A stretch of DNA of 64,000 nt from Granulicella aggregans (GTDB lineage Bacteria; Acidobacteriota; Terriglobia; Terriglobales; Acidobacteriaceae), in the NCBI RefSeq assembly GCF_025685565.1, contig NZ_JAGSYE010000003.1, positions 806,001 to 870,000 of the forward strand. The letters are read 5' to 3'. Shown here piece by piece: positions 1 through 64,000 of the stretch (positions are counted from its first letter, which is position 1; every line of letters starts with the position of its first letter). Both the position numbers and the translations under genes were made by a program. The notes under the pieces are model-generated. The model searched no databases. It saw nothing but the letters and a program-made list of their open reading frames with translations, and was not told the origin of the DNA.

Positions 1-1
1 C

Positions 2-1450
2 CGCGCCATTGAAGATCGCCTGTTGCCTGCCCGCGCGCTCACTGCGCTCTCCGGCTTCAAGCGCCTCATCGAAGATGCTCGCGCGATGCTCGGCACTGAG
101 TTCGCGGAGAAGCTGACGCAGGATGTGAGCGAGGAAGGTGCGGGCAATACAAATTTCGATCCGGCCGCGTTTGGTGCAGTCGAAGCCGAATCCGAAGACA
201 CTTCCTTCCCTCCCGTCGAAGGCAACGGTGCGGACACGTCGTTCGATACCAGCTTTAATTTCGGCTTCGACTTTGGTCCTAGCGAAGAGGTCTCGACCAT
301 CGCTGCCGAAAATGCAACTCTACCGGTTACAGATGCGGAAGCCGTATCCTTCAATCCCTTTGCTCCGGTCGTGCTTAAGTCGAACAAGCCACAGTTGAAG
401 CGCAGCGCAGCGGACTCCAAGCCCGCCTCCGCGCAGGACCGCGCCGCTGAGCGCATTATGGCGGACGAGAAGCCTGCTTTCCGTGCTCCGGGCGATCCCG
501 CCACGCTGCCCGAGTTGATCAAGTTCCTCAATGATCGCAGCGGCTACATTCGCGCGCTTGAAGAAGAGGCCACGCCCGAGAGCTTCTCCCGCATCGAGAA
601 CCTGAAGGAACTCGCCAACGCCGCGCAGGACGCCCAGGAGCGCGGCGAGACGCTGCATGAGTTCCTCGACCACGCCGCGCTCATCTCGGACGCCGATGGC
701 TACTCCGCCGAAGCTCGCGTGACGCTGATGACGCTGCACGCGGCGAAGGGTCTGGAGTTTCCGCTCGTCTTTCTGACTGGAATGGAGGAAGGGCTCTTCC
801 CGCACTCGCGTACCTTTACCGACCCCGTCGGTCTTGAAGAAGAGCGCCGGCTCTGCTATGTCGGCATGACCCGCGCCATGGATACGCTCGTGATGACCCG
901 TGCCCGCTATCGCCGCCGTTACGGCAGCGACATGCCGGAGGCCAGCGTTCCCTCGCGCTTCCTTGAGGAAGTTCCACAACGGCTGGTAGAAGACCTCGGC
1001 AGTCCCGGTCAGAGGCCTAGTTTCAACTCTGGTTACGGAAACTCCTACGGAAATCGTCCCGGCAGCGGCTCAGGCAGCCACGAAGACGGCGAACGCCACT
1101 ACAGCTACGAGGACGAAGACCAGAGCGGCAGCCGCAATCGGCCTGCTGCCGCGGGTAGTCGCCCGAGCGGCAGTTCCATGGACAATATTGCGAACTTCTT
1201 CGCCGCGCGCGGCCAGTCTGTCCCCAGTTTCAAGGCTGGGCAGAAGTTCTCCCGCCCCAAGCTCGACGTCCCCGCACCCACTGGAAAGACCGGCCTGCAG
1301 CAGGGAGTGCGCGTTCGTCACCCCAAATACGGCGAAGGAATGGTCTTTCGCCGCGAAGGGGATGGGGATGACGCCAAGATTACAGTACAATTTCAACAGC
1401 ACGGCGTGAAGAAGCTGGTGGAGAAGTTTGCCCAGCTCGAACGGCTCTAG
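2..1450 (+). CDS. pcrA: ATP-dependent DNA helicase PcrA/UvrD, C-terminal part (5' end outside window)
   Basis: This is the C-terminal part of a superfamily 1A 3'-5' DNA helicase used in repair and in removing proteins from DNA. The frame is open from the first full codon of the window, so the start lies upstream. Motif V (TLHAAKGLEFPLVFL) is at about 731-775 and motif VI (CYVGMTRA) at about 856-880. The tail after about 1010 is rich in Gly and Ser, and the last 50 residues (VRHPKYGEGMVFRREGDG) form the Tudor-like domain that binds RNA polymerase in PcrA/UvrD. An acidic, Phe/Asp/Ser-rich stretch at about 115-500, between LIEDARAML and LPELIKFLND, is longer than I expect for the family and looks like a disordered insert. 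Identification is firm; the choice between the names PcrA and UvrD is conventional. Confidence 0.93.
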   Translation, partial: RAIEDRLLPARALTALSGFKRLIEDARAMLGTEFAEKLTQDVSEEGAGNTNFDPAAFGAVEAESEDTSFPPVEGNGADTSFDTSFNFGFDFGPSEEVSTIAAENATLPVTDAEAVSFNPFAPVVLKSNKPQLKRSAADSKPASAQDRAAERIMADEKPAFRAPGDPATLPELIKFLNDRSGYIRALEEEATPESFSRIENLKELANAAQDAQERGETLHEFLDHAALISDADGYSAEARVTLMTLHAAKGLEFPLVFLTGMEEGLFPHSRTFTDPVGLEEERRLCYVGMTRAMDTLVMTRARYRRRYGSDMPEASVPSRFLEEVPQRLVEDLGSPGQRPSFNSGYGNSYGNRPGSGSGSHEDGERHYSYEDEDQSGSRNRPAAAGSRPSGSSMDNIANFFAARGQSVPSFKAGQKFSRPKLDVPAPTGKTGLQQGVRVRHPKYGEGMVFRREGDGDDAKITVQFQQHGVKKLVEKFAQLERL

Positions 1451-1522
1451 CCCTTCGCTCGCCAGCAACCATTCCGGATCACATCCGAAATATTTTAGAG
1501 AGATAAAGAGACCCGACCCTTC

Positions 1523-1678
1523 ATGGCGAACACCAAGGCAATCACCGACACACTCGAGCGCAAGAAGATCAAGCGCGCAGCACGCAAGGCAGCACCAGCC
1601 AAGGGACCGCGCGCAGGCGCACGCGGCGAGAACAAGCAGAAGCTCAAGAAGGCAGCCCGCGGTAAGAGCAAGCGGTAG
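1523..1678 (+). CDS. Small, very basic 51-residue protein of unknown function
   Basis: The 51-residue product starts MANTKAITDTLERKK and ends AARGKSKR; roughly a third of its residues are Lys or Arg, with Ala, Gly and Pro filling the rest. A purine-rich AGAGAGATAAAGAG lies just upstream of the ATG. It sits between the helicase and the permease, on the same strand. The composition resembles nucleic-acid-binding tails of histone H1-like or small ribosome-associated proteins, but I do not recognise a family. The opposite strand also has an open frame here, but without start context. Function unknown; that it is a real gene rests on composition and start context. Confidence 0.6.
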   Translation: MANTKAITDTLERKKIKRAARKAAPAKGPRAGARGENKQKLKKAARGKSKR

Positions 1679-1701
1679 TCTTACGCCGAGGAACGGGCGA
1701 A

Positions 1702-3333
1702 GTGGCGCGTGAAACCTGCCGCCGCTTCGCCTGTTTTCGTGTAGATTCTGAATACCAAAGAAAACTGAATATTCGGAGCGCCCCACTGCCCCGCCAAATC
1801 TTTCGCACGAAGTCGATCGACAAACTGATCTCGGACTCGGAACGGCCGGAGCACGCCCTCACCAAGACGCTTGGCCCGCTCTCTCTCACCGCCCTTGGTA
1901 TCGGCGCGGTCATCGGCTCCGGCATCTTTACCGTCATCGGCACGGCCATCGGCGGCAATCCTTCGAAGATCGCCGACTGGAAGGGCTCGCCGATCATCGA
2001 CCTGATCCTGCACCACGGGGCAGTCGCCGGCCGCCCCGGCGCAGGTCCTGCATTGGCGCTATCGCTCGTACTTGTAGCCATCGTCTGCGGCCTCACTGGC
2101 CTCTGCTATGCGGAGCTCGCCAGCATGATCCCTATCGCCGGCTCGGCCTACACCTACACCTACGCCACGCTCGGCGAACTGATCGCCTGGATCATCGGCT
2201 GGGACCTTATCCTCGAGTACGCCTTCTCCAACATGAGCGTCAGTGTCGGCTTCGCCGCGCACATCGTCGACCTGATGGACTGGCTTGGGATCCATCTCGA
2301 TCCCAAGTGGCTCTCGCCCGCCTATCTTCCGCTCGGTCTCCAGGACCTCGCCGGTAAAGACATCTTCCCCGAAGGCTGGCACTTCGGCTTCGATATCCCC
2401 GCCTTCATTATCGTCCTTCTGCTCACGGTCGTCCTCGTCCGAGGCATTCGCGAGTCCGCCCGCACTAACAACATCATGGTGCTGGTCAAGATCACGGCGA
2501 TTCTGCTGTTCATCGGCTTCGGGCTGTCGTTCGTCCACCCATCGAACTATCATCCCTTCTCGCCGAACGGCTTCTCGGGCGTGCTCGCGGGCGGGTCGAT
2601 CATCTTCTTCACGTACATCGGCTTCGACTCGGTCTCGACGGCCAGCGAAGAGTGCAAGAACCCACGCCGGGACGTGCCGATTGGCATTGTCGCCACACTG
2701 ATTGTCTGTACCATCCTCTACATCGGTGTGGCTGCCGTGCTGACGGGCATGGTGCCTTGGCAGTCGGTCGCAGGCGACGGCGCTCCGGTCGTCAATGCGC
2801 TGAAGCGCCTCTCGCTCACTCCGGGCGGAGGACGCCTGCATTGGGTGCGCCTGATCGTCGTGCTCGGCGCAATCGTCGGCATGATCTCGTCGATTCTCGT
2901 CTTCCAGCTCGGCCAGGCCCGCGTCTGGTTCGCGATGTCGCGCGACAAGCTTCTGCCTGACGTCTTCTCGCGCATACACCCCAAGTTCCGTACGCCCGCC
3001 TTCGCTACCTGGGTCGCGGGAATTCTGGTCGCGATTCCCTCGGGCCTCTTCGACGTCGGCACCTTCGCGGAGATGTCGAACATCGGCACCCTCTTCGCGT
3101 TCGTGCTGGTCTCCATCGGCGTGATGGTTCTTCGCGCCAAAGATCCCGCCCGTCATAGAGGATTCCGCGTCCCGTTTGGCCCGCTCATTCCCATCCTCAG
3201 CACGCTCTTCTGCATTCTGCTGATGGCTGGTCTGCCCGCGATTACCTGGGTACGATTCTTTGTATGGCTCGTGATCGGCCTGCTTGTCTACTTCTTCTAC
3301 AGCCGGAAGCGGAGCGAGTTCTACGAAGGCTAA
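1702..3333 (+). CDS. APC-superfamily amino acid permease
   Basis: This is an inner-membrane cationic-type amino acid transporter. The APC signature GIGAVIGSGIFTVIG lies in the first membrane helix, and about 12 to 14 hydrophobic segments follow, including the ICGLTGLCYAELASMIP and TYIGFDSVSTASEECKNP blocks seen in the CAT/YfnA group. The start is uncertain. A GTG at the listed position is preceded by GAGGAA with 8-base spacing, but the first 28 residues look unlike the family. An in-frame CTG at 1786 has GGAG 7 bases upstream (1775-1778) and would begin PRQIFRTKSIDKL, closer to the usual N-terminus. The stop touches the stop of the convergent hydrolase gene. Substrate cannot be read from sequence. 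Confidence 0.88.
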   Translation: MARETCRRFACFRVDSEYQRKLNIRSAPLPRQIFRTKSIDKLISDSERPEHALTKTLGPLSLTALGIGAVIGSGIFTVIGTAIGGNPSKIADWKGSPIIDLILHHGAVAGRPGAGPALALSLVLVAIVCGLTGLCYAELASMIPIAGSAYTYTYATLGELIAWIIGWDLILEYAFSNMSVSVGFAAHIVDLMDWLGIHLDPKWLSPAYLPLGLQDLAGKDIFPEGWHFGFDIPAFIIVLLLTVVLVRGIRESARTNNIMVLVKITAILLFIGFGLSFVHPSNYHPFSPNGFSGVLAGGSIIFFTYIGFDSVSTASEECKNPRRDVPIGIVATLIVCTILYIGVAAVLTGMVPWQSVAGDGAPVVNALKRLSLTPGGGRLHWVRLIVVLGAIVGMISSILVFQLGQARVWFAMSRDKLLPDVFSRIHPKFRTPAFATWVAGILVAIPSGLFDVGTFAEMSNIGTLFAFVLVSIGVMVLRAKDPARHRGFRVPFGPLIPILSTLFCILLMAGLPAITWVRFFVWLVIGLLVYFFYSRKRSEFYEG

Positions 3334-3906
3334 TCATTTTCCGGTGTAGCGTCTCACAGTAGGGGCGGGGTCTACACTACTTTCCCCGTTCGCTCCAACG
3401 TCCGTCCGGAATCCCCAGTCATTTTTCAACACCAACCCTTGTGGCTGTATGTCACCATAAGCAGACACCGTAATTCCCTGCCCCACCACAATCCCCACGT
3501 GCCCGTAGACCGGTCCATGCTCCTGCGCGATGACGTCGCCCGGCAACGCCCCGGTGCGAGGCATCGGAGCTGACCAGCCCTTGATGGCGATCTTTGGGTC
3601 GGCCCACTCATGCGCGCTCGGGTCGCGCGGAATCAAGCCAAAGTGTCCGCGCACGAACGGCCTCGGATGACCCGAATCCACGATCCAGTCCGCCACCGCC
3701 TTGTTGCACTTGTTGCTTCCCGGCCGGTACCATCCGTTCCACTTCGCCGCCTCATAAGCCGTATCGCCCTGATGACGAAGGGCGATCTCAGCAAGCGTTC
3801 CGGCAGCGGTCGGTGCAGACCGACGCACAAGAAGGATGACTGCCGCAACAGCTAGCAGCACCATGAGAATCGTGCCAACAAAAATCCTGCGTCTGGATCG
3901 GATCAT
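3334..3906 (-). CDS. Membrane-anchored CHAP/NlpC-like hydrolase candidate
   Basis: The 190-residue protein begins MIRSRRRIFVGTILM followed by a hydrophobic helix to about residue 28, so it is probably anchored in the inner membrane with its domain outside. The domain contains NKCNKAVADW, with a Cys in the position of the nucleophile, and later GDVIAQEHGPVYGHVGIVVG, with a His in the position of the CHAP/NlpC/P60 catalytic base. This arrangement suggests a cysteine peptidase or amidase acting on peptidoglycan, but the match is by motif only. The chosen ATG places the helix at the very N-terminus; the frame is open 21 codons further upstream without membrane-like sequence. The stop abuts the convergent permease. 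Confidence 0.62.
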   Translation of the reverse strand: MIRSRRRIFVGTILMVLLAVAAVILLVRRSAPTAAGTLAEIALRHQGDTAYEAAKWNGWYRPGSNKCNKAVADWIVDSGHPRPFVRGHFGLIPRDPSAHEWADPKIAIKGWSAPMPRTGALPGDVIAQEHGPVYGHVGIVVGQGITVSAYGDIQPQGLVLKNDWGFRTDVGANGESSVDPAPTVRRYTGK

Positions 3907-3934
3907 GACGAGATCGTACCGCAATCGCGGTGCC

Positions 3935-4417
3935 TCACTGTTGCCTTGTCCGAAACATCCTCGCGTCAAAATGGAACGGCTTCGGCTCGGCTCGCTTGAT
4001 CCTGGAAACGTCTGGATGATTTGGGTTTATCAAGAGACTCCACTCACCCTCGATCACCACCGATGGAACCATCATCGCAAGCGAACTCCCAGATGCAACC
4101 CAATCGTGCCCCATCTGACGCAATGCAGCGTGATCCAATCGCCGCCAATCCTCCGGCAGGTTCGCGGTCAGCTCCTCGCCCCGCTGCCGCAACTCAGACT
4201 CGTCAACAGGCAACTCGGCGCTAACGGAGACCAGGTTGGCGGGTTCAATGCCGATCTCGATGTGGACGAAGAACTCCATCGCGGCAAGCGACAGAGAAGT
4301 CGAGGTGTATACCATCGGTACTCCCGCTGGATTCCAGCGCCCCGAATACAGCCGTGCGCCTTCGCCCAGAAATGCCGCTTCAGCGAATCTCTTCAGGCAG
4401 ATACGCCACACCTGCAT
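3935..4417 (-). CDS. RES-domain toxin of a type II toxin-antitoxin pair
   Basis: The 160-residue RES protein has the family core near its N-terminus: EGARLYSGRWNPAGVPMVYT followed by TSLSLAAMEFFVH, giving the conserved Arg, Tyr and Glu of the active site. Characterised RES toxins degrade NAD+ (some use phosphate as acceptor), which halts growth. The ATG shares one base with the TGA of the upstream antitoxin (TGATG), so the two are translationally coupled with the antitoxin first, the usual RES/Xre order. Length is normal for the family. Identification is confident; the reaction is inferred from family members. Confidence 0.9.
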   Translation of the reverse strand: MQVWRICLKRFAEAAFLGEGARLYSGRWNPAGVPMVYTSTSLSLAAMEFFVHIEIGIEPANLVSVSAELPVDESELRQRGEELTANLPEDWRRLDHAALRQMGHDWVASGSSLAMMVPSVVIEGEWSLLINPNHPDVSRIKRAEPKPFHFDARMFRTRQQ

Positions 4418-4851
4418 CAGCTATAGATTCCGTAAGCGATCCGGCCCAGGATCGTCTCGACCGACCTTGTACCCGTATCCGTATCGAGCAGGTCAAGCGG
4501 CGATTGTCCTTCCAGCGCCCGATTCGGCTTCTGCAACCATGCAGACGCCTTACTCGCATCGCCCAACGTATCGGTCGCCGCCGCCACAATACGCGCCAGC
4601 CGCACCGTCCGATCGCTCTCTTCCGCCGAAAGCCGACCGCCGTTCGCGATCCTGCGATTCAGCGTCCGGTCGGAGATACCCACCACGCGCGCAAGGGTCT
4701 TGCGATCGATCGACAGCCCAGCCGCCAGCAGCGTCAGCGCACTTACCGGCAGCCCCTCGCGTGTCAGCAGGGTCAATTCGGAGTCGGAGTTAATGCGCCG
4801 CTTCAGCAGCTTGTGTCCGCCCAGCACCGAGGTGATCGCCGCAACCGTCAT
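4417..4851 (-). CDS. Xre/MbcA/ParS-type antitoxin for the RES toxin
   Basis: This 144-residue protein begins MTVAAITSVLGGHKLLKRR. Its central part (LARVVGISDRTLNRRIANG) reads as a helix-turn-helix of the Xre-like type, and its C-terminal 50 residues (GDASKASAWLQKPNRALEG, then SVETILGRIAYGIYS) match the toxin-binding domain once called DUF2384. It would cover the RES active site and repress the operon. The frame is open far upstream, but that extension runs antisense to the adenosine deaminase gene, so this internal ATG is the sensible start. The gene diverges from the deaminase across a gap of 57 bases, where the autoregulated promoter should lie. Confidence 0.88.
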   Translation of the reverse strand: MTVAAITSVLGGHKLLKRRINSDSELTLLTREGLPVSALTLLAAGLSIDRKTLARVVGISDRTLNRRIANGGRLSAEESDRTVRLARIVAAATDTLGDASKASAWLQKPNRALEGQSPLDLLDTDTGTRSVETILGRIAYGIYS

Positions 4852-4908
4852 ACGCCAATTGTCTTCTCTTACCAGCCATTTGGCAATGCCCCGTCGAGGA
4901 GAGTTTCC

Positions 4909-5994
4909 ATGCTGAGTACAACCATAGAATCGTCCAAAGCCATTAGACTTATAGCCATGCCGCAGAAGCGCACGAAAGCTAAGCCCGAGATCGATGTCCC
5001 CACCTGGCTGAAGGGCCTGCCGAAGGTCGAGCTCCATCTCCACCTCGAAGGCACCATTCTCCCCGCCACGCTGCTCGAGCTCAGCCAGCGCCACGATGCC
5101 CAGCCGCTCACCGCCGAGGACGCGCGCAAGCTCTACATCTACGAAAACTTCCTCGGCTTCATGGACTCCTTCAAAGCCGTCTCCGCCCGCCTCAAAGGCC
5201 CGGACGACTACGAGCTCATCACCTACAACATGGTCCGTGAGCTCGCCGCCCAGGGTGTCGTCCACGCCGAGGTCTACATCTCCTTTGGCATCATCTATTA
5301 CTGGAAGAATGCGGAGGTTGAGCCCTACGTCGAGGCCATCGAGCGCGGCCGCATCCGGGCCGAGAAAGAGTTCGGCACCACCATCTACTGGCTCATCGAC
5401 GCCGTTCGCCACTTCGGCGCGGAGGAGGCTTCGAAGGTCTTCCGCAAAGCCGCCGAGCTGCGCCAGCAGTATCCCAGCATCATCGGCATCGGAATCGGGG
5501 GCGACGAGGCCCGCGGCTCCGCCGACCTCTTCCGCGAGAGCTACGCCGAAGCCAAGGCCGCTGGTCTCCGTCTGACCGCCCATGCTGGCGAGACGATCGG
5601 TCCCGAAAGCATCTGGTCCGCCATCAACATCGGAGCGGAGCGCATCGGCCATGCCCTGGCCGCGCAACACGACCCGGAACTTCTCGAAGTCCTCGCCACC
5701 AAACAGATTCCGCTTGAGCTGAACATCACCAGCAACATCCGCACCGGCAGTTGCCCCAGCTTCGACGTTCACCCCGTGCGCGACTACTTCAACGCAGGCC
5801 TGATGGTGACGCTCAACTCCGACGACCCACCGATGTTCGGCAGCAACCTGCTCGAGGAGTACATCCTCGCGCACGACAAGTTCGGCTTCACGCTCGAACA
5901 CCTGCGTGAGTTGGCCGCCAACGCCGTTGAAGCGAGCTTCCTTCCCCCGGAACGCAAGCTGGCGCTGCTTCGGTCGGTCGAACTCTATAGCTAA
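4909..5994 (+). CDS. add: Adenosine deaminase family protein
   Basis: A metal-dependent amidohydrolase-fold deaminase of 361 residues. Visible motifs are VELHLHLEG (metal-binding His pair), LTAHAGET (His and catalytic Glu), ERIGHALA (His) and TLNSDDPPMF (metal-binding Asp). The usual role is adenosine to inosine in purine salvage; some relatives act on aminodeoxyfutalosine in menaquinone synthesis or on adenine, and this cannot be settled from motifs. The ATG used here follows GAGGAGAG with short spacing; a second ATG 48 bases downstream (MPQKRTKAK) lacks a ribosome site. No futalosine-pathway gene is next to it. Confidence 0.88.
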   Translation: MLSTTIESSKAIRLIAMPQKRTKAKPEIDVPTWLKGLPKVELHLHLEGTILPATLLELSQRHDAQPLTAEDARKLYIYENFLGFMDSFKAVSARLKGPDDYELITYNMVRELAAQGVVHAEVYISFGIIYYWKNAEVEPYVEAIERGRIRAEKEFGTTIYWLIDAVRHFGAEEASKVFRKAAELRQQYPSIIGIGIGGDEARGSADLFRESYAEAKAAGLRLTAHAGETIGPESIWSAINIGAERIGHALAAQHDPELLEVLATKQIPLELNITSNIRTGSCPSFDVHPVRDYFNAGLMVTLNSDDPPMFGSNLLEEYILAHDKFGFTLEHLRELAANAVEASFLPPERKLALLRSVELYS

Positions 5995-6111
5995 CGTGAG
6001 CGCCGATGATACTCGTTAACTGGCACCGTCCCCGCTCACGCCATGTCCGACGGTCTCAAACTTCTCTTTCCGCTATCGAGCGATCTGGTGCAGTTTAGAA
6101 GGATGAATTCC

Positions 6112-7101
6112 ATGAGCTACAAAGCATGGCGCGTCGAAACACCGTCGGGTCCGTTTCGCGAGGTCGATCTGCCGAGACCGTCTCTCGGTCACAATCAAGC
6201 TCTGGTACGGATCATGGCCAGCGGAATCAATCCCCTCGACGCCAAGATTCGCGCGGGACAAGCTACGCATGCAAGACAGCCGCTGCCCGCGGTCCTCGGT
6301 CTTGATATGGCGGGGATCGTGGAAGAGGCCTCTCCCACAACCACGAAGTTCAAAGCAGGAGATGAAGTCTATGGCATGGCCGGGGGAGTCGGAGGCCACC
6401 CGGGAACCCTCGCGCAGCTGATTGTCGCCGACGCCGATCTTCTTGCACGGAAGCCAACAAATCTGACGATGCGCGAAGCGGCTGCTCTGCCTCTAAGCTT
6501 CATCACCGCATGGGAGGGTCTCGTCGACCGCGCGAAGGTGCATGAAGGACAGGATGTTCTCATCCATGCTGGAGCAGGCGGAGTAGGCCACATCGCGGTT
6601 CAGATTGCGCTTGCCTTCGGAGCGAAGGTCTTCGCTACCGTCTCCCCGGATAAGAGAGAGATCGTCGAATCCTATGGTGCCGTTGCAATCGACTATCGCT
6701 CTCTGCCGGTCGAAGAATATGTGGCCACTCACACCAGGAACCAGGGTTTCGATATCGTGTACGACACGGTGGGCGGCACGACTCTCGACGCTTCCTTCTC
6801 GGCCGTCAAGCGCTACTCCGGCCATGTTTTGAGTTGTCTTGGCTGGGGCTCACACTCGCTTGCTCCCCTCTCGTTTCGGGGAGCTACCTACTCCGGGGTG
6901 TTCACTCTTCTGCCTCTGCTGACGGGCCTCGATTGCGCCCATCACGGGAACATCCTCACCCAGGCAGCGAGACTCGCAGAGCGAGGGCAACTGCGGCCAC
7001 TGCTCAGCCAGGAACAATTCACTCACGCCACCATCGAAGCCGCTTTCGAGAAGGTGCAGGCTGGTTCGGTGGGCAAAGTAGTTGTCGCCGAAACGAATTA
7101 A
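6112..7101 (+). CDS. MDR-family NAD(P)H:quinone oxidoreductase-like enzyme
   Basis: The 329-residue protein has the medium-chain dehydrogenase layout: a GroES-like N-terminal half (GINPLDAKIRAGQ, VLGLDMAGIVEEASP, GDEVYGMAGG) and a Rossmann half with HAGAGGVGHIAVQIALAFGA, the dinucleotide-binding glycine motif. Cys ligands for catalytic or structural zinc are absent, which points to the zinc-independent quinone oxidoreductase or zeta-crystallin branch rather than an alcohol dehydrogenase. The chosen ATG (MSYKAWRVETP) has AGAAGGA about 9 bases before it; an ATG 9 bases earlier would sit directly on the ribosome site. Substrate unknown. Confidence 0.85.
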   Translation: MSYKAWRVETPSGPFREVDLPRPSLGHNQALVRIMASGINPLDAKIRAGQATHARQPLPAVLGLDMAGIVEEASPTTTKFKAGDEVYGMAGGVGGHPGTLAQLIVADADLLARKPTNLTMREAAALPLSFITAWEGLVDRAKVHEGQDVLIHAGAGGVGHIAVQIALAFGAKVFATVSPDKREIVESYGAVAIDYRSLPVEEYVATHTRNQGFDIVYDTVGGTTLDASFSAVKRYSGHVLSCLGWGSHSLAPLSFRGATYSGVFTLLPLLTGLDCAHHGNILTQAARLAERGQLRPLLSQEQFTHATIEAAFEKVQAGSVGKVVVAETN

Positions 7102-7125
7102 ACCGCACAAAAATATGGGTATCTT

Positions 7126-9063
7126 TTGAAAACACTGATCGCGGCGATCATCTTCTTTGCAGTTTCGGCCTCCTTCGCGTTGGCACAAACAGATGGGATT
7201 CTGCTGTCTGCAGCGAACGCCAAACTGACCACCACCGCAGAGGGCATTCTTGTTACACGAACAGATCCTAACGCGCCGATCGAGATGACCTTCACGATCT
7301 GCCAGGGCATCGGGGTAAGCCGCGAGCACGATCAGTGGTGGGTTCTTCCGATCAGCGTAACCAATGCCCACATCGATGCGAACAAAGGCCTATGGATTCT
7401 GCCCGTCGATGCCACATCAAAAGAAAACTCCTGGTACCTCGAACTGAAGGATGGCAGCGTAAGCGCGACGAAGACGGATAACGGTTTGAAGGTCCTCCTC
7501 AACGCCGACAGCACTACCGCCTTCAAAGCAGAAGCCCGTCCACACAGCGATCCCTTCCGCAACCGGTTCTCGATACAGATCGCAGGCGCACCCGGGCTTG
7601 AAGACGCGCTGGCGGGATTCTACTGGGGCACCATGCTGCCATCGGTCGTGGAAAAGACGATGGCGGCAAACTTCCGGTACAGCAGCGGCTATGTCCTCAG
7701 CACGCTCAACATCACCGCCTATGCGGGCTCCTATCCCGCAGTCGACCACGAGTTCCAGATCAAGGGCCGATTGGCGATGGGCTCGGAGGTCGATCTCGAC
7801 ATAGTGAGGCGGATGATCGAACTCCAGTTCAAGCTGATGGGCGATGACCCAGAGCATCTTTCCCGAGCGCCCACATCGGTTCAGCCCGACGGCTCGCGCG
7901 AGTACCACGTCCGCCGCAGCAGCATGGACGACAAGCAGAACGCCGCGATGTTCCCATTAACCGCCAACATCGAGGTGATCGAAGAGGCCTGGCATTACTA
8001 CGAGGCCCGCAAGGATCTCGCGTGGCTGCGAGATCATATAGGCAACCTGGAGCGCGCCGCTGCCTGGACTCTGGCAAGTGTGGATCAATATGGGCGCGTG
8101 TGGTCGGATGTCTACTACGAAGACCAGGTGATCGAAGATGGCCGCGTCACCCAGGCGCAGGCCTTCGCGGCGAACACCTTCAACTTGCTTGCGGGTATGG
8201 AAAAGCTGCTGGGGCGGCAAGCGAAGGCGGCCAGCTACGCCGCAACTTCGAAGAAGCTTGCCGGTGCGCTGATCCTGCCGTTGCCTGACGGCTACTGGGA
8301 CGAGAAGAGCCAGCGGTTCATTGACTGGGTCGACCGCGACGGCAGATCCCACGATCATATTCATCTGCTAGCCAACACGGTTCCTGTCACCTTCGGCTAT
8401 GCGACGCCAGACCAGGCCACCGCCGTACGCCGCCTGGTCGAAGAGAACGCCGGCCGGTTCGAGCGCTTCCCCAGCTTTGTCGCGGCAGACATCGCCGGGT
8501 ACACCAAATCCGAGATCGGCAACGGCGGCCCGTACGACCTGAGCGCTGCGGGCCGCTATTGGTACTGGGACGCCGCCTTCCGAGAGTCGCAGAAGCAGGA
8601 TGGGGTTCTGCTCGACCAATTAAAGGCGGTAGCTGCCGAGGGTGCGAAAGACAACTACTTCATGGGCGAGCGCTACGACATGGACTACATCTACTATATC
8701 GACGGAAAGAACGCCCACGGCGCAGGCAAGTACTACGAGTATCCCAACGTCTACTCCGCCGTGCTGATCTCGAAGTTCCTCGGCCTTACCATCCCCGCTG
8801 ATGCGGACGTATCCGTTGCACCCCACCTCGGCAGCTATGGCAGCGTGGAGTTCGACGAGCCTGCCTACGCGCTGCGCTACAGCTATGACGCAGACGGCTT
8901 TGTGCTGAAGAATCTCTCCAGCAAGCGGCGGCGATTCGAGGTAGACCTGTCGGCTTTGGGCGCAGCGACTGCGTTTTACCGGCTGAGAAGCCAGCCGGTC
9001 GTAGCGAACGCGACCATCATCCTGGCTCCGCAGGAAGAGGCGCGGTGGATTCGGGAGAAATAA
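7126..9063 (+). CDS. Secreted six-hairpin glycosidase-like protein
   Basis: A 645-residue protein with a signal peptide (KTLIAAIIFFAVSASFALAQ, cleavage near residue 20). An N-terminal beta-rich part of about 200 residues is followed by a helical part with repeated aromatic motifs (EEAWHYYEARKDLAWLRDH, AAGRYWYWDAAFRES, YYEYPNVYSAVLISKFLGL) typical of alpha/alpha-barrel glycosidases such as the amylo-glucosidase and trehalase-like groups. I cannot assign a GH family or substrate. The only reasonable start is a TTG with weak ribosome context; it gives a perfect signal peptide, which supports it. It lies 24 bases after the oxidoreductase and may be cotranscribed. Confidence 0.65.
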   Translation: MKTLIAAIIFFAVSASFALAQTDGILLSAANAKLTTTAEGILVTRTDPNAPIEMTFTICQGIGVSREHDQWWVLPISVTNAHIDANKGLWILPVDATSKENSWYLELKDGSVSATKTDNGLKVLLNADSTTAFKAEARPHSDPFRNRFSIQIAGAPGLEDALAGFYWGTMLPSVVEKTMAANFRYSSGYVLSTLNITAYAGSYPAVDHEFQIKGRLAMGSEVDLDIVRRMIELQFKLMGDDPEHLSRAPTSVQPDGSREYHVRRSSMDDKQNAAMFPLTANIEVIEEAWHYYEARKDLAWLRDHIGNLERAAAWTLASVDQYGRVWSDVYYEDQVIEDGRVTQAQAFAANTFNLLAGMEKLLGRQAKAASYAATSKKLAGALILPLPDGYWDEKSQRFIDWVDRDGRSHDHIHLLANTVPVTFGYATPDQATAVRRLVEENAGRFERFPSFVAADIAGYTKSEIGNGGPYDLSAAGRYWYWDAAFRESQKQDGVLLDQLKAVAAEGAKDNYFMGERYDMDYIYYIDGKNAHGAGKYYEYPNVYSAVLISKFLGLTIPADADVSVAPHLGSYGSVEFDEPAYALRYSYDADGFVLKNLSSKRRRFEVDLSALGAATAFYRLRSQPVVANATIILAPQEEARWIREK

Positions 9064-9151
9064 CCTCCCGCAATGAGCGAGTTCTCTCCTGGCACCTCAA
9101 AAAGAGTGAAGTTGCGTGCCGATCCGCCGATCTTCTCCTCGGAGGATCGAC

Positions 9152-10672
9152 TTGGGACTGGCCACGAAGATCCAACCCACAGTTAGAAGCCTTGAGGCGC
9201 AGGTCCGCGTTCGGGTGCGATTCTGGGGGCGCCGCCATCCCTTGCTGCAGACGATTGCGATCATACTCGTCAGCGGGCTTGTGTATGGCATCGCCTTCCG
9301 GCTGGCCATCAGCACGTTTTTGCGGGACAACCTGTCCGTCTGCTGGCCTCTGGTCGGCTTTCAGGTTGCGTTCTTTCTGCGTACTCCAAGGCGGTTCTGG
9401 CCGCAGATGGTCACCGGAATGGTGATCGTTCAGGTCGCGCTCGAGAAGTCGCAGCCGCTGGATCAGATTCTCTCGGACACCGTGAGCGACGTCGCGGAGC
9501 TGCTGATCGCGGCCTACTGGCTGCCCCCGCTCCATGGCCTCTCAAGATGGATCAAAGAACCCGGTTTGTTGAAGAGATTCATTGTCTGGCCGGCGGTGCT
9601 TGGCCCTGCGATTACAGGCTGTCCAGTTGCCGTAGCCTACTCCCGCGAACTCGACCTCCACGTCTCTTACTGGGCCTATTGGGCGCGCTGGTTCACTGGC
9701 GACATGATCGGGATCGTTCTCTGGCTGCCGCTTGGCGTCATCCTCCTCAGCAGCGAGACGTACACTCTATTTGCCTGGAAGAACCTGCCTCGGACCATCG
9801 GATTGATCGGGACGTTCAGCGTGGTGGGCTGGGGCCTCTTCAACTACAAGCCGACGCCTATCGCCTTTGTCCTCATGCCCTTCCTCCTCTTCATCGCGAT
9901 CAAGCTTGGCTTCAGCGGCTCGGCCATCGCCGTAATTGTCTTGAGCATTCTCTCGGCGAAGGGAACCCTGCACCGCCTCGGCCCCTTTGGATCAATCCCT
10001 GAACCGTACAGTGTCACCGCGCTTCAGGCCTTTCTCGCCGTATCCATGCTGATGTGCTTTCCCATCAGCATCCTGCTGCTGGAACGCGACGATTTTGAAC
10101 GGGAGACGCGGGAAGCTTACGAGCGGATGGAGAAACTCGCGATCAGTGATGGCCTAACCGGCCTCGCCAACCGCCGCCGGTTCGACGACATCTTCGACCA
10201 GGAGTGGCGCCGCGCCGTCCGCGAAGGCGAGCCAATCGGCATCATGATGATCGATGTGGACTGCTTCAAGCTGTTCAATGATTTCTACGGACATCTCGCG
10301 GGAGACCAGTGTCTGCGCAGCATTGCCGACTCAATTCGCAGCAGCGTTAGTCGGGCCGGCGACCTGCCCGCGCGTTTTGGCGGAGAAGAGTTTGTCGTCC
10401 TGATGCCGGGGACCGACCTCTGCGGAGTCCTCCAGGTGGCCGAGATACTCCGCTTCCGTATCGAACTTCTTCAGCTCGAGCACGAGCGCAGCCCACACCG
10501 CATCGTCACCGTCTCCGTTGGCTGTTGGAGCACTGTCCCGAAGCCAGGGACTCTGCCTGCGTCTCTGATCGAGATCGCCGATCAGGGTCTCTATTCCGCC
10601 AAGCTCGGAGGTAGAAACCGCGTCTCTACGATCTCCGCAGAGATGGAACACGCCGTCGGCCGGGCAAGCTAA
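9152..10672 (+). CDS. Membrane-bound diguanylate cyclase (MASE1-like sensor plus GGDEF)
   Basis: The N-terminal 310 residues contain eight or so hydrophobic helices resembling the MASE1 sensory domain (PLVGFQVAFFLRTPRRFWP, WARWFTGDMIGIVLWLP). The C-terminal 175 residues are a GGDEF domain: DGLTGLANRRRFD, MMIDVDCFKLFNDFYGH and the active-site signature GGEEF, so it should make cyclic di-GMP from two GTP. I see no RxxD inhibitory site directly before the signature (it reads PARFGGEEF). A TTG at the listed position follows a strong GGAGGA with 5-base spacing; a GTG 36 bases upstream is the alternative and lacks such a site. Confidence 0.88.
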   Translation: MGLATKIQPTVRSLEAQVRVRVRFWGRRHPLLQTIAIILVSGLVYGIAFRLAISTFLRDNLSVCWPLVGFQVAFFLRTPRRFWPQMVTGMVIVQVALEKSQPLDQILSDTVSDVAELLIAAYWLPPLHGLSRWIKEPGLLKRFIVWPAVLGPAITGCPVAVAYSRELDLHVSYWAYWARWFTGDMIGIVLWLPLGVILLSSETYTLFAWKNLPRTIGLIGTFSVVGWGLFNYKPTPIAFVLMPFLLFIAIKLGFSGSAIAVIVLSILSAKGTLHRLGPFGSIPEPYSVTALQAFLAVSMLMCFPISILLLERDDFERETREAYERMEKLAISDGLTGLANRRRFDDIFDQEWRRAVREGEPIGIMMIDVDCFKLFNDFYGHLAGDQCLRSIADSIRSSVSRAGDLPARFGGEEFVVLMPGTDLCGVLQVAEILRFRIELLQLEHERSPHRIVTVSVGCWSTVPKPGTLPASLIEIADQGLYSAKLGGRNRVSTISAEMEHAVGRAS

Positions 10673-10695
10673 GTCTTCGAGGTGCAGGGTCGTCG

Positions 10696-11283
10696 TCAGC
10701 GCCCATTTGGTGCCGGAACCATGACGGCGTTCGGATCCACCTTCGGAATTCCGAAGTGTCCGCTCAGGTGGATCAGGTCCAGCGGCCGCAGGTCGCCCGC
10801 TACCTGGATCACGTTCATGTCCCTAGGCGACCTGATCAGCACCGTCACATCGTCGATGTCCGCCCCGGTAAAGTGAAGCCAAAGGTCGGTGATGTTGGAC
10901 TTCGGCTGGGCGGAGTTCGCCGGGGACTGGTTGCCATTCACCAGGTGTTTCCACCCCGCCGCGTGGTATGCCGCCACCAGCGACGCCATCGCCTCGGGCG
11001 TATAGAACGCCGGCCGGGCGAAGCGATAGGTGTCGAAGCTGATGCTGGTCACCGCCGCCGCCGCGCGTTGCGCGTCCAGGCCGCCAGAGGTCAGAAAGCC
11101 CTGCGCGACCTGCATCATCGAGCGGTCGAAGACGAAGCCGGTATGCGTCGCGGGCTGGTCGGCAAGATCGCTGAAGCTCGGTGGCGTCACCCGCGTCACC
11201 GGAGCCTGTGCCCCGGCGAGAGTGGAGACAGTTGAGAACGAAAGGGCGAAGACGGCGGGCGCAAAGACTCGGAAGATTCTCAT
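10696..11283 (-). CDS. Secreted protein of unknown function
   Basis: The 195-residue protein starts MRIFRVFAPAVFALSFSTV with an evident signal peptide ending near AGAQA. The mature part has an Ala-rich helical segment (DRSMMQVAQGFLTSGGLDA), then an alternating region ending in DDVTVLIRSPRDMNVIQV and LDLIHLSGHFGIPKVDPNA. The pattern of a short dimer-like fold ending in a membrane-proximal beta strand is reminiscent of DUF4252-type proteins, but I am not sure. It lies convergent to the diguanylate cyclase with 23 bases between the stops, and 96 bases downstream of the VWFA gene, which may share its transcript. Confidence 0.6.
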   Translation of the reverse strand: MRIFRVFAPAVFALSFSTVSTLAGAQAPVTRVTPPSFSDLADQPATHTGFVFDRSMMQVAQGFLTSGGLDAQRAAAAVTSISFDTYRFARPAFYTPEAMASLVAAYHAAGWKHLVNGNQSPANSAQPKSNITDLWLHFTGADIDDVTVLIRSPRDMNVIQVAGDLRPLDLIHLSGHFGIPKVDPNAVMVPAPNGR

Positions 11284-11379
11284 GGCGGTACCTTTACAGG
11301 ATTAGACCCATGAAACTCCGATGAGTTTCTTCGCACATACGCATTTTTTCGCCGGCGCTTCGTAGAACCGGCGAAATCC

Positions 11380-12561
11380 CTACTGCGGCTTCGGTGCGAA
11401 GTACCCGGTACGCGTCCTCACCTGGTAGCGCGAATCGATCGCATGCAGATAGATCGTCCGGAACGATCCGTCCTGCTTGAAGTTTGCCGGCCGGTAGATC
11501 AGAAGGTACTGGCTGCGCAGCTCTTCCTCGATGTTGCGGAAGCCGGTCGCCACGTCTTCGATCCTTACCGGGTAAAAGGCCTGGCCGCCAGTTGCCTGCG
11601 CGATCGTCTTTAGAACATCGTCGCCCTTGCCCTTGGTCGCGCTGATGTTGGTGCTGATTGCGTAGACGATGGTGTCCGCGCGCTGGCACATCTTGATGGC
11701 GTCGCTCTCTTCGGCGCGGCTGTAGTTGTCCTCGCCGTCCGAGACCAGGATCAGCGCCTTGCGCACAGAGTTCGTCTCCCGCAGCGTCAGCATCTCGTCG
11801 CGGCAGGTCTTGTAAAGCGCATCGAAGAGCGCCGTGCCGCCGCCGGGCCGCAGCTTGCGGATGCCCTGGTTGAGCAGGTCAATGTTGTTGGTGAAGCCCT
11901 GGGCCACGTCCGTCTGCACGTCGAAACCCTCGATGAACGCGCGGTCATTCGTATGCAGTACCTGCAGGAAGAACTCGATGGCGGAGTCCTGCTCGAACTG
12001 GAAACGCTGCCGGATGGAGCTGCTGGTGTCGAGCATGATGCCGACGCGAAGCGGAAGGTTCGTCTGCTGGGTGAACTGCTTGACGGAGAGCGGCGGACGG
12101 CCGTCATCGAGCAAACCGAAGTTCTCCTGCCGCAGGCCGGTGATGAAGTGGCCCTTCTTGTCGGTGACGGTGAAGATCTGGTTGACTTCGTCCGTCTCGA
12201 CTCTTGGCAGTACGAAGACTGGCCCTTGCGACGGTTGATCGGTATCTGTCTGTGCAGGTGCCTGCGTGGGAGCCTGCGTCTGCCCTGCTGCCGGCGCCTG
12301 GCCCGGAGTTTGAGAAGCGGCTTGAGCCGAAGTCGTTGGCGCGGGAGCACTCTGAGGCGTGGCTGACGGCGGCTGAGCGGGCGGCACGGCAGGTGTCTGG
12401 GCGTCGCCCCGAAGATCGAGGGAAGGCGCAGCCGAGACGAAAGAATGCGACGACGCCGATGGCATGTGCGCGCAGCCTGACAGAACGACGACGCACAACG
12501 CTGGCAGAAAAATCGTTGCAGGAATTCGGGTACGGCGAAGAAGATCGTTCACGAGGTTCAC
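11380..12561 (-). CDS. VWFA-domain lipoprotein of the acidobacterial type
   Basis: The 393-residue protein has a lipoprotein signal (FLPALCVVVLSGCAHMP, lipobox LSGC, Cys at about residue 30), then a low-complexity Pro/Ala/Gln/Thr linker to about residue 110. The von Willebrand A domain follows with a MIDAS-like DTSSSIRQR, then ALILVSDGEDNYSR. This layout, including the preceding TVTDKKGHFITGLRQENFGL domain, matches the VWFA-related family that is expanded in Acidobacteria. Such proteins are thought to bind proteins or surfaces with a bound metal ion; the ligand is unknown. The stop is followed by 96 bases before the next minus-strand gene. Confidence 0.85.
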   Translation of the reverse strand: MNLVNDLLRRTRIPATIFLPALCVVVLSGCAHMPSASSHSFVSAAPSLDLRGDAQTPAVPPAQPPSATPQSAPAPTTSAQAASQTPGQAPAAGQTQAPTQAPAQTDTDQPSQGPVFVLPRVETDEVNQIFTVTDKKGHFITGLRQENFGLLDDGRPPLSVKQFTQQTNLPLRVGIMLDTSSSIRQRFQFEQDSAIEFFLQVLHTNDRAFIEGFDVQTDVAQGFTNNIDLLNQGIRKLRPGGGTALFDALYKTCRDEMLTLRETNSVRKALILVSDGEDNYSRAEESDAIKMCQRADTIVYAISTNISATKGKGDDVLKTIAQATGGQAFYPVRIEDVATGFRNIEEELRSQYLLIYRPANFKQDGSFRTIYLHAIDSRYQVRTRTGYFAPKPQ

Positions 12562-12574
12562 GGGGTTGAGTGTA

Positions 12575-13732
12575 TCAACTTACGCTGCTCTTCTGCTCTG
12601 GCCCGGCCTCGAGCGCTGCCATAAACTCCGTAAGTTCACCAGGCAGAGCCGACCGCATGTCCATAGTCTCGCTCGTCTTAGGGTGGACAAAGACCAGATG
12701 CGCGGCGTGGAGGAAGTTCCGTTCCAGTTCGAGGCCATCGTCACCCTTAACTGGGGGGTCGGTCAGGATCCGGTGCGGCGCGCCGTAAAGATAATCCCCC
12801 ACCACGGGATGCCCCAGCGACTGCATGTGCACGCGGATCTGGTGCGTTCTGCCGGTCTCGATCTTCACCTCGACCAGCGTGAAGGCTCCGTAAGGCGTCT
12901 TCAGCCGTTTGACGACCGAGACATGCGAGACAGCCGAGCGCGCGCCCGGGTCGGACGCCGCTCTCCGTGTCGTCATCCGCGTGCGGCGGATCAAATCGCG
13001 GGCGATCGGCAGGTTCACCGTGACGTGGTCCTTCGCCAGATGCCCATGCACCAGCGAGATATAGGTCTTCTCGACGCGCCGCTCGGAGAACATCGCGCCC
13101 AGCTTGCGGTGCGTGCTGTCATCCTTCGCGACCAGAATGATGCCGCTGGTTTGTTTGTCCAGGCGATGAACGATTCCGGGGCGCAGTTCACCGCCGACCT
13201 CAGACAGCTTGCCCAGATGAAACAGCAGCGCGTTCACCAGAGTTCCGCGATTGCGCTCGTCGTCGGTCGCGCCGGAGCCCGCATGGACCATCATGCCAGC
13301 AGGCTTGTTCACCACGGCGAGGTACTGATCTTCGTACAAAATATCGAGCGGAATGTCCTCGGCGACAGCGTGCAGCGGCGGAGGCTGCGGCTCGCCCTCG
13401 ATCTCGATCGACTCGCCCCCGGCAAGCTTCTGCTTCGCCTTTGCATCCTTCCCATCGACACGAACCTGCCCGGACTCAATCAGCAACTGCACCCGCGCTC
13501 GCGAGATGTCCGGGATCGCCTGCGCGAGATACGCGTCCAGCCGCTTTCCGGCAGCCTCTGGCGCAGCTGAAAACGTCCGCACGCCGTCCTCAAACTGCGT
13601 GTCGCCGTCATCGTCGAGATCGAGCACGGGAATCACAACCTCGGGCACCGGTTCTGCCCCACGGGTAGCGCGATACTCTTTGCGGACAGAGTGGTGTCGC
13701 TGCCCTTTCGGCAGCATATTTTTAGATGGCAT
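12575..13732 (-). CDS. RluA-family 23S rRNA pseudouridine synthase (RluD-like)
   Basis: The 385-residue enzyme has an N-terminal S4 RNA-binding domain (RLDAYLAQAIPDISRARVQ) and a pseudouridine synthase domain with the catalytic Asp in PGIVHRLDKQTSGIILVAKD, plus GRTHQIRVHMQSLGHPVVGD near the C-terminus. RluD-type enzymes modify helix 69 of 23S rRNA, but RluA paralogues differ in target, so the exact site is inferred. About 70 residues precede the S4 domain and look disordered, which is longer than E. coli RluD. It starts 2 bases after the stop of the Lgt-like gene, so the two are likely coupled. Confidence 0.88.
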   Translation of the reverse strand: MPSKNMLPKGQRHHSVRKEYRATRGAEPVPEVVIPVLDLDDDGDTQFEDGVRTFSAAPEAAGKRLDAYLAQAIPDISRARVQLLIESGQVRVDGKDAKAKQKLAGGESIEIEGEPQPPPLHAVAEDIPLDILYEDQYLAVVNKPAGMMVHAGSGATDDERNRGTLVNALLFHLGKLSEVGGELRPGIVHRLDKQTSGIILVAKDDSTHRKLGAMFSERRVEKTYISLVHGHLAKDHVTVNLPIARDLIRRTRMTTRRAASDPGARSAVSHVSVVKRLKTPYGAFTLVEVKIETGRTHQIRVHMQSLGHPVVGDYLYGAPHRILTDPPVKGDDGLELERNFLHAAHLVFVHPKTSETMDMRSALPGELTEFMAALEAGPEQKSSVS

Positions 13733-13734
13733 CG

Positions 13735-14508
13735 CTATCCTTCTCTCTCATCTGGCTCATGAAACTGGGCGTAGAGCCTTTTCGCGACGCGATAGAGTAA
13801 CGCGCCTCCGACTGCCACCATCACTAAAGCTATTATCTGCGATGGATCGATAGGCAGACTGGGCAACAGCTCCGAAGGCAGACGATAGAAGTCAATAAAG
13901 AAGATGGCCAGCCCGCTCGCCGTCAGCGCCAGACCCGTCGCCTCGCCGCCACGATAGCCGGTGCGCAGCGCGTTCAGCACCGCCAGAAAGATCACAAGAG
14001 CTGAGACCAGCGTATACACCTCAACCGGCTGCGGAGCGGACGTAGAGCCAACCGGCATGCCGTCTCGCGTGCCGTCGAGCAGATAGCCCGCGTTCACAAA
14101 GGCCCACAACAGCGCGGCCGATGCGGCACAGCTATCCAACAGCGGCAGCAGCGGAACTCCACGCCAGCGCACGTAGCCGTAAACCAGCGCCGCGCTCACT
14201 GCGATGCCCAGAGACGTAAGCGACGGCACCGCCAACAAGAGAAGCGGATATTGCAGAAAGCTTCTGAAGTTGAAGACCACCAACAAGAGCCTCGACACGA
14301 GGAAGATCGCCGCTACCGCCAGCATCACCGTGTTCCACACGCGGTCCGAATCCAGTCCCACACGGCGTGCGCTCCACTGCGTCAGCGAAAGCGAAGCCAT
14401 CAGGCCAATCGCGACCACCACGCCGAAGACAGGAATATGCAGATGGCCGAATTGAAGAAACGTTGTATGCACTAAAAGGGAATTCAGTCCAAGGGAAGGA
14501 AGATACAA
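13735..14508 (-). CDS. Lgt-like integral membrane protein lacking the usual catalytic residues
   Basis: A 257-residue protein with about seven membrane helices laid out as in prolipoprotein diacylglyceryl transferase (an early FGVVVAIGLMASLSLTQW segment, a last helix before KRLYAQFH). The signature GRxGNFxNGExxG of true Lgt is replaced by LLWAFVNAGYLLDGTRDGMP, and the HGG motif is replaced by PSLTSLGIA. The fold is therefore probably conserved, but activity as a lipoprotein transferase is doubtful. It precedes the rRNA pseudouridine synthase with a 2-base gap. The real lgt of the organism must be elsewhere if this one is inactive. Confidence 0.65.
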   Translation of the reverse strand: MYLPSLGLNSLLVHTTFLQFGHLHIPVFGVVVAIGLMASLSLTQWSARRVGLDSDRVWNTVMLAVAAIFLVSRLLLVVFNFRSFLQYPLLLLAVPSLTSLGIAVSAALVYGYVRWRGVPLLPLLDSCAASAALLWAFVNAGYLLDGTRDGMPVGSTSAPQPVEVYTLVSALVIFLAVLNALRTGYRGGEATGLALTASGLAIFFIDFYRLPSELLPSLPIDPSQIIALVMVAVGGALLYRVAKRLYAQFHEPDEREG

Positions 14509-14532
14509 AGCCGACCCACTGGGCCGTGCGTC

Positions 14533-14669
14533 GAGTCGCTGGTGAACCCGTCTAAGACGGTGGGATCCCGCCGTGGCTCTTTAGGCTTTCCGGACTGGCG
14601 GACATAGCACACCGAGCCATATCTACGAGCTGGACCCCTGTTCAATGATTATTGGTTCAACCAGCGTTG
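14533..14669 (-). ncRNA. ssrS: 6S RNA (SsrS) candidate
   Basis: Read on the minus strand, CGCTGGTTGAACC (14666-14654) can pair with GGGTTCACCAGCG (14549-14537) as the closing stem. Inside it lie AGTCCGGAAAGCCTAAAG and then CCCACCGTCTTAGACGGGTT, which line up in order with the E. coli 6S segments GTCCGAGAAGCCTTAAAAC and TTCACCTTGAACCAAGGGTT, including the small 3' bubble hairpin. The gene lies directly downstream of zapA, the neighbour of ssrS in many bacteria. 6S RNA mimics an open promoter and sequesters the housekeeping RNA polymerase. Boundaries are approximate and the RNA may be longer at the 5' side, since about 137 bases is short for the family. Confidence 0.78.
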
Positions 14670-14778
14670 GTCGCGCACCTGCTTTGCAGGCCGGCCTCTG
14701 AATTGGATGCTAACCGCGCCGGCTCTTATTAGCAAGGCGGGCTGAAGTGGGACACCTCTACCATCAAAGCGGAATCGA

Positions 14779-15156
14779 CTACCCGACCCGGCGATCCAGG
14801 CGATCATCGAGCAGCACTTCGTCCAGCATCCCAGCCAGCGAGTGCGCCCGGCTCTGCATGGAGCTCTCTACATTCTGTTGTGAGCCCGCAAGCTCGTCGT
14901 ACTGCTGCCGCAGCGTGCATAGCTCATCGGCGATATTCAGAGCCGCCAGCACCGCCACGCGCAGCGAGTCCACCGTGCCGCCGTGCTCCGAGACAGCGCG
15001 CATCTTTTCGTTCACCATGGCCGCAAGCCCCTCGATGTACTCGGGTTCAACGCCGCGCAGATGATAGACCTGGTCGTAGATATCGACGCTCACCGCAGCC
15101 GGAGCGTGGTTGGTTTCTGGGTAGTAAGTATCCGGAATCGTCACGCTCTCCTGCAT
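14779..15156 (-). CDS. zapA: Cell division protein ZapA
   Basis: The 125-residue protein carries the ZapA core: SVDIYDQVYHLRGVEPEYIE followed by LAAMVNEKMRAVSE and the helical VLAALNIADELCTLRQQYDEL, with an N-terminal extension of about 20 residues. ZapA binds FtsZ and bundles its filaments at the division site. It is 23 bases downstream of a ZapB-like coiled-coil gene and immediately upstream of the 6S RNA candidate, a common bacterial order. Confidence 0.88.
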   Translation of the reverse strand: MQESVTIPDTYYPETNHAPAAVSVDIYDQVYHLRGVEPEYIEGLAAMVNEKMRAVSEHGGTVDSLRVAVLAALNIADELCTLRQQYDELAGSQQNVESSMQSRAHSLAGMLDEVLLDDRLDRRVG

Positions 15157-15179
15157 CGCTGTGTACCTCCGTGGCCGAA

Positions 15180-15440
15180 CTAGAGCAACTCGTCCATCTG
15201 CGACAACATGCCCTCGATGCGCTGACGGATGGCCTCGCGCTCCTGCGTCAGCGTCGCGTTCAACGTGGTCACCTGCGACTCCGTCTGCTGGCTCTGGGCG
15301 GCAAGTTGGGCACGAAGCTTTTCGACTTCAGCCTCCGCGGCCGCGCGGGCCTCGCGCTCGCGTTTCACAATCTCCACGGCACGGAGCACCTTCTGCTCGA
15401 GTGCCTGGAACTCATCGAAGCTGATACCGCTCTCGCTCAT
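15180..15440 (-). CDS. Small coiled-coil protein, ZapB-like
   Basis: The 86-residue product is predicted to be almost entirely one coiled coil: FDEFQALEQKVLRAVEIVKR, then an Ala/Glu/Arg heptad stretch and REAIRQRIEGMLSQMDEL. The length and the position directly ahead of zapA suggest a ZapB-type Z-ring factor, which bridges ZapA. Coiled coils resemble each other by composition, so the family is supported by context more than by sequence. The ATG opens the operon; a 105-base gap separates it from the pheT stop upstream. Confidence 0.75.
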   Translation of the reverse strand: MSESGISFDEFQALEQKVLRAVEIVKREREARAAAEAEVEKLRAQLAAQSQQTESQVTTLNATLTQEREAIRQRIEGMLSQMDELL

Positions 15441-15545
15441 TACTAAAGTATAACGTCGCGCCGCGTGAATTTCATCGGGAATTTGTGGTTTCGTTCCGGG
15501 ATTCTTGCCGGTTTCTTCGGCATTTGTACATGTCTCATCTGCCTG

Positions 15546-17657
15546 CTAACTACCCTGATGCCCGTCCCGCAGCACACCGCCAAGCCCGGTCAGCGCTGCA
15601 ACGATTGCGCTCGACCAGTTGGTAAGCTCTTCCTCGCGCAACGTCCGGTCGTTGGACTGGAAGATGCAGCGCAGCAGCAGAGCGTATTGCCCCGCCGCAA
15701 CCGCCTTGCCCTTCGCATCGCGGAAGACCTCGACGGGAGCGAGCTTCGTCATCTCCGGGATCGCCAGCGCCTCGATGGCAGCGGCAATCGTCTGCCACTG
15801 CATGGTGTCCGGCAGCAGCACGGAGAAGTCCCTCTCCACGGCCTGATAGCGCGAAAGCTCCCGCGCCATCACGTTCTTTAAAGGCAGAGTGTAGAGATAC
15901 GCGAGATCGACTTCGGCGAGGAAGACCGGCTGGCGCAATTTGCGCGCCTCCCGCTCCGCTGAGGTAAGCTCCCCGAAGGTCGCGACGACTTTATCGCCGA
16001 GCAGCAAGGACGCAGAGCGTCCCGGCTCCAGCCACTTCGGAGTTTCGGCAACGATCTTTACCGCAGCATGATCCCCGCCTCGATCAAAGAGCGAGAGCAA
16101 TGACTCCACCGCTCCTTTCAACTCATAGAAGCCCGCATCGGCGGCGGGGTAGAGAGCGCTTGCCTGCGCGGCTCCGGTAAGTCCCAGCGAGAGGCTCGCC
16201 GCCTCATGCACCCTCTCCGTGCTGCCGGAGAAGACCTGTCCCTGCTCGAACAGGCGCACCTCGCGCACATCGCGATTGAGGTTGTTCGCCAGCATGGTGA
16301 CCATGCCCGGAACGAGAGATGGCCGCAACAGCGTCGCCTCATCGGAGAGCGGATTCTCCATCGTAATCGTTCCCTTGCTCTCAGTGCCGGCAAAGAACAG
16401 ATCGCTCTCTGCCTGCGATGCGAAGGTGCTCGAGATGGACTCGCTGAAGCCGAGCGCCAGCAACCTTGCTCGCACGGCCGCTTCGGCGGCCGCTGTGGGT
16501 TGCGCGATCACTACTCCCGGCGAGGGCAGCGTGTTTGCGAACTTGTTATAGCCATAGACGCGCGCGACCTCTTCGATCAGGTCGATCTCGCGTTCCAGAT
16601 CGAGTCGCCAGCTTGGGAGGCTCGCGGCAAAGAGGTCGTCGGTTTGTGGTTCAAGCTTGCAGCCAAGCGAGGATAGATACTGTGCGACGATCTCCCGGGT
16701 GATGCCTTCGGGCGCAAGTGTCGTACCAAGATGCCGCTGCACTTCTTTCACCGAGAGCGAGATCGCTGGCCGCGATGCGGTCTTTGCAGCAATCTCCGGG
16801 ACGACGATGTCAACGAGCGCACCCTCAACATATCCGCCCGACGCAAGGATTAGCTTGGAGACCAGGCCATTCGCGATGGGCGCAGCGTTGAAGTCCGCGC
16901 CACGCTCGAATCTGTGGCTGGCATCCGTATGCAGTCCGTGACGACGCGAGCTGCGGCGAATGCTCGCGGGATCGAACCACGCCGCCTCGACGAGAATGTT
17001 CTTCGTCTCCGGCGTAATCATCGAATCCCACCCGCCCATCACGCCGGCCAGCCCGAGCGCTTTGCGCTCATCGGCGACGACGAGGTCGTCAGCTTCCAGC
17101 GTGCGCTCCGTGCCGTCCAGCAGCTTGAGCTTCTCGCCCTGCCTCGCCAGGCGAACCACGATGCCGCCCTCGATCTTATCGAGGTCGAACGCATGGGTAG
17201 GATGTCCCATGCCCAGCAGGACAAAATTGCTCGCGTCCACTGCATTCGAGATCTGCTTCTGCTCCAGCAGAGAAAACATCTCCGCGACTACGCCTGTGCT
17301 GGGCAATATCGTCACATCGCGCAGGACTTGCGCGGTGAATCGCCCGCATAGACCGGGCTCTTCGATGCGGACCGGGAACGCTGCCGCGCTCTTCGCGGCA
17401 GGCAAAGCGGCATCCAGCGAAGCTAGAGGGAGATCGTAGATCGTCGCGGCCTCTCGCGCGATGCCGTAATGGTTCATCGCGTCGACGCGGTTGGTCGTGA
17501 TGTCCATCTCGAAGAGATGCCCGTTGCCCTCGCCCAGCGAGTGCACGCCTTCTACGGCAATGCCGCGCAGGGTCAGGTCTTCAGCAAGCTGCGTGTCATC
17601 CACTTCAGTCGGAATGTTCGGTACATAGGAGCGGAGCCACTTGGTAAGAATGTTCAT
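15546..17657 (-). CDS. pheT: Phenylalanyl-tRNA synthetase beta subunit, short form
   Basis: The 703-residue subunit contains the B3/B4 editing region (NAVDASNFVLLGMGHPTHAF), the B5 domain (SLGCKLEPQTDDLFAASLPS, then DLIEEVARVYGYNKF) and the C-terminal FDX-ACB anticodon-binding domain (VERDFSVLLPDTMQW). It is about 90 residues shorter than the roughly 790-residue bacterial standard. After the first 40 residues it goes straight to HLFEMDITTNRVDAMNHYG, so the EMAP-like tRNA-binding domain usually inserted near residues 40-150 is absent. It pairs with pheS to charge tRNA-Phe; pheS is upstream on the same strand with a 90-base gap containing a repeat. Confidence 0.93.
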   Translation of the reverse strand: MNILTKWLRSYVPNIPTEVDDTQLAEDLTLRGIAVEGVHSLGEGNGHLFEMDITTNRVDAMNHYGIAREAATIYDLPLASLDAALPAAKSAAAFPVRIEEPGLCGRFTAQVLRDVTILPSTGVVAEMFSLLEQKQISNAVDASNFVLLGMGHPTHAFDLDKIEGGIVVRLARQGEKLKLLDGTERTLEADDLVVADERKALGLAGVMGGWDSMITPETKNILVEAAWFDPASIRRSSRRHGLHTDASHRFERGADFNAAPIANGLVSKLILASGGYVEGALVDIVVPEIAAKTASRPAISLSVKEVQRHLGTTLAPEGITREIVAQYLSSLGCKLEPQTDDLFAASLPSWRLDLEREIDLIEEVARVYGYNKFANTLPSPGVVIAQPTAAAEAAVRARLLALGFSESISSTFASQAESDLFFAGTESKGTITMENPLSDEATLLRPSLVPGMVTMLANNLNRDVREVRLFEQGQVFSGSTERVHEAASLSLGLTGAAQASALYPAADAGFYELKGAVESLLSLFDRGGDHAAVKIVAETPKWLEPGRSASLLLGDKVVATFGELTSAEREARKLRQPVFLAEVDLAYLYTLPLKNVMARELSRYQAVERDFSVLLPDTMQWQTIAAAIEALAIPEMTKLAPVEVFRDAKGKAVAAGQYALLLRCIFQSNDRTLREEELTNWSSAIVAALTGLGGVLRDGHQGS

Positions 17658-17701
17658 AGTTGTTTCGCTTATCTAAATCCATGGAGCTTCAAACAGAATT
17701 C

Positions 17702-17729
17702 GGGGATTCTTCGCTGCGCTCAGAATGAC
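17702..17729. repeat. Short dispersed repeat (GGGGATTCTTCGCTGCGCTCAGAATGAC type)
   Basis: The 28 bases in the pheS-pheT gap read GGGGATTCTTCGCTGCGCTC and then AGAATGAC, a partly palindromic unit of a kind I recall as scattered between genes in Acidobacteria. Only this copy was found in the window. It might affect pheT expression, but that is inference. Confidence 0.5.
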
Positions 17730-17747
17730 GGCAGCATCAGGGGTGGA

Positions 17748-18845
17748 CTATGCGAATTGTTCCAGGAAGCGCATATCGCCACTATAGAAGTGTCCGATAT
17801 CAGAGACGCCGTGCTGGATCATCGCGATGCGCTCGACGCCCATGCCGAAGGCGAAGCCGCTGATCTTCGCTGGGTCGTACGCGGGCTCGGTCTCTCCTGC
17901 CAAGGCACGCTGTTCGTTGACCGCGGCAAACACCGCCGGATCGACCATGCCGCAGCCCAGCAGTTCAATCCATCCCGAGTGCTTGCACTTTCGGCAGCCT
18001 TTGCCACCGCAGAAGATGCAGCTGATCTGCACGTCTGCGCTCGGCTCCGTGAACGGGAAGAAGCTGGGGAAGAATCGCGTCTTTACAGCCGATCCAAAGA
18101 GCGCCTTCATCGCATGATCGAGCGTGCCCTTCAGGTCGGAGAAGGTGATGTTGGTATCCACGCAGAGGCCTTCGACCTGGTGAAAGATCGGCGAGTGGGT
18201 CGCGTCCGCTGCATCGTTGCGATGCACCTTGCCCGGAATCACGATCCGCACCGGTGGAGCCTGCTCCACCATGGTGCGAATCTGCACCGGGCTGGTGTGT
18301 GTCCGCATCAGCAGCCGCTCGCGTGCGGGCTTCGATTGCTGGTTCGCGATGATCAGCGTGTCCTGCGTATCACGCGCCGGATGGTTCGGCGGAAAGTTCA
18401 GCGCTTCGAAGTTGTAGAAGTCCGTCTCCACCTGCGGCCCAGTGTTGGTGCCGAAGCCGAGATGATTGAAGACCTGGACAATCTCATGCATAGTCTTCAG
18501 AAGCGGGTGCTCCACACCCGGAGCGCGTACCGCTCCCGGCAAGGTGATGTCGATGCCGCGAATCTGTGCCGTAGCCGCAGCGGGAGCTTCCAGCGCCGCC
18601 TCGATCTGCTGCTTCAGCTGGTTGAACCGGATGCCCAGCGGCTTGCGCGCCTCTGCGGGCGCGGACTTCAGCCACGCCTCGCTGATCGTCTTCAGCCGGC
18701 CCTGCTTGCGGCCCAGCCAGTGCAGCCGGAAGGCTTCGGCGTCCATACCTGCCACATCGGCGGTCACCTCGGCCATCACACCTTGGAAGGCCTGGTCGAG
18801 CGTCGCATCGTCATAATTTTCTAGGAGGTTTACAGCGTCACTCAT
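17748..18845 (-). CDS. pheS: Phenylalanyl-tRNA synthetase alpha subunit
   Basis: The 365-residue catalytic subunit has an N-terminal helical arm (residues 1-100) and the class II catalytic core: GVEHPLLKTMHEIVQVFNHL, motif 2-like LRTHTSPVQIRTM, then FHQVEGLCVDTNITFSDLKG and motif 3 GFAFGMGVERIAMIQHGVSD. It forms an alpha2/beta2 enzyme with pheT, which is next downstream. The region CIFCGGKGCRKCKHSGW carries four Cys that could bind zinc, seen in some bacterial PheS. Identification is firm. Confidence 0.95.
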   Translation of the reverse strand: MSDAVNLLENYDDATLDQAFQGVMAEVTADVAGMDAEAFRLHWLGRKQGRLKTISEAWLKSAPAEARKPLGIRFNQLKQQIEAALEAPAAATAQIRGIDITLPGAVRAPGVEHPLLKTMHEIVQVFNHLGFGTNTGPQVETDFYNFEALNFPPNHPARDTQDTLIIANQQSKPARERLLMRTHTSPVQIRTMVEQAPPVRIVIPGKVHRNDAADATHSPIFHQVEGLCVDTNITFSDLKGTLDHAMKALFGSAVKTRFFPSFFPFTEPSADVQISCIFCGGKGCRKCKHSGWIELLGCGMVDPAVFAAVNEQRALAGETEPAYDPAKISGFAFGMGVERIAMIQHGVSDIGHFYSGDMRFLEQFA

Positions 18846-18880
18846 GCACTACTAAGGGTAAATGATCCAGCAAGAACCTG

Positions 18881-19061
18881 TGTCCTGCCGGACAGGTGCC
18901 CTACGCGGGCGGCGGGCGCTACGCGCCTTTTTTAACGCTTCGCATGGCCCTCCCGTCGGTCGGGATCAAACACTTCTTGCGACCAACGGGAGCACCACGC
19001 GAAGCGGTATACAAGTCACGAAGTGACCGCCCCGCGCGCAGCGGGCCGGTCCGGCAGGACA
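18881..19061. repeat. 181-bp palindromic dispersed element, copy A (full length)
   Basis: The element is bounded by perfect 13-base inverted repeats, TGTCCTGCCGGAC at 18881-18893 and GTCCGGCAGGACA at 19049-19061. Inner pairs are nearly complementary too (CGCTTCGCATGG with CCACGCGAAGCG, CTCCCGTCGGTCG with CGACCAACGGGAG), so the whole could fold into one long hairpin. The right 65 bases (18997-19061) recur at 37151-37215 with one difference and at 50330-50394 with three. It lies between the yceI terminator and the pheS start. No reading frame was recognised inside. Confidence 0.8.
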
Positions 19062-19072
19062 TATCTTCTCCC

Positions 19073-19117
19073 AAAAAGCGAATGCCTCGTGCTTGAAAGC
19101 ACGAGGCATTTCGCTTT
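19073..19117 (-). terminator. Intrinsic terminator, probably for yceI
   Basis: A long hairpin with the core TGCCTCGTGCTT/AAGCACGAGGCA, extended by AAAGCGAA and TTTCGCTTT on its flanks, lies 8 bases after the yceI stop. On the minus strand it ends in a run of five T. Its symmetry would allow it to work in both directions. Confidence 0.85.
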
Positions 19118-19125
19118 GGAGCTTT

Positions 19126-19707
19126 TTACTTCTGGTCAGCTTCGACATCGATCGTGAACTTTACTTCGTCGCCGAGGATCGGCTCCGAGAACTTCGATCC
19201 AAAGCCGAAGTCGCTGCGCTTGATCGTTCCGGTCGCGGAGAAGCCCGTCACGAGGCCGCCCTGCATACCCTTTACCGGGGCCGTCGGGCCGTCTACATCG
19301 AGCGTCACGGACTTGGTCACGCCAGCCAGCGTCAGGTCGCCGATAACCTTCAGCTTGCCATCAGCGCGAACCACCGATGTCGATTTGAACGTCAGCGTCG
19401 GGAACTTCTCGACGTTGAAGAAGTCCGGCGACTTCAGGTGCTTGTCGCGAGCTTCGTTGTTCGTGCTCACCGTGGTAGCGTCGATGGTCGCGGTGACGCT
19501 GGCCTTGGAAAGATCCTTCTCATCCCAGGTCACAACTCCGGTGACGCCGCTGATCGAGCCACGGACAGTGCTGACTGCAGCGTGACGAATCTGGAAGTTC
19601 ACCTCGCTGTGGTTCTTGTCGATGGTCCAGGTAGAGGTCTGGGCAAACGCGGTCGTTGCTGAAAGAACAACGCCTGCGACGAGTGCGATAAAGTTGCGAC
19701 GGTTCAT
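19126..19707 (-). CDS. YceI-family periplasmic lipid-binding protein
   Basis: The 193-residue protein has a signal peptide (FIALVAGVVLSATTAFAQ) and the YceI lipocalin-like barrel: TWTIDKNHSEVNFQIRHAAV at the start, later DFFNVEKFPTLTFKSTSVV, VIGDLTLAGVTKSVTLDVD and SDFGFGSKFSEPILGDEV. Members bind long polyisoprenoid or fatty amide ligands in the periplasm; the physiological partner here is unknown. The gene is followed closely by a strong intrinsic terminator, so it is probably a single transcription unit. Confidence 0.92.
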   Translation of the reverse strand: MNRRNFIALVAGVVLSATTAFAQTSTWTIDKNHSEVNFQIRHAAVSTVRGSISGVTGVVTWDEKDLSKASVTATIDATTVSTNNEARDKHLKSPDFFNVEKFPTLTFKSTSVVRADGKLKVIGDLTLAGVTKSVTLDVDGPTAPVKGMQGGLVTGFSATGTIKRSDFGFGSKFSEPILGDEVKFTIDVEADQK

Positions 19708-19803
19708 GGGAGTGTCCTCGTAAGAAACCTGTGACTGTTACGTTTCGTCCTGGCGACCAGCAAACATACTGGTGCCGCTTCAGCCAAACTCACCGCACTC
19801 GGT

Positions 19804-20508
19804 TTATTGCAGGTCGAACAGGAGTATCTCACTCTTCGGTGTACCCTGTGCGGCAATCTTCAACACCTCTTCGGAGTCCACAGCAACCGCGTCGCCGGTG
19901 GAGAGCTTTTCGCCGTTCACCGAGACCTCGCCATGGATCACATGCAGCCACGCATGACGGTCCGCGCCAAGCTCGTAGCTCAACTCCTTGCCCGCCTCCA
20001 GCTCCGCGACCGAAACCTTTGCGTCCTGATTCAGCGTCGCCGCTCCCGGCGTCGGTACAGACGAAGCCAGCACCTTGAACTTGTTCTGCTTCTCCTCCGC
20101 CTCGAACTTCAACTGCTCATAGGCAGGTGCGGTGCCGCGATTCTTCGGCTCAATCCAGATCTGCAGAAAGTGCACCGGCTCTGTATCGGAACCGTTGAAC
20201 TCGCTATGAACGACGCCGCTGCCTGCGGACATCTTCTGGATCTCGTTCGGCCCCAGCAGTTCGGTGTGGCCCATGCTGTCCTTGTGCGCCAGCTTGCCGC
20301 TCAGCACGTAGCTTAGGATCTCCATGTCGCGGTGCGCGTGCGCTCCGAAGCCGCGGCCCTGGGCTACGCGGTCCTCGTTGATGACGCGCAGCGAACGATA
20401 TCCCATGTGCTTCTCGTCATAGTAGTTGGCGAAAGAAAACGTGTGGTGCGAATCCAGCCAGCCATGATCGGCATGGCCCCGTTCGTTGCTCTTGCGAATC
20501 GTAAGCAT
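19804..20508 (-). CDS. Pirin-family bicupin protein (YhhW-like)
   Basis: The 234-residue protein has the pirin N-terminal cupin motif GFGAHAHRDMEILSYVLSGK with the metal-binding His residues, then HKDSMGHTELLGP, and the C-terminal cupin half. E. coli YhhW and related pirins cleave quercetin in vitro with a metal ion, but the natural role is often redox or stress related. It is 56 bases downstream of a MarR gene on the same strand, and MarR-pirin pairs are common, so MarR probably controls it. Confidence 0.9.
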   Translation of the reverse strand: MLTIRKSNERGHADHGWLDSHHTFSFANYYDEKHMGYRSLRVINEDRVAQGRGFGAHAHRDMEILSYVLSGKLAHKDSMGHTELLGPNEIQKMSAGSGVVHSEFNGSDTEPVHFLQIWIEPKNRGTAPAYEQLKFEAEEKQNKFKVLASSVPTPGAATLNQDAKVSVAELEAGKELSYELGADRHAWLHVIHGEVSVNGEKLSTGDAVAVDSEEVLKIAAQGTPKSEILLFDLQ

Positions 20509-20564
20509 CTTACTTCCTTCCTTTCACTGCTTTCACTTTGCTGCCCGTTGCGAAGCGGCACGCA

Positions 20565-21068
20565 TCAAGCTACCTTGCCGCCATGGCCCGGCAGCGGTGG
20601 CGTTGCCGCCTGCGCCGCGAAGCCAATCTTCTTCAAAGCCACGTACAAAACCTTGCGCTCTTCCTGCGAGATCCCGGTCGAGATGCTCTCAAGATCGTCC
20701 ACATGCTGCGCGAATAGCTCCTCGATGAACCGTCTGCCGTCGCAGGTCAGGTCGACCAGCCGGACCCGCCTGTCCTCAGCACTCAAGCTGCGGTGCACCA
20801 GATTGCGCTCCTCAAGCCGGTCGATCGCTGAGGTCATCGATGCGCTAGCCAGAAGCACTTTTTCGCCGATAGCCGAGATCGTCATCGGCCCCTTGTGTAG
20901 CAACGCCTCCAGGATCATGAAATCCGTCAGGCAGAAGCCCTTCAGCCCCATCGACCGCTCAATGAAGGTGCCCACCGAGGCCGAAGCCCGCGCCAACACC
21001 AGCCACAACCTGGCAGCGGTGATCTCTTCTCCGCCTGCTGCTCCGGTCTGTGCCGCTTGAGATCGCAT
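20565..21068 (-). CDS. MarR-family transcriptional regulator
   Basis: A 167-residue winged-helix regulator. The DNA-binding part reads GPMTISAIGEKVLLASASMT, followed by SAIDRLEERNLVHRSLSAED and RRVRLVDLTCDGRRFI, the usual recognition helix and wing. A Cys in the N-terminal part (GLKGFCLTDFMILE) sits where redox-sensing OhrR proteins have their reactive Cys, so a peroxide or electrophile signal is possible. A palindrome just upstream of its start is a likely autoregulatory operator. The pirin gene follows. Confidence 0.88.
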   Translation of the reverse strand: MRSQAAQTGAAGGEEITAARLWLVLARASASVGTFIERSMGLKGFCLTDFMILEALLHKGPMTISAIGEKVLLASASMTSAIDRLEERNLVHRSLSAEDRRVRLVDLTCDGRRFIEELFAQHVDDLESISTGISQEERKVLYVALKKIGFAAQAATPPLPGHGGKVA

Positions 21069-21091
21069 CGCTCAACTCCTACGACATAAGA

Positions 21092-21109
21092 TATCTCGAC
21101 ATAGAGATA
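21092..21109. promoter_or_regulatory. Likely MarR operator
   Basis: The palindrome TATCTCGACATAGAGATA has 6-base arms that match perfectly around a 6-base spacer. It lies 24 bases upstream of the marR start and is A/T-rich within a GC-rich region. The size and half-site are typical of MarR-family operators, so autoregulation is likely. Binding has not been shown. Confidence 0.7.
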
Positions 21110-21139
21110 AGATTCAAAACGTGTAGAAGTTCAGAAAAG

Positions 21140-21613
21140 TCACCAAATCAGGGCTCCCGATAGCCGCCCCAGCGACTTCATGGTGTCGGCCAGAAGATCA
21201 CCGGGCTCTCCGAGCGCTTCGGGCAGTCCTACCAGGATCCCAGCCTCCTGTAGTGCGCCCTCGACCAGCGCCTGCGCCGCTGTCGGCTCGCCAGCTGGAC
21301 CGGCTTCGGTGAACACCCACGCACGTTTGCCATCCAGCCCACCCTCCGAAAGCAACTCCAGCAGCGGCCCCAGCTCGTCCGCAACTGGCTCCGCGTGCTC
21401 CAGTCCGACCACGATCGTCTGCGCCCACTCCAGGTCCGCCCGCTTGATCGTTCCGTAGGACTGGTGACCCACCTCGGGCGCTCCCGGCGCGGCCAGCCGC
21501 CGCAGCCGGATCAGCCCCTCGGCTTCGACCGCTCCCACAGCCACCGCAAGGGCAAGCCGTTCGATCGGCTGCGTATTCGATTGAAAGACGATCAGTACGT
21601 GACTCATATGCAC
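21140..21613 (-). CDS. Flavodoxin-like fold protein
   Basis: The 157-residue product begins with a beta strand and loop (SHVLIVFQSNTQPIERLA), resembling the FMN phosphate-binding loop of flavodoxin and WrbA-type proteins but with SNTQP in place of the typical S/T-x-T-G-N-T. Later parts (DLEWAQTIVVGLEHAEPV and GLDGKRAWVFTEAGPAGEP) fit the family layout of a domain that is opened by a target site and the second strand. A GTG start is chosen because AGGA precedes it by 7 bases; an ATG 6 bases later would also work. It is upstream of the marR operator on the same strand. FMN binding is inferred. Confidence 0.7.
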   Translation of the reverse strand: MHMSHVLIVFQSNTQPIERLALAVAVGAVEAEGLIRLRRLAAPGAPEVGHQSYGTIKRADLEWAQTIVVGLEHAEPVADELGPLLELLSEGGLDGKRAWVFTEAGPAGEPTAAQALVEGALQEAGILVGLPEALGEPGDLLADTMKSLGRLSGALIW

Positions 21614-21635
21614 ACGAGTCTATCCTGCCCAAAAC

Positions 21636-21668
21636 GAAAAAGGCCCGGCGCACAAAGCACCGGGCCTT
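21636..21668 (-). terminator. Intrinsic terminator after ohr
   Basis: AAGGCCCGG at 21640-21648 pairs with CCGGGCCTT at 21660-21668, with an 11-base loop. On the minus strand the hairpin runs into a T run. It lies between the ohr stop and the start of the flavodoxin-like gene, so the two genes are separate units. Confidence 0.85.
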
Positions 21669-21691
21669 CTCTGTTGCTTTGAACGGATGAC

Positions 21692-22123
21692 TTAAACCAC
21701 CGTCAGCGTCACGTCCACATTATTGCGCGTAGCGTTCGAGTACGGGCAGATGACATGCGCGGCATGCACCATCTCTACGGCCTTGGCATGGTCCACACCG
21801 CCAACATGCACCTCAAGCGTGACCGCAATGCCGAAGCCCTTTGCTCCATTCGCTAGCGGCCCAAAGGATACCGACGAGTTGATCGAGGTCGCTGGATCCA
21901 GCCGCTCCTTCGCTTCGCCCGCGACAACCTTCAGCGCCCCCAGGAAGCACGCCGCGTAGCCTACTGCGAACAACTGCTCGGGGTTGGTGCCCTCGCCAGT
22001 GCCGCCCATCTCCTTCGGGAGCTGCAGCTTTACATCAAGCTTGCCGTCGTCTGTCTTTCCGACTCCATCACGCCCGCCGCTTACGGTTGCATGTGCTGTA
22101 TACACTGCCTTCTCAATTGCCAT
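21692..22123 (-). CDS. Organic hydroperoxide resistance protein (Ohr, OsmC family)
   Basis: The 143-residue protein has both redox-active Cys motifs of Ohr: AVGYAACFLGALKVVAG and HAAHVICPYSNATRNN, and the N-terminal half GGRDGVGKTDDGKLDVKLQL. Ohr reduces organic and fatty-acid hydroperoxides with lipoylated proteins as the reductant. The nearby MarR gene could be its OhrR-type regulator, though a flavodoxin-like gene and a terminator lie between. A 208-base divergent region separates it from the nucleoside deaminase. Confidence 0.9.
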   Translation of the reverse strand: MAIEKAVYTAHATVSGGRDGVGKTDDGKLDVKLQLPKEMGGTGEGTNPEQLFAVGYAACFLGALKVVAGEAKERLDPATSINSSVSFGPLANGAKGFGIAVTLEVHVGGVDHAKAVEMVHAAHVICPYSNATRNNVDVTLTVV

Positions 22124-22331
22124 GGTGTCTCTTTCCTTTCCTGGTTACGGAACTGGGTTACTGGTGTTCGATGCGCATTTACCGCGTTCGGCTTCGCCGG
22201 AACCGGCACGATCCAGCGATCCTTTTTGAAACAAGTAGGACGCCGTAGCCCATCATCCTACACTTCCGTTGTTAGACTGGAGCGCATCATCCTGCGGCCA
22301 GGGATGTGCCATGTATCCGGAGGCGAGAACA

Positions 22332-22829
22332 ATGACAAAGAAGGACGAGTTCAGCGAAGAGGACCTTGTCATGCTGCGCCGCGCGATCGCGCTCGCCGGC
22401 GAAGCCCGGAAAGACGGCCGCCATCCGTTCGGCGCGCTCGTCGTGAACCAGTGGGGTGAGACAGTTGTCGAAGCGCGGAATAACGCTGTCCGCCCCAAAG
22501 GTGACCCAACCCAACATGCGGAGATCGTCGCCTGCAGCCGTGCGGCAAAGCTGCTCACCAACTCCGAGCTAGCCGAGTGCACCCTCTACACCAGCACGGA
22601 GCCGTGCGCCATGTGTGCTGGTGCAATCTACTGGACCGGAATCGGCCGCGTCGTCTACGGCCTCCCGGAGCAGGACCTGCTGAAGTACACCGGAAGCCAC
22701 GAGCAGAACCCGACCCTCGACATCCCATGCCGCGATGTCTTCGCAAAAGGCCAGCGGGTGATAGAGGTCTCAGGCCCATTGCTTGCGGAGGAGGCAGGCA
22801 AGGTCCACGAAGGCTTCTGGACCGAGTGA
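22332..22829 (+). CDS. Nucleoside (guanine/cytidine-type) deaminase
   Basis: The 165-residue zinc deaminase has the CDA-fold motifs THAE-like PTQHAEIVACSRAAK (zinc His and catalytic Glu) and TSTEPCAMCAGAIYW (two zinc Cys). The sequence resembles guanine deaminase GuaD and related nucleoside deaminases more than the tRNA deaminase TadA, but the substrate is not certain. The ATG is preceded by GGAGG with 8-base spacing, better than two upstream in-frame ATG codons. Confidence 0.86.
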   Translation: MTKKDEFSEEDLVMLRRAIALAGEARKDGRHPFGALVVNQWGETVVEARNNAVRPKGDPTQHAEIVACSRAAKLLTNSELAECTLYTSTEPCAMCAGAIYWTGIGRVVYGLPEQDLLKYTGSHEQNPTLDIPCRDVFAKGQRVIEVSGPLLAEEAGKVHEGFWTE

Positions 22830-22850
22830 ACTCTTCAATTCGCGTGGATG

Positions 22851-22915
22851 CGTCATCTCGGTCGAAGCCACGCAGCCTCATCGCGTGACGCAGTGGAGAG
22901 ACCTCCGCATTCGTT
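22851..22915. repeat. Dispersed repeat, GTCATCTCGxxCGAxGC...GTGGAGAGACC family, copy 1
   Basis: The unit starts CGTCATCTCGGTCGAAGC and ends GCAGTGGAGAGACCTCCGCA. A second copy lies at 34011-34079 with the same ends and a different middle. Both copies follow a plus-strand stop codon closely, and the middle could form a short hairpin. Together with its flanks it fills most of the gap between the deaminase and the molybdenum hydroxylase operon. Confidence 0.6.
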
Positions 22916-22951
22916 GTTTGGGCTGCCACAAATGCTCGCCACGTTCACCCT

Positions 22952-25201
22952 CTAAGCGACGTCTCTCTTCGCCCCCAGAAGGTCCTCGATCCTAACCGGC
23001 AGCTCTCGCACTCGTACTCCGGTCGCGTGATACACCGCATTGGTGATCGCGGCAGCAATCCCCGCAAGCCCAATCTCGCCCACGCCCCGCGCGCCAAGTT
23101 CGTTCAGCACCGTATCCGGATGGTCGAGGAACGTCACATCAATGGCTGGTGAGTCCGCGTTCGTCGTCACCATGTAGTCGGCAAGGTTGTTATTCAGCGG
23201 CAGCCCGAACTTCGGGTCGTAGTGCGTCTCCTCGAAGATCGCCATGCCCACGCCCATCACCACCGCGCCTTCAATCTGGTTGCGAGCAGGCTTCGGGTTG
23301 ATGATATGGCCGCCGTCGATCACCGTCACCACGCGCGAGACCCGCAGCCGCGCCGTCTCCGGCTGCCACGTCACCTCGGCGAACTGCGCCCCGAAGGAGT
23401 GCAGCGAGAACTTCTTGTTGGGATCACCGAACGTCCCTTGGGAGCTTCCCTGCCCCGACGCCACGCGGATGTTTCCCTTGTTCAGAATCTCCTCGAACGG
23501 CACGCCGGTATCGGGCGACTTGTCCTTTAGATGAACCCGGCCATCGGTAAACGCCAGCGCATCCGGCTTCGCGCCATCGAACTGAGTTCCCTTCGCTCCA
23601 GTCGCCACGGCAAATAATGTTCCCTTCGCCTTCTCGATCGCCTGCATCACTGCGGGAACCAGCGACGCTGTCGCCCACGATCCCCCGGAGATCGGCCCGG
23701 GCGGAAGCCGGGTATCGCCAAGCACCACCTCAATGCGATCATGCGGGACGCCCAGCTTGGTCGACACCATCTGCGACAGCGCCGTGTACGTGCCCGTTCC
23801 GATGTCCTGCGTTGCCGTAGAAACCCGCACCACGCCCGTCTGGAGCAGGTCGACCGCCGCCTGGGCCTCAGTCCGTTCAGCAATCCACGAACAGCCGGCA
23901 ACACCCCAGCCGAGGATCAGGCCATCCTTCTTCATGGAACCCACGCCGGGAGTGCGCTGCGCCCAGCCAAACTTCTCAGCACCGGTGTTCAGACACTCCA
24001 CAAAGTGCCGTGACGAGAACGGCAGGTTCAGCCCTTCATCTTTCTCCGGCTCGTTCATCAGCCGCAGCTTGATGGGGTCCATCTTGAGCTTGATGGCAAG
24101 CTCGTCCATCGCGGACTCCATCGCGAACAATCCCGGCACCGCTCCCGGCCCGCGCATCGAAGTCGGCGTACCCACATTCCGCCGCACAATCGCCGATGTG
24201 GCCCGCAGATTCGCCGTGCTGTAGCTGTAGGGCGTCGCCTCGCTGCAGCCCTCGCTGTAGTCATCGAGAATGGAAGTGTGATTCAGCGAATCGTGCATCA
24301 GAGCGACCAGCTTGCCTTCCGCAGTCGCTCCGAGGCGGAAGCGTTGCTGCGTCCTTGGCCGGTGGCCAACACTCTCAAACATCGACGACCGCGCCACCAC
24401 CAGCTTTACCGGTCGGCCCAGGTTCCGAGATGCTGAAGCCGCGAGAAAAGTGTGTGGCCACGGCCACAGCTTGCCCCCGAATCCCGAGCCCAGGAACCGC
24501 GAGATCACGCGAATGTTCTCCTCCGGCACGCCCAGCATCTGCGACATGACATTACGATGATTCATCACCGCCTGCGTCGTCTCGTAGACCGTAAATCCCT
24601 GGCCATCCCAGCTTGCGACACTCGCGTGCAGCTCGATGGGATTGTGGGTCTCCGTCGGCGTTGCGTAGGTCTCGTCGATCTTCACCGCAGCGGAAGCGAA
24701 CGCCGCGTCGGGGTCGCCGCGATGGAAGTCCACCTTGGGCTTCTCGTCGGTCTTCAGCTTATCGCTGACGTCGTGGTCGCTCTTGCGATAGGTGACCTTC
24801 ACCTTGTCTGCTGCTGCCGTCGCCTGCTCGAAGGTCTGCGCGACCACCACGGCGACGTACTGCCCGTAGTAGCGGACAAACTCATCCTCGAGCGGAGGCC
24901 GCTGTTCATCGAGAATTCCGACGAATCCAGATGGAGGTGCAGCCCGGTACAGCTTGCCGATGTTGCCGTGGCTGTAGACCGCCTTCACTCCCGGCATCTT
25001 CTCAGCTACGCTTGCGTCGAGCGCGGTGATCGTACCACTCGGAATCTTCGCGCAAACAGGAACGGCGTACAGCATGCCCGGCAGGTTGTAGTCGGAGCTG
25101 TACATCGCCGCACCTGTAACCTTCAACGGTCCATCGACGCGAGGCAACTTGCCCATCGTCTTAGGGGGAGTCGTCGTCGCCAAACCTGTCGTCATCGCCA
25201 T
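22952..25201 (-). CDS. Molybdenum hydroxylase large subunit (PaoC/YagR type)
   Basis: The 749-residue catalytic subunit of a xanthine oxidase family enzyme begins with the aldehyde oxidase a/b hammerhead (RVDGPLKVTGAAMYSSDYNL) and contains ISRFLGSGFGGKLWPW, typical of the MPT-cytosine dinucleotide site, and a C-terminal ARGVGEIGLAGIAAAITNAV with the conserved active-site Glu. Together with the FAD and Fe-S subunits upstream it would oxidise aldehydes or N-heterocycles. The YagTSR complex of E. coli is periplasmic and detoxifies aromatic aldehydes, and I expect a similar role. It lies 133 bases after the FAD subunit, and a repeat occupies that gap. Confidence 0.93.
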   Translation of the reverse strand: MAMTTGLATTTPPKTMGKLPRVDGPLKVTGAAMYSSDYNLPGMLYAVPVCAKIPSGTITALDASVAEKMPGVKAVYSHGNIGKLYRAAPPSGFVGILDEQRPPLEDEFVRYYGQYVAVVVAQTFEQATAAADKVKVTYRKSDHDVSDKLKTDEKPKVDFHRGDPDAAFASAAVKIDETYATPTETHNPIELHASVASWDGQGFTVYETTQAVMNHRNVMSQMLGVPEENIRVISRFLGSGFGGKLWPWPHTFLAASASRNLGRPVKLVVARSSMFESVGHRPRTQQRFRLGATAEGKLVALMHDSLNHTSILDDYSEGCSEATPYSYSTANLRATSAIVRRNVGTPTSMRGPGAVPGLFAMESAMDELAIKLKMDPIKLRLMNEPEKDEGLNLPFSSRHFVECLNTGAEKFGWAQRTPGVGSMKKDGLILGWGVAGCSWIAERTEAQAAVDLLQTGVVRVSTATQDIGTGTYTALSQMVSTKLGVPHDRIEVVLGDTRLPPGPISGGSWATASLVPAVMQAIEKAKGTLFAVATGAKGTQFDGAKPDALAFTDGRVHLKDKSPDTGVPFEEILNKGNIRVASGQGSSQGTFGDPNKKFSLHSFGAQFAEVTWQPETARLRVSRVVTVIDGGHIINPKPARNQIEGAVVMGVGMAIFEETHYDPKFGLPLNNNLADYMVTTNADSPAIDVTFLDHPDTVLNELGARGVGEIGLAGIAAAITNAVYHATGVRVRELPVRIEDLLGAKRDVA

Positions 25202-25265
25202 CGTCTTCTCTCCCCGTCAGTGCTTGTTGAAAAGCTCTTCCTTGATCTTGATCATCTCTGTATTG

Positions 25266-25340
25266 TTTAAGGGCACGACTTTAGCCGTGCCATCCATGCT
25301 GCCTCATCCACGGGGCTTTAGCCGCTGAGGTACCTTATGC
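25266..25340. repeat. Dispersed repeat with GGGCACGxCTTxAxCCGTGCC hairpin, copy 1
   Basis: The unit holds two hairpin-like parts: GGGCACGACTTTAGCCGTGCC and then GGGGCTTTAGCCGCTGAGG. A second copy at 44823-44900 lies inside the metalloprotease gene. The right end (25335-25340) reaches the stop codon of the FAD subunit, so the repeat supplies it. Confidence 0.7.
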
Positions 25341-26339
25341 CTGCTGGGTTGCGACTGTAAGTGCGTGAACGATACACCGCTTGGCCAGCTCCACTTTGAA
25401 TCCGTTCTCGCTCTGCGGCTTGGCTCCGTGCAGCGCTGCTTCGGCCGCTGTCCGAAAGCTCCTCTCATCTGCGGTCTTTCCCAATAGCGCATTCTCTGCC
25501 TCGTGCGATCGCCATGGTTTCGTTCCAACCCCACCCAGCGCCACGCGAATGTAGCTGATCTTTCCGCCATGCACCTCAACCACGATTGCAGCCGATGCCA
25601 GCGCAAACTCGTAGCTCGCTCTATCCCTCAACTTCAGGTAAGACTGTTTCGATCCCGCTTTCGCCGCAGGCAGCGTCACGCTCGTCACCAGGTCGCCCGG
25701 CTCCAGCACATTCTCGCGGTGCGGCATATTACCCGGCAGCAGATGGAACTCGCCGATGGGAACCTCGCGTTCGCCCTTCGCGCCCTTTATCTGCACGGTC
25801 GCCTCAAGCGCCACCAGCGCGATGTTCATGTCCGAAGGATTGGTTGCGATGCAATCGCTGCTCGTGCCCAGGATCGCAAGGCTCCGGTTGTCGCCCTCGA
25901 TCGCCGGACATCCCGTTCCCGGCTCACGCTTGTTGCACGGCAGCGCGTCGTTGCGGAAGTACATACACCGCGTCCGCTGCAACAGGTTGCCGCCGGTCGT
26001 CGCCATGTTGCGGAGCTGCGCCGAAGCGCCCGACAACAGCGCCTGCGAGAGCACCGCATAGTCTTTCTGGACTTCGGGATGGTGGGCGAGATCGGAGTTG
26101 CGCACCAGCGCGCCGATGCGCAGCCGGCCATCCGGGAGGCGCTCCACGTTGTCGAGCGCAAGGCCGTTGATGTCCACCAACTGCGTCGGCACCTCGACGT
26201 TCAGCTTCATCAGGTCGAGCAGCGTCGTTCCGCCCGCGATGAACCGCACATCCGCGCCCTGCTGCGCCGTCTTCGACAGAGCGGCCATCTGCACCGCCTG
26301 CGGAATCTCCGTCGCCTTCGTAAACTTGAATAGCTCCAT
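25335..26339 (-). CDS. Molybdenum hydroxylase FAD-binding subunit (PaoB/YagS type)
   Basis: The 334-residue protein has the CoxM/XdhB FAD motifs: VRFIAGGTTLLDLMKLNVEV near the N-terminus and MATTGGNLLQRTRCMYFRND. The latter, followed by PCNKREPGTGCPAIEGDNRS, has four Cys (RTRC, PC, GC, with another close) of the extra 4Fe-4S site seen in YagS. The C-terminal lobe is the CO dehydrogenase flavoprotein C-terminal domain. The ATG at MELFKFTKATEI is 11 bases downstream of the Fe-S subunit stop. The frame is open further upstream, but that would overlap the Fe-S gene. Confidence 0.92.
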   Translation of the reverse strand: MELFKFTKATEIPQAVQMAALSKTAQQGADVRFIAGGTTLLDLMKLNVEVPTQLVDINGLALDNVERLPDGRLRIGALVRNSDLAHHPEVQKDYAVLSQALLSGASAQLRNMATTGGNLLQRTRCMYFRNDALPCNKREPGTGCPAIEGDNRSLAILGTSSDCIATNPSDMNIALVALEATVQIKGAKGEREVPIGEFHLLPGNMPHRENVLEPGDLVTSVTLPAAKAGSKQSYLKLRDRASYEFALASAAIVVEVHGGKISYIRVALGGVGTKPWRSHEAENALLGKTADERSFRTAAEAALHGAKPQSENGFKVELAKRCIVHALTVATQQA

Positions 26340-26350
26340 GCTTGTGCTCC

Positions 26351-26968
26351 TTAAGCTGTGTGGCGAACAGCCTGGATGGCCAAAACGATATTCGGATACG
26401 CTCCGCAGCGGCAGATGTTGCCGCTCATCAGCTCCTTCACGTCCGCGTCTGTCGGACCGCAGGGCTCTTTTAGCAGGGCGACGGCCGACATGATCTGCCC
26501 CGACGTGCAGTATCCGCACTGGTAGCCGTCATGTTCCACGAACGAAGCCTGCATCGGGTGCATATTCTCCGGCGACCCGAGACCTTCGATCGTCGTGATC
26601 TCGTCGCCCTCGTGCATCGCGGCCAGCGTCAAGCAGGAGTTGATCCGCCGCCCGTTCACGTGCACCGTGCAGGCTCCGCACTGGCCGTGGTCGCAGCCCT
26701 TCTTCGTACCGGTCAGGCTGATCGTCTCGCGCAGGCAATCCAGCAGCGAAGTTCTTGGATCGATCTTCAAATCGAGCGTCTTCCCGTTCACCTTCAAGCT
26801 CACAGGAATGGCGTTCTCGACCGGCTCAAGGTCCATCGCCGCACCAGTCACCACAGGCGCGACCTCGGCATGCACTGGCCGCGCGATCACTGGCGCTGCT
26901 GTCGCTACACCCACCGCTCCCAGTCGCGACAGAAACGACCGTCGCGAAAGTCCGCTTTCATCACTCAT
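26351..26968 (-). CDS. Molybdenum hydroxylase 2Fe-2S subunit with Tat signal (PaoA/YagT type)
   Basis: The 205-residue protein starts with a twin-arginine signal (GLSRRSFLSRLGAVGVATAA), so the complex is exported folded. The plant-type 2Fe-2S cluster is bound by KGCDHGQCGACTVHVNG and the second, alpha-helical cluster by YQCGYCTSGQIMSAVALLKE and SGNICRCGAYPNIV. It is the first gene of a three-gene operon. The exported small subunit carries the two others, which lack signals, as in E. coli PaoABC. Confidence 0.94.
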   Translation of the reverse strand: MSDESGLSRRSFLSRLGAVGVATAAPVIARPVHAEVAPVVTGAAMDLEPVENAIPVSLKVNGKTLDLKIDPRTSLLDCLRETISLTGTKKGCDHGQCGACTVHVNGRRINSCLTLAAMHEGDEITTIEGLGSPENMHPMQASFVEHDGYQCGYCTSGQIMSAVALLKEPCGPTDADVKELMSGNICRCGAYPNIVLAIQAVRHTA

Positions 26969-27023
26969 TGGGGATCCCTCACGAATAACATACTCTAACT
27001 GCCCTGCGCGGGCTTTTTCGCCT

Positions 27024-30000
27024 CTAATAAAGCAATTTCACCGAGAACTGAATCTGCCTCGAAGTTCCCGCCGTCTTGCTGATCTCTCCAAACCCCGCGC
27101 CCTTGATTGTGTTCGCCGGCAGTCCAAAGTTCGCCACGTTGAAGAGGTTGAAGAACTCCGACCGGAACTGCACGTCGAACAGTTCACCGCCCGCCGAGCG
27201 CCTTCCCACCGGCGTGTCCTTGATCAACGAAAAATCGAAGTCATAGTAGGCAGGCCCGCGAAAGGTGTCCCGTCCCAATGTCCCAAACGACCCATCCGGA
27301 ATCGTGAAGTAGGAGCCGTTGTCTAACCCCTTGCCGAAGTAGTCCACCCGGTTCGGTCGCGCCGTGGAAAGATCGGGGGTCGCAATCTGGTCTGGCCTGT
27401 CCACGCCACCCAGCCCGGCCTCCGTCTGCTGCTGGCCGGAGTACACCGTAAACGGCAAGCCGCTGCTGATCGTCGAGATGCTCAACAACTCCCACCCAGC
27501 GGTGAACCTGCGGTTGATTCCTTGCAGCATGTCCACCTTCTCAAGCTGCAGATCCTGCGCCAGGCTTGCCGTGAAACTGTGCGCCACATCGAAGCTCGCA
27601 GGTCCCTTCTCGGGATGGTTGTCGAGCGGATCCTGCGGCAGCGGATTCGAGACTGCCCCGGTTCCGCCGATGCCGCCCGCCACGCCGCTCGTATCGTCCA
27701 GCGCCTTCGACCAGGTATAGCTGATCTGCACGCCCGGACCGCCATGCGGCAGTTGCCCCGAAAGAGACGTCTGTAGCGCGTGATAGCTCGAGTGCGCCGT
27801 CGCGACGATCACTTGTTCCGTGCCGTAACCACCAATGGCCTCATTCGCACTGTTGAACTGCGTGTAGGGCGCAAACGCCGGTCCGGCGCCCGAGTACCCA
27901 TTCGGCGAAGAGATCCTCGGCAGCTTCGCCGAGGCCGTCCCGACATAGGCTGCATCCGCCGTCAGCTTGCCAAACTGCCGCTCCGCTCCCACCGTCCACG
28001 TCTGCAGATATCCGTTGCCGAAGCGCGGGCTGATCGCAGCCAGATTCAGCGGCGTGAACTGCGCTCCCGGCGTAAGCGCAGCAAGGCCGTTCTGATACCG
28101 CTCGACATCCAGAACAGTGTTGGGTGCCGTCGTGTTCGTCTTTCCATCCGCGAACAGCTGCTGCCCTGATGTCGAATAGAACGTCGGCAACTGGGCCGAG
28201 GTGATCTGGAAGCCATACGGTATCGGTGCCGATGCTGTGGCCGTGATGTGCGGATAGATCACATACGGTACCGCTCCGGTGAGGAAGTTGTCCTGCCAGA
28301 TATTCGGCGGAATCGTCGTAATCCCCCCGCCCGCATGAACATGCAACGAGCCGGCCACTCGCCAGTCGATCTGCACCCGCGGTGCAAACTCCGCCCACTG
28401 GTGCCGGTATCCCGGCTGCGGGTTGACCGCGTACTGCGTACCACCATCGGGACCGAGGAACGATGCCGTCCGCTTGGCGCGCTCGGAGATCGGAGTGTAC
28501 GCCTCCCAGCGAACACCGTAGTCCAGCACAAATCGCGGCGAGATCTTATAAGTGTCCTGCAGATAGACCGCGAAGCCGTTGCGTGAGATCGCCGCCGGCC
28601 CAATATGCGCGCCGCCCGAGATAAACGGAGGCGCAACCGCCGTTGTATAGACGAACGCGCTTCCCGTCAGGAAGGCGCTCAACGTGTCCGGCAGCTTGTC
28701 GCCGACATGTACATCATGGGTATGGCTGGCGGAGGTGATCTCCACCGGCGAATACACCGTGCCGCCTCCGAAGTCATACTCGCCGTTCGGGCTCGTCCCG
28801 AAGTACGTCGTGTCGCGATTCAACCGCACCTCGCCGCCGCCCTTCACCACATGCTTCGATGTGGTCCAAGTAAAGGCCTGCCGCACCTGGAAGAGGTTCC
28901 CAAACGCCGACATCACCGATCCGCCCGCGGAGTTGAAAGCCTCAAACGACCCATCGTTGAACTTGATCGCCGGATCGGTGTGATTCGCCGTCGGAAACTG
29001 CGGCGTCGTACGGGTCAGGCTCAGCCCGCTCTCAAACGCGAACCTTGGCGACACGGTCTTGGTGTAAGTGATCGCCCCGTTGCGCTGGTGGTCCATGTAC
29101 ACCACGCCGAAGCTCGGATCGATCGCCGTCTGGTCCGGGTTCGTCGTCGGCCCAAAGAGGTTGTTGAAGTTGAACCGCGCCGTCAGGTGCGCGTTCTTCG
29201 GGAGTTCCTGATCTAGCCGGATCGAAAACTGGTTCGCATTGGTGGTCACCTTTGACGCCCCTGCGAACGTATTCACTCCGTAAGATCCCGTCGGATTGTT
29301 CGGCAACGGATAGCGGGCGAGCACCGCAGCAATCTTTGCATCCGGCATGATCGTCAGGGTGTCACCCGAGTAGGCTGTCGTATCGATTCCCTGCCGCTCA
29401 GCCTCGGTCGGCACCGGGAAGACCTGCGATGTGCCCAGCACCTGCCGGAAGCCTTGGTACTGAATGAAGTAGAAGCTCTTCCCGCGACCATCGTAAACGT
29501 GGGGAACCACGATCGGGCCCCCATTGGTGAACCCGAATTCATTCCTTCGGAACGGCGGAATCCGTCCCGGCTCCGCCAGCGTGGGATGATCGAAAAAGTT
29601 CCGCGCGTCCAGCGCCGAGTTCCTCAGGAACTCGAAGATGGACCCATGAAATCCGCCCGCGCCCGAACGCGTGATCACGTTCGTGAAACCCGCCCCCCCG
29701 CGACCGATCTCCGCCGGCATCCATCCCGAACTCGACCGGATCTCCTCGACCGCGTCGACATTGAAGTTGCTGAACGCCGCTCCGCCCATCTCCGGGTCAC
29801 TGGTGTCCGCGCTGTCCATCGCGAACGTCGCCTCCACTCCACGCTGCCCATTGATGGCAAACTGCTGGGTGAAGTTCGTCTGCCCGTTCGAGTCCGTCAT
29901 CGTCCCCGCCGCCAGCAGCAACAACTGGCTGAAGTCACGCTTGTTCAGCGGAATCGCGCTTACCGTCTGGCTCGAGAGCTTCTCGCCGCCCGTGCCAATC

Positions 30001-30407
30001 GTCGTCTCGCCGGTGCGCGACACGACCCGCACCTTCCCCGACTTCGACACCGTCACCACCATAGGCAGCGACTCCGCAGAGAGCTCCAGCGTCTCCGGGT
30101 AGCGATGCTCCACCCCGCCTATCACCACCACTAGCGTGTACTTGTCCGCCGCAAGGCCACCGAACCGGAAGGCTCCTGCGTCCGAGGTGTTCGCGACCAC
30201 CTCGCCGTGTGCGCCAATTAAACGGATGGACCCATTCAGTACAGGCTCTCCTTTGTCATTCCGCAGCTCTCCACTCCATCCATGCACGACGAGCTCCTGC
30301 CCGTAAGCATCGGCTGCGCCGATCCGGTCGAAGGGAAAGAGACCCGGCACAAGGACGAGCAAGAAGACATGAAGCACGAGGAGGGCCAACTTTTTCATGA
30401 TCGCCAA
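27024..30407 (-). CDS. TonB-dependent receptor, Oar-like, with carboxypeptidase regulatory domain
   Basis: The 1127-residue outer-membrane protein begins with a signal peptide (LALLVLHVFLLVLVPGLFPF) and then a beta-sandwich carboxypeptidase-type regulatory domain (residues about 40-120, GWSGELRNDKGEPVLNGSIR). A plug region (SAIPLNKRDFSQLLLLAAG, then VDAVEEIRSSSGWMPAEIGR) and a barrel ending in Y follow. No TonB box was recognised with certainty. Such large Oar-type receptors are abundant in Acidobacteria and are usually thought to take up polymers or siderophores; the ligand cannot be told. It lies 125 bases from a divergent membrane gene. Confidence 0.9.
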   Translation of the reverse strand: MAIMKKLALLVLHVFLLVLVPGLFPFDRIGAADAYGQELVVHGWSGELRNDKGEPVLNGSIRLIGAHGEVVANTSDAGAFRFGGLAADKYTLVVVIGGVEHRYPETLELSAESLPMVVTVSKSGKVRVVSRTGETTIGTGGEKLSSQTVSAIPLNKRDFSQLLLLAAGTMTDSNGQTNFTQQFAINGQRGVEATFAMDSADTSDPEMGGAAFSNFNVDAVEEIRSSSGWMPAEIGRGGAGFTNVITRSGAGGFHGSIFEFLRNSALDARNFFDHPTLAEPGRIPPFRRNEFGFTNGGPIVVPHVYDGRGKSFYFIQYQGFRQVLGTSQVFPVPTEAERQGIDTTAYSGDTLTIMPDAKIAAVLARYPLPNNPTGSYGVNTFAGASKVTTNANQFSIRLDQELPKNAHLTARFNFNNLFGPTTNPDQTAIDPSFGVVYMDHQRNGAITYTKTVSPRFAFESGLSLTRTTPQFPTANHTDPAIKFNDGSFEAFNSAGGSVMSAFGNLFQVRQAFTWTTSKHVVKGGGEVRLNRDTTYFGTSPNGEYDFGGGTVYSPVEITSASHTHDVHVGDKLPDTLSAFLTGSAFVYTTAVAPPFISGGAHIGPAAISRNGFAVYLQDTYKISPRFVLDYGVRWEAYTPISERAKRTASFLGPDGGTQYAVNPQPGYRHQWAEFAPRVQIDWRVAGSLHVHAGGGITTIPPNIWQDNFLTGAVPYVIYPHITATASAPIPYGFQITSAQLPTFYSTSGQQLFADGKTNTTAPNTVLDVERYQNGLAALTPGAQFTPLNLAAISPRFGNGYLQTWTVGAERQFGKLTADAAYVGTASAKLPRISSPNGYSGAGPAFAPYTQFNSANEAIGGYGTEQVIVATAHSSYHALQTSLSGQLPHGGPGVQISYTWSKALDDTSGVAGGIGGTGAVSNPLPQDPLDNHPEKGPASFDVAHSFTASLAQDLQLEKVDMLQGINRRFTAGWELLSISTISSGLPFTVYSGQQQTEAGLGGVDRPDQIATPDLSTARPNRVDYFGKGLDNGSYFTIPDGSFGTLGRDTFRGPAYYDFDFSLIKDTPVGRRSAGGELFDVQFRSEFFNLFNVANFGLPANTIKGAGFGEISKTAGTSRQIQFSVKLLY

Positions 30408-30531
30408 TTATATGCAGCGCAAGCACTTCGCGACTCGCCGGCAGTCCTGAGAGCTTTACCCAGATACCGTAGCCCGTCATCGGCGTCCAGCTTTCTGCAG
30501 GACTGACCGTGTTTGTAGTACCGTCGGAAGC

Positions 30532-30987
30532 GTGATCTCGGACTCGACAAACAGCGTCGCGAAAGAACATTCTCCACCTTCGGCGTTTGCGCGCACAGCC
30601 GTAAAGTGGTCCGTCGCTGTTGTCAGCTTCGGTTTCATCCTTCTACAAAGCGCCTGCACCTGGGTGATGGCCGTCAGCGGAGCACGTCTGCTTATCGGCT
30701 TGAGTGCGCTCGCTGCCGCCTCCGGTCTCAACCGTCCCTCCAGCGGCTTCCACGCCGATATCATTCGCGTGCCTATGATGATCGTCGCGGTTGCTGGATC
30801 GCTCATCAACCTCTACGTCATCTGGCGAATCCGCTCGCTACGCGCCCGGCCATCTTCACAATGGCGCACGACGCCCGCACCGCGCTCGAAGATTCGTGCG
30901 GAGAACTTCCAGATCGCCCTGGCGATCCTCACCCTGATCCTCGTCATCGCCGAACAGGCCACTCACCTGATCGTCCACAACGCTTAG
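30532..30987 (+). CDS. Membrane protein of unknown function
   Basis: The 151-residue protein has three to four membrane helices: WSVAVVSFGFILLQSACTWV, ARLLIGLSALAAASGL, MMIVAVAGSLINLYVIWRI and FQIALAILTLILVIAEQATH. The start is a GTG in AGCGTGATCTCG with little ribosome context. It is divergent from the TonB receptor and its last 4 bases overlap the stop of the convergent anti-sigma factor. I do not recognise a family. Confidence 0.65.
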   Translation: MISDSTNSVAKEHSPPSAFARTAVKWSVAVVSFGFILLQSACTWVMAVSGARLLIGLSALAAASGLNRPSSGFHADIIRVPMMIVAVAGSLINLYVIWRIRSLRARPSSQWRTTPAPRSKIRAENFQIALAILTLILVIAEQATHLIVHNA

Positions 30988-31247
30988 GGCAGCTTCCGAA
31001 CCACCGCTTCCGCACTCTTCAACTCCGCATCCAGCCGGGCGTGTAAGCGTTCGCTATACCCTAGCGGCAGTTCAAACACCCGCTCATCCGCGGTCAGAAT
31101 CAGGATATTCCGCGTCGAATCCAGGATCGCCGAGCATATCTCGCAGTGCTCCAGATGCTCCTGCACCATCCTTAAGACCTCCGGCTCCAGCGTTCCATCC
31201 AGGTATCCGGAGATGTGCTCCCAGACATGCTTGCACTCTATGACCAT
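30984..31247 (-). CDS. Anti-sigma factor with zinc-finger (zf-HC2)
   Basis: The 87-residue protein has the zf-HC2 motif CKHVWEHISGYLDGTLEP and LEHCEICSAIL, i.e. the H-x3-C-x2-C type with the upstream C and H. After it comes a short helical tail without a membrane helix, so it is probably a soluble anti-sigma factor. The ATG has GGAGG 8 bases before it (inside the sigma gene), and overlaps the sigma stop by 10 bases, so the pair is coupled. It would bind the ECF factor encoded directly upstream. Confidence 0.85.
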   Translation of the reverse strand: MVIECKHVWEHISGYLDGTLEPEVLRMVQEHLEHCEICSAILDSTRNILILTADERVFELPLGYSERLHARLDAELKSAEAVVRKLP

Positions 31248-31861
31248 GGGAACCACCTCCGTTTCGAGTCCATCTGCTTCAACTGCGGTGCCAGGGTCTT
31301 CTGCAATGCCACTCGCGCCCTGTGCAGCCTTACCTTCACCGAAGCCACTGTGATCTGCAACACGTCGGCGGCCTCGGCAATGCTCAATTCCTCGATGTCA
31401 CGAAGTACAAAGATCTCCCGGTAGATCGGCGGCAAGCCTTCAACCGCCTTCTGCAGCAGGCTTCGCATCTCACTTCGCTCCAGCGCCTCCGAAGGAATCT
31501 CCTTCCAGTCCCGCAGCAGCGCCGGCGATACATGGCTGCCGTCGTCGTTCGACGCTTCCAGCGGCTCCATCTTGATCAACTTTTTCCGGCGTAATCTGCT
31601 CCGCGCCTCGTTCAATGTGATGCTGATCAACCACGTTCCGAACTTCGCCTCTCCGCGAAAGCTCGCAAGGTTGCGGAAGGCCTTCAGGAACGCCTCCTGC
31701 GCGACATCTTCCGCGTCGGACTCATCATGTACGAACGACAGCGCCATCACGTATACGCTCCGCTCGTACGGCCGGATGAGATCGTGAAAGCGTTGCGATT
31801 CGCCAGCCAGAATCGCTGCGATCATCTCCGCTTCGTTGCGTGATTCGTCTATTTCAGGCAT
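31238..31861 (-). CDS. ECF-type RNA polymerase sigma factor
   Basis: The 207-residue protein has region 2 (LIRPYERSVYVMALSFVHD, DAEDVAQEAFLKAFRNLASF, EAKFGTWLISITLNEARSRL) and region 4 (LPPIYREIFVLRDIEELSI, then EAADVLQITVASVKVRLHRA), with no region 1.1 or 3. It belongs to the ECF group controlled by a soluble zinc-binding anti-sigma factor, which overlaps it downstream. Its targets are unknown. A divergent 155-base region separates it from the DUF1223 gene. Confidence 0.92.
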   Translation of the reverse strand: MPEIDESRNEAEMIAAILAGESQRFHDLIRPYERSVYVMALSFVHDESDAEDVAQEAFLKAFRNLASFRGEAKFGTWLISITLNEARSRLRRKKLIKMEPLEASNDDGSHVSPALLRDWKEIPSEALERSEMRSLLQKAVEGLPPIYREIFVLRDIEELSIAEAADVLQITVASVKVRLHRARVALQKTLAPQLKQMDSKRRWFPWS

Positions 31862-32016
31862 TTCGTTGCGAACTTCTCTCCATCCAGCGGCACACTTGCA
31901 TCCATATCAGACATTAGAACCTTGCGCACTCCATAAGTTACAAGGAGAGCGAATCTCGTATCCCCTGTAACCCCGGGCGTGTCGTGGCGTCTGATGGCTG
32001 TACTTCGGAGGCACCC

Positions 32017-32787
32017 ATGCACCTCTTCCCAGCCCGCTCCCTTGCAGTATCCTTCCTCGCACTCTCCGCAGCAGCCATTCTTCGAGCACAGGCACCAAGC
32101 GCGAAGCCCTCGGTCGTCCTCGTTGAACTCTTCACCTCCGAGGGCTGCTCAAGCTGCCCTCCCGCTGACGCTCTCCTCCGCCAGATCGACCACACGCAGA
32201 CCTCCGCTGGCCAGCTCATCGTCGGCATCAGCGAACACGTTACCTACTGGAACTCTCTGGGCTGGTCCGATCCCTTCTCCTCCTCCATCTACACCGATCG
32301 CCAGAGCAGCTACGGCCAGCGCTTCAACCTCGACAGCGTGTACACCCCGCAGATGATCGTCAACGGCTCCGACCAGTTTGTAGGCAGCGATAAGGCCAGC
32401 CTTATCCGCGCAATTCAGCGGCAACCTGCCGACCACCAGCCTGTCACCCTCAATATCTCCTCCGTCAATCGCACGGGCAACAGCCTCGCTGTCACCTTCT
32501 CCGCCGCAGGCGCGATCCCGACAAACGGCACCGACATCATCGCCGTCCTCGCCGACGACACCGACCAATCCAGCGTTCAGCGCGGCGAAAACTCCGGCCG
32601 CACTCTCACCCACGTCGCCGTCGCCCGCTCACTCACCCGCGTCGCCACGCTCAAGTCAGCCGAAGAAAAGACCATCTCAGTAGCCCTCCCTTCGTCCTTC
32701 CAACCCACGCAACATCACCACCTGATCCTGTTCGCGCAGGCACTTGGCTATGGTCGTGTCCTCGGAGCCGACAGCAAGCCGATCTAG
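32017..32787 (+). CDS. DUF1223 secreted thioredoxin-like protein
   Basis: The 256-residue protein has a signal peptide (SLAVSFLALSAAAILRAQA) and the DUF1223 signature VELFTSEGCSSCPPADALLR, with a CSSC that looks like a thioredoxin active site. Later parts are VYTPQMIVNGSDQFVG and a C-terminal beta domain. It is likely a periplasmic redox protein; the substrate is unknown. The ATG has GGAGG 5 bases before it. It ends 31 bases before the M24 peptidase gene. Confidence 0.87.
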   Translation: MHLFPARSLAVSFLALSAAAILRAQAPSAKPSVVLVELFTSEGCSSCPPADALLRQIDHTQTSAGQLIVGISEHVTYWNSLGWSDPFSSSIYTDRQSSYGQRFNLDSVYTPQMIVNGSDQFVGSDKASLIRAIQRQPADHQPVTLNISSVNRTGNSLAVTFSAAGAIPTNGTDIIAVLADDTDQSSVQRGENSGRTLTHVAVARSLTRVATLKSAEEKTISVALPSSFQPTQHHHLILFAQALGYGRVLGADSKPI

Positions 32788-32818
32788 CGCCACCAAACTT
32801 GCCGCTAAAATAACCCTC

Positions 32819-33988
32819 ATGGATCTGGCGGCAATTCAATCTGCACTCAGCGACGCCCACCTCGACGGCTGGCTCTTCTACGACCACCACTACCGCGACC
32901 CGCTCGCCTACAGCATCCTCGGCCTTCCCGAAGGCCAGCTCGTCACCCGGCGCTGGTACTACTTCATTCCCGCCAGCGGCGAACCGAAGAAGCTCGCCCA
33001 TCGCATCGAGAGCGGTCGCCTCGACACCCTCCCCGGCGCAAAGTCCGAATACTCCTCCTGGCAGGAGCTCGAAGCGGGCATCGCCGCACTTACCGAGGGC
33101 AGCACCAAGATCGCCATGCAGTACTCCCCGCGCAACGCCATCATGTACGTCGCTCTGGTTGACGCCGGCACAGTGGAACTGCTGCGCGGCCTCGGCAAGG
33201 AGATCGTCACCTCCGCCAACCTTGTCGCCCAGTTCGAAGCTGTGCTCACCGAGTCCCAAATCGCGACCCACTTCGCCGCGGGCGAGAAGATCGATCGCGT
33301 CCTCGCAGCCGGATTCGAGCAGATCGGCATCCGCACCAAAAATGGCGGGACGCACGAGCAGGCCATCGTCGACTTCCTCCAGGAAGGCATGCGCCGCGAG
33401 GGTCTCGTCTGGGACCACGGCACGAACGTCAGCGTCGGCCCCCACTCCGCCGACTCCCACTACCACCCGTCGCCCGAGACCTCCGCGCCCATCCGCTCCG
33501 GCGACTTCGTCCTCATCGACATCTGGGCCCGCCTCGACCAGCCCAACTCCTGCTATTACGACATCACCTGGACCGGCGTCGTCGGCCGCGAACCGACCGA
33601 CCGGGAGCAGCACATCTTCACCACCGTCCGCGACGCCCGCGACGCCGCCTGCCAGCGCGTAATCGACGCCTTCGCCGCGAACGAACTGATCGCAGGCTTC
33701 CAGGCAGACGACGCCTCCCGCGCCGTCATCCGTGCGGCTGGCCTCGGCGAGTTCTTCACCCACCGGACAGGCCACAACATCGGCAACACCCTTCACGGCA
33801 GCGGCGCTCATCTCGACAACCTCGAGACCCACGACGAGCGCTGGCTCCTGCCTAACACCTGCTTCTCCGTGGAGCCCGGCCTCTATTTCCCCGGCGAGTT
33901 CGGCGTCCGCAGCGAGGTCAATATGATCGCCCGCGCCGGCAAGGCCGAGATCACCGGCCGGATTCAACGCGAACTAGTCCGGATCTGA
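32819..33988 (+). CDS. M24-family aminopeptidase (Xaa-Pro type)
   Basis: The 389-residue metalloenzyme has an N-terminal creatinase-like domain (about 160 residues) and the pita-bread catalytic domain. The metal ligands are visible in DFVLIDIWARLD and CYYDITWTG (Asp), HRTGHNIGNTLHG (His), SVEPGLYFPGEFGVRSEVN (two Glu). The substrate is probably an Xaa-Pro dipeptide or N-terminal Xaa-Pro, by family. The ATG at MDLAAIQSALSD follows the DUF1223 gene; upstream in-frame codons overlap that gene. Confidence 0.9.
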   Translation: MDLAAIQSALSDAHLDGWLFYDHHYRDPLAYSILGLPEGQLVTRRWYYFIPASGEPKKLAHRIESGRLDTLPGAKSEYSSWQELEAGIAALTEGSTKIAMQYSPRNAIMYVALVDAGTVELLRGLGKEIVTSANLVAQFEAVLTESQIATHFAAGEKIDRVLAAGFEQIGIRTKNGGTHEQAIVDFLQEGMRREGLVWDHGTNVSVGPHSADSHYHPSPETSAPIRSGDFVLIDIWARLDQPNSCYYDITWTGVVGREPTDREQHIFTTVRDARDAACQRVIDAFAANELIAGFQADDASRAVIRAAGLGEFFTHRTGHNIGNTLHGSGAHLDNLETHDERWLLPNTCFSVEPGLYFPGEFGVRSEVNMIARAGKAEITGRIQRELVRI

Positions 33989-34010
33989 ACGAACGCTCTC
34001 CCCAAAGAAA

Positions 34011-34079
34011 CGTCATCTCGACCCGAGCGGCGGACAGTTTCATCGTCCGTCGCGTAGTGGAGAGACCCCGCATTTCGTC
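34011..34079. repeat. Dispersed repeat, GTCATCTCGxxCGAxGC...GTGGAGAGACC family, copy 2
   Basis: The unit starts CGTCATCTCGACCCGAGCGG and ends TAGTGGAGAGACCCCGCA. The inner CGGCGGAC and GTCCGTCG can pair. It lies 22 bases after the M24 peptidase stop, in the same relation to a gene end as copy 1. It fills most of the gap before the next gene. Confidence 0.6.
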
Positions 34080-34101
34080 TTTGCCTTATGATGGAAAGTG
34101 C

Positions 34102-34539
34102 ATGTCAACCAATCCCCAAGCCGCACAGCAGATGAGCAAGGCCGATAAAGCTCTTCTGAACCAGAAGTCCGGCGTCTCTCCCGCAGTCGCTCTCTTCGCC
34201 GGATGGCTCGTCCCCGGCGCGGGCCATCTGCTCATCAGGAAGCCAATCCGAGCCCTTCTGCTCTTCGTCTCCATCGTGGCCATGTTCTCGATCGGCATCG
34301 CGCTCGAAGGCAAGGTCTACACGCCCAACACCGGCGACCTGCTCGACATCCTCGGCTTCGCCGGCGATCTCGGCAGCGGCGTGCTCTACATCCTCGCCCG
34401 CGTCTTCGACCTCGGACACTCCTCAGTACAGATCGCCATCGCCGACTACGGAACGAAGTTTATCGTGGTGGCAGGGCTGCTCAACATCGTATCCGCCGTC
34501 GACGCACACTCGCTGGCCAGCGGGAGGAAGCTCTCATGA
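34102..34539 (+). CDS. Small membrane protein of unknown function
   Basis: The 145-residue protein has a basic N-terminus and two or three membrane helices: GVSPAVALFAGWLVPGAGHL and ALLLFVSIVAMFSIGIALEG, then KFIVVAGLLNIVSAVDAHSL. The GAGHL segment recalls TM2-type or DUF6677-like membrane proteins of Acidobacteria, but I am unsure. The ATG has GGAAAG just upstream. Its TGA overlaps the ATG of the next gene (ATGA). Confidence 0.72.
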   Translation: MSTNPQAAQQMSKADKALLNQKSGVSPAVALFAGWLVPGAGHLLIRKPIRALLLFVSIVAMFSIGIALEGKVYTPNTGDLLDILGFAGDLGSGVLYILARVFDLGHSSVQIAIADYGTKFIVVAGLLNIVSAVDAHSLASGRKLS

Positions 34540-34712
34540 CTGTTACCCACTTCGGGGCCGTCCTTCTCTTCGCCTTCTTCACTTCCATTGTCTTTGGCAT
34601 CACCCAGCGTTCAGAACCAAAGATGATGATCCGTTTCGGAGCGTTCTGCTTCGCCCTCTTCGTCTTTGGCACCATCGCCGCAAGCTGGGGTATGTGGTTG
34701 ATTAAGCACTAG
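34536..34712 (+). CDS. 58-residue membrane protein of unknown function
   Basis: The product MTVTHFGAVLLFAFFTSIV... ends MWLIKH and has two membrane helices (about residues 6-22 and 33-56) with a short positive loop (QRSEPKMMIRFG). A strong GGGAGGAAG lies just before the ATG, and the start overlaps the stop of the previous gene by 4 bases, so the two are coupled. No family recognised; together they may form a small membrane unit. Confidence 0.72.
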   Translation: MTVTHFGAVLLFAFFTSIVFGITQRSEPKMMIRFGAFCFALFVFGTIAASWGMWLIKH

Positions 34713-34756
34713 TGTGGTGCGTCACGCAGAACGGCAGTTGTCCGAACAGCTTACGT

Positions 34757-34799
34757 CCCACCCATCCTCGCAAAAGACGCGAAGATGGATGGGGCACCC
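34757..34799. repeat. REP-like hairpin, CCCA[CT]xCATCGC family, copy 1 (inverted arms)
   Basis: CCCACCCATC, loop, then GATGGATGGGGCACCC gives a hairpin with 8 to 10 pairs. It belongs with 34866-34907, 39714-39760 and 52971-53015, all of which read GTGCCCCAxxCATCGC or its complement. Together with the second copy it fills the 218-base gap between two transcription units; otherwise nothing was seen there. Confidence 0.55.
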
Positions 34800-34865
34800 G
34801 ATCAGTTGCGACCGGTCAAGACTTCTGACGCACTGGAGTCGATGCTGTTGATCCACAAATGCCCG

Positions 34866-34907
34866 GGTGCCCCATCCATCGCGGTCGTATCGCGATGGGT
34901 GGGATGT
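34866..34907. repeat. REP-like hairpin, CCCCA[CT]xCATCGC family, copy 2
   Basis: GTGCCCCATCCATCGC is followed by a short loop and GCGATGGGTGGGAT, a hairpin with about 12 pairs. It is just 3' of the plsC stop (minus strand). A bidirectional attenuator role is possible, but no T run follows. Confidence 0.6.
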
Positions 34908-34930
34908 AGGACATTACCGCGCCTGAAAGC

Positions 34931-35644
34931 CTAAACCGCCTTCATCTCCACCGGCAGCGCCGCATCGATCGCTCCTCGAACCGCGGCCATCAACTCCTCG
35001 CGGCTGGCATATTCGCTCGGCTCAATCGCCTTCAGAAACTCCACCCGCGCCACTCCCGGCCTGATGGAAAAACTCCCTTTGCGCATCATGTTCTGCGTGC
35101 CCGAGATCGCAATCGGCACAATCGGCGCTTTCGTGTCCTCAGCCAGGAAAAACGGCCCTTTTTTGAACACCTTCAGACGCCCATCCACGGAACGAGTTCC
35201 TTCAGGAAACACAATGATATTCAGCCCCTCGCGGAGTGCGCTCGCCGCCGCCGCGATGCTCGCCTTCGCCGCCTCCACGTTGCTGCCGCGCTCCACCGGG
35301 ACAAACTTGGCCATGCGCATCGCCGTGCCCAGGACTGGAATCCCCATCAAGCTCTTCTTCAACAGGATCGAACTCCGCCCCGGCAGACTCGGCATCAGCA
35401 CCGGCGGATCGAGATTCGACACATGGTTCGACATGAAGATGCACGACCGTCCCGCAAGCAGATTCTCCTTGCCTACGATCTCCACGCGAATTCCACCAGC
35501 CACCACGCCCGCGTGCATAATCCGCATCGCCAGGCGGTAAAGCGGGCCAATGTCGCGAATCAAAAACGAGTAAGGAACTCCCAGGATTCCGACCGCTCCG
35601 CCGAAGATCCCGTACACGAACAACATCTTGAAAGCAGAAAACAT
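34931..35644 (-). CDS. plsC: 1-acyl-sn-glycerol-3-phosphate acyltransferase (PlsC)
   Basis: The 237-residue acyltransferase has the HX4D catalytic motif (FMSNHVSNLDPPV), the substrate motif FPEGTRSVDGRLKVFKKG and an N-terminal hydrophobic segment. It acylates lysophosphatidic acid to phosphatidic acid in the inner membrane. It follows mpl on the same strand with 6 bases between them, so both may share a transcript. Confidence 0.92.
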   Translation of the reverse strand: MFSAFKMLFVYGIFGGAVGILGVPYSFLIRDIGPLYRLAMRIMHAGVVAGGIRVEIVGKENLLAGRSCIFMSNHVSNLDPPVLMPSLPGRSSILLKKSLMGIPVLGTAMRMAKFVPVERGSNVEAAKASIAAAASALREGLNIIVFPEGTRSVDGRLKVFKKGPFFLAEDTKAPIVPIAISGTQNMMRKGSFSIRPGVARVEFLKAIEPSEYASREELMAAVRGAIDAALPVEMKAV

Positions 35645-35650
35645 AACGTC

Positions 35651-37117
35651 TCAGGATACTCCGGCAAACTCGACCGCAAGCGCTGCCGGAAGTTTCTCGT
35701 AGATGCCGCCGAAGCCACCGTTCGAAAGAATGGCGACGACGTCACCGGACCTCAGCTCCGGCACCAGCGCATCCACAATCGCATCGGCATCCGCATGCAG
35801 CTCCGCCGGAACCCCACGGGCATTCAGCCCCGCGACCACCTCTTCCGGATGCAGCCGCTCCGCCACAGGTATGCTCTCGGACTTGAAGACCTGCGCCAGC
35901 ACTACGGCATCGGCCAGCGCAAGACTGTCCACCAGCGCCTCCGCAAAGACATTTCGCCGCAGCGTATTCGATCGCGGCTCTAAGACCGCCCAGATTCTAC
36001 GGCCCGGATAGGCCTCCCGCAGGGCCCGCAGCGTCTCACGAATTGCCGTTGGGTGATGCGCGAAGTCGTCGATCACGGTCACGCCCGCAACCTTCGCCCG
36101 AACCTCCAGCCGCCGCTTCACACTCTTGAATGTCGCCAGTGCTTCGACAATCGCGACCACCGGAACTCCCTGGCCTGAGGCCAGCGCGGCTGCGGCCGTC
36201 GCGTTCATCGCGTTATGCTCGCCGGCCATTGGCAGGGTCAGATCTGCAAAGAACTCGCCGCCACGATCCAGGCGCCACGAGCTTACGCTGCCCTCGTGTC
36301 GCAATTTTGAGACCCGCCAGTACGACTCAGGATCGAAGCCGTAGCGCTCGACAAAACAGAATGCCTTCGCCACGCACTCCGACACGTTCTCGCTGCCATC
36401 GAACGCCACCAGCCGCCCGCGTCGTGGGATGAGATTCACCAGCCGCTTGAACGCCGTCTTCACCGCCGCAAGATCGTCGTAAATATCCGCATGATCGAAT
36501 TCCACGTGAGTCAGGATCGCGGCGTCGGGAAAATAGTGTAAAAACTTCGGGCCTTTATCGAAGAAGGCGGTATCGTACTCGTCGCCCTCAATCAGGAACG
36601 GCGGCCTTGCGCTGCCCACAACCGGACGCACCATGAAGCTCGTGCCAAAGTTCTCCGCCACTCCGCCGATCAGAAATGACGGGGCGAACATGGCGTCGTT
36701 CCTGGACGCGACCTCGTAGATCCAGGCCAACATACTGGTCGTGGTCGTCTTGCCATGCGTCCCCGCAACCACGAGCGACTCCCGTCCTGCGATGAACTCA
36801 TCATGCAGCAGCGCAGCCATCGAGCAGAACGAGATCCTCGTGTCGAGCACGTGCTCCAGCTCCACATTGCCGCGCGAGATTGCATTGCCCACCACCACCA
36901 GGTCCGGCCGCGGCTTGAGATTCGTCGCCGCATAAGGCTCGGCGACATGAATCCCCATCGTTCGCAGCTGATCGCTCATCGGCGGATAGGCCGCCGAATC
37001 CGAGCCTGTTACCCGGTGTCCCTGCTGCTGCAGCATCCCGGCCAGCGAAGCCATCGCCGTGCCACAGATGCCGATCAAGTGAATATGTTTCGAAGCTTTA
37101 CCGTCAGTCGTATGCAT
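35651..37117 (-). CDS. mpl: UDP-N-acetylmuramate:murein tripeptide ligase Mpl
   Basis: The 488-residue ATP-dependent ligase belongs to the Mur family: Rossmann-type GICGTAMASLAGMLQQQGHR, ATP site GTHGKTTTTSMLAWI, and EGDEYDTAFFDKGPKFLHYF, which is diagnostic of Mpl as opposed to MurC. It links recycled L-Ala-gamma-D-Glu-meso-DAP directly to UDP-MurNAc. The C-terminal FAHHPTAIRETLRALREA is the third domain. Recycling genes ldcA and dapF lie immediately upstream on the same strand; a repeat copy separates mpl from ldcA. Confidence 0.93.
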   Translation of the reverse strand: MHTTDGKASKHIHLIGICGTAMASLAGMLQQQGHRVTGSDSAAYPPMSDQLRTMGIHVAEPYAATNLKPRPDLVVVGNAISRGNVELEHVLDTRISFCSMAALLHDEFIAGRESLVVAGTHGKTTTTSMLAWIYEVASRNDAMFAPSFLIGGVAENFGTSFMVRPVVGSARPPFLIEGDEYDTAFFDKGPKFLHYFPDAAILTHVEFDHADIYDDLAAVKTAFKRLVNLIPRRGRLVAFDGSENVSECVAKAFCFVERYGFDPESYWRVSKLRHEGSVSSWRLDRGGEFFADLTLPMAGEHNAMNATAAAALASGQGVPVVAIVEALATFKSVKRRLEVRAKVAGVTVIDDFAHHPTAIRETLRALREAYPGRRIWAVLEPRSNTLRRNVFAEALVDSLALADAVVLAQVFKSESIPVAERLHPEEVVAGLNARGVPAELHADADAIVDALVPELRSGDVVAILSNGGFGGIYEKLPAALAVEFAGVS

Positions 37118-37150
37118 GAGCTGTTAGCTCAAGAATAAAGCACCGCGGCG

Positions 37151-37215
37151 ACGCGAAGCGGTATACAAGTCACGAAGTGACCGCCCCGCGCGCAGCGGGC
37201 CCGTCCGGCAGGACA
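37151..37215. repeat. Palindromic dispersed element, copy B (right half only)
   Basis: The 65 bases from ACGCGAAGCGG to GTCCGGCAGGACA match 18997-19061 except for one base and 50330-50394 except for two. The left half with the matching inverted end is missing. It lies between the mpl start and the ldcA stop. Confidence 0.8.
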
Positions 37216-37228
37216 TGGCCTCTACGAA

Positions 37229-38143
37229 TCAGCCCCTGAAAAACTCCAGCCTGGGCTCCCCACCCAAATCCAGCCTGGCCTGCGCCCCAAGCGTCAAAGT
37301 CACATTCCCCGCCCCCACATGCCCGCTCCTTAGCCCAATCCCCACCGGCCCTGCAAAATCCCGCAGCGCATGAAGAATCGCCCGCTCCAGCAGCTCCTGG
37401 TCCTCCGCCGGAACGCACTGCGTCATATCGCCCAGCACAATCCCCTTCACACCATCCAACTGCCCCGCATAACGAAGATGCAGCAACTGCCGGTCCCACT
37501 GATACGGCTTGGTTCCAATGTCCTCGAGAAAGAGGATCCCCTCCGAAACCTCCGGCGCATAAGGCGTTCCCACCGCTTCCACGAAGATCGACAGACATCC
37601 GCCGTCGAAGACGCCTTCCGCCACCCCGGGCTTGAGAACCCGCAGCCCCTCCGCTGCTCCCACCGACCAGGCGCCACCACTAGCTCCCACCACAGCAGCC
37701 CAACTGGCAACATCCGCTCCGTCCCCCCGCGAAAAATCCGCCGCGACCATAGGCCCGTGGAACGTTACCAGCCCGGCAAACTTTCGCATCCAGATATGCA
37801 GCGAGGTATGGTCGCTATACCCGACAAACACCTTCGGATTTGCCTTGATTAGCGCAGCATCGAGATACGGCAGCAACTCCGCCGAACCCCACCCTCCACG
37901 CGTACACACGATCCCATCGATGCTCGTGTCCGCGAACGCCGCATGAAGATCGTCGACCCGCTCCGCGACCGTGCCGGCGTAGTAAAGCGGTCCCCGCGAC
38001 AGCGCATGTGGGAAGAGCACTGGCTCGTACCCCATCGCACGCAGCCGCTCCATTCCTGCCTCAACCAACTCCGCCTTCGCAGCGCTCGCCGGCGACACAA
38101 TCGCGAGCCTTGCCCCCGGCTTCAGAGCTTTGGGACGAATCAC
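37229..38143 (-). CDS. ldcA: Murein LD-carboxypeptidase (S66 family)
   Basis: The 304-residue serine peptidase has the S66 motifs: GIVCTRGGWGSAELLPYLD, VFVGYSDHTSLH (the nucleophile Ser), FHGPMVAADF, then FLEDIGTKPYQWDRQLLHL with the catalytic Glu, and a final RSGHVGAGNVTL in the position of the catalytic His. It removes D-Ala from murein tetrapeptide in recycling. The start is a GTG that overlaps the dapF stop by 4 bases (GTGA); longer in-frame starts would overlap dapF further. Confidence 0.9.
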   Translation of the reverse strand: MIRPKALKPGARLAIVSPASAAKAELVEAGMERLRAMGYEPVLFPHALSRGPLYYAGTVAERVDDLHAAFADTSIDGIVCTRGGWGSAELLPYLDAALIKANPKVFVGYSDHTSLHIWMRKFAGLVTFHGPMVAADFSRGDGADVASWAAVVGASGGAWSVGAAEGLRVLKPGVAEGVFDGGCLSIFVEAVGTPYAPEVSEGILFLEDIGTKPYQWDRQLLHLRYAGQLDGVKGIVLGDMTQCVPAEDQELLERAILHALRDFAGPVGIGLRSGHVGAGNVTLTLGAQARLDLGGEPRLEFFRG

Positions 38144-38943
38144 AGGCCGGCAACCTTGCCCGTGCAGATGATCTCCGCAGGTCCGGTTAGCCGCATCACC
38201 TCTTGATTGCTCGGCCAAAGTGTCCTCTGCGGGCCGCCTTCAGCCAGCGCCGTCAGCTCGCGATTCACTCCACGCAACACCATCGCCGCCGAAGAAGAAG
38301 CACACGTCCCCGTCCCCGAAGAAGTCGTAGGCCCACACCCACGTTCAAAGATGCGAAACTCAATCTCGCCCTGCGAGAGCACCTTTACGAACTCCACATT
38401 CGTTCCATGCGCGAACATCGGATCGGTGCTGATCTTCGCTCCAAGCTCTTGCCAGCTCATGCCATGCGCGCTGAAGTCGTCCGTCTCCACAAACAGCACA
38501 TAGTGTGGATTGCCCACATTCACCATCGCACCTTCAACGATCCCCACGCCGGGCAGATCGATCGCTCGCGCCATCACCCGCGGCACGCCCATCTCGCTCT
38601 CAATGGTGTAGACCGGATCGCTCGCCTCAATCACCGTGCAGGCCCGCTTGCCGCCGTGCGTGCCCAACGTCACCTGCGTCAGTCCCTCGCTCTGCGCCAA
38701 CCACGCGGCCACGCACCGCGTCCCGTTGCCTGAAAGCTCCGCCTCGCTGCCATCTGCATTGAACAACCGCAGAAAGAACTCCCCGGCCGCACGGCGTTCC
38801 AAAAACTCAATCCCATCCGCGCCAATCGAAGTGTTCCGCGAACAAAGCTTCCTAGCAAGCTCCGCATGTCTCCGCTGCGCTACAGCTTCTTCCAGAATCA
38901 GAAAATCATTCCCACAAGCATGGGCCTTCACAAAATCCATCAC
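38140..38943 (-). CDS. dapF: Diaminopimelate epimerase, second catalytic Cys replaced by Ser
   Basis: The 267-residue protein has the DapF fold features HACGNDFLIL, ADGSEAELSGNGTRCVAAWL (first active-site Cys) and IFERGCGPTTSSGTGTCAS. In E. coli DapF the second motif reads TxACGSGACA with Cys217; here the aligned position is Ser. It would interconvert LL- and meso-diaminopimelate for lysine and murein if active. It overlaps mgtC upstream and ldcA downstream by 4 bases each. The family is sure; full epimerase activity is not. Confidence 0.85.
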   Translation of the reverse strand: MMDFVKAHACGNDFLILEEAVAQRRHAELARKLCSRNTSIGADGIEFLERRAAGEFFLRLFNADGSEAELSGNGTRCVAAWLAQSEGLTQVTLGTHGGKRACTVIEASDPVYTIESEMGVPRVMARAIDLPGVGIVEGAMVNVGNPHYVLFVETDDFSAHGMSWQELGAKISTDPMFAHGTNVEFVKVLSQGEIEFRIFERGCGPTTSSGTGTCASSSAAMVLRGVNRELTALAEGGPQRTLWPSNQEVMRLTGPAEIICTGKVAGL

Positions 38944-39644
38944 TCTTCCTCTTCATCATGGAACGCCACCACCACATCAGCCGCGTGCGCTGCCCGGAGG
39001 CTCGCCAACAGCATCGCATGCCGCTTACGATCCGCATTCACCATGAACGTGACTCGCTCGAGATCGGCAACGGTCTCCTTCTCGATCACATTCAAGCGAA
39101 TCCCACACGGGTCCAGCACGGCCATAATCGCCGTATACATCTTCATCTGATCGGTCCCGCGCATCTCGTATAAAAGCGGATAGCGCTTCCATCCCAGCTT
39201 CGTCTCCACCATCCCTATCATCTGCAGCGAAACCACCACGATCACCGTCGCGAGCAAAGCCTCAAGATAAAGCCCAGCCCCGCAAGCCATGCCGATCGAC
39301 GCCACCGCGAAGACGCTCGCCGCGCTCGTCAGCCCCATCACCCGGTTGCGCGTATGCAGAATTAGCCCCGCGCCCAGGAACCCGATCCCCTGCACGATGT
39401 TCGCAGCAACCCGTCCCTTGTCGGGATTTCCCTCGCCCGCCAGTACCGCCGACAACAGCGTAAAGAACGCGCAACCCATGCAGATCAGCATGTTCGTCCG
39501 CAGGCCGGAGGCCTTATGGCTCAGCGTCCGCTCCAGCCCCACCACGCCGCCCAGACCGCACGCCATCAGCAACCGCTGCGCCGTGCCGGTCGAGAGCAGC
39601 TCCTGATCGATCTGACTGAAGTGATACCAACTCGGTCCGTACAT
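38940..39644 (-). CDS. MgtC/SapB-family membrane protein
   Basis: The 234-residue protein has about five membrane helices with the MgtC pattern: AQRLLMACGLGGVVGLERTL, GLRTNMLICMGCAFFTLLSA, NIVQGIGFLGAGLILHTR and then GLTSAASVFAVASIGMACGA. The C-terminal 80 residues are a soluble ACT-like regulatory part (LNVIEKETVADLERVTFMVN). Members act in magnesium or acid stress and may inhibit the ATP synthase. It starts the overlapping mgtC-dapF-ldcA operon. Confidence 0.9.
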   Translation of the reverse strand: MYGPSWYHFSQIDQELLSTGTAQRLLMACGLGGVVGLERTLSHKASGLRTNMLICMGCAFFTLLSAVLAGEGNPDKGRVAANIVQGIGFLGAGLILHTRNRVMGLTSAASVFAVASIGMACGAGLYLEALLATVIVVVSLQMIGMVETKLGWKRYPLLYEMRGTDQMKMYTAIMAVLDPCGIRLNVIEKETVADLERVTFMVNADRKRHAMLLASLRAAHAADVVVAFHDEEEE

Positions 39645-39680
39645 GCTTCACCGATTCTAATGCCGCTCGTTTCACTTGCT

Positions 39681-39706
39681 TGTCATTCCCGGAGGGAATC
39701 TGCGTT
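39681..39706. repeat. Short palindromic repeat TGTCATTCCCGxAGGGAATC, copy 1
   Basis: The palindromic core ATTCCCGGAGGGAAT sits within TGTCATTCCCGGAGGGAATC, with TGCGTT after it. A second copy lies at 47570-47595 with two differences. Both are in intergenic gaps. Confidence 0.55.
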
Positions 39707-39713
39707 ACGCTTT

Positions 39714-39760
39714 GTGCCCCATTCATTCGCAGTCTCATCGCGAATGAGTGGGACTGCCAC
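39714..39760. repeat. REP-like hairpin, CCCCA[CT]xCATCGC family, copy 3
   Basis: GTGCCCCATTCATTCGC, loop, then GCGAATGAGTGGGACTGCCAC forms a hairpin of about 13 pairs with one mismatch. It follows another short repeat by 7 bases, and lies 5 bases from the stop of the glycosyltransferase on the minus strand. Confidence 0.6.
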
Positions 39761-39765
39761 AAAGC

Positions 39766-41463
39766 TCAAGGCTTCCAGATATCCGACTTGTAAACACGAG
39801 CGCACGGCTGTCCTGTCGTACAAAGCACAGTCAGCTCCGTCAGGTTCTCCGGATGCTCGCGGACCGCCTTATCGACCGGATCGCCAGCGATCGCGACGAC
39901 GTAGTCCGCCTTCTCCGCCGGCGCGTCGAGTGCCGCCTTCCAGCTGTACCACTCGCCCTCATTGATCGTCTGCTTCAACGGAATCCCAGCCTGCTGGAGC
40001 GCCCCAATGTGGTCGCCATTCGTCATCAGGATCGGCACGCCCACCGGAAACGACTCGATCTGCCTCGCAACTGAGGTCTCAAAGGCCTGCCGCGTCGTCG
40101 CGTTCACCATGCCTTCCTTCAGCACCAGTGGAATCGTTAGCGTCATCACGGCGCAGTTCACGACGGCCAGCGCAATTCCGGCGCGAGGAAGCCACTTCGA
40201 TATTTCTGGCTTCGTTGTCTTCAAATATGAATCAAGCGCCGCCACCGCGATAAACGCAAACAGCACCAGCCCCGGCAGCATCTCCATTCCATAACGCGAG
40301 TTATAAAACGAGTGCGGATAGAGCTGCGGAATAAAGATCGGCACCGACCCATACGACACCGAGTACACATAAAACGGAATCGGCATCCACAGCAGCGTCG
40401 CCGCCCGCTGCGCGCCGGTGAAGCCCTTCTTCAGCGTCAGCCAAAGCCCCGCCAAAGCCGCAGCCAGCAGCACAAATCCCGTCTCCCACATCGCAGCGTC
40501 TACCTGCGACGTCCGTGTATAAAACAGCAGCGCCCATCCCGGGTTATGCCATCCGCGATAGTGTTTCGCTCCGGGGGGCGATGTCTTCTTATCAATCGCC
40601 GCAGCCGAGTAAGGGCCACGCATGAAGTCCAGCGGATCGTGCATGAAGTGCTGGTTGTACCAGAGCCAGAGCACCGGCCCGGCCACCGTAATCACCGTAA
40701 ACAGAAGGAACGCCGGGGTGATCTTTGCGAACAGCTTTCTCGTACGCGCGATCTTCAGCGTCAACACACACCACACGACGGCACCTGCGATCCATCCGTC
40801 GTAGCGCGTCATCACGGCAGCGAAGATCAGCAGCGAGATCACGATCAGCTTCGGCCCAATCGCCTTCGCCAGTGCCGGACGCTGCTTCAAGGGCGCATCG
40901 TCGATCTTATCCATGGCATCGATGCACTCCACCGTGAGCAATGTCAGCCAGATTAACAATGCAAGGAACAGCGGCTCCGTCATCGCCGTCGTCGCAAGAT
41001 AAAGAAGATTCGGATTCAGCAGATAAAACACCGTCGCCGCAAACGCCCACCGCGGCACCAGCATCCTTCGCGCGAGCCGGTAAAACCCAGCCGCGCCGAG
41101 GATGAAGCAGATCAGCGAAGGCCACGCACCGGCCAGGCCGGTCTGCCACCACAACATCCGCTGCACGAACGGCAGCATCAACAGGTGAGGCAGCGGCAGC
41201 CACACTCCGCCGAGCTGCGACAGCCCCGGAGCCCGCGAATCGAGAATTCTTCTGGCGATGCCGAGATGAGCGACCGCATCGCCATAGAGCAATACGTAAC
41301 CGCGAGTGAAGCAAATCAGCAGCGCCATAAAGCCGAGCACCATCGCCATCGAAGCAATCGGCACCGTCTCCTGTCGCGTCGCCGGAATGATCACATTCGA
41401 ATCAACATTGGACGACTCCGACGCCGCTCGAATCAAGTTCTGCCGTACACTTCTTCGCCGCAA
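39766..41463 (-). CDS. Membrane glycosyltransferase of the PMT/GT39-like group
   Basis: The 565-residue protein has about ten membrane helices, with the early GYVLLYGDAVAHLGIARRIL, in which the Asp is placed like the catalytic acidic residue of GT-C enzymes, and a C-terminal soluble part (VGVPILMTNGDHIGALQQAG). Such enzymes use polyprenyl-linked sugars to decorate proteins or lipids. Substrate unknown. The TTG chosen follows AGGAG with 7 bases; a TTG two codons upstream overlaps the PfkB stop. The gene lies directly downstream of the PfkB kinase. Confidence 0.75.
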   Translation of the reverse strand: MRRRSVRQNLIRAASESSNVDSNVIIPATRQETVPIASMAMVLGFMALLICFTRGYVLLYGDAVAHLGIARRILDSRAPGLSQLGGVWLPLPHLLMLPFVQRMLWWQTGLAGAWPSLICFILGAAGFYRLARRMLVPRWAFAATVFYLLNPNLLYLATTAMTEPLFLALLIWLTLLTVECIDAMDKIDDAPLKQRPALAKAIGPKLIVISLLIFAAVMTRYDGWIAGAVVWCVLTLKIARTRKLFAKITPAFLLFTVITVAGPVLWLWYNQHFMHDPLDFMRGPYSAAAIDKKTSPPGAKHYRGWHNPGWALLFYTRTSQVDAAMWETGFVLLAAALAGLWLTLKKGFTGAQRAATLLWMPIPFYVYSVSYGSVPIFIPQLYPHSFYNSRYGMEMLPGLVLFAFIAVAALDSYLKTTKPEISKWLPRAGIALAVVNCAVMTLTIPLVLKEGMVNATTRQAFETSVARQIESFPVGVPILMTNGDHIGALQQAGIPLKQTINEGEWYSWKAALDAPAEKADYVVAIAGDPVDKAVREHPENLTELTVLCTTGQPCARVYKSDIWKP

Positions 41464-41465
41464 CT

Positions 41466-42410
41466 TCAAGCTCCTGCCAACGCGTCTTCAAGATGCGATA
41501 TCTCGCGGAACAACTCAAACCGCTCATTGATCTCTTCGCTCGTCACCGAAGCCAGCCGGTCCGTCCCAAACCGCTCCACCGCGAACGAGCCCATCACGCC
41601 GCCATAGAACATCGCCGTTTTGAAGACCGCAGGCGTAAGCTCCGGCTGCGACGCGATGTACCCATAGAAGCCGCCAGCAAACGAATCGCCCGCTCCCGTC
41701 GGATCCACCACTTCACCCAGCGGAAGGGCCGGTGCACGAAACGGCCGCGAAGCCTTCCCGCCAAACGCACGCTCGCTGAAGTATCCCGTCGCTCCATACT
41801 CGCCATGCTTCACCACCAGCGACTTCGGCCCAAGCTGCATCACCTTCTCCGCAGCCTTCACAGGGTTCTGCTCACCGGAGATCATGCGCGCCTCGCCATC
41901 GTTGATCAGCAGCACGTCCAACACCGCAAGAACCTTATCCAGGTTCGCGCGATGGTCAGCGATCCAGTAGTTCATCGTATCGCCGCACACCAGCTTCACG
42001 TCGGGCATCTGCTGGCGCACCTGCAACTGCAGCACCGGGTCGATGTTCGCCAGGAAGAGGTACTCGCTGTCCTTATACTGCTCAGGAATCTTTGGCGCAA
42101 ACGTCGCGAAGACGTTCAAGTCCGTGCCAAGAGTCTTTGCTTCATTCAGGGTGCCGCTGTACTCGCCGGTCCAGTGAAACGTAAGTCCGTCAGCCCGCTC
42201 GATCCCCTCGGTATCGATCCCGCGGCGCTCGAAGACCGCCTCGTGCTCCGCCGTAAAGTCCTCACCTACGACCCCGATCACGCGCACGTCCGTAAAGTAG
42301 CTGGCAGCCAGCGCAAAGTGCGTCGCCGCCCCGCCCAGGATCTTCGTTCTCTTCCCAGAAGGCGTCTCGATCGAATCGAACGCCACCGAACCTACAACAA
42401 GTATCGACAT
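41466..42410 (-). CDS. PfkB-family sugar kinase
   Basis: The 314-residue kinase of the ribokinase fold has IKxPSG-like ETPSGKRTKILGGAATHFAL near the start and VDPTGAGDSFAGGFYGYIAS, which includes the anion hole and catalytic Asp. The substrate cannot be told, but bacterial relatives act on adenosine, 2-keto sugars or fructose. Its position 31 bases after the MTA phosphorylase, which yields 5-methylthioribose 1-phosphate, makes a role in nucleoside or methylthio-sugar salvage possible; this is inference only. Confidence 0.87.
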   Translation of the reverse strand: MSILVVGSVAFDSIETPSGKRTKILGGAATHFALAASYFTDVRVIGVVGEDFTAEHEAVFERRGIDTEGIERADGLTFHWTGEYSGTLNEAKTLGTDLNVFATFAPKIPEQYKDSEYLFLANIDPVLQLQVRQQMPDVKLVCGDTMNYWIADHRANLDKVLAVLDVLLINDGEARMISGEQNPVKAAEKVMQLGPKSLVVKHGEYGATGYFSERAFGGKASRPFRAPALPLGEVVDPTGAGDSFAGGFYGYIASQPELTPAVFKTAMFYGGVMGSFAVERFGTDRLASVTSEEINERFELFREISHLEDALAGA

Positions 42411-42441
42411 GAAGCTCTCTTTCTAATTGCAACTCAAAGCG

Positions 42442-43302
42442 TTACAGATACTTTCCCAGCAACAACCCCAGCCGCTCCTTCACCGCCTCCGGAATCGCCT
42501 TCTTATCCGTCAAAATCGCGTACTTCAGCGCGTCTGCACAGGCACACTTGCGGTCCGTCGGCATCGCTGCGATCGCCGCCTTCACGACCTTCGTCCCGTT
42601 ATCGGCGTTCTGGTGCAAAACGGCGACCACCTGCTCCACAGTCACGTCATCATGACCCTCGCGCCAGCAGTCGTAGTCGGTCACCATGGCGAGCGTGGCA
42701 TAACAGATCTCCGCCTCGCGAGCCAGCTTGGCCTCCTGCAGATTCGTCATGCCGATCACGTCCGCGCCCCAACTGCGGTACAGGTTCGACTCCGCCCGCG
42801 TAGAAAACTGCGGCCCTTCCATGCACACGTAAGTCCCGCCGTTTTTTCCAACAACACCGACCTCGGCGCAAGCCTTCTCGAACACGCCGCGAACCGTCGC
42901 GCACACCGGATCGCCAAACGCCACATGGCCCACGATGCCATCGCCAAAGAACGTCCCTACGCGCGCAAACGTGCGATCGATGAACTGGTCTGGAATCACA
43001 AAGTCTGTCGGCTTATGCTCTTCCTTCAGCGACCCAACAGCCGACACCGAAAGAATCCGCTCCACGCCCAGCATCTTCATCGCGTAGATGTTCGCGCGAA
43101 AGTTCAGCTCGCTCGGAAGAATGCGATGCCCCCGCCCATGCCTCGCCAGAAACGCGACGCTGCGACCATCCAACTCACCCAGCACAAACGCATCCGAAGG
43201 CGCTCCAAACGGCGTTTCTACAATCTCTTCACGAACATTCGTTAGCCCGGACATGCCATACAAACCGCTGCCGCCAATAATGCCAATCTCTGCCTTCTGC
43301 AA
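42442..43302 (-). CDS. mtnP: S-methyl-5'-thioadenosine phosphorylase
   Basis: The 286-residue phosphorylase has IGIIGGSGLYGMSG at the N-terminus, phosphate-binding ARHGRGHRILPSELNFRANI, MEGPQFSTRAESNLYRSWGA and DVIGMTNLQEAKLAREAEIC, which contains the nucleobase pocket Asn-region of MTAP. It splits methylthioadenosine into adenine and methylthioribose 1-phosphate for methionine salvage. It is followed by the PfkB kinase. The length is usual for the MTAP subfamily. Very confident. Confidence 0.92.
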   Translation of the reverse strand: MQKAEIGIIGGSGLYGMSGLTNVREEIVETPFGAPSDAFVLGELDGRSVAFLARHGRGHRILPSELNFRANIYAMKMLGVERILSVSAVGSLKEEHKPTDFVIPDQFIDRTFARVGTFFGDGIVGHVAFGDPVCATVRGVFEKACAEVGVVGKNGGTYVCMEGPQFSTRAESNLYRSWGADVIGMTNLQEAKLAREAEICYATLAMVTDYDCWREGHDDVTVEQVVAVLHQNADNGTKVVKAAIAAMPTDRKCACADALKYAILTDKKAIPEAVKERLGLLLGKYL

Positions 43303-43348
43303 TGAACTGCTCTCCTTCTGCTCTTTTGCTCTTCTATCTATAGATCCG

Positions 43349-44986
43349 TCAGTGAGTATATCGTCCGGCCAGAGCCGCTTTCATCACGCCGAACTGCCCC
43401 ATGATGCGCACCAAGGACATCGCTGGCCCCATCTCGTTCACGCCCGCCACCTGCAGCGGCCCGCTGGACTGCACCTCTTCCACGCCGTCCCGAAGCTTTC
43501 GCGCCAGCGCTAGATCGAAGCCCTCGGCCACAAACACCTGGTCGTCCTTCAACGAGATGAGCACATCGCCCTCGTTGGTCGAGTACACCTGCTCGTCGTC
43601 GCCAACCTCATCCTTTTCGCGCCGCTTCAAACCGGAGTACTTTCTTGCCAGTTGCGCCGCGTAAATCCGCATAAACGACCGCGCCGAATCCTCGTTCTCC
43701 CACTTCGAGTAGTAGAAAATGCCCAGCGAAGCGGGTGTCTCTTTCTGCGCCGCCGTTGCACTCTTGCGCTGCGCCGCATAGTAGATTCCACCCTTCCACG
43801 CCGGCGAAAGCGCCGCGGCAATCTGCTGGCCGCCAAACAACTCGGCGATGATCCGCACATCCAGCTCACCCATCACGCCCTCGTCATACGGCGTGTACTC
43901 GGCATCAATCAGCGGATGGATATCCGGCATCCGCAACACCGGCACCGGCGTGTGCGCGAGATACGCATCCGGATGAATAATCTCGAAGCTCGACGAAGGC
44001 GGCCGGCTCAACACGCCCGCAAACGCCGCATCACTTCCCGCCTTCACCAGGACACGATGCTCAAACGCCAGCCCATCGCCATAAGGAAACAGCAGCGACT
44101 TCTGCAACAGCAGTGGAGCCCGCGCCAGCAGTGGCGATCCTCCCGTGTCCTCGGTCATCTCCTTCAGCTTCGGCCCCATGTCCGGCGCATCGGCAATCGT
44201 CTTGCCGGAGTCCTTCAGCCCGTAGTCGACGAAGACCGCCATCGCCTGGCCTTCGGTCACGGCCTCGCGCGCCGTATCGCCCTCGTCCGTCTGGATGTGA
44301 TCGACATCCTCAGCATGCGTCTTCGCGATCCCCTTCGGCCCAACCTCCGACCACTTCGAAAGATCTACCTTCTGATCCTGCAGCGCATGCGTCAGTTCAT
44401 GCGCCAGCACAGACTTCTGCTCATCCGGAGCGATCCAGTCCAGCAGATTCACCGTCTTCGTCTTGTCGTCGTAGTAGCCGGCGATCTGCTCCGTCAGCAA
44501 CGAGACCAGGAACGTCTGCAGATGAAAGTCGCGATCCAACAGACCAAACTTCTTCAGAACGATTTCAGACCGTTCCAGCCGCTTCGTGCTCTCGTCCTTA
44601 TCGAACCGCTCACGCAGGAACTTGTTCACCTCATCGCGTGAGATCAGCGTCCGCTTTACGCTGTGCTCGATCGGCAGCTTGGAGTCCTTGCTGGCAAACG
44701 CCAGAATCTCGTCGACGGACTTGAACAGCTCCTTCGCCTGATCCTTGGTCATCCGGGTCTCACCCGTAGCGGCGTCCTTCTTGTCTTTATCAGCAGCAAC
44801 CGATCCCATGAGGGCAATCTTGCTTAAGGGCACGGCTTCAACCGTGCCATATCCGCTCTCTAAAATCTGCGGCTTTAGCCGCTGAGGTACGCTTTGCCCT
44901 ACAGCCGAACCAGATGCAGCGCTCGCCACCAGCAGCACCGCCGCCCACCCACCACCCAGCTTCAACCCAGCCATACGCCTCCGCAT
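43349..44986 (-). CDS. Secreted zinc metalloprotease candidate (HExxH)
   Basis: A 545-residue protein with an N-terminal signal-like hydrophobic segment (GGWAAVLLVASAASGSAVG). The gluzincin-type motif SVLAHELTHALQDQKVDL supplies the HExxH, and EAVTEGQAMAVFVDYGL may supply the third ligand Glu. A DUF6782-like group of acidobacterial proteins looks similar, but I am unsure. Residues about 30 to 55, just after the signal, are encoded by a dispersed repeat (GQSVPQRLKPQILESGYG), which also occurs outside genes in this window. Start: GTG-ATG in tandem, the ATG is used. It diverges from ygfZ with 47 bases between. Confidence 0.72.
   Translation of the reverse strand: MRRRMAGLKLGGGWAAVLLVASAASGSAVGQSVPQRLKPQILESGYGTVEAVPLSKIALMGSVAADKDKKDAATGETRMTKDQAKELFKSVDEILAFASKDSKLPIEHSVKRTLISRDEVNKFLRERFDKDESTKRLERSEIVLKKFGLLDRDFHLQTFLVSLLTEQIAGYYDDKTKTVNLLDWIAPDEQKSVLAHELTHALQDQKVDLSKWSEVGPKGIAKTHAEDVDHIQTDEGDTAREAVTEGQAMAVFVDYGLKDSGKTIADAPDMGPKLKEMTEDTGGSPLLARAPLLLQKSLLFPYGDGLAFEHRVLVKAGSDAAFAGVLSRPPSSSFEIIHPDAYLAHTPVPVLRMPDIHPLIDAEYTPYDEGVMGELDVRIIAELFGGQQIAAALSPAWKGGIYYAAQRKSATAAQKETPASLGIFYYSKWENEDSARSFMRIYAAQLARKYSGLKRREKDEVGDDEQVYSTNEGDVLISLKDDQVFVAEGFDLALARKLRDGVEEVQSSGPLQVAGVNEMGPAMSLVRIMGQFGVMKAALAGRYTH
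44823..44900. repeat. Dispersed repeat with GGGCACGxCTTxAxCCGTGCC hairpin, copy 2 (inside a gene)
   Basis: The unit has GGGCACGGCTTCAACCGTGCC and then GCGGCTTTAGCCGCTGAGG, matching 25266-25340 apart from the spacer between the two hairpin parts. It lies in frame in the metalloprotease gene, right behind the signal peptide, and would be translated as GQSVPQRLKPQILESGYG and following. Confidence 0.75.
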
Positions 44987-45033
44987 CACTCGCTATAATC
45001 AGTGTACGCAGTGTCTTTCCTGCGTGTCCGCTT

Positions 45034-46050
45034 ATGACAGCTATCGCCTCCCCGCCCGCACAATCCGCAACCGCGCAGCAGCAGCTCACCGCGCTGCTCG
45101 AAGCCTCTGCCGTCGCACCACTCTCAAGCATCGGCTGGATCAAGTTGACGGGCGACGATCGCGTCCGCTGGCTCAACGGGATGACGACCAACTCCATCCA
45201 GGCGCTCGCGTCCGGCGAGATGAACTACAACTTCTTCCTGTCCTCGCAAGGCCGAATCCAGGGCGATGCCGTCGCCCTCGCGCTCGACAACAGCATCCTG
45301 CTCGGAACCGCCGCTGACCGGGTTCCCGCGCTCATGGAGCTCCTCGACCGCTTCATCATCATGGACGACGTCGAACTCGCCCAGCATCCCAGCTTCGGCC
45401 TCGTCGTCGCGGGCCCTCAAGCTGCATCAACACTTGCAGCCGTAGGCATCGCAACGAACGACCTTGCACCGCTTCACTTCACGGCAATCGACGACTGGCG
45501 CGGCCACAAGGTCGCCATCCTCCACTCCCACAGTCCCCTCGTGCCACGCATCGAACTCTGGGCCGAATCGCCTGACACCATCGCGCAGATCACCGAGGCC
45601 GTCATCGCCAGCGGCGCAGCACTCGTGGGTGACGAAGCCCTCAACCACCTCCGCCTCCTCGAAGGCACGCCCCTCTACGGCACGGACATCCGCGACAAGG
45701 AGCTCCCCCAGGAGACCGCCCAGACCCGCGCTCTGCACTTCGCCAAGGGCTGCTATCTCGGCCAGGAGATCGTCGAGCGCATCCGCTCGCGCGGCAACGT
45801 CCATCGCACCTTCCACGCCTTTCAACTCACAGGCGATCTCCCCGCCGCCAGCACCGTCCTCGAAGTCGACGGCAAGCCGGTCGGCGAGCTAACCAGCGTC
45901 GCAGCCATTCCGTTAGCGTCCGGCCCCATGAACCTCGCCCTCGGTTACATCCGCCGCGAGGCCCTCGAACGCAATCTCGCCATCGCGTATCCCGGCGGCA
46001 CGGCACAACCCGTCACCACCCCCATTACGATCTCCGAAAGGAACGTCTGA
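45034..46050 (+). CDS. ygfZ: YgfZ/GcvT-family folate-binding protein
   Basis: The 338-residue protein has the YgfZ signature KGCYLGQEIVERIRSRGNV and the N-terminal GIKLTGDDRVRWLNGMTTN-like part (WIKLTGDDRVRWLNGMTTN). YgfZ uses tetrahydrofolate in the assembly or repair of Fe-S clusters. The ATG at MTAIASPPAQ follows a TATAAT at 44994-44999 that could be the -10 box; the frame is open upstream, but only across this promoter. The signal peptidase gene starts 3 bases after the stop. Confidence 0.87.
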   Translation: MTAIASPPAQSATAQQQLTALLEASAVAPLSSIGWIKLTGDDRVRWLNGMTTNSIQALASGEMNYNFFLSSQGRIQGDAVALALDNSILLGTAADRVPALMELLDRFIIMDDVELAQHPSFGLVVAGPQAASTLAAVGIATNDLAPLHFTAIDDWRGHKVAILHSHSPLVPRIELWAESPDTIAQITEAVIASGAALVGDEALNHLRLLEGTPLYGTDIRDKELPQETAQTRALHFAKGCYLGQEIVERIRSRGNVHRTFHAFQLTGDLPAASTVLEVDGKPVGELTSVAAIPLASGPMNLALGYIRREALERNLAIAYPGGTAQPVTTPITISERNV

Positions 46051-46053
46051 GAG

Positions 46054-46830
46054 ATGGCTGAACGACAGGCAGCGAAAGATCCCCGGGTGAGCGAGAGCGG
46101 CTTGAGCTTCATCGCTTCGTACCTGACACTAGCAGCAGTCTGGCTCTTCGTCATCACGTACGTCTTTCAAAACTTCTTCATTCCGTCGTCCTCCATGGCG
46201 AGCACCTTGCTTGTAGGCGATCACGTTCTCGTCGAGCGCGAGATGCTGGCTCCCGCGACAAAAGGTGCTTCCTTCCTTCCATACCGCGAGGTCAAGCGGG
46301 GCGACGTCATCGTCTTCTACAAGCCACTCGAAGAGAATGGCTCCCACATGCCTCTCGTCAAGCGAGTGATCGCCATCCCCGGCGACCGCATCCACCTTCG
46401 CAACGGCGTCGTCTTCCTCAACGGAGTCGCCCAGAGCGAGGCTTACGTCGCAAAGCCCGATCCGAACCGCCCCTACGATTCGTACGTGAATGACTTCCCG
46501 TCGGTCACCGCAGACACCGAACCGGGTGTCTCAGCACAGTGGTCGCTCGCAATTCCCTCAGCCATGGAAGGCGAGGACATCGTCGTCCCGCCCGGCAAGT
46601 ACTTCGCCATGGGGGACAACCGCACCAACAGCCTTGATAGCCGCTACTGGGGATTCGTTCCGCGGGAGAACATCATTGGCCGGCCGCTGCTTGTCTACTG
46701 GTCGATCAACGTTCGGGAGGTAAGCGACACCGACGTCGCTTTGACCGCACAAGCGCAGTCCACAGTTCACGAGCTTCTTCACTTCTTCAGCGACACTCGA
46801 TGGAGCAGAACACTTCATCGAGTCCAATGA
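46054..46830 (+). CDS. lepB: Signal peptidase I
   Basis: The 258-residue membrane peptidase has the catalytic Ser in IPSSSMASTLLVGDHVLVE, the catalytic Lys in MPLVKRVIAIPGDRIHL and the box E-like GDNRTNSLDSRYWGFVP. One membrane helix (LAAVWLFVITYVFQNFF) anchors it, and the active site faces the periplasm. It removes signal peptides from exported proteins, several of which are encoded in this window. It follows ygfZ by 3 bases and is likely cotranscribed. Confidence 0.94.
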   Translation: MAERQAAKDPRVSESGLSFIASYLTLAAVWLFVITYVFQNFFIPSSSMASTLLVGDHVLVEREMLAPATKGASFLPYREVKRGDVIVFYKPLEENGSHMPLVKRVIAIPGDRIHLRNGVVFLNGVAQSEAYVAKPDPNRPYDSYVNDFPSVTADTEPGVSAQWSLAIPSAMEGEDIVVPPGKYFAMGDNRTNSLDSRYWGFVPRENIIGRPLLVYWSINVREVSDTDVALTAQAQSTVHELLHFFSDTRWSRTLHRVQ

Positions 46831-46893
46831 GTTCCAAGCGCTGCACTCATCATGCTTCACGCAGCATCATCAAGCCCTCCCGAAAGAGAAATC

Positions 46894-47562
46894 ATGCCCG
46901 AGCAAAACAAGCCCTTCGTCATCACCGACCGCCGCAAGTTCACCCTCGACGGCGAGCCCCGCCCCGACGCCGACCCATCGCCCGAAAAAGTCCGTCCCAT
47001 CGTCCCGCCGGCTGAAGCGCCCGTAGAATCCAGCGCCCGCGTCATCCCACAGCCGATCGCGGAAGCTCCGCGGGCCGTGGCCGCTTCGCCTGAGACTGAA
47101 GCTGCTAACGACTTCGCCGACGAAGACCCCAACCAGCCCCCGGCCCCCACAGCCGAGCAGATGGAGCAGTCCCGCATCGCGTTCGATGCCACCGCAGAAC
47201 GCCTCGACATCGCCATTCGCTCCGCCAATCCCGGCATGGAGCAGCTCCCGAAGATGTCCTTCGAGCGCCTCGTCCAGTCCGTCTACATGACCGCCATCAT
47301 GCAGCTTGGCGGCAACACCCCCGAAGGCCAGAAGCCGCAGGTCGACCTGCTCGGCGCAAAGCAGAGCATCGACATGCTCACGGTCATCGCGGATAAGACC
47401 GCAGCCAGCCTGACGCTCGACGAACAGCAACTCATCGACAGCGCCCTCTTCGAGCTCCGCCTCGCCTTCCTGGACATCACCCAGGCGCTGGCCCGCACCG
47501 CACAGAAGCCCCAACCACCCGCGCCCGGCACTCCCGGCTTCGGCCCCAGCATCGTCCGGTAA
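46894..47562 (+). CDS. DUF1844-domain protein
   Basis: The 222-residue protein has a Pro/Ala/Glu-rich, probably unstructured first half (to about residue 110) and a conserved C-terminal DUF1844 part: PKMSFERLVQSVYMTAIMQL, then VDLLGAKQSIDMLTVIADK and ALFELRLAFLDITQALA. This is a helical domain common in Acidobacteria and Deltaproteobacteria with unknown role. No signal peptide. The ATG at MPEQNKPFVITDRR follows GAAAGAGAAATC. The gene follows lepB on the same strand. Confidence 0.85.
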   Translation: MPEQNKPFVITDRRKFTLDGEPRPDADPSPEKVRPIVPPAEAPVESSARVIPQPIAEAPRAVAASPETEAANDFADEDPNQPPAPTAEQMEQSRIAFDATAERLDIAIRSANPGMEQLPKMSFERLVQSVYMTAIMQLGGNTPEGQKPQVDLLGAKQSIDMLTVIADKTAASLTLDEQQLIDSALFELRLAFLDITQALARTAQKPQPPAPGTPGFGPSIVR

Positions 47563-47569
47563 CCGAGTT

Positions 47570-47595
47570 TGTCATTCCCGAAGGGAATCGGCGTT
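47570..47595. repeat. Short palindromic repeat TGTCATTCCCGxAGGGAATC, copy 2
   Basis: TGTCATTCCCGAAGGGAATC followed by GGCGTT. It lies 7 bases after the DUF1844 stop, and has the same sequence as copy 1 at 39681 except for two bases. Confidence 0.55.
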
Positions 47596-47636
47596 CAGCT
47601 CTTCTCAATCCCTTTCCCTTGGCCCTTTCTTCCTGA

Positions 47637-48491
47637 ATGAAAGCTACTCTTACCTTCCTCGGCACCGGCACTTCGATGGGCGTCCCCACGCTGGGGTGCG
47701 GGTGCGCCGTCTGCACCTCCGCCGTCACGCCACCGCCCGCCGGAGACCCGCGCAACCGCCGAACCCGCCCCTCCGTACACATCGCCTGGCATAGCGATGG
47801 CCCCGACAGTTACACAGACCACGCCGTCCTCATCGATACCGGCCCCGACTTCCACGCCCAGGCCATCCGCGAGCGCGTCACCCACGTCGACGCCGTCTTC
47901 TTCACCCACCCCCACGCCGACCACATCCTCGGGATGGACGACCTTCGGCCGCTCACCTTCGCACTCGTCGACCCGCTCCCCCTCTACGCCGACGACCAGA
48001 CCGCCGCCACCATCGAACGCGTCTTCGACTACACCTTCCGCCCGCCTTCAAGGGGTACAACGATCGCCCGGGTAAAGCTCAACCGGTTCACCGAAGCGTA
48101 CGAGGCAATCCACCTCTTCGGGGCCAGCTTCCAACGCATCCCCGTGAACCATGGCAACCTCGTCATCAGCGGCTACCGCTTCGGCTCCGCAGCGTACCTG
48201 ACAGACATGAGCTCCATCCCGCAAGCAAGCCTTGCGCAGCTCCAGAATCTCGACATCCTCATTCTCGACGCCCTCCGCCACACTCCGCACCCCACTCACT
48301 CCAACGTCGAGAACTCCCTCAAGATCGTCGACCAGCTCAAGCCCAAACGCGCCTTCTTCACCCACATGGGCCACGACCTCGACCACGCCGCCACCGACGC
48401 CACGCTCCCCCCGCACGTGCGTCTGGCCTACGACGGCCTGAAGCTGGACTTCGACCTAACACCTCATATCACCGCCGAGGAAATCGCATGA
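47637..48491 (+). CDS. MBL-fold metallo-hydrolase (PhnP-like)
   Basis: The 284-residue protein has FLGTGTSMGVPTLGCGCAVC at the N-terminus, with Cys residues as in PhnP that bind an extra zinc, and the metal motif VFFTHPHADHILGMDDLRPL, followed by HGNLVISGYRFGSAAYLTD and the later THMGHDLDH. PhnP hydrolyses cyclic phosphodiesters in phosphonate breakdown, but relatives vary; no phn gene is nearby. The stop overlaps the next start by 4 bases (ATGA). Confidence 0.87.
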   Translation: MKATLTFLGTGTSMGVPTLGCGCAVCTSAVTPPPAGDPRNRRTRPSVHIAWHSDGPDSYTDHAVLIDTGPDFHAQAIRERVTHVDAVFFTHPHADHILGMDDLRPLTFALVDPLPLYADDQTAATIERVFDYTFRPPSRGTTIARVKLNRFTEAYEAIHLFGASFQRIPVNHGNLVISGYRFGSAAYLTDMSSIPQASLAQLQNLDILILDALRHTPHPTHSNVENSLKIVDQLKPKRAFFTHMGHDLDHAATDATLPPHVRLAYDGLKLDFDLTPHITAEEIA

Positions 48492-49258
48492 GACGATGCT
48501 TCTGCGCCCTCGTTCTCTCCCTCGTGACCTCCGGCCAATGCTGCGTCGCGCAGAGAGCGAAACTTCTTCTGCCGGAAACCAAACGCGAAGTCTCCGTGAC
48601 ACTGACGAAACCCGTTGAGCGAGGCTCTTTCCGCACAGTAACGATTGTTTCAAATGGAAGATCAGTTTCGCTGATGCCAAAAAACTCTGTCATCCAAATT
48701 CCCGATGGTGCTGGAGAAAAACTGGCAAGAGGAGTTTGGACCGACATTCCCGGCCTGAAGCTGCACCCTTCGCGTTGCTTCCTGACTGGCAGCTACTCTA
48801 TCGACTCCCAATCGCACACGTTGTTGTTTTTTCTCGGAGAAGCCGGTATCGGAGCTGCTCCGGTCTTCATCGTAGGCTTCTCTGACGACGGCCAGCCCTT
48901 CAAAATCCTTGATCAAACCGAATTGGACGTGACCTCTCTTCAGCCGTCCCCCGATGGCGTCTTCATTGTCGGCAAAACAAGTCTCTCCGAGGTGATGGCG
49001 GGCGACGGAGGCAAAGGTTCAAAGAAGCCATACGCCACAACCTACGACCCCTTCTCGGTCTATCTCGTGCGTCCATCCGGTCCCGCGGTCTATTCCCTGG
49101 AAGCATCCCGGGCCTATAACGAGAAGCATTATGTTTGGGTTGGGCCGCATATTCGCGAGGACTATGCCGTCCTCTACAACATGCCCGGACACTCCAAGCT
49201 TTTAGGCGCACCTGCCTCAAAGGTCAGCGAGCTCCTTGCTCATGCGGGAGTTAGATAG
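48488..49258 (+). CDS. Secreted protein of unknown function
   Basis: The 256-residue protein has a signal peptide (RRCFCALVLSLVTSGQCCVA) and a beta-rich mature part with no motif I recognise; WTDIPGLKLHPSRCFLTGSY and SVYLVRPSGPAVYSLEASRA look like propeller or sandwich repeats. Its codon use seems slightly less GC-rich than its neighbours. The start overlaps the MBL hydrolase by 4 bases. The next gene begins 4 bases after its stop. Confidence 0.7.
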   Translation: MRRCFCALVLSLVTSGQCCVAQRAKLLLPETKREVSVTLTKPVERGSFRTVTIVSNGRSVSLMPKNSVIQIPDGAGEKLARGVWTDIPGLKLHPSRCFLTGSYSIDSQSHTLLFFLGEAGIGAAPVFIVGFSDDGQPFKILDQTELDVTSLQPSPDGVFIVGKTSLSEVMAGDGGKGSKKPYATTYDPFSVYLVRPSGPAVYSLEASRAYNEKHYVWVGPHIREDYAVLYNMPGHSKLLGAPASKVSELLAHAGVR

Positions 49259-49262
49259 TCCG

Positions 49263-50267
49263 ATGAAGATCTACCGCAGCCTCGCCGAACTCCCCACCGA
49301 CGTCGGCCCCACCGTGGCCACCATCGGAAACTTCGACGGCGTTCACCGCGGCCACCAATGGGTCATCGACGAGGTCATCGCCCGGGCTGCCGCACTCGGA
49401 GCCACGTCGCTTGCAATTACTTTGGACCCCCACCCCGCCCGCGTCCTCGGCAAGCAGGCCAATCTAACCCTTATCACCCCGCTCGAAGAGAAGCTCGCGC
49501 TCCTCGCCGCCACTGGCATCGACGCCGCCTTCGTCCTCCCCTTCGACCTCGAACTCTCCCGCCTCACCGCCCGCGAGTTCGCCTCGACCATCCTTCGTGA
49601 CGCGCTCCACGTCGCGGAGGTCCACGAGGGCGAGAACTTCCGCTTCGGCCACCATGCGGAGGCCGGCGTCGAAGGCCTCGAACAGCTAGGCCGCGATCTC
49701 AGCTTCAACGTCCGCGCCTACGCCCCCCGTGCCCTGCGTGGCGAAGCCGTCTCTTCCAGCCGCATCCGCAAGCTCATCGCCGCAGGAGAAGTCCATCGCG
49801 CCCGCCCACTCCTGGGCCGCCCTTTTAGCATCGTCAGCACCCCGGCCTCAGGCCGAGGCTACGGCACCAAATACACTGTTCCCACGATCAATCTCGCCGA
49901 CTACGCGGAACTCCTACCCGCCACCGGCGTATACATCACCCAGATCTCTATCAATAACGAAACCTTCGACGCCGTCACCAACGTAGGCACACGCCCTACC
50001 TTCGGCCACATCCCCGGCACGCCCGACTTCACCGTCGAGACCCACATCCTCAACTTCCACCCCATCGACCTGACGGAGACCACCCCTATCCGTCTAGCCT
50101 TCCTGCACCGGCTCCGGCCCGAGATCAAGTGGCCCAATCCGGAAGCCCTACGCGCCCAGATCGGCCTCGACGTAGCCCGCGCGAAACGCTACTTCTCTCT
50201 TTGTAAGAGACTGGCAAAGACTGTCCTGCCAGACGAGCGCCCTCCGCGGGCGGCGGTCACTTCGTGA
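49263..50267 (+). CDS. ribF: Bifunctional riboflavin kinase/FAD synthetase, C-terminus encoded by a repeat
   Basis: The 334-residue enzyme has the FAD synthetase nucleotidyltransferase half (TIGNFDGVHRGHQWVID, GENFRFGHHAEAGVEGL, SSSRIRKLIAAGEVHRA) and the riboflavin kinase half (GRGYGTKYTVPTINLAD, NVGTRPTFGHIPGTPDFTVE). It makes FMN and FAD. From residue 320 the reading frame enters a dispersed repeat, so the last 14 residues (VLPDERPPRAAVTS) and the stop codon come from it. The core enzyme is complete before that. The ATG at MKIYRSLAEL is chosen over a farther upstream ATG inside the previous gene. Confidence 0.92.
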   Translation: MKIYRSLAELPTDVGPTVATIGNFDGVHRGHQWVIDEVIARAAALGATSLAITLDPHPARVLGKQANLTLITPLEEKLALLAATGIDAAFVLPFDLELSRLTAREFASTILRDALHVAEVHEGENFRFGHHAEAGVEGLEQLGRDLSFNVRAYAPRALRGEAVSSSRIRKLIAAGEVHRARPLLGRPFSIVSTPASGRGYGTKYTVPTINLADYAELLPATGVYITQISINNETFDAVTNVGTRPTFGHIPGTPDFTVETHILNFHPIDLTETTPIRLAFLHRLRPEIKWPNPEALRAQIGLDVARAKRYFSLCKRLAKTVLPDERPPRAAVTS

Positions 50268-50394
50268 CTCGTATTGGGCTTCGCATGTTGCTCGCAAACA
50301 CGCTGCGGGTGCCGACCAACGGGAGGCCCACGCGAAGCGGTATACACGTCACGAAGTGACCGCCCCGCGCGCAGCGAGCCCGTCCGGCAGGACA
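50222..50394. repeat. Palindromic dispersed element, copy C (full length, overlaps ribF)
   Basis: Bounded by TGTCCTGCCAGAC (50222-50234) and GTCCGGCAGGACA (50382-50394), which pair except at one position. An inner pair GGCGGTCACTTCGTGAC and GTCACGAAGTGACCGCC is perfect over 17 bases, so a long hairpin can form. The right 65 bases match the other two copies with 2 or 3 changes. Its left 46 bases are translated as the end of RibF. It ends 7 bases before the stop of the convergent PBP gene. Confidence 0.85.
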
Positions 50395-50400
50395 TCGCCT

Positions 50401-52881
50401 CTAGTGCGGTACCGTCTTAGGCTTCCCCGTAGTTTCAGCAGCATCCTCCGGGACCGCATCAGCCGGCATCACTGCCGTGCCCGCTGCCGCCGCCGGAGCA
50501 TCCTGATCCTCATCCGCATCCGGCTCGAGCGGCTTCGCCTTCCTCACCGGCTTAGGCGCGTCCGCTTCGCCCAGAGGCACCTCAAGCTCCTTCTTCGGCG
50601 CGCCCTCGCTCGGAAAGACCTCATCCGGTCGCGTCGCAATCACCGCCCTCATAAAATCCATCCACATCGGCAACGCCGCCTTTGCGCCCGTCTCCTTCTC
50701 ACCCAGCGACTGCCTGTCGTCGAACCCAATCCACGTCCCGCACGTCACCCCCGGCGAGAAGCCCACAAACCACGCATCCGTGTAGTTGTTCGTCGTCCCC
50801 GTCTTGCCGCCCAGAGGATGGTGAAGTTGCGAGGCCGCAGCGCCCGTCCCATACGCGACAACAGCCCGCAGAAGCTGCATCATCGTCCGCGCCGTGTCTA
50901 CTGAGATCACCTCTTTTACAGGCACCTCGATCTCGTGCATCGGCTGCCCATCCGCCTGCGTGACGCGGCGAATGTAGTGCGGTTCAATCCTGATCCCATC
51001 GTTGGGAAAGACGCTGTACGCTCCCACCTGCTCGGCGAGCGTAATGTCTGCCGACCCGATTGCCACCGGCAGAAACGCCGGGATATTGCTGGTGATCCCA
51101 AACCGGTGCGCCGTCTCAATCACCTTCGTGATTCCCGCCTTCGCCGCCAGCTTCAACGCCGGGATGTTCCGTGACTCCGCAAATGCGGTAATCAGAGTCA
51201 TCGCGCCTTTGTAGTCGCCCTCGTAGTTATGCGGCGTATACGGCCCGTTCGGCGTGTAGAACGACGTCGGCCCATCCACAATAATGTCCGTCGGCTTAGC
51301 TCCCGCCTCGACTGCCGTCGTATAAACATATGGCTTGAACGACGACCCCACCTGCCGCTGCGCCTGCGTAGCCCGGTTGAACTGCGACAGCGCATAGTCG
51401 CGGCCGCCCACCATCGCCAGCACCTCGCCGTTCACGTTGTCGATCGCCATCATCGACGCCTGCGCTCCCGAGTCCTGCTCCAGCAGCGCATGCATCCCGC
51501 CATCCGGGAGTACCTTGTCCACCTTCACGTAAACCAGATCGCCGGTCCGCAGAAAACTGTCCGCCGTCGGAAACTGTGTCCAGGCCCAATCCGCCGGCTT
51601 CAGTACCGCTCGGCGAGCGCCCATCTTCACCACGACATGGTCGGCGGCGACTTCGCCCACCAGCCCATGCACGTATGTCCCTTCAATCACCGGCTGCGCC
51701 CAGTCAGGATGCTTGTAGAGGTCAGGATCGAGCCCCGCCAGCACCACGTTCAGCAGATGCCCCTGCCATCCCCGCCGCCGCTCGTACGCTGCCGTCCCAT
51801 CGAGCACCGCCTTGTTCGCCACGGCCTGCAGGTCCAGGTCGAGCGTCGTATCCACCCGCAGCCCCGCTCCGTGCACCTCTTCGACGCCATACTCCTTTTC
51901 GAGCTGCCGCCGAACCTCTTCGACAAAATAAGGCGCAACATTGTTCGAAGGCGTCTCGATCCGCAGCCCCAGCGGCGCAGCCTCCGCCGCCTTCGCCTGC
52001 TCGGCGGTGATCTTCTTGTCGTGCAGCATCTCGCTCAGCACGAGGTTTCTGCGTTTCAACGCCTTCTCCGGGTAGCGTAGTGGCGAGTACGCCTCCGGCC
52101 CCTTCGGCAGTGCTGCCAGCAGAGCCGCCTCCTGCAGGTTCAGGTCCTTCACATGCTTGCTGAAGTAGAACTCGCTGCCCGCCTCGAACCCATACGTCCC
52201 ACGCCCCAGATAGATCTGATTCGCATACAGCGTGAAGATCTGCTCCTTGGTAAACCGCCGCTCGATCTGCATCGAGAGCAGTACCTCCTGCAGCTTTCGC
52301 CCGTAAGTCTTTTCGGACGACAGAAACAGGTTCCGCGCCAACTGCATCGTCAGCGTCGAAGCCCCTTGCGCCCTCCCCTTCGCATGAAGGTCCCGCCAAG
52401 CCGCACCCACCGCCCGAAAGAGGTTTACGCCCCAGTTTCGTTCGAAGCTCTTATCTTCAATGGAGATGATCGCGTCCCGCAGGTTGACCGGGATATCCGA
52501 GTACTGCACCACCACCCGGCGCTCCAGTGAAAAGCTGCCAAACGCCCGGCCATGCACGTCATAGAGCGTCGTCGTCGTATTCGGCCGGTACTTTACCAGG
52601 TCGTCGATCTGCGGCAGGTCGACCGAGTACACCAGCATCAGCCCGCACATCACCCCGAAGAGCGCCGACAGTAGCAACAGCACGCTGAACGTAGCTCGAG
52701 CCACAGCCTTGTGGCTCTTCGGCGGCTCCCAGCCATTCTTTCGCTTCTCTTCAAGCTCCCGCTCGCGTTCGGCCCTGGTCTCGGCCTCCCAGCGTGCTTC
52801 GAGCGCCGCCAGACGCTCTGCTTCGGCGTCATCTACGTCTTCGCGATCTCGGGAGGGTCGGCTGCGGAAGAGACTCAACAC
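50401..52881 (-). CDS. Penicillin-binding protein 1A (class A)
   Basis: The 826-residue bifunctional enzyme has an N-terminal cytoplasmic tail rich in charged residues, a membrane helix (FSVLLLLSALFGVMCGLMLV), the GT51 glycosyltransferase (SIEDKSFERNWGVN with the catalytic Glu, then RAQGASTLTMQLARNLFLS) and the transpeptidase: GSSFKPYVYTTAVEAG (SxxK), AESRNIPALKLA (SxN) and GGKTGTTNNYTDAWFVGFSP (KTG). The C-terminal tail is Pro/Ala/Glu-rich. It builds and cross-links peptidoglycan. All catalytic motifs are intact. Confidence 0.93.
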   Translation of the reverse strand: MLSLFRSRPSRDREDVDDAEAERLAALEARWEAETRAERERELEEKRKNGWEPPKSHKAVARATFSVLLLLSALFGVMCGLMLVYSVDLPQIDDLVKYRPNTTTTLYDVHGRAFGSFSLERRVVVQYSDIPVNLRDAIISIEDKSFERNWGVNLFRAVGAAWRDLHAKGRAQGASTLTMQLARNLFLSSEKTYGRKLQEVLLSMQIERRFTKEQIFTLYANQIYLGRGTYGFEAGSEFYFSKHVKDLNLQEAALLAALPKGPEAYSPLRYPEKALKRRNLVLSEMLHDKKITAEQAKAAEAAPLGLRIETPSNNVAPYFVEEVRRQLEKEYGVEEVHGAGLRVDTTLDLDLQAVANKAVLDGTAAYERRRGWQGHLLNVVLAGLDPDLYKHPDWAQPVIEGTYVHGLVGEVAADHVVVKMGARRAVLKPADWAWTQFPTADSFLRTGDLVYVKVDKVLPDGGMHALLEQDSGAQASMMAIDNVNGEVLAMVGGRDYALSQFNRATQAQRQVGSSFKPYVYTTAVEAGAKPTDIIVDGPTSFYTPNGPYTPHNYEGDYKGAMTLITAFAESRNIPALKLAAKAGITKVIETAHRFGITSNIPAFLPVAIGSADITLAEQVGAYSVFPNDGIRIEPHYIRRVTQADGQPMHEIEVPVKEVISVDTARTMMQLLRAVVAYGTGAAASQLHHPLGGKTGTTNNYTDAWFVGFSPGVTCGTWIGFDDRQSLGEKETGAKAALPMWMDFMRAVIATRPDEVFPSEGAPKKELEVPLGEADAPKPVRKAKPLEPDADEDQDAPAAAAGTAVMPADAVPEDAAETTGKPKTVPH

Positions 52882-52970
52882 GGCATCCTCAGCCTAGCAG
52901 ATTGGCCCACGCCCCCGGATCAAACGTAAAACAAGCGAAACCCACTCCGGAACCAACCGGCCAAAAATCT

Positions 52971-53015
52971 GTGCCCCACTCATCGCAGTACCATCGCGAT
53001 GAGTGGGGCCGCCAC
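52971..53015. repeat. REP-like hairpin, CCCCA[CT]xCATCGC family, copy 4
   Basis: GTGCCCCACTCATCGC, then AGTACCATC, then GCGATGAGTGGGGCCGCCAC gives a perfect 13-base hairpin. The arrangement is the same as at 39714-39760. The surrounding 189-base gap between the PBP start and the S41 stop contains nothing else that I can identify. Confidence 0.65.
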
Positions 53016-53070
53016 GGAATCCTATGGCAAGCGACCGACCAAAAACTCTCTGCTGTCGCTTGCGGGCAAC

Positions 53071-54318
53071 CTAAGCCGCTTTGGCCTTCAACAGGTCGAG
53101 CGCCTTGGTCAACTGTTCGTCTACTGTTACCTGTGGCTTAACCACCACGACGGGAGCGGGGGTCGCTCCCATCGGCTGCGCGGCAGCGTCGTCGTCTGAT
53201 CCACCCTGCTCCAGGGTTGCGGAGGCAACCGTCACACCGGGCGTAACTCCCTCATCCTGAAGCTTTTTCCCTGAAGGCGACTCGTACTTCGCCACGGAAA
53301 GAATGAGGGCCGAACCATCGGGCATCTCGAAGGTCTTCTGCTGCGTGCCCTCGCCGAAGGTCTTCTCCCCCACCAAATCCGCGCGCTTGTTGTCGAGAAG
53401 TGCCGCTGCCACCAACTCCGCCGGGCCTGCCGTACCGTGATTCACCAGCACAACTGTCGGTGCCGTAGGAACGATCGCCTTTGAGGGATCAGCCGTAAAG
53501 GTCACCTTCGCGACCTGCTGCCCTTCCAGGCTGCCAATCGTTCCCGACTTCAGCAGGAAGTTTGCCAGCCTCGTCCCCTCAGCCATATCGCCTGCGGCTA
53601 CGTCGCGCAGATCCAGCAGAACCTTCTTGTTTCCCGCGCTCCGCATGCCTTTGAGCTTCGATTCAAGCTGCTGCACATGCTCGTGGTCCAGGATCCCCGG
53701 CTTCAGGTAGAGAATGCTGAAGCCGTCGTACATCGCGTCCTGCACCGCTGGAATCTGCGTTACCGTGCGAGTCATGTCGATCTTGTCCGGCTCCGGTTTC
53801 TTTGGGCGCACCACGGAGACCGAGACCGCGCTTCCAGGAGCGCCTTCGAGCATCTTCTGGATGATCGCCAGCGGAATGTCGCGGGTGTCGTGGCCGTCGA
53901 TCGCCTCGAGGATATCGCCATCGACCAGACCAGCCCGATCCGCCGGACTGCCGGGAACGACCGATACCACATTGGCATAGCCGAAGCGCTTGGAGACGTT
54001 GATCCCGACCTGCGCTTTGCCACCCTTGTCCATCTTGTAGAGCTTGTAGTCGTCCGGCGACAGGTAGCTCGAGTCCGCATCCAGCGATTCCAGCAGCCCG
54101 CGCAGAGCGCCATTCGTCACCGAAGGAATGTTCGGTTCGACCACATAGTCGCTCTGGATATGCTGCAGCACCTCGCTGTATACGTTGATCTGCTTGTAGG
54201 CGCTGTCCTGGGTGGTGTCCGATGCGGCGCTCACGCCACTGGCGTTCACACCCATGAAGATCGTCAAGACAAGAACAGCAGAGGCAGCAAGCAACAGGAT
54301 CTTCGAGGTCTTCGGCAT
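53071..54318 (-). CDS. S41 peptidase-like PDZ protein with apparently lost catalytic residues
   Basis: The 415-residue protein has a signal-like N-terminus (ILLLAASAVLVLTIFMGVNA), a PDZ domain (KRFGYANVVSVVPGSPADRA, GLVDGDILEAIDGHDTRDI) and an S41 tail-specific protease domain (NKKVLLDLRDVAAGDMAEGT, VVLVNHGTAGPAELVAAAL). In active CtpA-type enzymes the last block reads SASASE and is followed 25 residues later by the Lys of FGKG. Here it is TAGPAE, and the second block reads KTFGEGTQ, so both Ser and Lys are replaced. It is probably a binding or regulatory homologue. The ATG at MPKTSKILLL is chosen because longer starts run antisense into the MFS gene. Confidence 0.78.
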   Translation of the reverse strand: MPKTSKILLLAASAVLVLTIFMGVNASGVSAASDTTQDSAYKQINVYSEVLQHIQSDYVVEPNIPSVTNGALRGLLESLDADSSYLSPDDYKLYKMDKGGKAQVGINVSKRFGYANVVSVVPGSPADRAGLVDGDILEAIDGHDTRDIPLAIIQKMLEGAPGSAVSVSVVRPKKPEPDKIDMTRTVTQIPAVQDAMYDGFSILYLKPGILDHEHVQQLESKLKGMRSAGNKKVLLDLRDVAAGDMAEGTRLANFLLKSGTIGSLEGQQVAKVTFTADPSKAIVPTAPTVVLVNHGTAGPAELVAAALLDNKRADLVGEKTFGEGTQQKTFEMPDGSALILSVAKYESPSGKKLQDEGVTPGVTVASATLEQGGSDDDAAAQPMGATPAPVVVVKPQVTVDEQLTKALDLLKAKAA

Positions 54319-54464
54319 AGTCGCAGCAATCTCCAGATACAGCTTCAGTCTCGGCGCGGTCGCGCTAATCAGAGTTAGACGTATTCTATGCTCGCTGGGC
54401 ACCGGTTGGCTCCGGAATTCGTTATTCCCCCCGTCCGGCTTGCCTCTTTCGCGGAATTGCCTTG

Positions 54465-55742
54465 TCATCCTCCGCGGAGCGGAAGCTCCGCTCTTCCTGC
54501 CTGAGCTACGGGCCATCGCCACATCGCGAACGCCATCACCGCACACGCCACCAGGCTTAAACACCCGTCCCACAGATACATACCACTCAGCCCGCTCACT
54601 CCTGCGAGACCTGCATAGGCCCGGCCATCCAGGACACCCATATAGAGAATCGGAAGCACCGTGGCCGAGGTGAGCAGGGTGAACTGCGTCGCCGCCAGCG
54701 GATTGTCCTTACCAATCGTCGACAGGCAGATCGCCACCGCCGACGTAAAGCTGAGAGCCTGAACGACGTTCTCAGCCATAAACGCAATCGCAAACGCCGC
54801 TGGAGTTCGTGGCAACAGCAGCAGTCCCAGAGTAAACAAGCTCCCAACTGTTCCAATCGTCAGATAGAGCGGCAGCGGCTTGACCCAGCGGGCAAGGACC
54901 GGCAGCAGCAGGCATACCGCCGCCCCGGCAAAAGAGAGCACTGCCCCTCCCATCCGGCTCACGAACGCATCCGACGCGTGAAAGTCCCGCGCGACCCCAC
55001 CAAGCTGGTTGGTCAGCGCAAACGACCCCGTCGGCGCAAGGAACAGCGCCATCATCCACCAGACATCGCGGCGGGTAAGCAACTGCCGGAGATCGCGAAA
55101 GAGCTCCGCGAAGCTCTCCACCGCCGTCCGCCGCAGCACTCCGTCCGCCTCAACTGGCAATGGAATCCACGGAAAGACCGCCGCCGGCAGCATCACCAGT
55201 AGCCCCAGAAGTACCGCTGCCACGTTCACCGGGAAGAGCCGTAAAAACTCCCCCGCCAGCACAGCGATCGCTCCACCGCCCAGGAAGCTTCCCACCTGCG
55301 TCCAGGCTCCCAGCTTCACCGCTTCGTGGTTCGATTCGTCCTGATCTCCTTCCGCCACCTGCGGCAGAATTGCCCCCAGCCATCCGCCCAGGGCGTTCGA
55401 GTTCAACACCGCCGCCGCGTACGAGACCATTACAGAGATCTCCAGCACCGGAAGATTTGTCTTCATCACGACAGCAAACGCCAGGCCAAGGCCAGCCAGA
55501 ACGGCAAATAAGCTCGCATAGAACCTTCGGCTAAAGCGCAGGTCGAGCAGCGGACCCAGCAGGAACACCCAGAATCCCGGCGAGAGACAAGCAGCACTTA
55601 CTGCGGCGATCTTCGCTTCGCTGACGCCCTCGGCCGCCAGCAACTGCGGCAGCGGCAGTACGATAAAGCCGCCCACCAGCCCGAAGGTGGCATTGGACAG
55701 CCCCATCAGCCATACAGGAGCCCGGCGTTTACTTGGCGGCAT
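54465..55742 (-). CDS. MFS transporter, AmpG/PAT-like
   Basis: The 425-residue membrane protein has 12 helices with the beginning LMGLSNATFGLVGGFIVLPL, a short central loop (ESFAELFRDLRQLLTRRDVW) and the pattern of the PAT/AmpG branch (acetyl-CoA or muropeptide permeases). A role in uptake of cell-wall fragments would suit the recycling genes elsewhere in the window, but the substrate is not shown. It ends close to a short palindrome (GAGCGGAAGCTCCGCTC). It is 37 bases downstream of the AraC-type gene, on the same strand. Confidence 0.78.
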   Translation of the reverse strand: MPPSKRRAPVWLMGLSNATFGLVGGFIVLPLPQLLAAEGVSEAKIAAVSAACLSPGFWVFLLGPLLDLRFSRRFYASLFAVLAGLGLAFAVVMKTNLPVLEISVMVSYAAAVLNSNALGGWLGAILPQVAEGDQDESNHEAVKLGAWTQVGSFLGGGAIAVLAGEFLRLFPVNVAAVLLGLLVMLPAAVFPWIPLPVEADGVLRRTAVESFAELFRDLRQLLTRRDVWWMMALFLAPTGSFALTNQLGGVARDFHASDAFVSRMGGAVLSFAGAAVCLLLPVLARWVKPLPLYLTIGTVGSLFTLGLLLLPRTPAAFAIAFMAENVVQALSFTSAVAICLSTIGKDNPLAATQFTLLTSATVLPILYMGVLDGRAYAGLAGVSGLSGMYLWDGCLSLVACAVMAFAMWRWPVAQAGRAELPLRGG

Positions 55743-55779
55743 CCCCTAAGTCTATGGCAGAACTCGAAGGCGACTCGCA

Positions 55780-56787
55780 TCAGGTCGTGATGGCTTCTGA
55801 CTTCGCAGACAGCGAGTGCGCAGGCATTCGCGCATATTGTCTTGGCGAACATCCCATCACCCGGCGGAAGGCCTTGCCAAAGGCGCTTTCCGACTCGTAG
55901 CCAAGCGACTGCGCGATGGTCCCGAGCCCCTCCGAGGAGTTCTTCAGGCGGTCGGTCGCCAGCACCATCCGCCATCGGGTGAGGTACTCCATCGGCGTAC
56001 TGCCAACCGTCTCCCGGAAGCGCAGCGCGAAGACCGAGCGCGACAGACCGACGCGTTCTGCAAGCGCTTGCAGCGTCCAGCCGTAGCCCGGATCATGGTG
56101 CATGCTCGTAATCGCGAGGCTCATATGCTTATCCGAGAGCGCGGAGAGCCAGCCCTGGCCTGCGCTGGCCGTGTCCGTGAGATGCAGGCGCAGGGCCTGC
56201 ACCAGCATCATGCAGGCGAGTTGCTGCGTGATCAGCGAGCTGCCTGGTTGGGGATTGCGAAGCTCCTCGCGCATCCGCTCCATGGACCAGCGCATGGTCG
56301 CTTTGTCCGATTCGCTGCGAATATGGACGATGGGAGGTAGCGACTGAAGCAGCATCTCGGCATGGCTTCCGGTCAGCGCGAAGTGTCCACCGGCAATATA
56401 ACGAGCCCCTTCGGTGACACCCGGGGCCTCATTGCGCATACCGAAGTGCGCGATCGCGACCGTGTAGTGGACGGGCTCCAACGCAAGGTCGGTCGTGAGC
56501 CGGAATGGCATCCCGCGCGGCAGCAGAAAGCAATCGCCTTCGTTGATCAGGATCGGCTCAGGTATGTCGTCGAATACCAGCCAGCACTGGCCGGCGAGCA
56601 GAGCATAGCACTTGATTCCCTGATGTTTCGGGAACTGGATGGCCAGGTCGCCGCTCACCGCGAAGCCGCCAGAGGAGTAGCTCTGCGGCTTCAGCAGCGA
56701 GATCACTTCGGAGAGCGGATCCATCTTTCCAGCGGTCTGCTGAGCTGGCTGCGCGATTTTCAAATCCGGGACGATTGGACTAATCAT
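55780..56787 (-). CDS. AraC-family transcriptional regulator
   Basis: The 335-residue regulator has an N-terminal cupin-type ligand domain (GLVFDDIPEPILINEGDCFL-like, actually CWLVFDDIPEPILINEGDCF) and a C-terminal pair of helix-turn-helix motifs: LQALAERVGLSRSVFALRFR and IAQSLGYESESAFGKAFRRV, followed by GCSPRQYAR. It diverges from the SDR gene with 106 bases between the starts, so it probably controls that gene. Confidence 0.9.
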   Translation of the reverse strand: MISPIVPDLKIAQPAQQTAGKMDPLSEVISLLKPQSYSSGGFAVSGDLAIQFPKHQGIKCYALLAGQCWLVFDDIPEPILINEGDCFLLPRGMPFRLTTDLALEPVHYTVAIAHFGMRNEAPGVTEGARYIAGGHFALTGSHAEMLLQSLPPIVHIRSESDKATMRWSMERMREELRNPQPGSSLITQQLACMMLVQALRLHLTDTASAGQGWLSALSDKHMSLAITSMHHDPGYGWTLQALAERVGLSRSVFALRFRETVGSTPMEYLTRWRMVLATDRLKNSSEGLGTIAQSLGYESESAFGKAFRRVMGCSPRQYARMPAHSLSAKSEAITT

Positions 56788-56893
56788 ACGGACTTTCAGT
56801 ATAGATCGTCCGCGATCCGCAGCCCATCTATTGAGCTACTGAGTGCCGGAGCAGGTCCGCCACTCATTTGAGAAGGCAAAGGGAGAGATCATC

Positions 56894-57790
56894 ATGCGTA
56901 TTTTTGTGACCGGAGCGACAGGGTTCATCGGTTCGGCTCTTATTCCGAAGTTGGTAGAGGCGGGGCACAGCGTGCTTGGCCTCACGCGGTCCGAGGCCGG
57001 AGCCGAGGCTCTGCGGGCTAAGGGAATCGACGTGCTTCACGGCAATATCGAAGACCTCGACAGTCTGCGCGAGGGAGCGTCCAAGACGGACGGCACCATT
57101 CACCTGGCCTTCAACCATGACTTCTCGCAGTTCCAGAAGAACTGCGAGGATGACCTGAAGGCGGTTAAGGCGATCGGTGAGGTTTTGGTGGGGTCCGACC
57201 GGCCGTTCATCATGACATCCGGTACGGCGATCGCCGCCAACATCGATGGAAAGCCTTCGACGGAGGACGGTCCAACCTTGTCCTGGAACCCGCGCGTGGC
57301 TTCGGAGGCGGCGATGAAAGAGCTGACGGAGCGCGGCGTGAAGACCACGGTTGTGCGGCTCCCGCAGGTTCACGACACGCGCAAGCAGGGCCTGGTGCCC
57401 TACGTGCACGCCGTGGCGCGGCAGAAGGGCGTCTCGGCCTATATCGGTGATGGCAGCAATCGCTGGCCGGCAGCGCATATCTCCGACGTCGCGCGGCTCT
57501 ATCATCTGGCGCTTGAGAAGGCCGAGCCGGGCGCGATCTACCACGCTGTGGACGAAGAGGGCGTCTCGATGAAGGCCATCGCCGAGGCACTGGGCCGCGG
57601 GCTGAAGATCCCGGTAGTCAGCATCAAGCCTGAAGAGGCCGATGCACACTTCGGCTGGCTTGGCCGTTTCGCGGTCCATGACATGCCAGCGTCCAGCGCG
57701 CTGACAAGGCAAAAACTCAACTGGACGCCCACCGGCCCAGGTATGATCGCCGACCTTGACGGAATGGACTACACGCAGCCGCCGTTGTAA
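56894..57790 (+). CDS. Atypical SDR / NAD(P)-dependent epimerase-like protein
   Basis: The 298-residue protein has the Rossmann motif FVTGATGFIGSALIPKLVEA and the extended SDR layout, but no YxxxK active site is seen in the region after TSGTAIAANIDGKPS (it reads ASEAAMKELTERG), so it is an atypical SDR, perhaps a quinone or isoflavone reductase-like enzyme. The substrate is unknown. The ATG follows GGGAGAG; it is divergent from the AraC gene and ends with its own terminator. Confidence 0.85.
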   Translation: MRIFVTGATGFIGSALIPKLVEAGHSVLGLTRSEAGAEALRAKGIDVLHGNIEDLDSLREGASKTDGTIHLAFNHDFSQFQKNCEDDLKAVKAIGEVLVGSDRPFIMTSGTAIAANIDGKPSTEDGPTLSWNPRVASEAAMKELTERGVKTTVVRLPQVHDTRKQGLVPYVHAVARQKGVSAYIGDGSNRWPAAHISDVARLYHLALEKAEPGAIYHAVDEEGVSMKAIAEALGRGLKIPVVSIKPEEADAHFGWLGRFAVHDMPASSALTRQKLNWTPTGPGMIADLDGMDYTQPPL

Positions 57791-57811
57791 GTAGGACAAC
57801 GCTGCAGATCC

Positions 57812-57849
57812 GCGCACCGGTGACGCCTTCGGGCTGCCGGTGCGTTTTT
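57812..57849 (+). terminator. Intrinsic terminator after the SDR gene
   Basis: CGCACCGG at 57812-57819 pairs with CCGGTGCG at 57836-57843, followed by six T. The loop region TGACGCCTTCGGGCTG may form a smaller stem. It is 21 bases after the stop. Confidence 0.88.
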
Positions 57850-57895
57850 TGTTCGTCTTGGGACTTACTGACTGCGGAATTAGCTCTTGAATCAT

Positions 57896-57972
57896 TGGTG
57901 GCGGTGGACAGAATCGAACTGTCGACCTACGGGTTATGAGTCCGTCGCTCTAACCATCTGAGCTACACCGCC
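57896..57972 (-). tRNA. tRNA-Met (anticodon CAT), with encoded CCA
   Basis: The minus strand reads GGCGGTGTAGCTCAGATGG from 57972 and ends CCACCGCCACCA. The acceptor stem GGCGGTG pairs with CACCGCC, the D-arm has GCTC/GAGC, the anticodon loop is CTCATAA with CAT, and the T-arm loop is TTCGATTC. Overall it looks like elongator tRNA-Met; a tRNA-Ile (lysidine-modified CAT) cannot be fully excluded, but the first pair and the D-loop fit Met. It lies between the SDR terminator and a membrane protein gene. Confidence 0.92.
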
Positions 57973-58173
57973 ACGGTGTGTTGGGATGAAGGGCCGGATC
58001 GTCAGGCGGCCGATTCGAACTACCGGTCATGACACCTCGACAATCGCAGAAGAATTCCCTGCGGCCATCTCCGATGATACTTGAATCACCGCGCCGGGTA
58101 AATGGCCGCAGCGCACGCGTCTGGAGCGCCACTTGCCCCGGCGCTCTCGGAGAGGCATCATGGGAACACCCTC

Positions 58174-58947
58174 ATGCCCGACGTACCCGCAGTACCCGCC
58201 GAAGCCAAGCCGTCGCAGCACTCCGCCGCCCAATCGGCAGGCAACGCTGCCAAAGCAGTCGCTCATTCCGTGGGCAACACCATGAATCAAGTCATGCATC
58301 CTGCTCCGGCTCGCGACCCCGAACCGCGCTGGCCGGCTCTGCTTGCTCTCATCGCCATCGGCGGCCTCCGGCTGGCGCTGCCGGACTTCCTCGCGATCGG
58401 TCCCGGCTGGCTGGTGCTCGCTGTCATCGGCATTCTGATTGTCCCAACGGTCATCGCCCGGCGCATGAGCAATCACAACATGAACCAGGCCCTCGGATAT
58501 GTCACCAATGCGATCATCACGCTCGACATGGCGTGGTCGCTCTGGCTGCTTGTGGCCGCGCTGCCCAGTCACAAAGAGAGCCCCGGCCAGCTTCTCCGCT
58601 CCGCTGCCGCGCTCTGGCTGACCAACATCCTGGTCTTTGCCTCCTGGTACTGGCGCCTGGATGGCGGTGGGCCCAATGCGCGTGACCTGCGCGGAGCCCA
58701 TACCGATGGAGCTTTTCTCTTTCCCCAGATGACGCTCGCCCCAGACGCCCGGCGAGCTATGGGGGAGGACGCCTGGAGTCCAGGCTTCATCGACTACCTC
58801 TTCATCGCCTTCAACACCAGCACTGCGTTCTCCCCTACCGACTGCCCTGTCCTCTCGCGCTGGGCCAAGGTCCTGATGATGATTCAGGCGATCATCTCCT
58901 TTGCGACTGTCGTCCTGCTCGCAGCCCGCGCGGTGAATATCCTCTAA
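58174..58947 (+). CDS. Membrane protein of unknown function, ion-channel-like C-terminus
   Basis: The 257-residue protein starts with a soluble part rich in Ala/Gln (AAQSAGNAAKAVAHSVGNTM), and continues with four membrane helices and a C-terminal segment FIDYLFIAFNTSTAFSPTDC, then a helix (VLMMIQAIISFATVVLLAAR). The last part resembles the P-loop and the second helix of two-helix potassium channels, with TSTAFSPTD in the filter position, but the GYG signature is missing. I do not assign a family. The start is uncertain; KdsB begins 3 bases after the stop. Confidence 0.65.
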   Translation: MPDVPAVPAEAKPSQHSAAQSAGNAAKAVAHSVGNTMNQVMHPAPARDPEPRWPALLALIAIGGLRLALPDFLAIGPGWLVLAVIGILIVPTVIARRMSNHNMNQALGYVTNAIITLDMAWSLWLLVAALPSHKESPGQLLRSAAALWLTNILVFASWYWRLDGGGPNARDLRGAHTDGAFLFPQMTLAPDARRAMGEDAWSPGFIDYLFIAFNTSTAFSPTDCPVLSRWAKVLMMIQAIISFATVVLLAARAVNIL

Positions 58948-58950
58948 GTC

Positions 58951-59694
58951 ATGAGCGCAACCAACCGCACTCTCGCAGTCATTCCCGCCCGCCTCGCCTC
59001 GACCCGCCTGCCACGCAAGGTGCTGCGCGAGATCGCCGGACGGCCCATGCTGGCGTGGGTCTACGACGCCGCGCGCGCCTGCCCGCAGCTCGACGAGGTC
59101 GTGATCGCCACAGACTCCGAAGAGGTCTCCGCCCTGTGTGAGAAGAACGGCTGGCCGTTCGAGCTCACCTCGGTCGATCTCCCCAGCGGGACGGACCGCG
59201 TCCACGCGGTCGCGCAGCATCGCGACGCTGCCATCTACGTAAACATCCAGGCCGATGAACCCACGCTCACGCCCGACCACATCTCCGCCCTGCTCGCTCC
59301 CTTCGCCCAGCCGCACGTGGACGTCACGACGCTAAAGGTTCCGTGTACGCCAGAGAACATTGCCAATCCCAACGCGGTGAAGGTGGTCACCGCGCTCGAT
59401 GGCCGGGCGCTGTACTTCTCCCGAGCCACCATTCCCTACGACCGCGACGGGGGCGGGTCGGCCACGTACTGGAAGCACATCGGCCTCTACGCTTATCGCA
59501 AAGCGGCTCTGAACCGGTTCGCCGCGCTGGTTCCGTCGCAGCTTGAGCGGACCGAACGCCTGGAACAATTACGGCTTCTGGAGAACGGCTTCAACCTCTA
59601 CGTCGCCCCGACGGAGCAGGACACCATCGGCGTCGACACCGAAGATGACCTCTATCGCGTAGACACCCTCCTCAGAACCGCGTCCATCGCGTAG
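58951..59694 (+). CDS. kdsB: 3-deoxy-manno-octulosonate cytidylyltransferase
   Basis: The 247-residue enzyme has VIPARLASTRLPRKVLREIA (CTP loop), NIQADEPTLTPDHISALLAP (Mg2+ Asp), FSRATIPYDRDGGGSATYWK, HIGLYAYRKAALNRFA and RLEQLRLLENGFNL. It makes CMP-Kdo from Kdo and CTP for the lipopolysaccharide core, so the organism has a Gram-negative outer membrane. Length and motifs are standard. Confidence 0.95.
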   Translation: MSATNRTLAVIPARLASTRLPRKVLREIAGRPMLAWVYDAARACPQLDEVVIATDSEEVSALCEKNGWPFELTSVDLPSGTDRVHAVAQHRDAAIYVNIQADEPTLTPDHISALLAPFAQPHVDVTTLKVPCTPENIANPNAVKVVTALDGRALYFSRATIPYDRDGGGSATYWKHIGLYAYRKAALNRFAALVPSQLERTERLEQLRLLENGFNLYVAPTEQDTIGVDTEDDLYRVDTLLRTASIA

Positions 59695-59814
59695 AGTTAG
59701 ATACATCCCTGCTTGTTTGCACTGTCTGCACCCGCCTCCCCGTTCGAGGCAAGCTAGTTGCAGTGGAGATGTATCTTAGTGGTTCATCCAGCCTGTATAG
59801 ATGGGGGTTCAAAG

Positions 59815-61239
59815 ATGAGGCAGTTGTATCGTGTCGGTCTTCGCAGCTTCGCTGTCCTTGTGATGTTGGGAGCTTTGCTCTCGGGAAGCTCCGTTCTAGC
59901 GCAGGTATCCGGCGCCCAACCCGACCGGCTCGCCGCGCTCGAGAAGGCTTCGGCCGATCAGACCGCCGCAATCGCCGCCGCGCAGACCGCAGGCGACAAC
60001 GCCTGGATGCTGGTCAGCGCTGCTCTGGTGCTGATGATGAGCGGTCCGGGACTCGCGCTCTTCTACGGCGGCCTGGTTCGCAAGAAGAACATCTTGGGCA
60101 CCATGATGCAGACCTTCGCGATGATGGCCGTCATCACGGTGCTGTGGGCGCTGGTGACCTACTCGCTGGCCTTCGGCGAAGGCAACGCCTTCATCGGCGG
60201 CCTGCATAACGTCTTCCTCCACGGCGTCGGCCTCGCTCCCGACGTCAAATACGCGGCGACCATCCCGCTCCAGACCTTCATGGTCTACCAGTTGATGTTC
60301 GCGATCATCACACCCGCGCTGATCACGGGTGCCTTCGCCGAGCGCATGAAGTTCTCCGCCATGCTGGTCTTCATGGTGCTGTGGGCGATCTTCATCTATA
60401 GCCCGATGGCGCACATGGTCTGGGGCAAGGGCGGTCTGCTGAACGCGTCGCTCGGCGGACGCTTCCCCTGCCTCGACTTCGCAGGCGGCACGGTGGTCCA
60501 CGTCACCTCGGGCGTCTCGGCGCTGGTGACGGCGCTCTATCTCGGCAAGCGGCTCGGCTACCCGAAGACGGCCATGCCGCCGCACTCGGTCGTGCTTAGT
60601 TTCGTTGGCGCATGCCTGCTGTGGGTGGGCTGGTTCGGATTCAACGCCGGCTCGGCTCTGGGCGCGGGAACGCTGGCCACGTCGGCGTTCGTCGCGACAC
60701 ACTTCGGCGCGGCCGCTGCCGCCATCGGCTGGAGTGCGGCAGAGTGGCTCCGCAACGGACGCTGCTCAGCCCTGGGAGCGATCTCCGGCGCGGTCGCCGG
60801 TCTCGTCGCCATCACCCCGGCCTCGGGCTTCGTGACGCCGATGTCGGCGCTCTGGATCGGCCTGATCGCTGGGGTCTTCTGCTACCTCATGGTGGTGAAG
60901 GTGAAGAACATCTTCGGGTATGACGACTCACTCGACGCCTTCGGCGTTCACGGCGCAGGCGGAACCCTCGGAGCCATCCTCACCGGCGTCTTCGCCAACA
61001 GCACTATCAACCCCATCTTCGGAGCGGGCAAGGCGACTGGTCTGCTTGAGGGCAACGCCCACCAGCTGCTAAACCAGTTCATCGGCGTAGCGATTGCATG
61101 GGCGATCTCCATCGTCGGCACGCTGATCATTCTCTTCATCGTCGACAAGTTGATCGGACTTCGCGTGAGCGAAGAGGACGAGCGCACGGGGCTCGACCTC
61201 TCGCAGCATGGAGAAGAGGGTTACGACTGGGCTGCCTGA
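59815..61239 (+). CDS. amt: Ammonium transporter (Amt)
   Basis: The 474-residue protein has a signal-type N-terminus (SFAVLVMLGALLSGSSVLAQ) and 11 membrane helices. The conserved His pair is visible in LDFAGGTVVHVTSGVSALVT and LDAFGVHGAGGTLGAILTGV. Amt conducts ammonia from ammonium ion at low nitrogen. No glnK gene for a PII protein is adjacent, which is unusual as most bacterial amt genes have one nearby. An intrinsic terminator follows. Confidence 0.92.
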   Translation: MRQLYRVGLRSFAVLVMLGALLSGSSVLAQVSGAQPDRLAALEKASADQTAAIAAAQTAGDNAWMLVSAALVLMMSGPGLALFYGGLVRKKNILGTMMQTFAMMAVITVLWALVTYSLAFGEGNAFIGGLHNVFLHGVGLAPDVKYAATIPLQTFMVYQLMFAIITPALITGAFAERMKFSAMLVFMVLWAIFIYSPMAHMVWGKGGLLNASLGGRFPCLDFAGGTVVHVTSGVSALVTALYLGKRLGYPKTAMPPHSVVLSFVGACLLWVGWFGFNAGSALGAGTLATSAFVATHFGAAAAAIGWSAAEWLRNGRCSALGAISGAVAGLVAITPASGFVTPMSALWIGLIAGVFCYLMVVKVKNIFGYDDSLDAFGVHGAGGTLGAILTGVFANSTINPIFGAGKATGLLEGNAHQLLNQFIGVAIAWAISIVGTLIILFIVDKLIGLRVSEEDERTGLDLSQHGEEGYDWAA

Positions 61240-61261
61240 TCCAAGAGGCTATAGCCAGAAA

Positions 61262-61303
61262 CAGATCCGCCCCACGGGCTTCATCGTGGGGCGATTCTGT
61301 TTG
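61262..61303 (+). terminator. Intrinsic terminator after amt
   Basis: CGCCCCACG at 61268-61276 pairs with CGTGGGGCG at 61285-61293 and the outer CAGA and TCTG extend the stem; ATTCTGTTT follows. It is 22 bases after the amt stop and just before the stop of the convergent antitoxin-like gene. Confidence 0.82.
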
Positions 61304-61320
61304 AGCTACGGCAATGACAT

Positions 61321-61605
61321 CTATTCCGTCAAACGCCGCGGGGTCCGACTAGGCAGCCTCTGCCGAAACTCTTCCACCATCTCAGAGGTAACGTCCATAG
61401 GGTCACCTTCCTGGGACTGAAGCGCGTCAAGCAGGACGTGCTCCAACTGCGCCTTGGCCTGACGTTTCTGATCGGCGCGAACCAGCGAGCCGATGTAGGC
61501 GCTCATGCTGGCGTACTCCCCGCTGGCCACCTGGTCTTCCACAAATCGCTTCATGGGGCCTGACAGGGAGATAGTTAAAGTCTGGATCTCGTTCGGTTCA
61601 TCCAT
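61321..61605 (-). CDS. ParD-like ribbon-helix-helix antitoxin without partner
   Basis: The 94-residue protein has the CopG/ParD DNA-binding part near its N-terminus (IQTLTISLSGPMKRFVEDQV, ASGEYASMSAYIGSLVRADQ), then a helical C-terminal region (KAQLEHVLLDALQSQEGDPM). ParD normally neutralises a ParE toxin encoded directly downstream, but here the next gene is the convergent ammonium transporter and no toxin frame was found. GGAGAG precedes the ATG. It lies 24 bases after the HAD gene, so it may be a passenger of that operon or a solitary regulator. Confidence 0.75.
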   Translation of the reverse strand: MDEPNEIQTLTISLSGPMKRFVEDQVASGEYASMSAYIGSLVRADQKRQAKAQLEHVLLDALQSQEGDPMDVTSEMVEEFRQRLPSRTPRRLTE

Positions 61606-61629
61606 TATTCTCTCCAAACTCACGCCGTA

Positions 61630-62289
61630 TTAGAGCGCATCGAACTCGATTTCCAGCCCATCTGCTGTGTTCCGCGCTACAACACCCTCTAGCGAAGGCA
61701 CGATCCACGTCGCGGCCGAGAGCTCCTCCGCAGTATGCGTCCCGAGCACGCCAATCACGCGGCTGCCCGCAGCCAGACCTGCGCCAACACCCGCCGGAGC
61801 GTCTTCGAAGACGATGCAATCAGCAGGATCGAAGCCAAGCAGCTTCGCCCCGGTCATGTAAGGCTCCGGATGCGGTTTGCCATTCACGACATCATCAGCC
61901 GCGATGATCCGCGCCGGAATCGGAAGCCCTGCAGCCTCCAGCCTTCCGAGCAGCAATCGCCGCGTCGCAGAGGTCACAATCGACCACCGCTCGGGCGGCA
62001 GCGACTCCAGCAGCTCGCGCGCTCCAGGCAGCACCTTCAGGTCAGCGGTGTCGACGATTTCGATATCTTCAATCCAACGGAGCGCAGCCAGCACGCCCGC
62101 TTCGTCAAAATCAGGCCGAAGCTCGCGGATGATGTCGATCGCGCGCTTGCCGTGCGGCACCTCGTAGGTCTCCCAGCCCGGAATGCCGTACTCCTTCGTC
62201 CAGATGCGCCACGAACGAACGACCGAACCGATCGAGCTGATGAGCACGCCGTCCATGTCGAACAGCAGCCCCTGCGTCGTAATCTTCAC
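61630..62289 (-). CDS. HAD-superfamily phosphatase (beta-phosphoglucomutase-like)
   Basis: The 219-residue hydrolase has the HAD motif LLFDMDGVLISSIGSVVRSW (the DxD nucleophile, DMDG), motif II SATRRL in IVTSATRRLLLGRLEA and motif III in KPHPEPYMTGAKLLGFDP then DCIVFEDAPAGVGAGLAAGS. It is like sugar phosphatases (YfbT or GPP1 group) or beta-phosphoglucomutase. The next genes upstream are a GyrI-like protein and a phosphoglucomutase, with overlaps of 4 bases. Confidence 0.88.
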   Translation of the reverse strand: MKITTQGLLFDMDGVLISSIGSVVRSWRIWTKEYGIPGWETYEVPHGKRAIDIIRELRPDFDEAGVLAALRWIEDIEIVDTADLKVLPGARELLESLPPERWSIVTSATRRLLLGRLEAAGLPIPARIIAADDVVNGKPHPEPYMTGAKLLGFDPADCIVFEDAPAGVGAGLAAGSRVIGVLGTHTAEELSAATWIVPSLEGVVARNTADGLEIEFDAL

Positions 62290-62729
62290 CGAACCCCCAC
62301 ATTCACCGTAATGCCCTCCGCAGCACCGTAACGATCAAAGTCGGCTTGAAACCTGCGGTCCAAATCCTCCGAGGGCGTTGCCCATATCTCTTCCCAGGTC
62401 GCGAAGACCGGGTTCGGTCGCTCGTAAGGCCGGTTGTAGACGGCAAACTTCCCTGTCTCGATGCGCACCGTCTTCATGCCTTCAACCGCAGGCGTGCCCT
62501 CTGCGACCTCGCACCCGATCACTACGGTATAAGGCTGCGTGTGATCGCCCTCGTACTCGCAATAGACGCAGCAGTGCATGTCGTTGAGCCGCGCTTCGAC
62601 GATCTTGTGGTCTCCCATCTCGTGAAACCTGCGCCAAAGATCGCCGAGCTTATTCAGCTCAGCATTTGAGAGCCGGGCATAAATGCCCATGACGGTCATG
62701 CCCGGCAACTCGCGTAACTCGTAACTCAC
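62286..62729 (-). CDS. GyrI-like/AraC effector-binding domain protein
   Basis: The 147-residue protein reads SYELRELPGMTVMGIYARLS and HKIVEARLNDMHCCVYCEYE, then GDHTQPYTVVIGCEVAEGTP and ends RYGAAEGITVNVGVR, which fits the stand-alone effector-binding (GyrI/Bacterial transcription activator) fold. It may bind a small molecule. The start is a GTG (GTGA overlap with the pgm stop), preceded by GGAG at 7 bases. It overlaps the HAD gene by 4 bases (ATGA). Confidence 0.8.
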   Translation of the reverse strand: MSYELRELPGMTVMGIYARLSNAELNKLGDLWRRFHEMGDHKIVEARLNDMHCCVYCEYEGDHTQPYTVVIGCEVAEGTPAVEGMKTVRIETGKFAVYNRPYERPNPVFATWEEIWATPSEDLDRRFQADFDRYGAAEGITVNVGVR

Positions 62730-64000
62730 GCCGAAGCTCCACTCAGAACGAAGGCCTTGGCGGCGGCCAGTACCTGCGCGACGGACTCTACCGAGCAGCT
62801 CTCGCAATACACACGAAGCAGCGGCTCGGTTCCCGACGCACGCAGTAACAACCATGTCTCCGCCGCGTTCGGTTTGCCTGCGCAGGCGGGATTTTCGAGG
62901 AAGAACTTGATGCCGTCGAGCGTCTCCGTCTTCAGCACCTTCAGGCCTGCGATCTCCGACACGCCCGCCTTCGCCCGCGCAATCGCCGACTGCTTCAAAT
63001 CTTCGGTGATGTGCATATCGATGCGGTCGTACTGGTGCTCGCCGAACTCTTCCTGCAACGCGGCGACCAGCTCACCCAGCGTCTTCTTCTCCTCGGCCAT
63101 CACGTTCGCCAACAAGAGAGAATTAAGCAGGCCATCGCGCTCCGGAAGGTGCTTGCTGATGCCCACACCGCCCGACTCCTCGCCGCCGATCAGGATTTCC
63201 TTCTCCAGCATCAGGTCGCAGACGTACTTGAAGCCGATGCCGTGCTCATGCAGCGTGCGGCCATACTTCGCCGCGATGCGGTCGAGCATCTTCGTCGTGT
63301 TGAAGGCGCGGGTCACATCGCCCGGCCAGCCCTTGCGGTCGAGCAGCCACTTCAGCAGGATGCTAAAGATCTTATGCGCGTCGACGACGTTGCCGTTCTC
63401 ATCGACCGCGCCGATGCGGTCGGCGTCGCCATCGGTGACGAAGGCAGCGTCGCACTTCTCTTCCACCACCTTAACCTGCGTGGCTTTGATGTGCGGAAGG
63501 ATTGGCTCCGGATTGATGCCAGGAAACGCGGGGTTGATCTCGTTGCGCATCTCGACAAAGGGAATGCCCGCCTTGGTGAAGATGCCCGCGATCACGCCAC
63601 GGCCCGCGCCATACATGGTGTCGATGAGGAACTTGTAGCCGGAGGCCTTGATGGCGTCGAGGTCAACGAACTTTGTGATCGCGGCGATGTAGTCCGCGTT
63701 GAAGTCGACCTCTTCGATCCTGCCCGCTGCCGGTGCGAGGTCGAGCGGTTCGTCGAGATAGCCTTCGATAGCAGAGATGATCGACGGCTTGCCCGATCCG
63801 CCATAGCTGGCCTTGTACTTCACGCCGTTCCACTCGGCCGGATTATGGCTCGACGTGATCATCACGCCGCCCGCTGCGCCGCGCTCGCGCACCGCGTAAG
63901 AGAGAGCGGGAGTCGGCGTGATGCCATTCGCAAGCTGTACCGGAATCCCCGCGTTCGAAAGAACTTCAGCAACAACCTTCGCGAAGCTCTTCGAGCCGAA
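62726..64000 (-). CDS. Phosphoglucomutase/phosphomannomutase, 5' end outside window
   Basis: The frame is open to the window end, so the start lies beyond it (the visible part starts FGSKSFAKVVAEV). The phosphoserine loop is GGVMITSSHNPAEWNGVKYK (catalytic Ser in SSHNP), the metal loop is FVTDGDADRIGAVDENGNVV (DGDxDR) and the sugar loop is GGEESGGVGISKHLPERDGL. The C-terminal phosphate-binding RASGTEPLLRVYCES is also there. It interconverts hexose 1- and 6-phosphates; glucose or mannose is not distinguishable here. It heads a chain of overlapping genes. Confidence 0.92.
   Translation of the reverse strand, partial: FGSKSFAKVVAEVLSNAGIPVQLANGITPTPALSYAVRERGAAGGVMITSSHNPAEWNGVKYKASYGGSGKPSIISAIEGYLDEPLDLAPAAGRIEEVDFNADYIAAITKFVDLDAIKASGYKFLIDTMYGAGRGVIAGIFTKAGIPFVEMRNEINPAFPGINPEPILPHIKATQVKVVEEKCDAAFVTDGDADRIGAVDENGNVVDAHKIFSILLKWLLDRKGWPGDVTRAFNTTKMLDRIAAKYGRTLHEHGIGFKYVCDLMLEKEILIGGEESGGVGISKHLPERDGLLNSLLLANVMAEEKKTLGELVAALQEEFGEHQYDRIDMHITEDLKQSAIARAKAGVSEIAGLKVLKTETLDGIKFFLENPACAGKPNAAETWLLLRASGTEPLLRVYCESCSVESVAQVLAAAKAFVLSGASA

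Follow-up and report, generated by a model that had tools for sequence, protein, structure and literature searches.

The window, a stretch of 64,000 nucleotides from Granulicella aggregans, carries three copies of a family of hairpin repeats that is a real and apparently undescribed relative of the bacterial REP repeats; we recognised no published description of it in the literature. We favour, with a probability of about 0.7, the reading of a genus-specific, non-autonomous palindromic family of the REP/BIME/REPIN kind, in which old insertions were followed by retention and by exchange of modules through short-tract gene conversion. Copies are retained at orthologous sites in related genomes, and at several sites the hairpin modules of the orthologous copies differ far more than the adjoining flanks.

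Window copies and anatomy of the arm

We found the three copies that a preliminary description of the window had reported, all of them on the plus strand: copy 1 at 18881-19061 (181 bp) and copy 3 at 50222-50394 (173 bp), which are inverted pairs of arms, and copy 2 at 37151-37215 (65 bp), a half copy that consists of a single right arm. The near identity of the 65-bp right halves was also confirmed, since copy 2 shares 98% identity with that of copy 1 (18997-19061) and 97% with that of copy 3 (50330-50394). The 13-bp inverted ends are perfect in copy 1 (TGTCCTGCCGGAC / GTCCGGCAGGACA) and present one mismatch in copy 3, as had been noticed. The left halves are diverged, as described before, yet they are units of the same kind in inverted orientation that belong to another arm variant. 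Within the window the end motif occurs nine times at up to one mismatch against 0.43 expected, several of these occurrences being both strands of one near-palindromic end.

Copy 1 joins a left arm of class B, with a terminator-like third hairpin, to a right arm of class A. From left to right it contains the end hairpin H1 (GTCC-tgcc-GGAC, 18882-18893), the class B hairpin 3 (18914-18928, plus strand, six pairs) followed by a T run (tail TTTTTAACGC), which resembles an intrinsic terminator on that strand, and a central hairpin (CTCCCGTCGGTCGG ... CGACCAACGGGAG) at 18950-18992, not assigned to a strand. The right arm follows on the plus strand, with the class A hairpin H3 (GTCAC-gaa-GTGAC, 19015-19027), the hairpin H2 (CCCGC-gcgca-GCGGG, 19031-19045), whose stem varies among copies, and the right end hairpin H1 (19049-19060). 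Folding, which had been proposed as a check, separated the full copy as RNA very clearly from its shuffles (z -8.5), whereas the single arm, copy 2, folded as DNA did not stand out (z -0.75).

The basic unit of the family is an arm of about 85 nt composed of several small hairpins, which is found alone or as an inverted pair. For its description, 99 end arms were aligned, coming from two element-rich genomes of the same genus (G024, 280 kb; G013, 120 kb), from the window's own genome and from other loci. At the outer end lies H1 (GTCC-tgcc-GGAC), followed by H2, with six pairs, one bulged base, a loop that is mostly TGCGC or TACGC and a variable stem. H3 exists in two classes, A (GTCAC-ttc-GTGAC) and B (GGCGT-tcgc-ACGCC with a T run, terminator-like). 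Inward of H3 there is a GTATAC block, or a variant with a small hairpin H4, and then one half of the central hairpin (CTCCCGTTGGTCG).

The local H2 hairpins are maintained through paired base changes. Across the 99 arms, pairing in H2 amounts to 98.1%, and at three of the six pairs both partners have changed, in 20, 24 and 55 sequences; the loop is kept and the stem presents at least six alleles. In five genomes we observed the stems CTCC/GGAG, CCAC/GTGG, GCCC/GGGC, CCGC/GCGG, TCCC/GGGA, TCGC/GCGA and CGCC/GGCG, and the four inner pairs were fully paired in 32/44, 39/44, 42/53, 40/47 and 19/24 candidates, where the remainder include false candidates, arms whose stem is broken and arms in which H2 is laid out differently. 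When the partner was slid by 1-3 columns, the paired cells of the 99 arms fell from 94% to 31-47%, and none of 500 shuffles reached the covariation score. For the whole arm structure, no shuffle among 500 equalled the observed value in three of the five measures, and 11 did so in another one. Further pair types were no more numerous than in the shuffles (18 versus a mean of 17.2; 183 of 500 reach the value). It should be noted that the letters of H1 and H3 belonged to the rule by which arms were collected and the H2 stem letters did not, so the pairing of H1 and H3 proves less and only H2 constitutes an unbiased test of covariation. As a separate observation, some arms (L123 9006, L125 4378, L131 7994, L134 7423 and G057 block b3 58791) hold inside H2 an extra insert of about 40 nt that itself forms a hairpin (CCCCACAAACGAAGACCTGTTTGTGGGG or paired variants of it); the presence of this insert varies between orthologous copies.

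In the fetched DNA and the window, 41 inverted pairs were collected, and single arms are as common as pairs. Regarding the arm ends, 31 pairs combine TTGGTCGC with TTGGTCGG, seven combine TTGGTCGG with TTGGTCGG and three are of other composition; none of the 41 combines TTGGTCGC with TTGGTCGC. The 15-base H2 block, loop included, is unlike between the two arms in 36 of these pairs. Counting stems only, with a slightly wider filter that admits 42 pairs, the left and right H2 stems differ in 23 of the 32 pairs in which both are fully paired; it is therefore the local hairpin that is kept and not a long palindrome. Class B accounts for 19 of 119 arms, 18 of which have the T run. By class, 21 pairs are AA, 18 are AB and none is BB, an absence that could be due to chance.

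Distribution and position relative to genes

A search of the window's genome with the 65-bp right half gave 42 half-unit matches at E ≤ 0.01, which group into 33 loci, nine of them with two halves. The repeat is thus present in high copy number. A total of only three copies, which the preliminary description had named as adverse to its proposal of a dispersed palindromic REP- or MITE-like element, is not the case; that proposal was right in kind. In the same genome, copies of the element account for 17 of the 18 exact end motifs (compared by eye), and the motif is found 141 times in G013 and 209 times in G024, against none for a reversed control. In the many soil bacteria that carry it, the element occupies between a few and well over a hundred places per genome.

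Among the genomes sampled, the family is restricted to one genus. The DNA search of 41 genomes gave matches in 18, all of them of the window's genus. Within the genus, the arm covariance model found matches in 36 of 60 genomes, with at least 94 scored candidates in ten of them, and no copy in 24. In the class-wide covariance search, run with stricter filters under which weak matches may be lost, 12 of 151 genomes and one of 72 genera were positive. An exact pattern scan of named genomes gave two matches, one in a Terriglobus MAG and one in Acidobacteriaceae bacterium KBS 89, and viral contigs contained no exact match to the 40-position pattern. At gathering thresholds, Rfam recognised no family at the window copies and nothing beyond a tRNA in four element-rich stretches. 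Elsewhere in the window, Rfam identified a 6S RNA gene (RF00013, 62 bits) at 14509-14695 on the minus strand.

With respect to the neighbouring genes, copy 1 lies 35 bp upstream of the start codon of pheS (17748-18845, minus strand; PF01409, PF02912) and 64 bp beyond the stop of a yceI-like gene (19126-19707, minus strand; PF04264), with a terminator-like hairpin of the yceI strand (19081-19110) in between. Copy 2 is located 13 bp behind the stop of an ldcA-like LD-carboxypeptidase gene (37229-38218, minus strand; PF02016, PF17676) and 33 bp before the start of an mpl-like Mur-ligase gene (35651-37117, minus strand; PF01225, PF08245, PF02875). Copy 3 occupies the space between the convergent ribF (49236-50267, plus strand; FAD synthetase and flavokinase domains) and a penicillin-binding-protein gene (50401-52881, minus strand; transglycosylase and transpeptidase domains), whose stop is 6 bp away. 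The location at gene 3' ends, which had been attributed to all three copies, describes copy 1 only loosely. At 50222-50267, the ribF frame takes its final 14 codons and its stop from copy 3; it ends at an in-frame TGA (50265-50267, plus strand) after the element-encoded tail VLPDERPPRAAVTS.

On a wider scale, a frame of at least 80 codons stops 0-9 bp before 21 of 62 arm ends, compared with 50 of 2000 random positions in the same stretches, a control that is not confined to spacers and is too lenient. With a crude gene caller, 25 of the 44 ends that face a predicted stop were within 0-10 bp of it, and 34 of them lay between -5 and 20 bp. In a matched control, made of random element-size blocks in 418 element-free spacers, 21% lay at 0-9 bp and 39% at 0-20 bp, so that the excess is about two- to threefold; the shortness of the spacers explains part of the closeness to stop codons. 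Convergent genes flank 20 of 57 elements, compared with 94 of the 474 spacers that measure 100-800 bp; 11 of 57 elements lie between divergent genes, and 9 of 67 fall inside genes predicted by the crude caller. Some frames run, as ribF does in the window, into an element and stop at the TGA in H3 with tails such as VLPDGPAARGAVTS, and a tail of the kind LPD..AVTS ends frames in four genomes; some of the frames that open into elements may be antisense artefacts. For annotation, the consequence is that some elements give reading frames their stop codons and short C-terminal tails.

Orthologous sites and their hairpin modules

One site, here site (a), is known in the occupied and in the unoccupied state. 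In the 15 genomes compared (14 of the 17 searched plus G024), nine carry the element after an identical left boundary and five (G018, G070, G068, G020 and G004) have the spacer without it; the element is absent from G005 too, with a doubtful right flank. The search for empty sites in relatives that had been suggested was thus successful in this case. Among the nine occupied genomes we found four H2 stem alleles, all of them paired. Site (b) is a convergent spacer that was examined in 14 of 16 genomes plus G024. The element is present in 10 of 10 readable spacers, 0-8 bp behind the putative stop, as a full pair, a half or a remnant with unlike arms; the spacer of G044 is partly N, and those of G068, G052, G020 and G018 are not aligned on both sides.

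Between G024 and G013, whose larger syntenic blocks are mostly 81-92% identical, 11 sites are occupied in both genomes and the H2 blocks differ at several of them. Flank identity is variable, with 79/80 as the best value and flanks that could not be aligned on one side at some sites. The best flank is the left one of site 73648, where 79 of 80 positions are identical and the H2 stem is CTCC/GGAG in one genome versus CCAC/GTGG in the other. At site 229085, G013 has no element, and its flank can be matched as far as the stop codon. At most of the sites occupied in only one genome, the spacers are too diverged for clean junctions.

A closer comparison was possible between G057 and G164, with about 590 kb aligned in four blocks of 97.0-98.6% mean identity. 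Here 32 of 34 G057 elements have a partner in G164, so that recent copying, offered in the preliminary description as a cause of the conserved right half, is not likely; the copies seem to have been kept alike through exchange. No clean empty site was seen between these very close genomes, the two G057 elements that are absent from G164 being located in rearranged spacers. On average, elements and flanks diverge equally (mismatches 115/4401 and 398/15739, respectively), so that the element as a whole shows no trace of purifying selection.

About five of the 32 pairs differ by a confined block, with a flank mismatch of 0-6.4%. At b1 64995 the difference includes a paired change in H4, from CCGAAGG to GCGAAGC; at b1 71745 and b2 164861 the modules are of unlike length; and at b2 99388 the G164 stem block is incompletely paired (GCCC/CGGC). 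At b2 128551 (G164 C2:275928) the H2 stem, loop and bulge differ from those of the G057 partner, and the G164 22-mer is found identical at three other places of G164, one of them about 5.6 kb away. By coordinate, these three donor-like places match three of four G057 places, and the G057 partner site does not have the block. Since the G057 allele at this site is also common, the change could run either way. The confined blocks together with the exact matches elsewhere in G164 point to an exchange of short tracts between copies. Where, as in some of the five cases, one flank is also more diverged than average, an older allelic tract may have been imported from another lineage; such an import would move the exchange back in time, not remove it. 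Apart from these pairs, a sixth candidate whose module differs (b3 58791) was not counted, its flanks being about 15% diverged, and an apparent arm in block 1 at 94094 was a false match in a frame-like stretch, removed by a changed filter. In L138 (5207-6790), two elements lie 1.2 kb apart, one of them reduced to a 49-bp hairpin, and a flank of about 80 bp is repeated behind both, which by eye corresponds to a local duplication with an element at its edge.

We propose that the copies would first have arrived by insertion through an enzyme acting in trans, and that afterwards they would mostly have stayed in place and swapped hairpin modules by short-tract gene conversion, for which the constant blocks between the modules give homology. 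In the weakest step of this scheme, the hairpins would be tolerated, and perhaps useful, as mRNA 3' ends, some arms having an intrinsic-terminator-like hairpin.

Alternative explanations and known repeat families

Paired stem changes could also come from template switching during replication within each hairpin instead of gene conversion between copies. According to PMC8794818, this process creates and repairs perfect hairpins, and H2 and H4 are short inverted repeats; it may originally have created the paired alleles. However, both sides of the stem, the loop and the bulge change together, the resulting block exactly equals that of other copies, and modules of unlike length have been exchanged (b1 71745, b2 164861), so we consider it quite improbable as an alternative to exchange. 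More doubtful than convincing is the explanation by which the elements would be selected 3'-end modules, acting as terminators in both directions or as hairpins at mRNA 3' ends by which the genes upstream are protected or tuned, in the manner of the REPs near stop codons in E. coli. Its arguments are the proximity to stops (25/44 and 34/44 in the two distance ranges against 21% and 39% in the matched control), the occupation of the convergent spacer in 10 of 10 readable genomes, the T run in 18 of 19 class B arms and the stalling of ribosomes by E. coli REPs situated within 15 nt of a stop codon, reported in PMC12306157, which also contains a table row for a Granulicella genome. An mRNA 3'-end role, for which these E. 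coli REPs are a precedent, would agree with the T runs and with some of the data on position. It obtains no support from the mean divergence of the elements, which equals that of their flanks; besides, 11 of 57 elements lie between divergent genes, copy 1 is beyond the yceI terminator-like hairpin, 24 of 60 genomes of the genus showed no copy, and a good part of the insertions would fall near stops simply because spacers are short. A cassette-like system, with 3'-end elements retained by the host and modules (of constant loop, with several fully paired stem alleles and at times a terminator hairpin) reshuffled among many loci through short-tract gene conversion in such a way that the transcript ends behind many genes would be re-tuned together, is unlikely. 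The strong fold of the full copy and the covariation would also be expected from a trans-acting structured non-coding RNA family, but the result with Rfam at gathering thresholds, the many dispersed copies and the frequency of single arms make it extremely improbable.

As for the mobiliser, a host RAYT (Y1 transposase) acting on REPINs would account for the inverted pairs of hairpin units, for the single units as possible leftovers and for the intergenic position, and the search for Y1_Tnp in 18 genomes gave 47 matches in 15 of them. Nevertheless, it was not found in G002, G010 and G013, the first and the last of which are rich in the element; a lost or distant Y1 could have acted. Furthermore, the arm model, applied to about 1.5 kb around 31 of the 47 Y1 matches, was positive at none of them, with two chance-level matches (best E 0.6), and the GTAG-like foot is absent from the consensus of the 99 arms (by eye). 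The RAYT association suggested in the preliminary description was therefore not borne out, and we regard this explanation as very unlikely. At the Y1 loci of the window's genome there are repeats of other kinds, compared by eye. One of them, a palindromic repeat (GATGGATGGGGCACCCG...) at window 34784-34880, has a similar sequence beside the Y1 genes of L033 and L031 and may be a real RAYT-linked repeat of this genome; a further dispersed repeat (TTGTTTAAGGGCACGACTTTAGCCGTGCC...), with two window stretches that are 75% identical (25263-25341 and 44820-44898), has a similar stretch upstream of the Y1 gene of L032. A GTCATTCCCGGAGGGAATCTGCG repeat is also present in the window (39682-39708 and 47571-47597), with a close form in a G164 spacer without one element. 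The inverted ends with a conserved TGTCC start and the left boundary shared by the occupied and unoccupied forms of site (a) would suit a MITE, derived by deletion from a DDE insertion sequence that shares its terminal inverted repeats. In opposition to this, the 17 of 18 exact end motifs of the own genome that are copies of the element (by eye; the transposase search covered Y1 only) and the abundance of single arms, as common as pairs, tend to speak against such an origin. Nor did the 23 pairs examined for target duplication present a consistent direct repeat; the best of 144 offset and length tests corresponded to 3 bp (z 2.9). We hold the MITE origin to be distinctly unlikely. Given the outcome of the mobiliser and duplication searches and the rearranged spacers, the insertion step of the favoured reading, that of a REP-like family with exchange between retained copies, is supported mainly by site (a) and by the dispersal of the family.

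Whether REP-like repeats are copied to new sites or undergo gene conversion between old ones has been a question since 1988, when gene conversion was reportedly proposed for REPs in a review by Higgins et al. Here the position is fixed and single modules distinguish the orthologous copies, in one case with an exact donor block at other places of the genome, which bears on the evolution of these repeats. In addition, the family offers a natural test of why local hairpins, and not a long palindrome, are kept.

Among the known systems, ERIC, BOX and RUP elements are also intergenic, palindromic or modular and of about 100-200 bp, in hosts unrelated to those of the arm family. To our knowledge their sequence is unrelated to it, and we know of no exchange of paired stem alleles between their copies. 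Correia/NEMIS MITEs are short, intergenic and have inverted ends, as is the case of the arm family, which presents the terminal inverted repeats of a MITE; it differs from them in that neither a consistent target duplication nor, in the search for Y1, a parent transposase was found. The CGTC REPs, according to PMC3733652, are high-copy palindromes without a dedicated transposase, with predominance of heterodimers in some families; they have a single stem of 8-9 bp with AT at the first two pairs and mostly a CCA tail. In contrast, the arm has in H1 a 4-bp stem followed by further hairpins, and by eye the unpaired CGTC tag, the stem of 8-9 bp starting with AT pairs and the CCA tail are absent. 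The TIRYTs of Acidobacteria, which the same paper describes as flanking tyrosine transposase genes, share with the arm family the phylum and the inverted repeats, but the arms were not found beside Y1 genes. Further literature consulted comprises PMC3116915, PMC8049555 and PMC2267715. The REP/BIME/REPIN families with GTAG foot and RAYT differ in their unit, one palindrome of 20-40 bp instead of an arm of about 85 nt with several hairpins and no GTAG foot, and in their RAYT, which was beside none of the copies tested. They share with the arm family the dispersed intergenic palindromes, in inverted pairs and singlets, often near gene ends. In the wide sense of REP, the many extragenic palindromic copies per genome agree with this group, and so does, for REPs and REPINs, the inverted pairing of palindromic units as a frequent arrangement (41 pairs).
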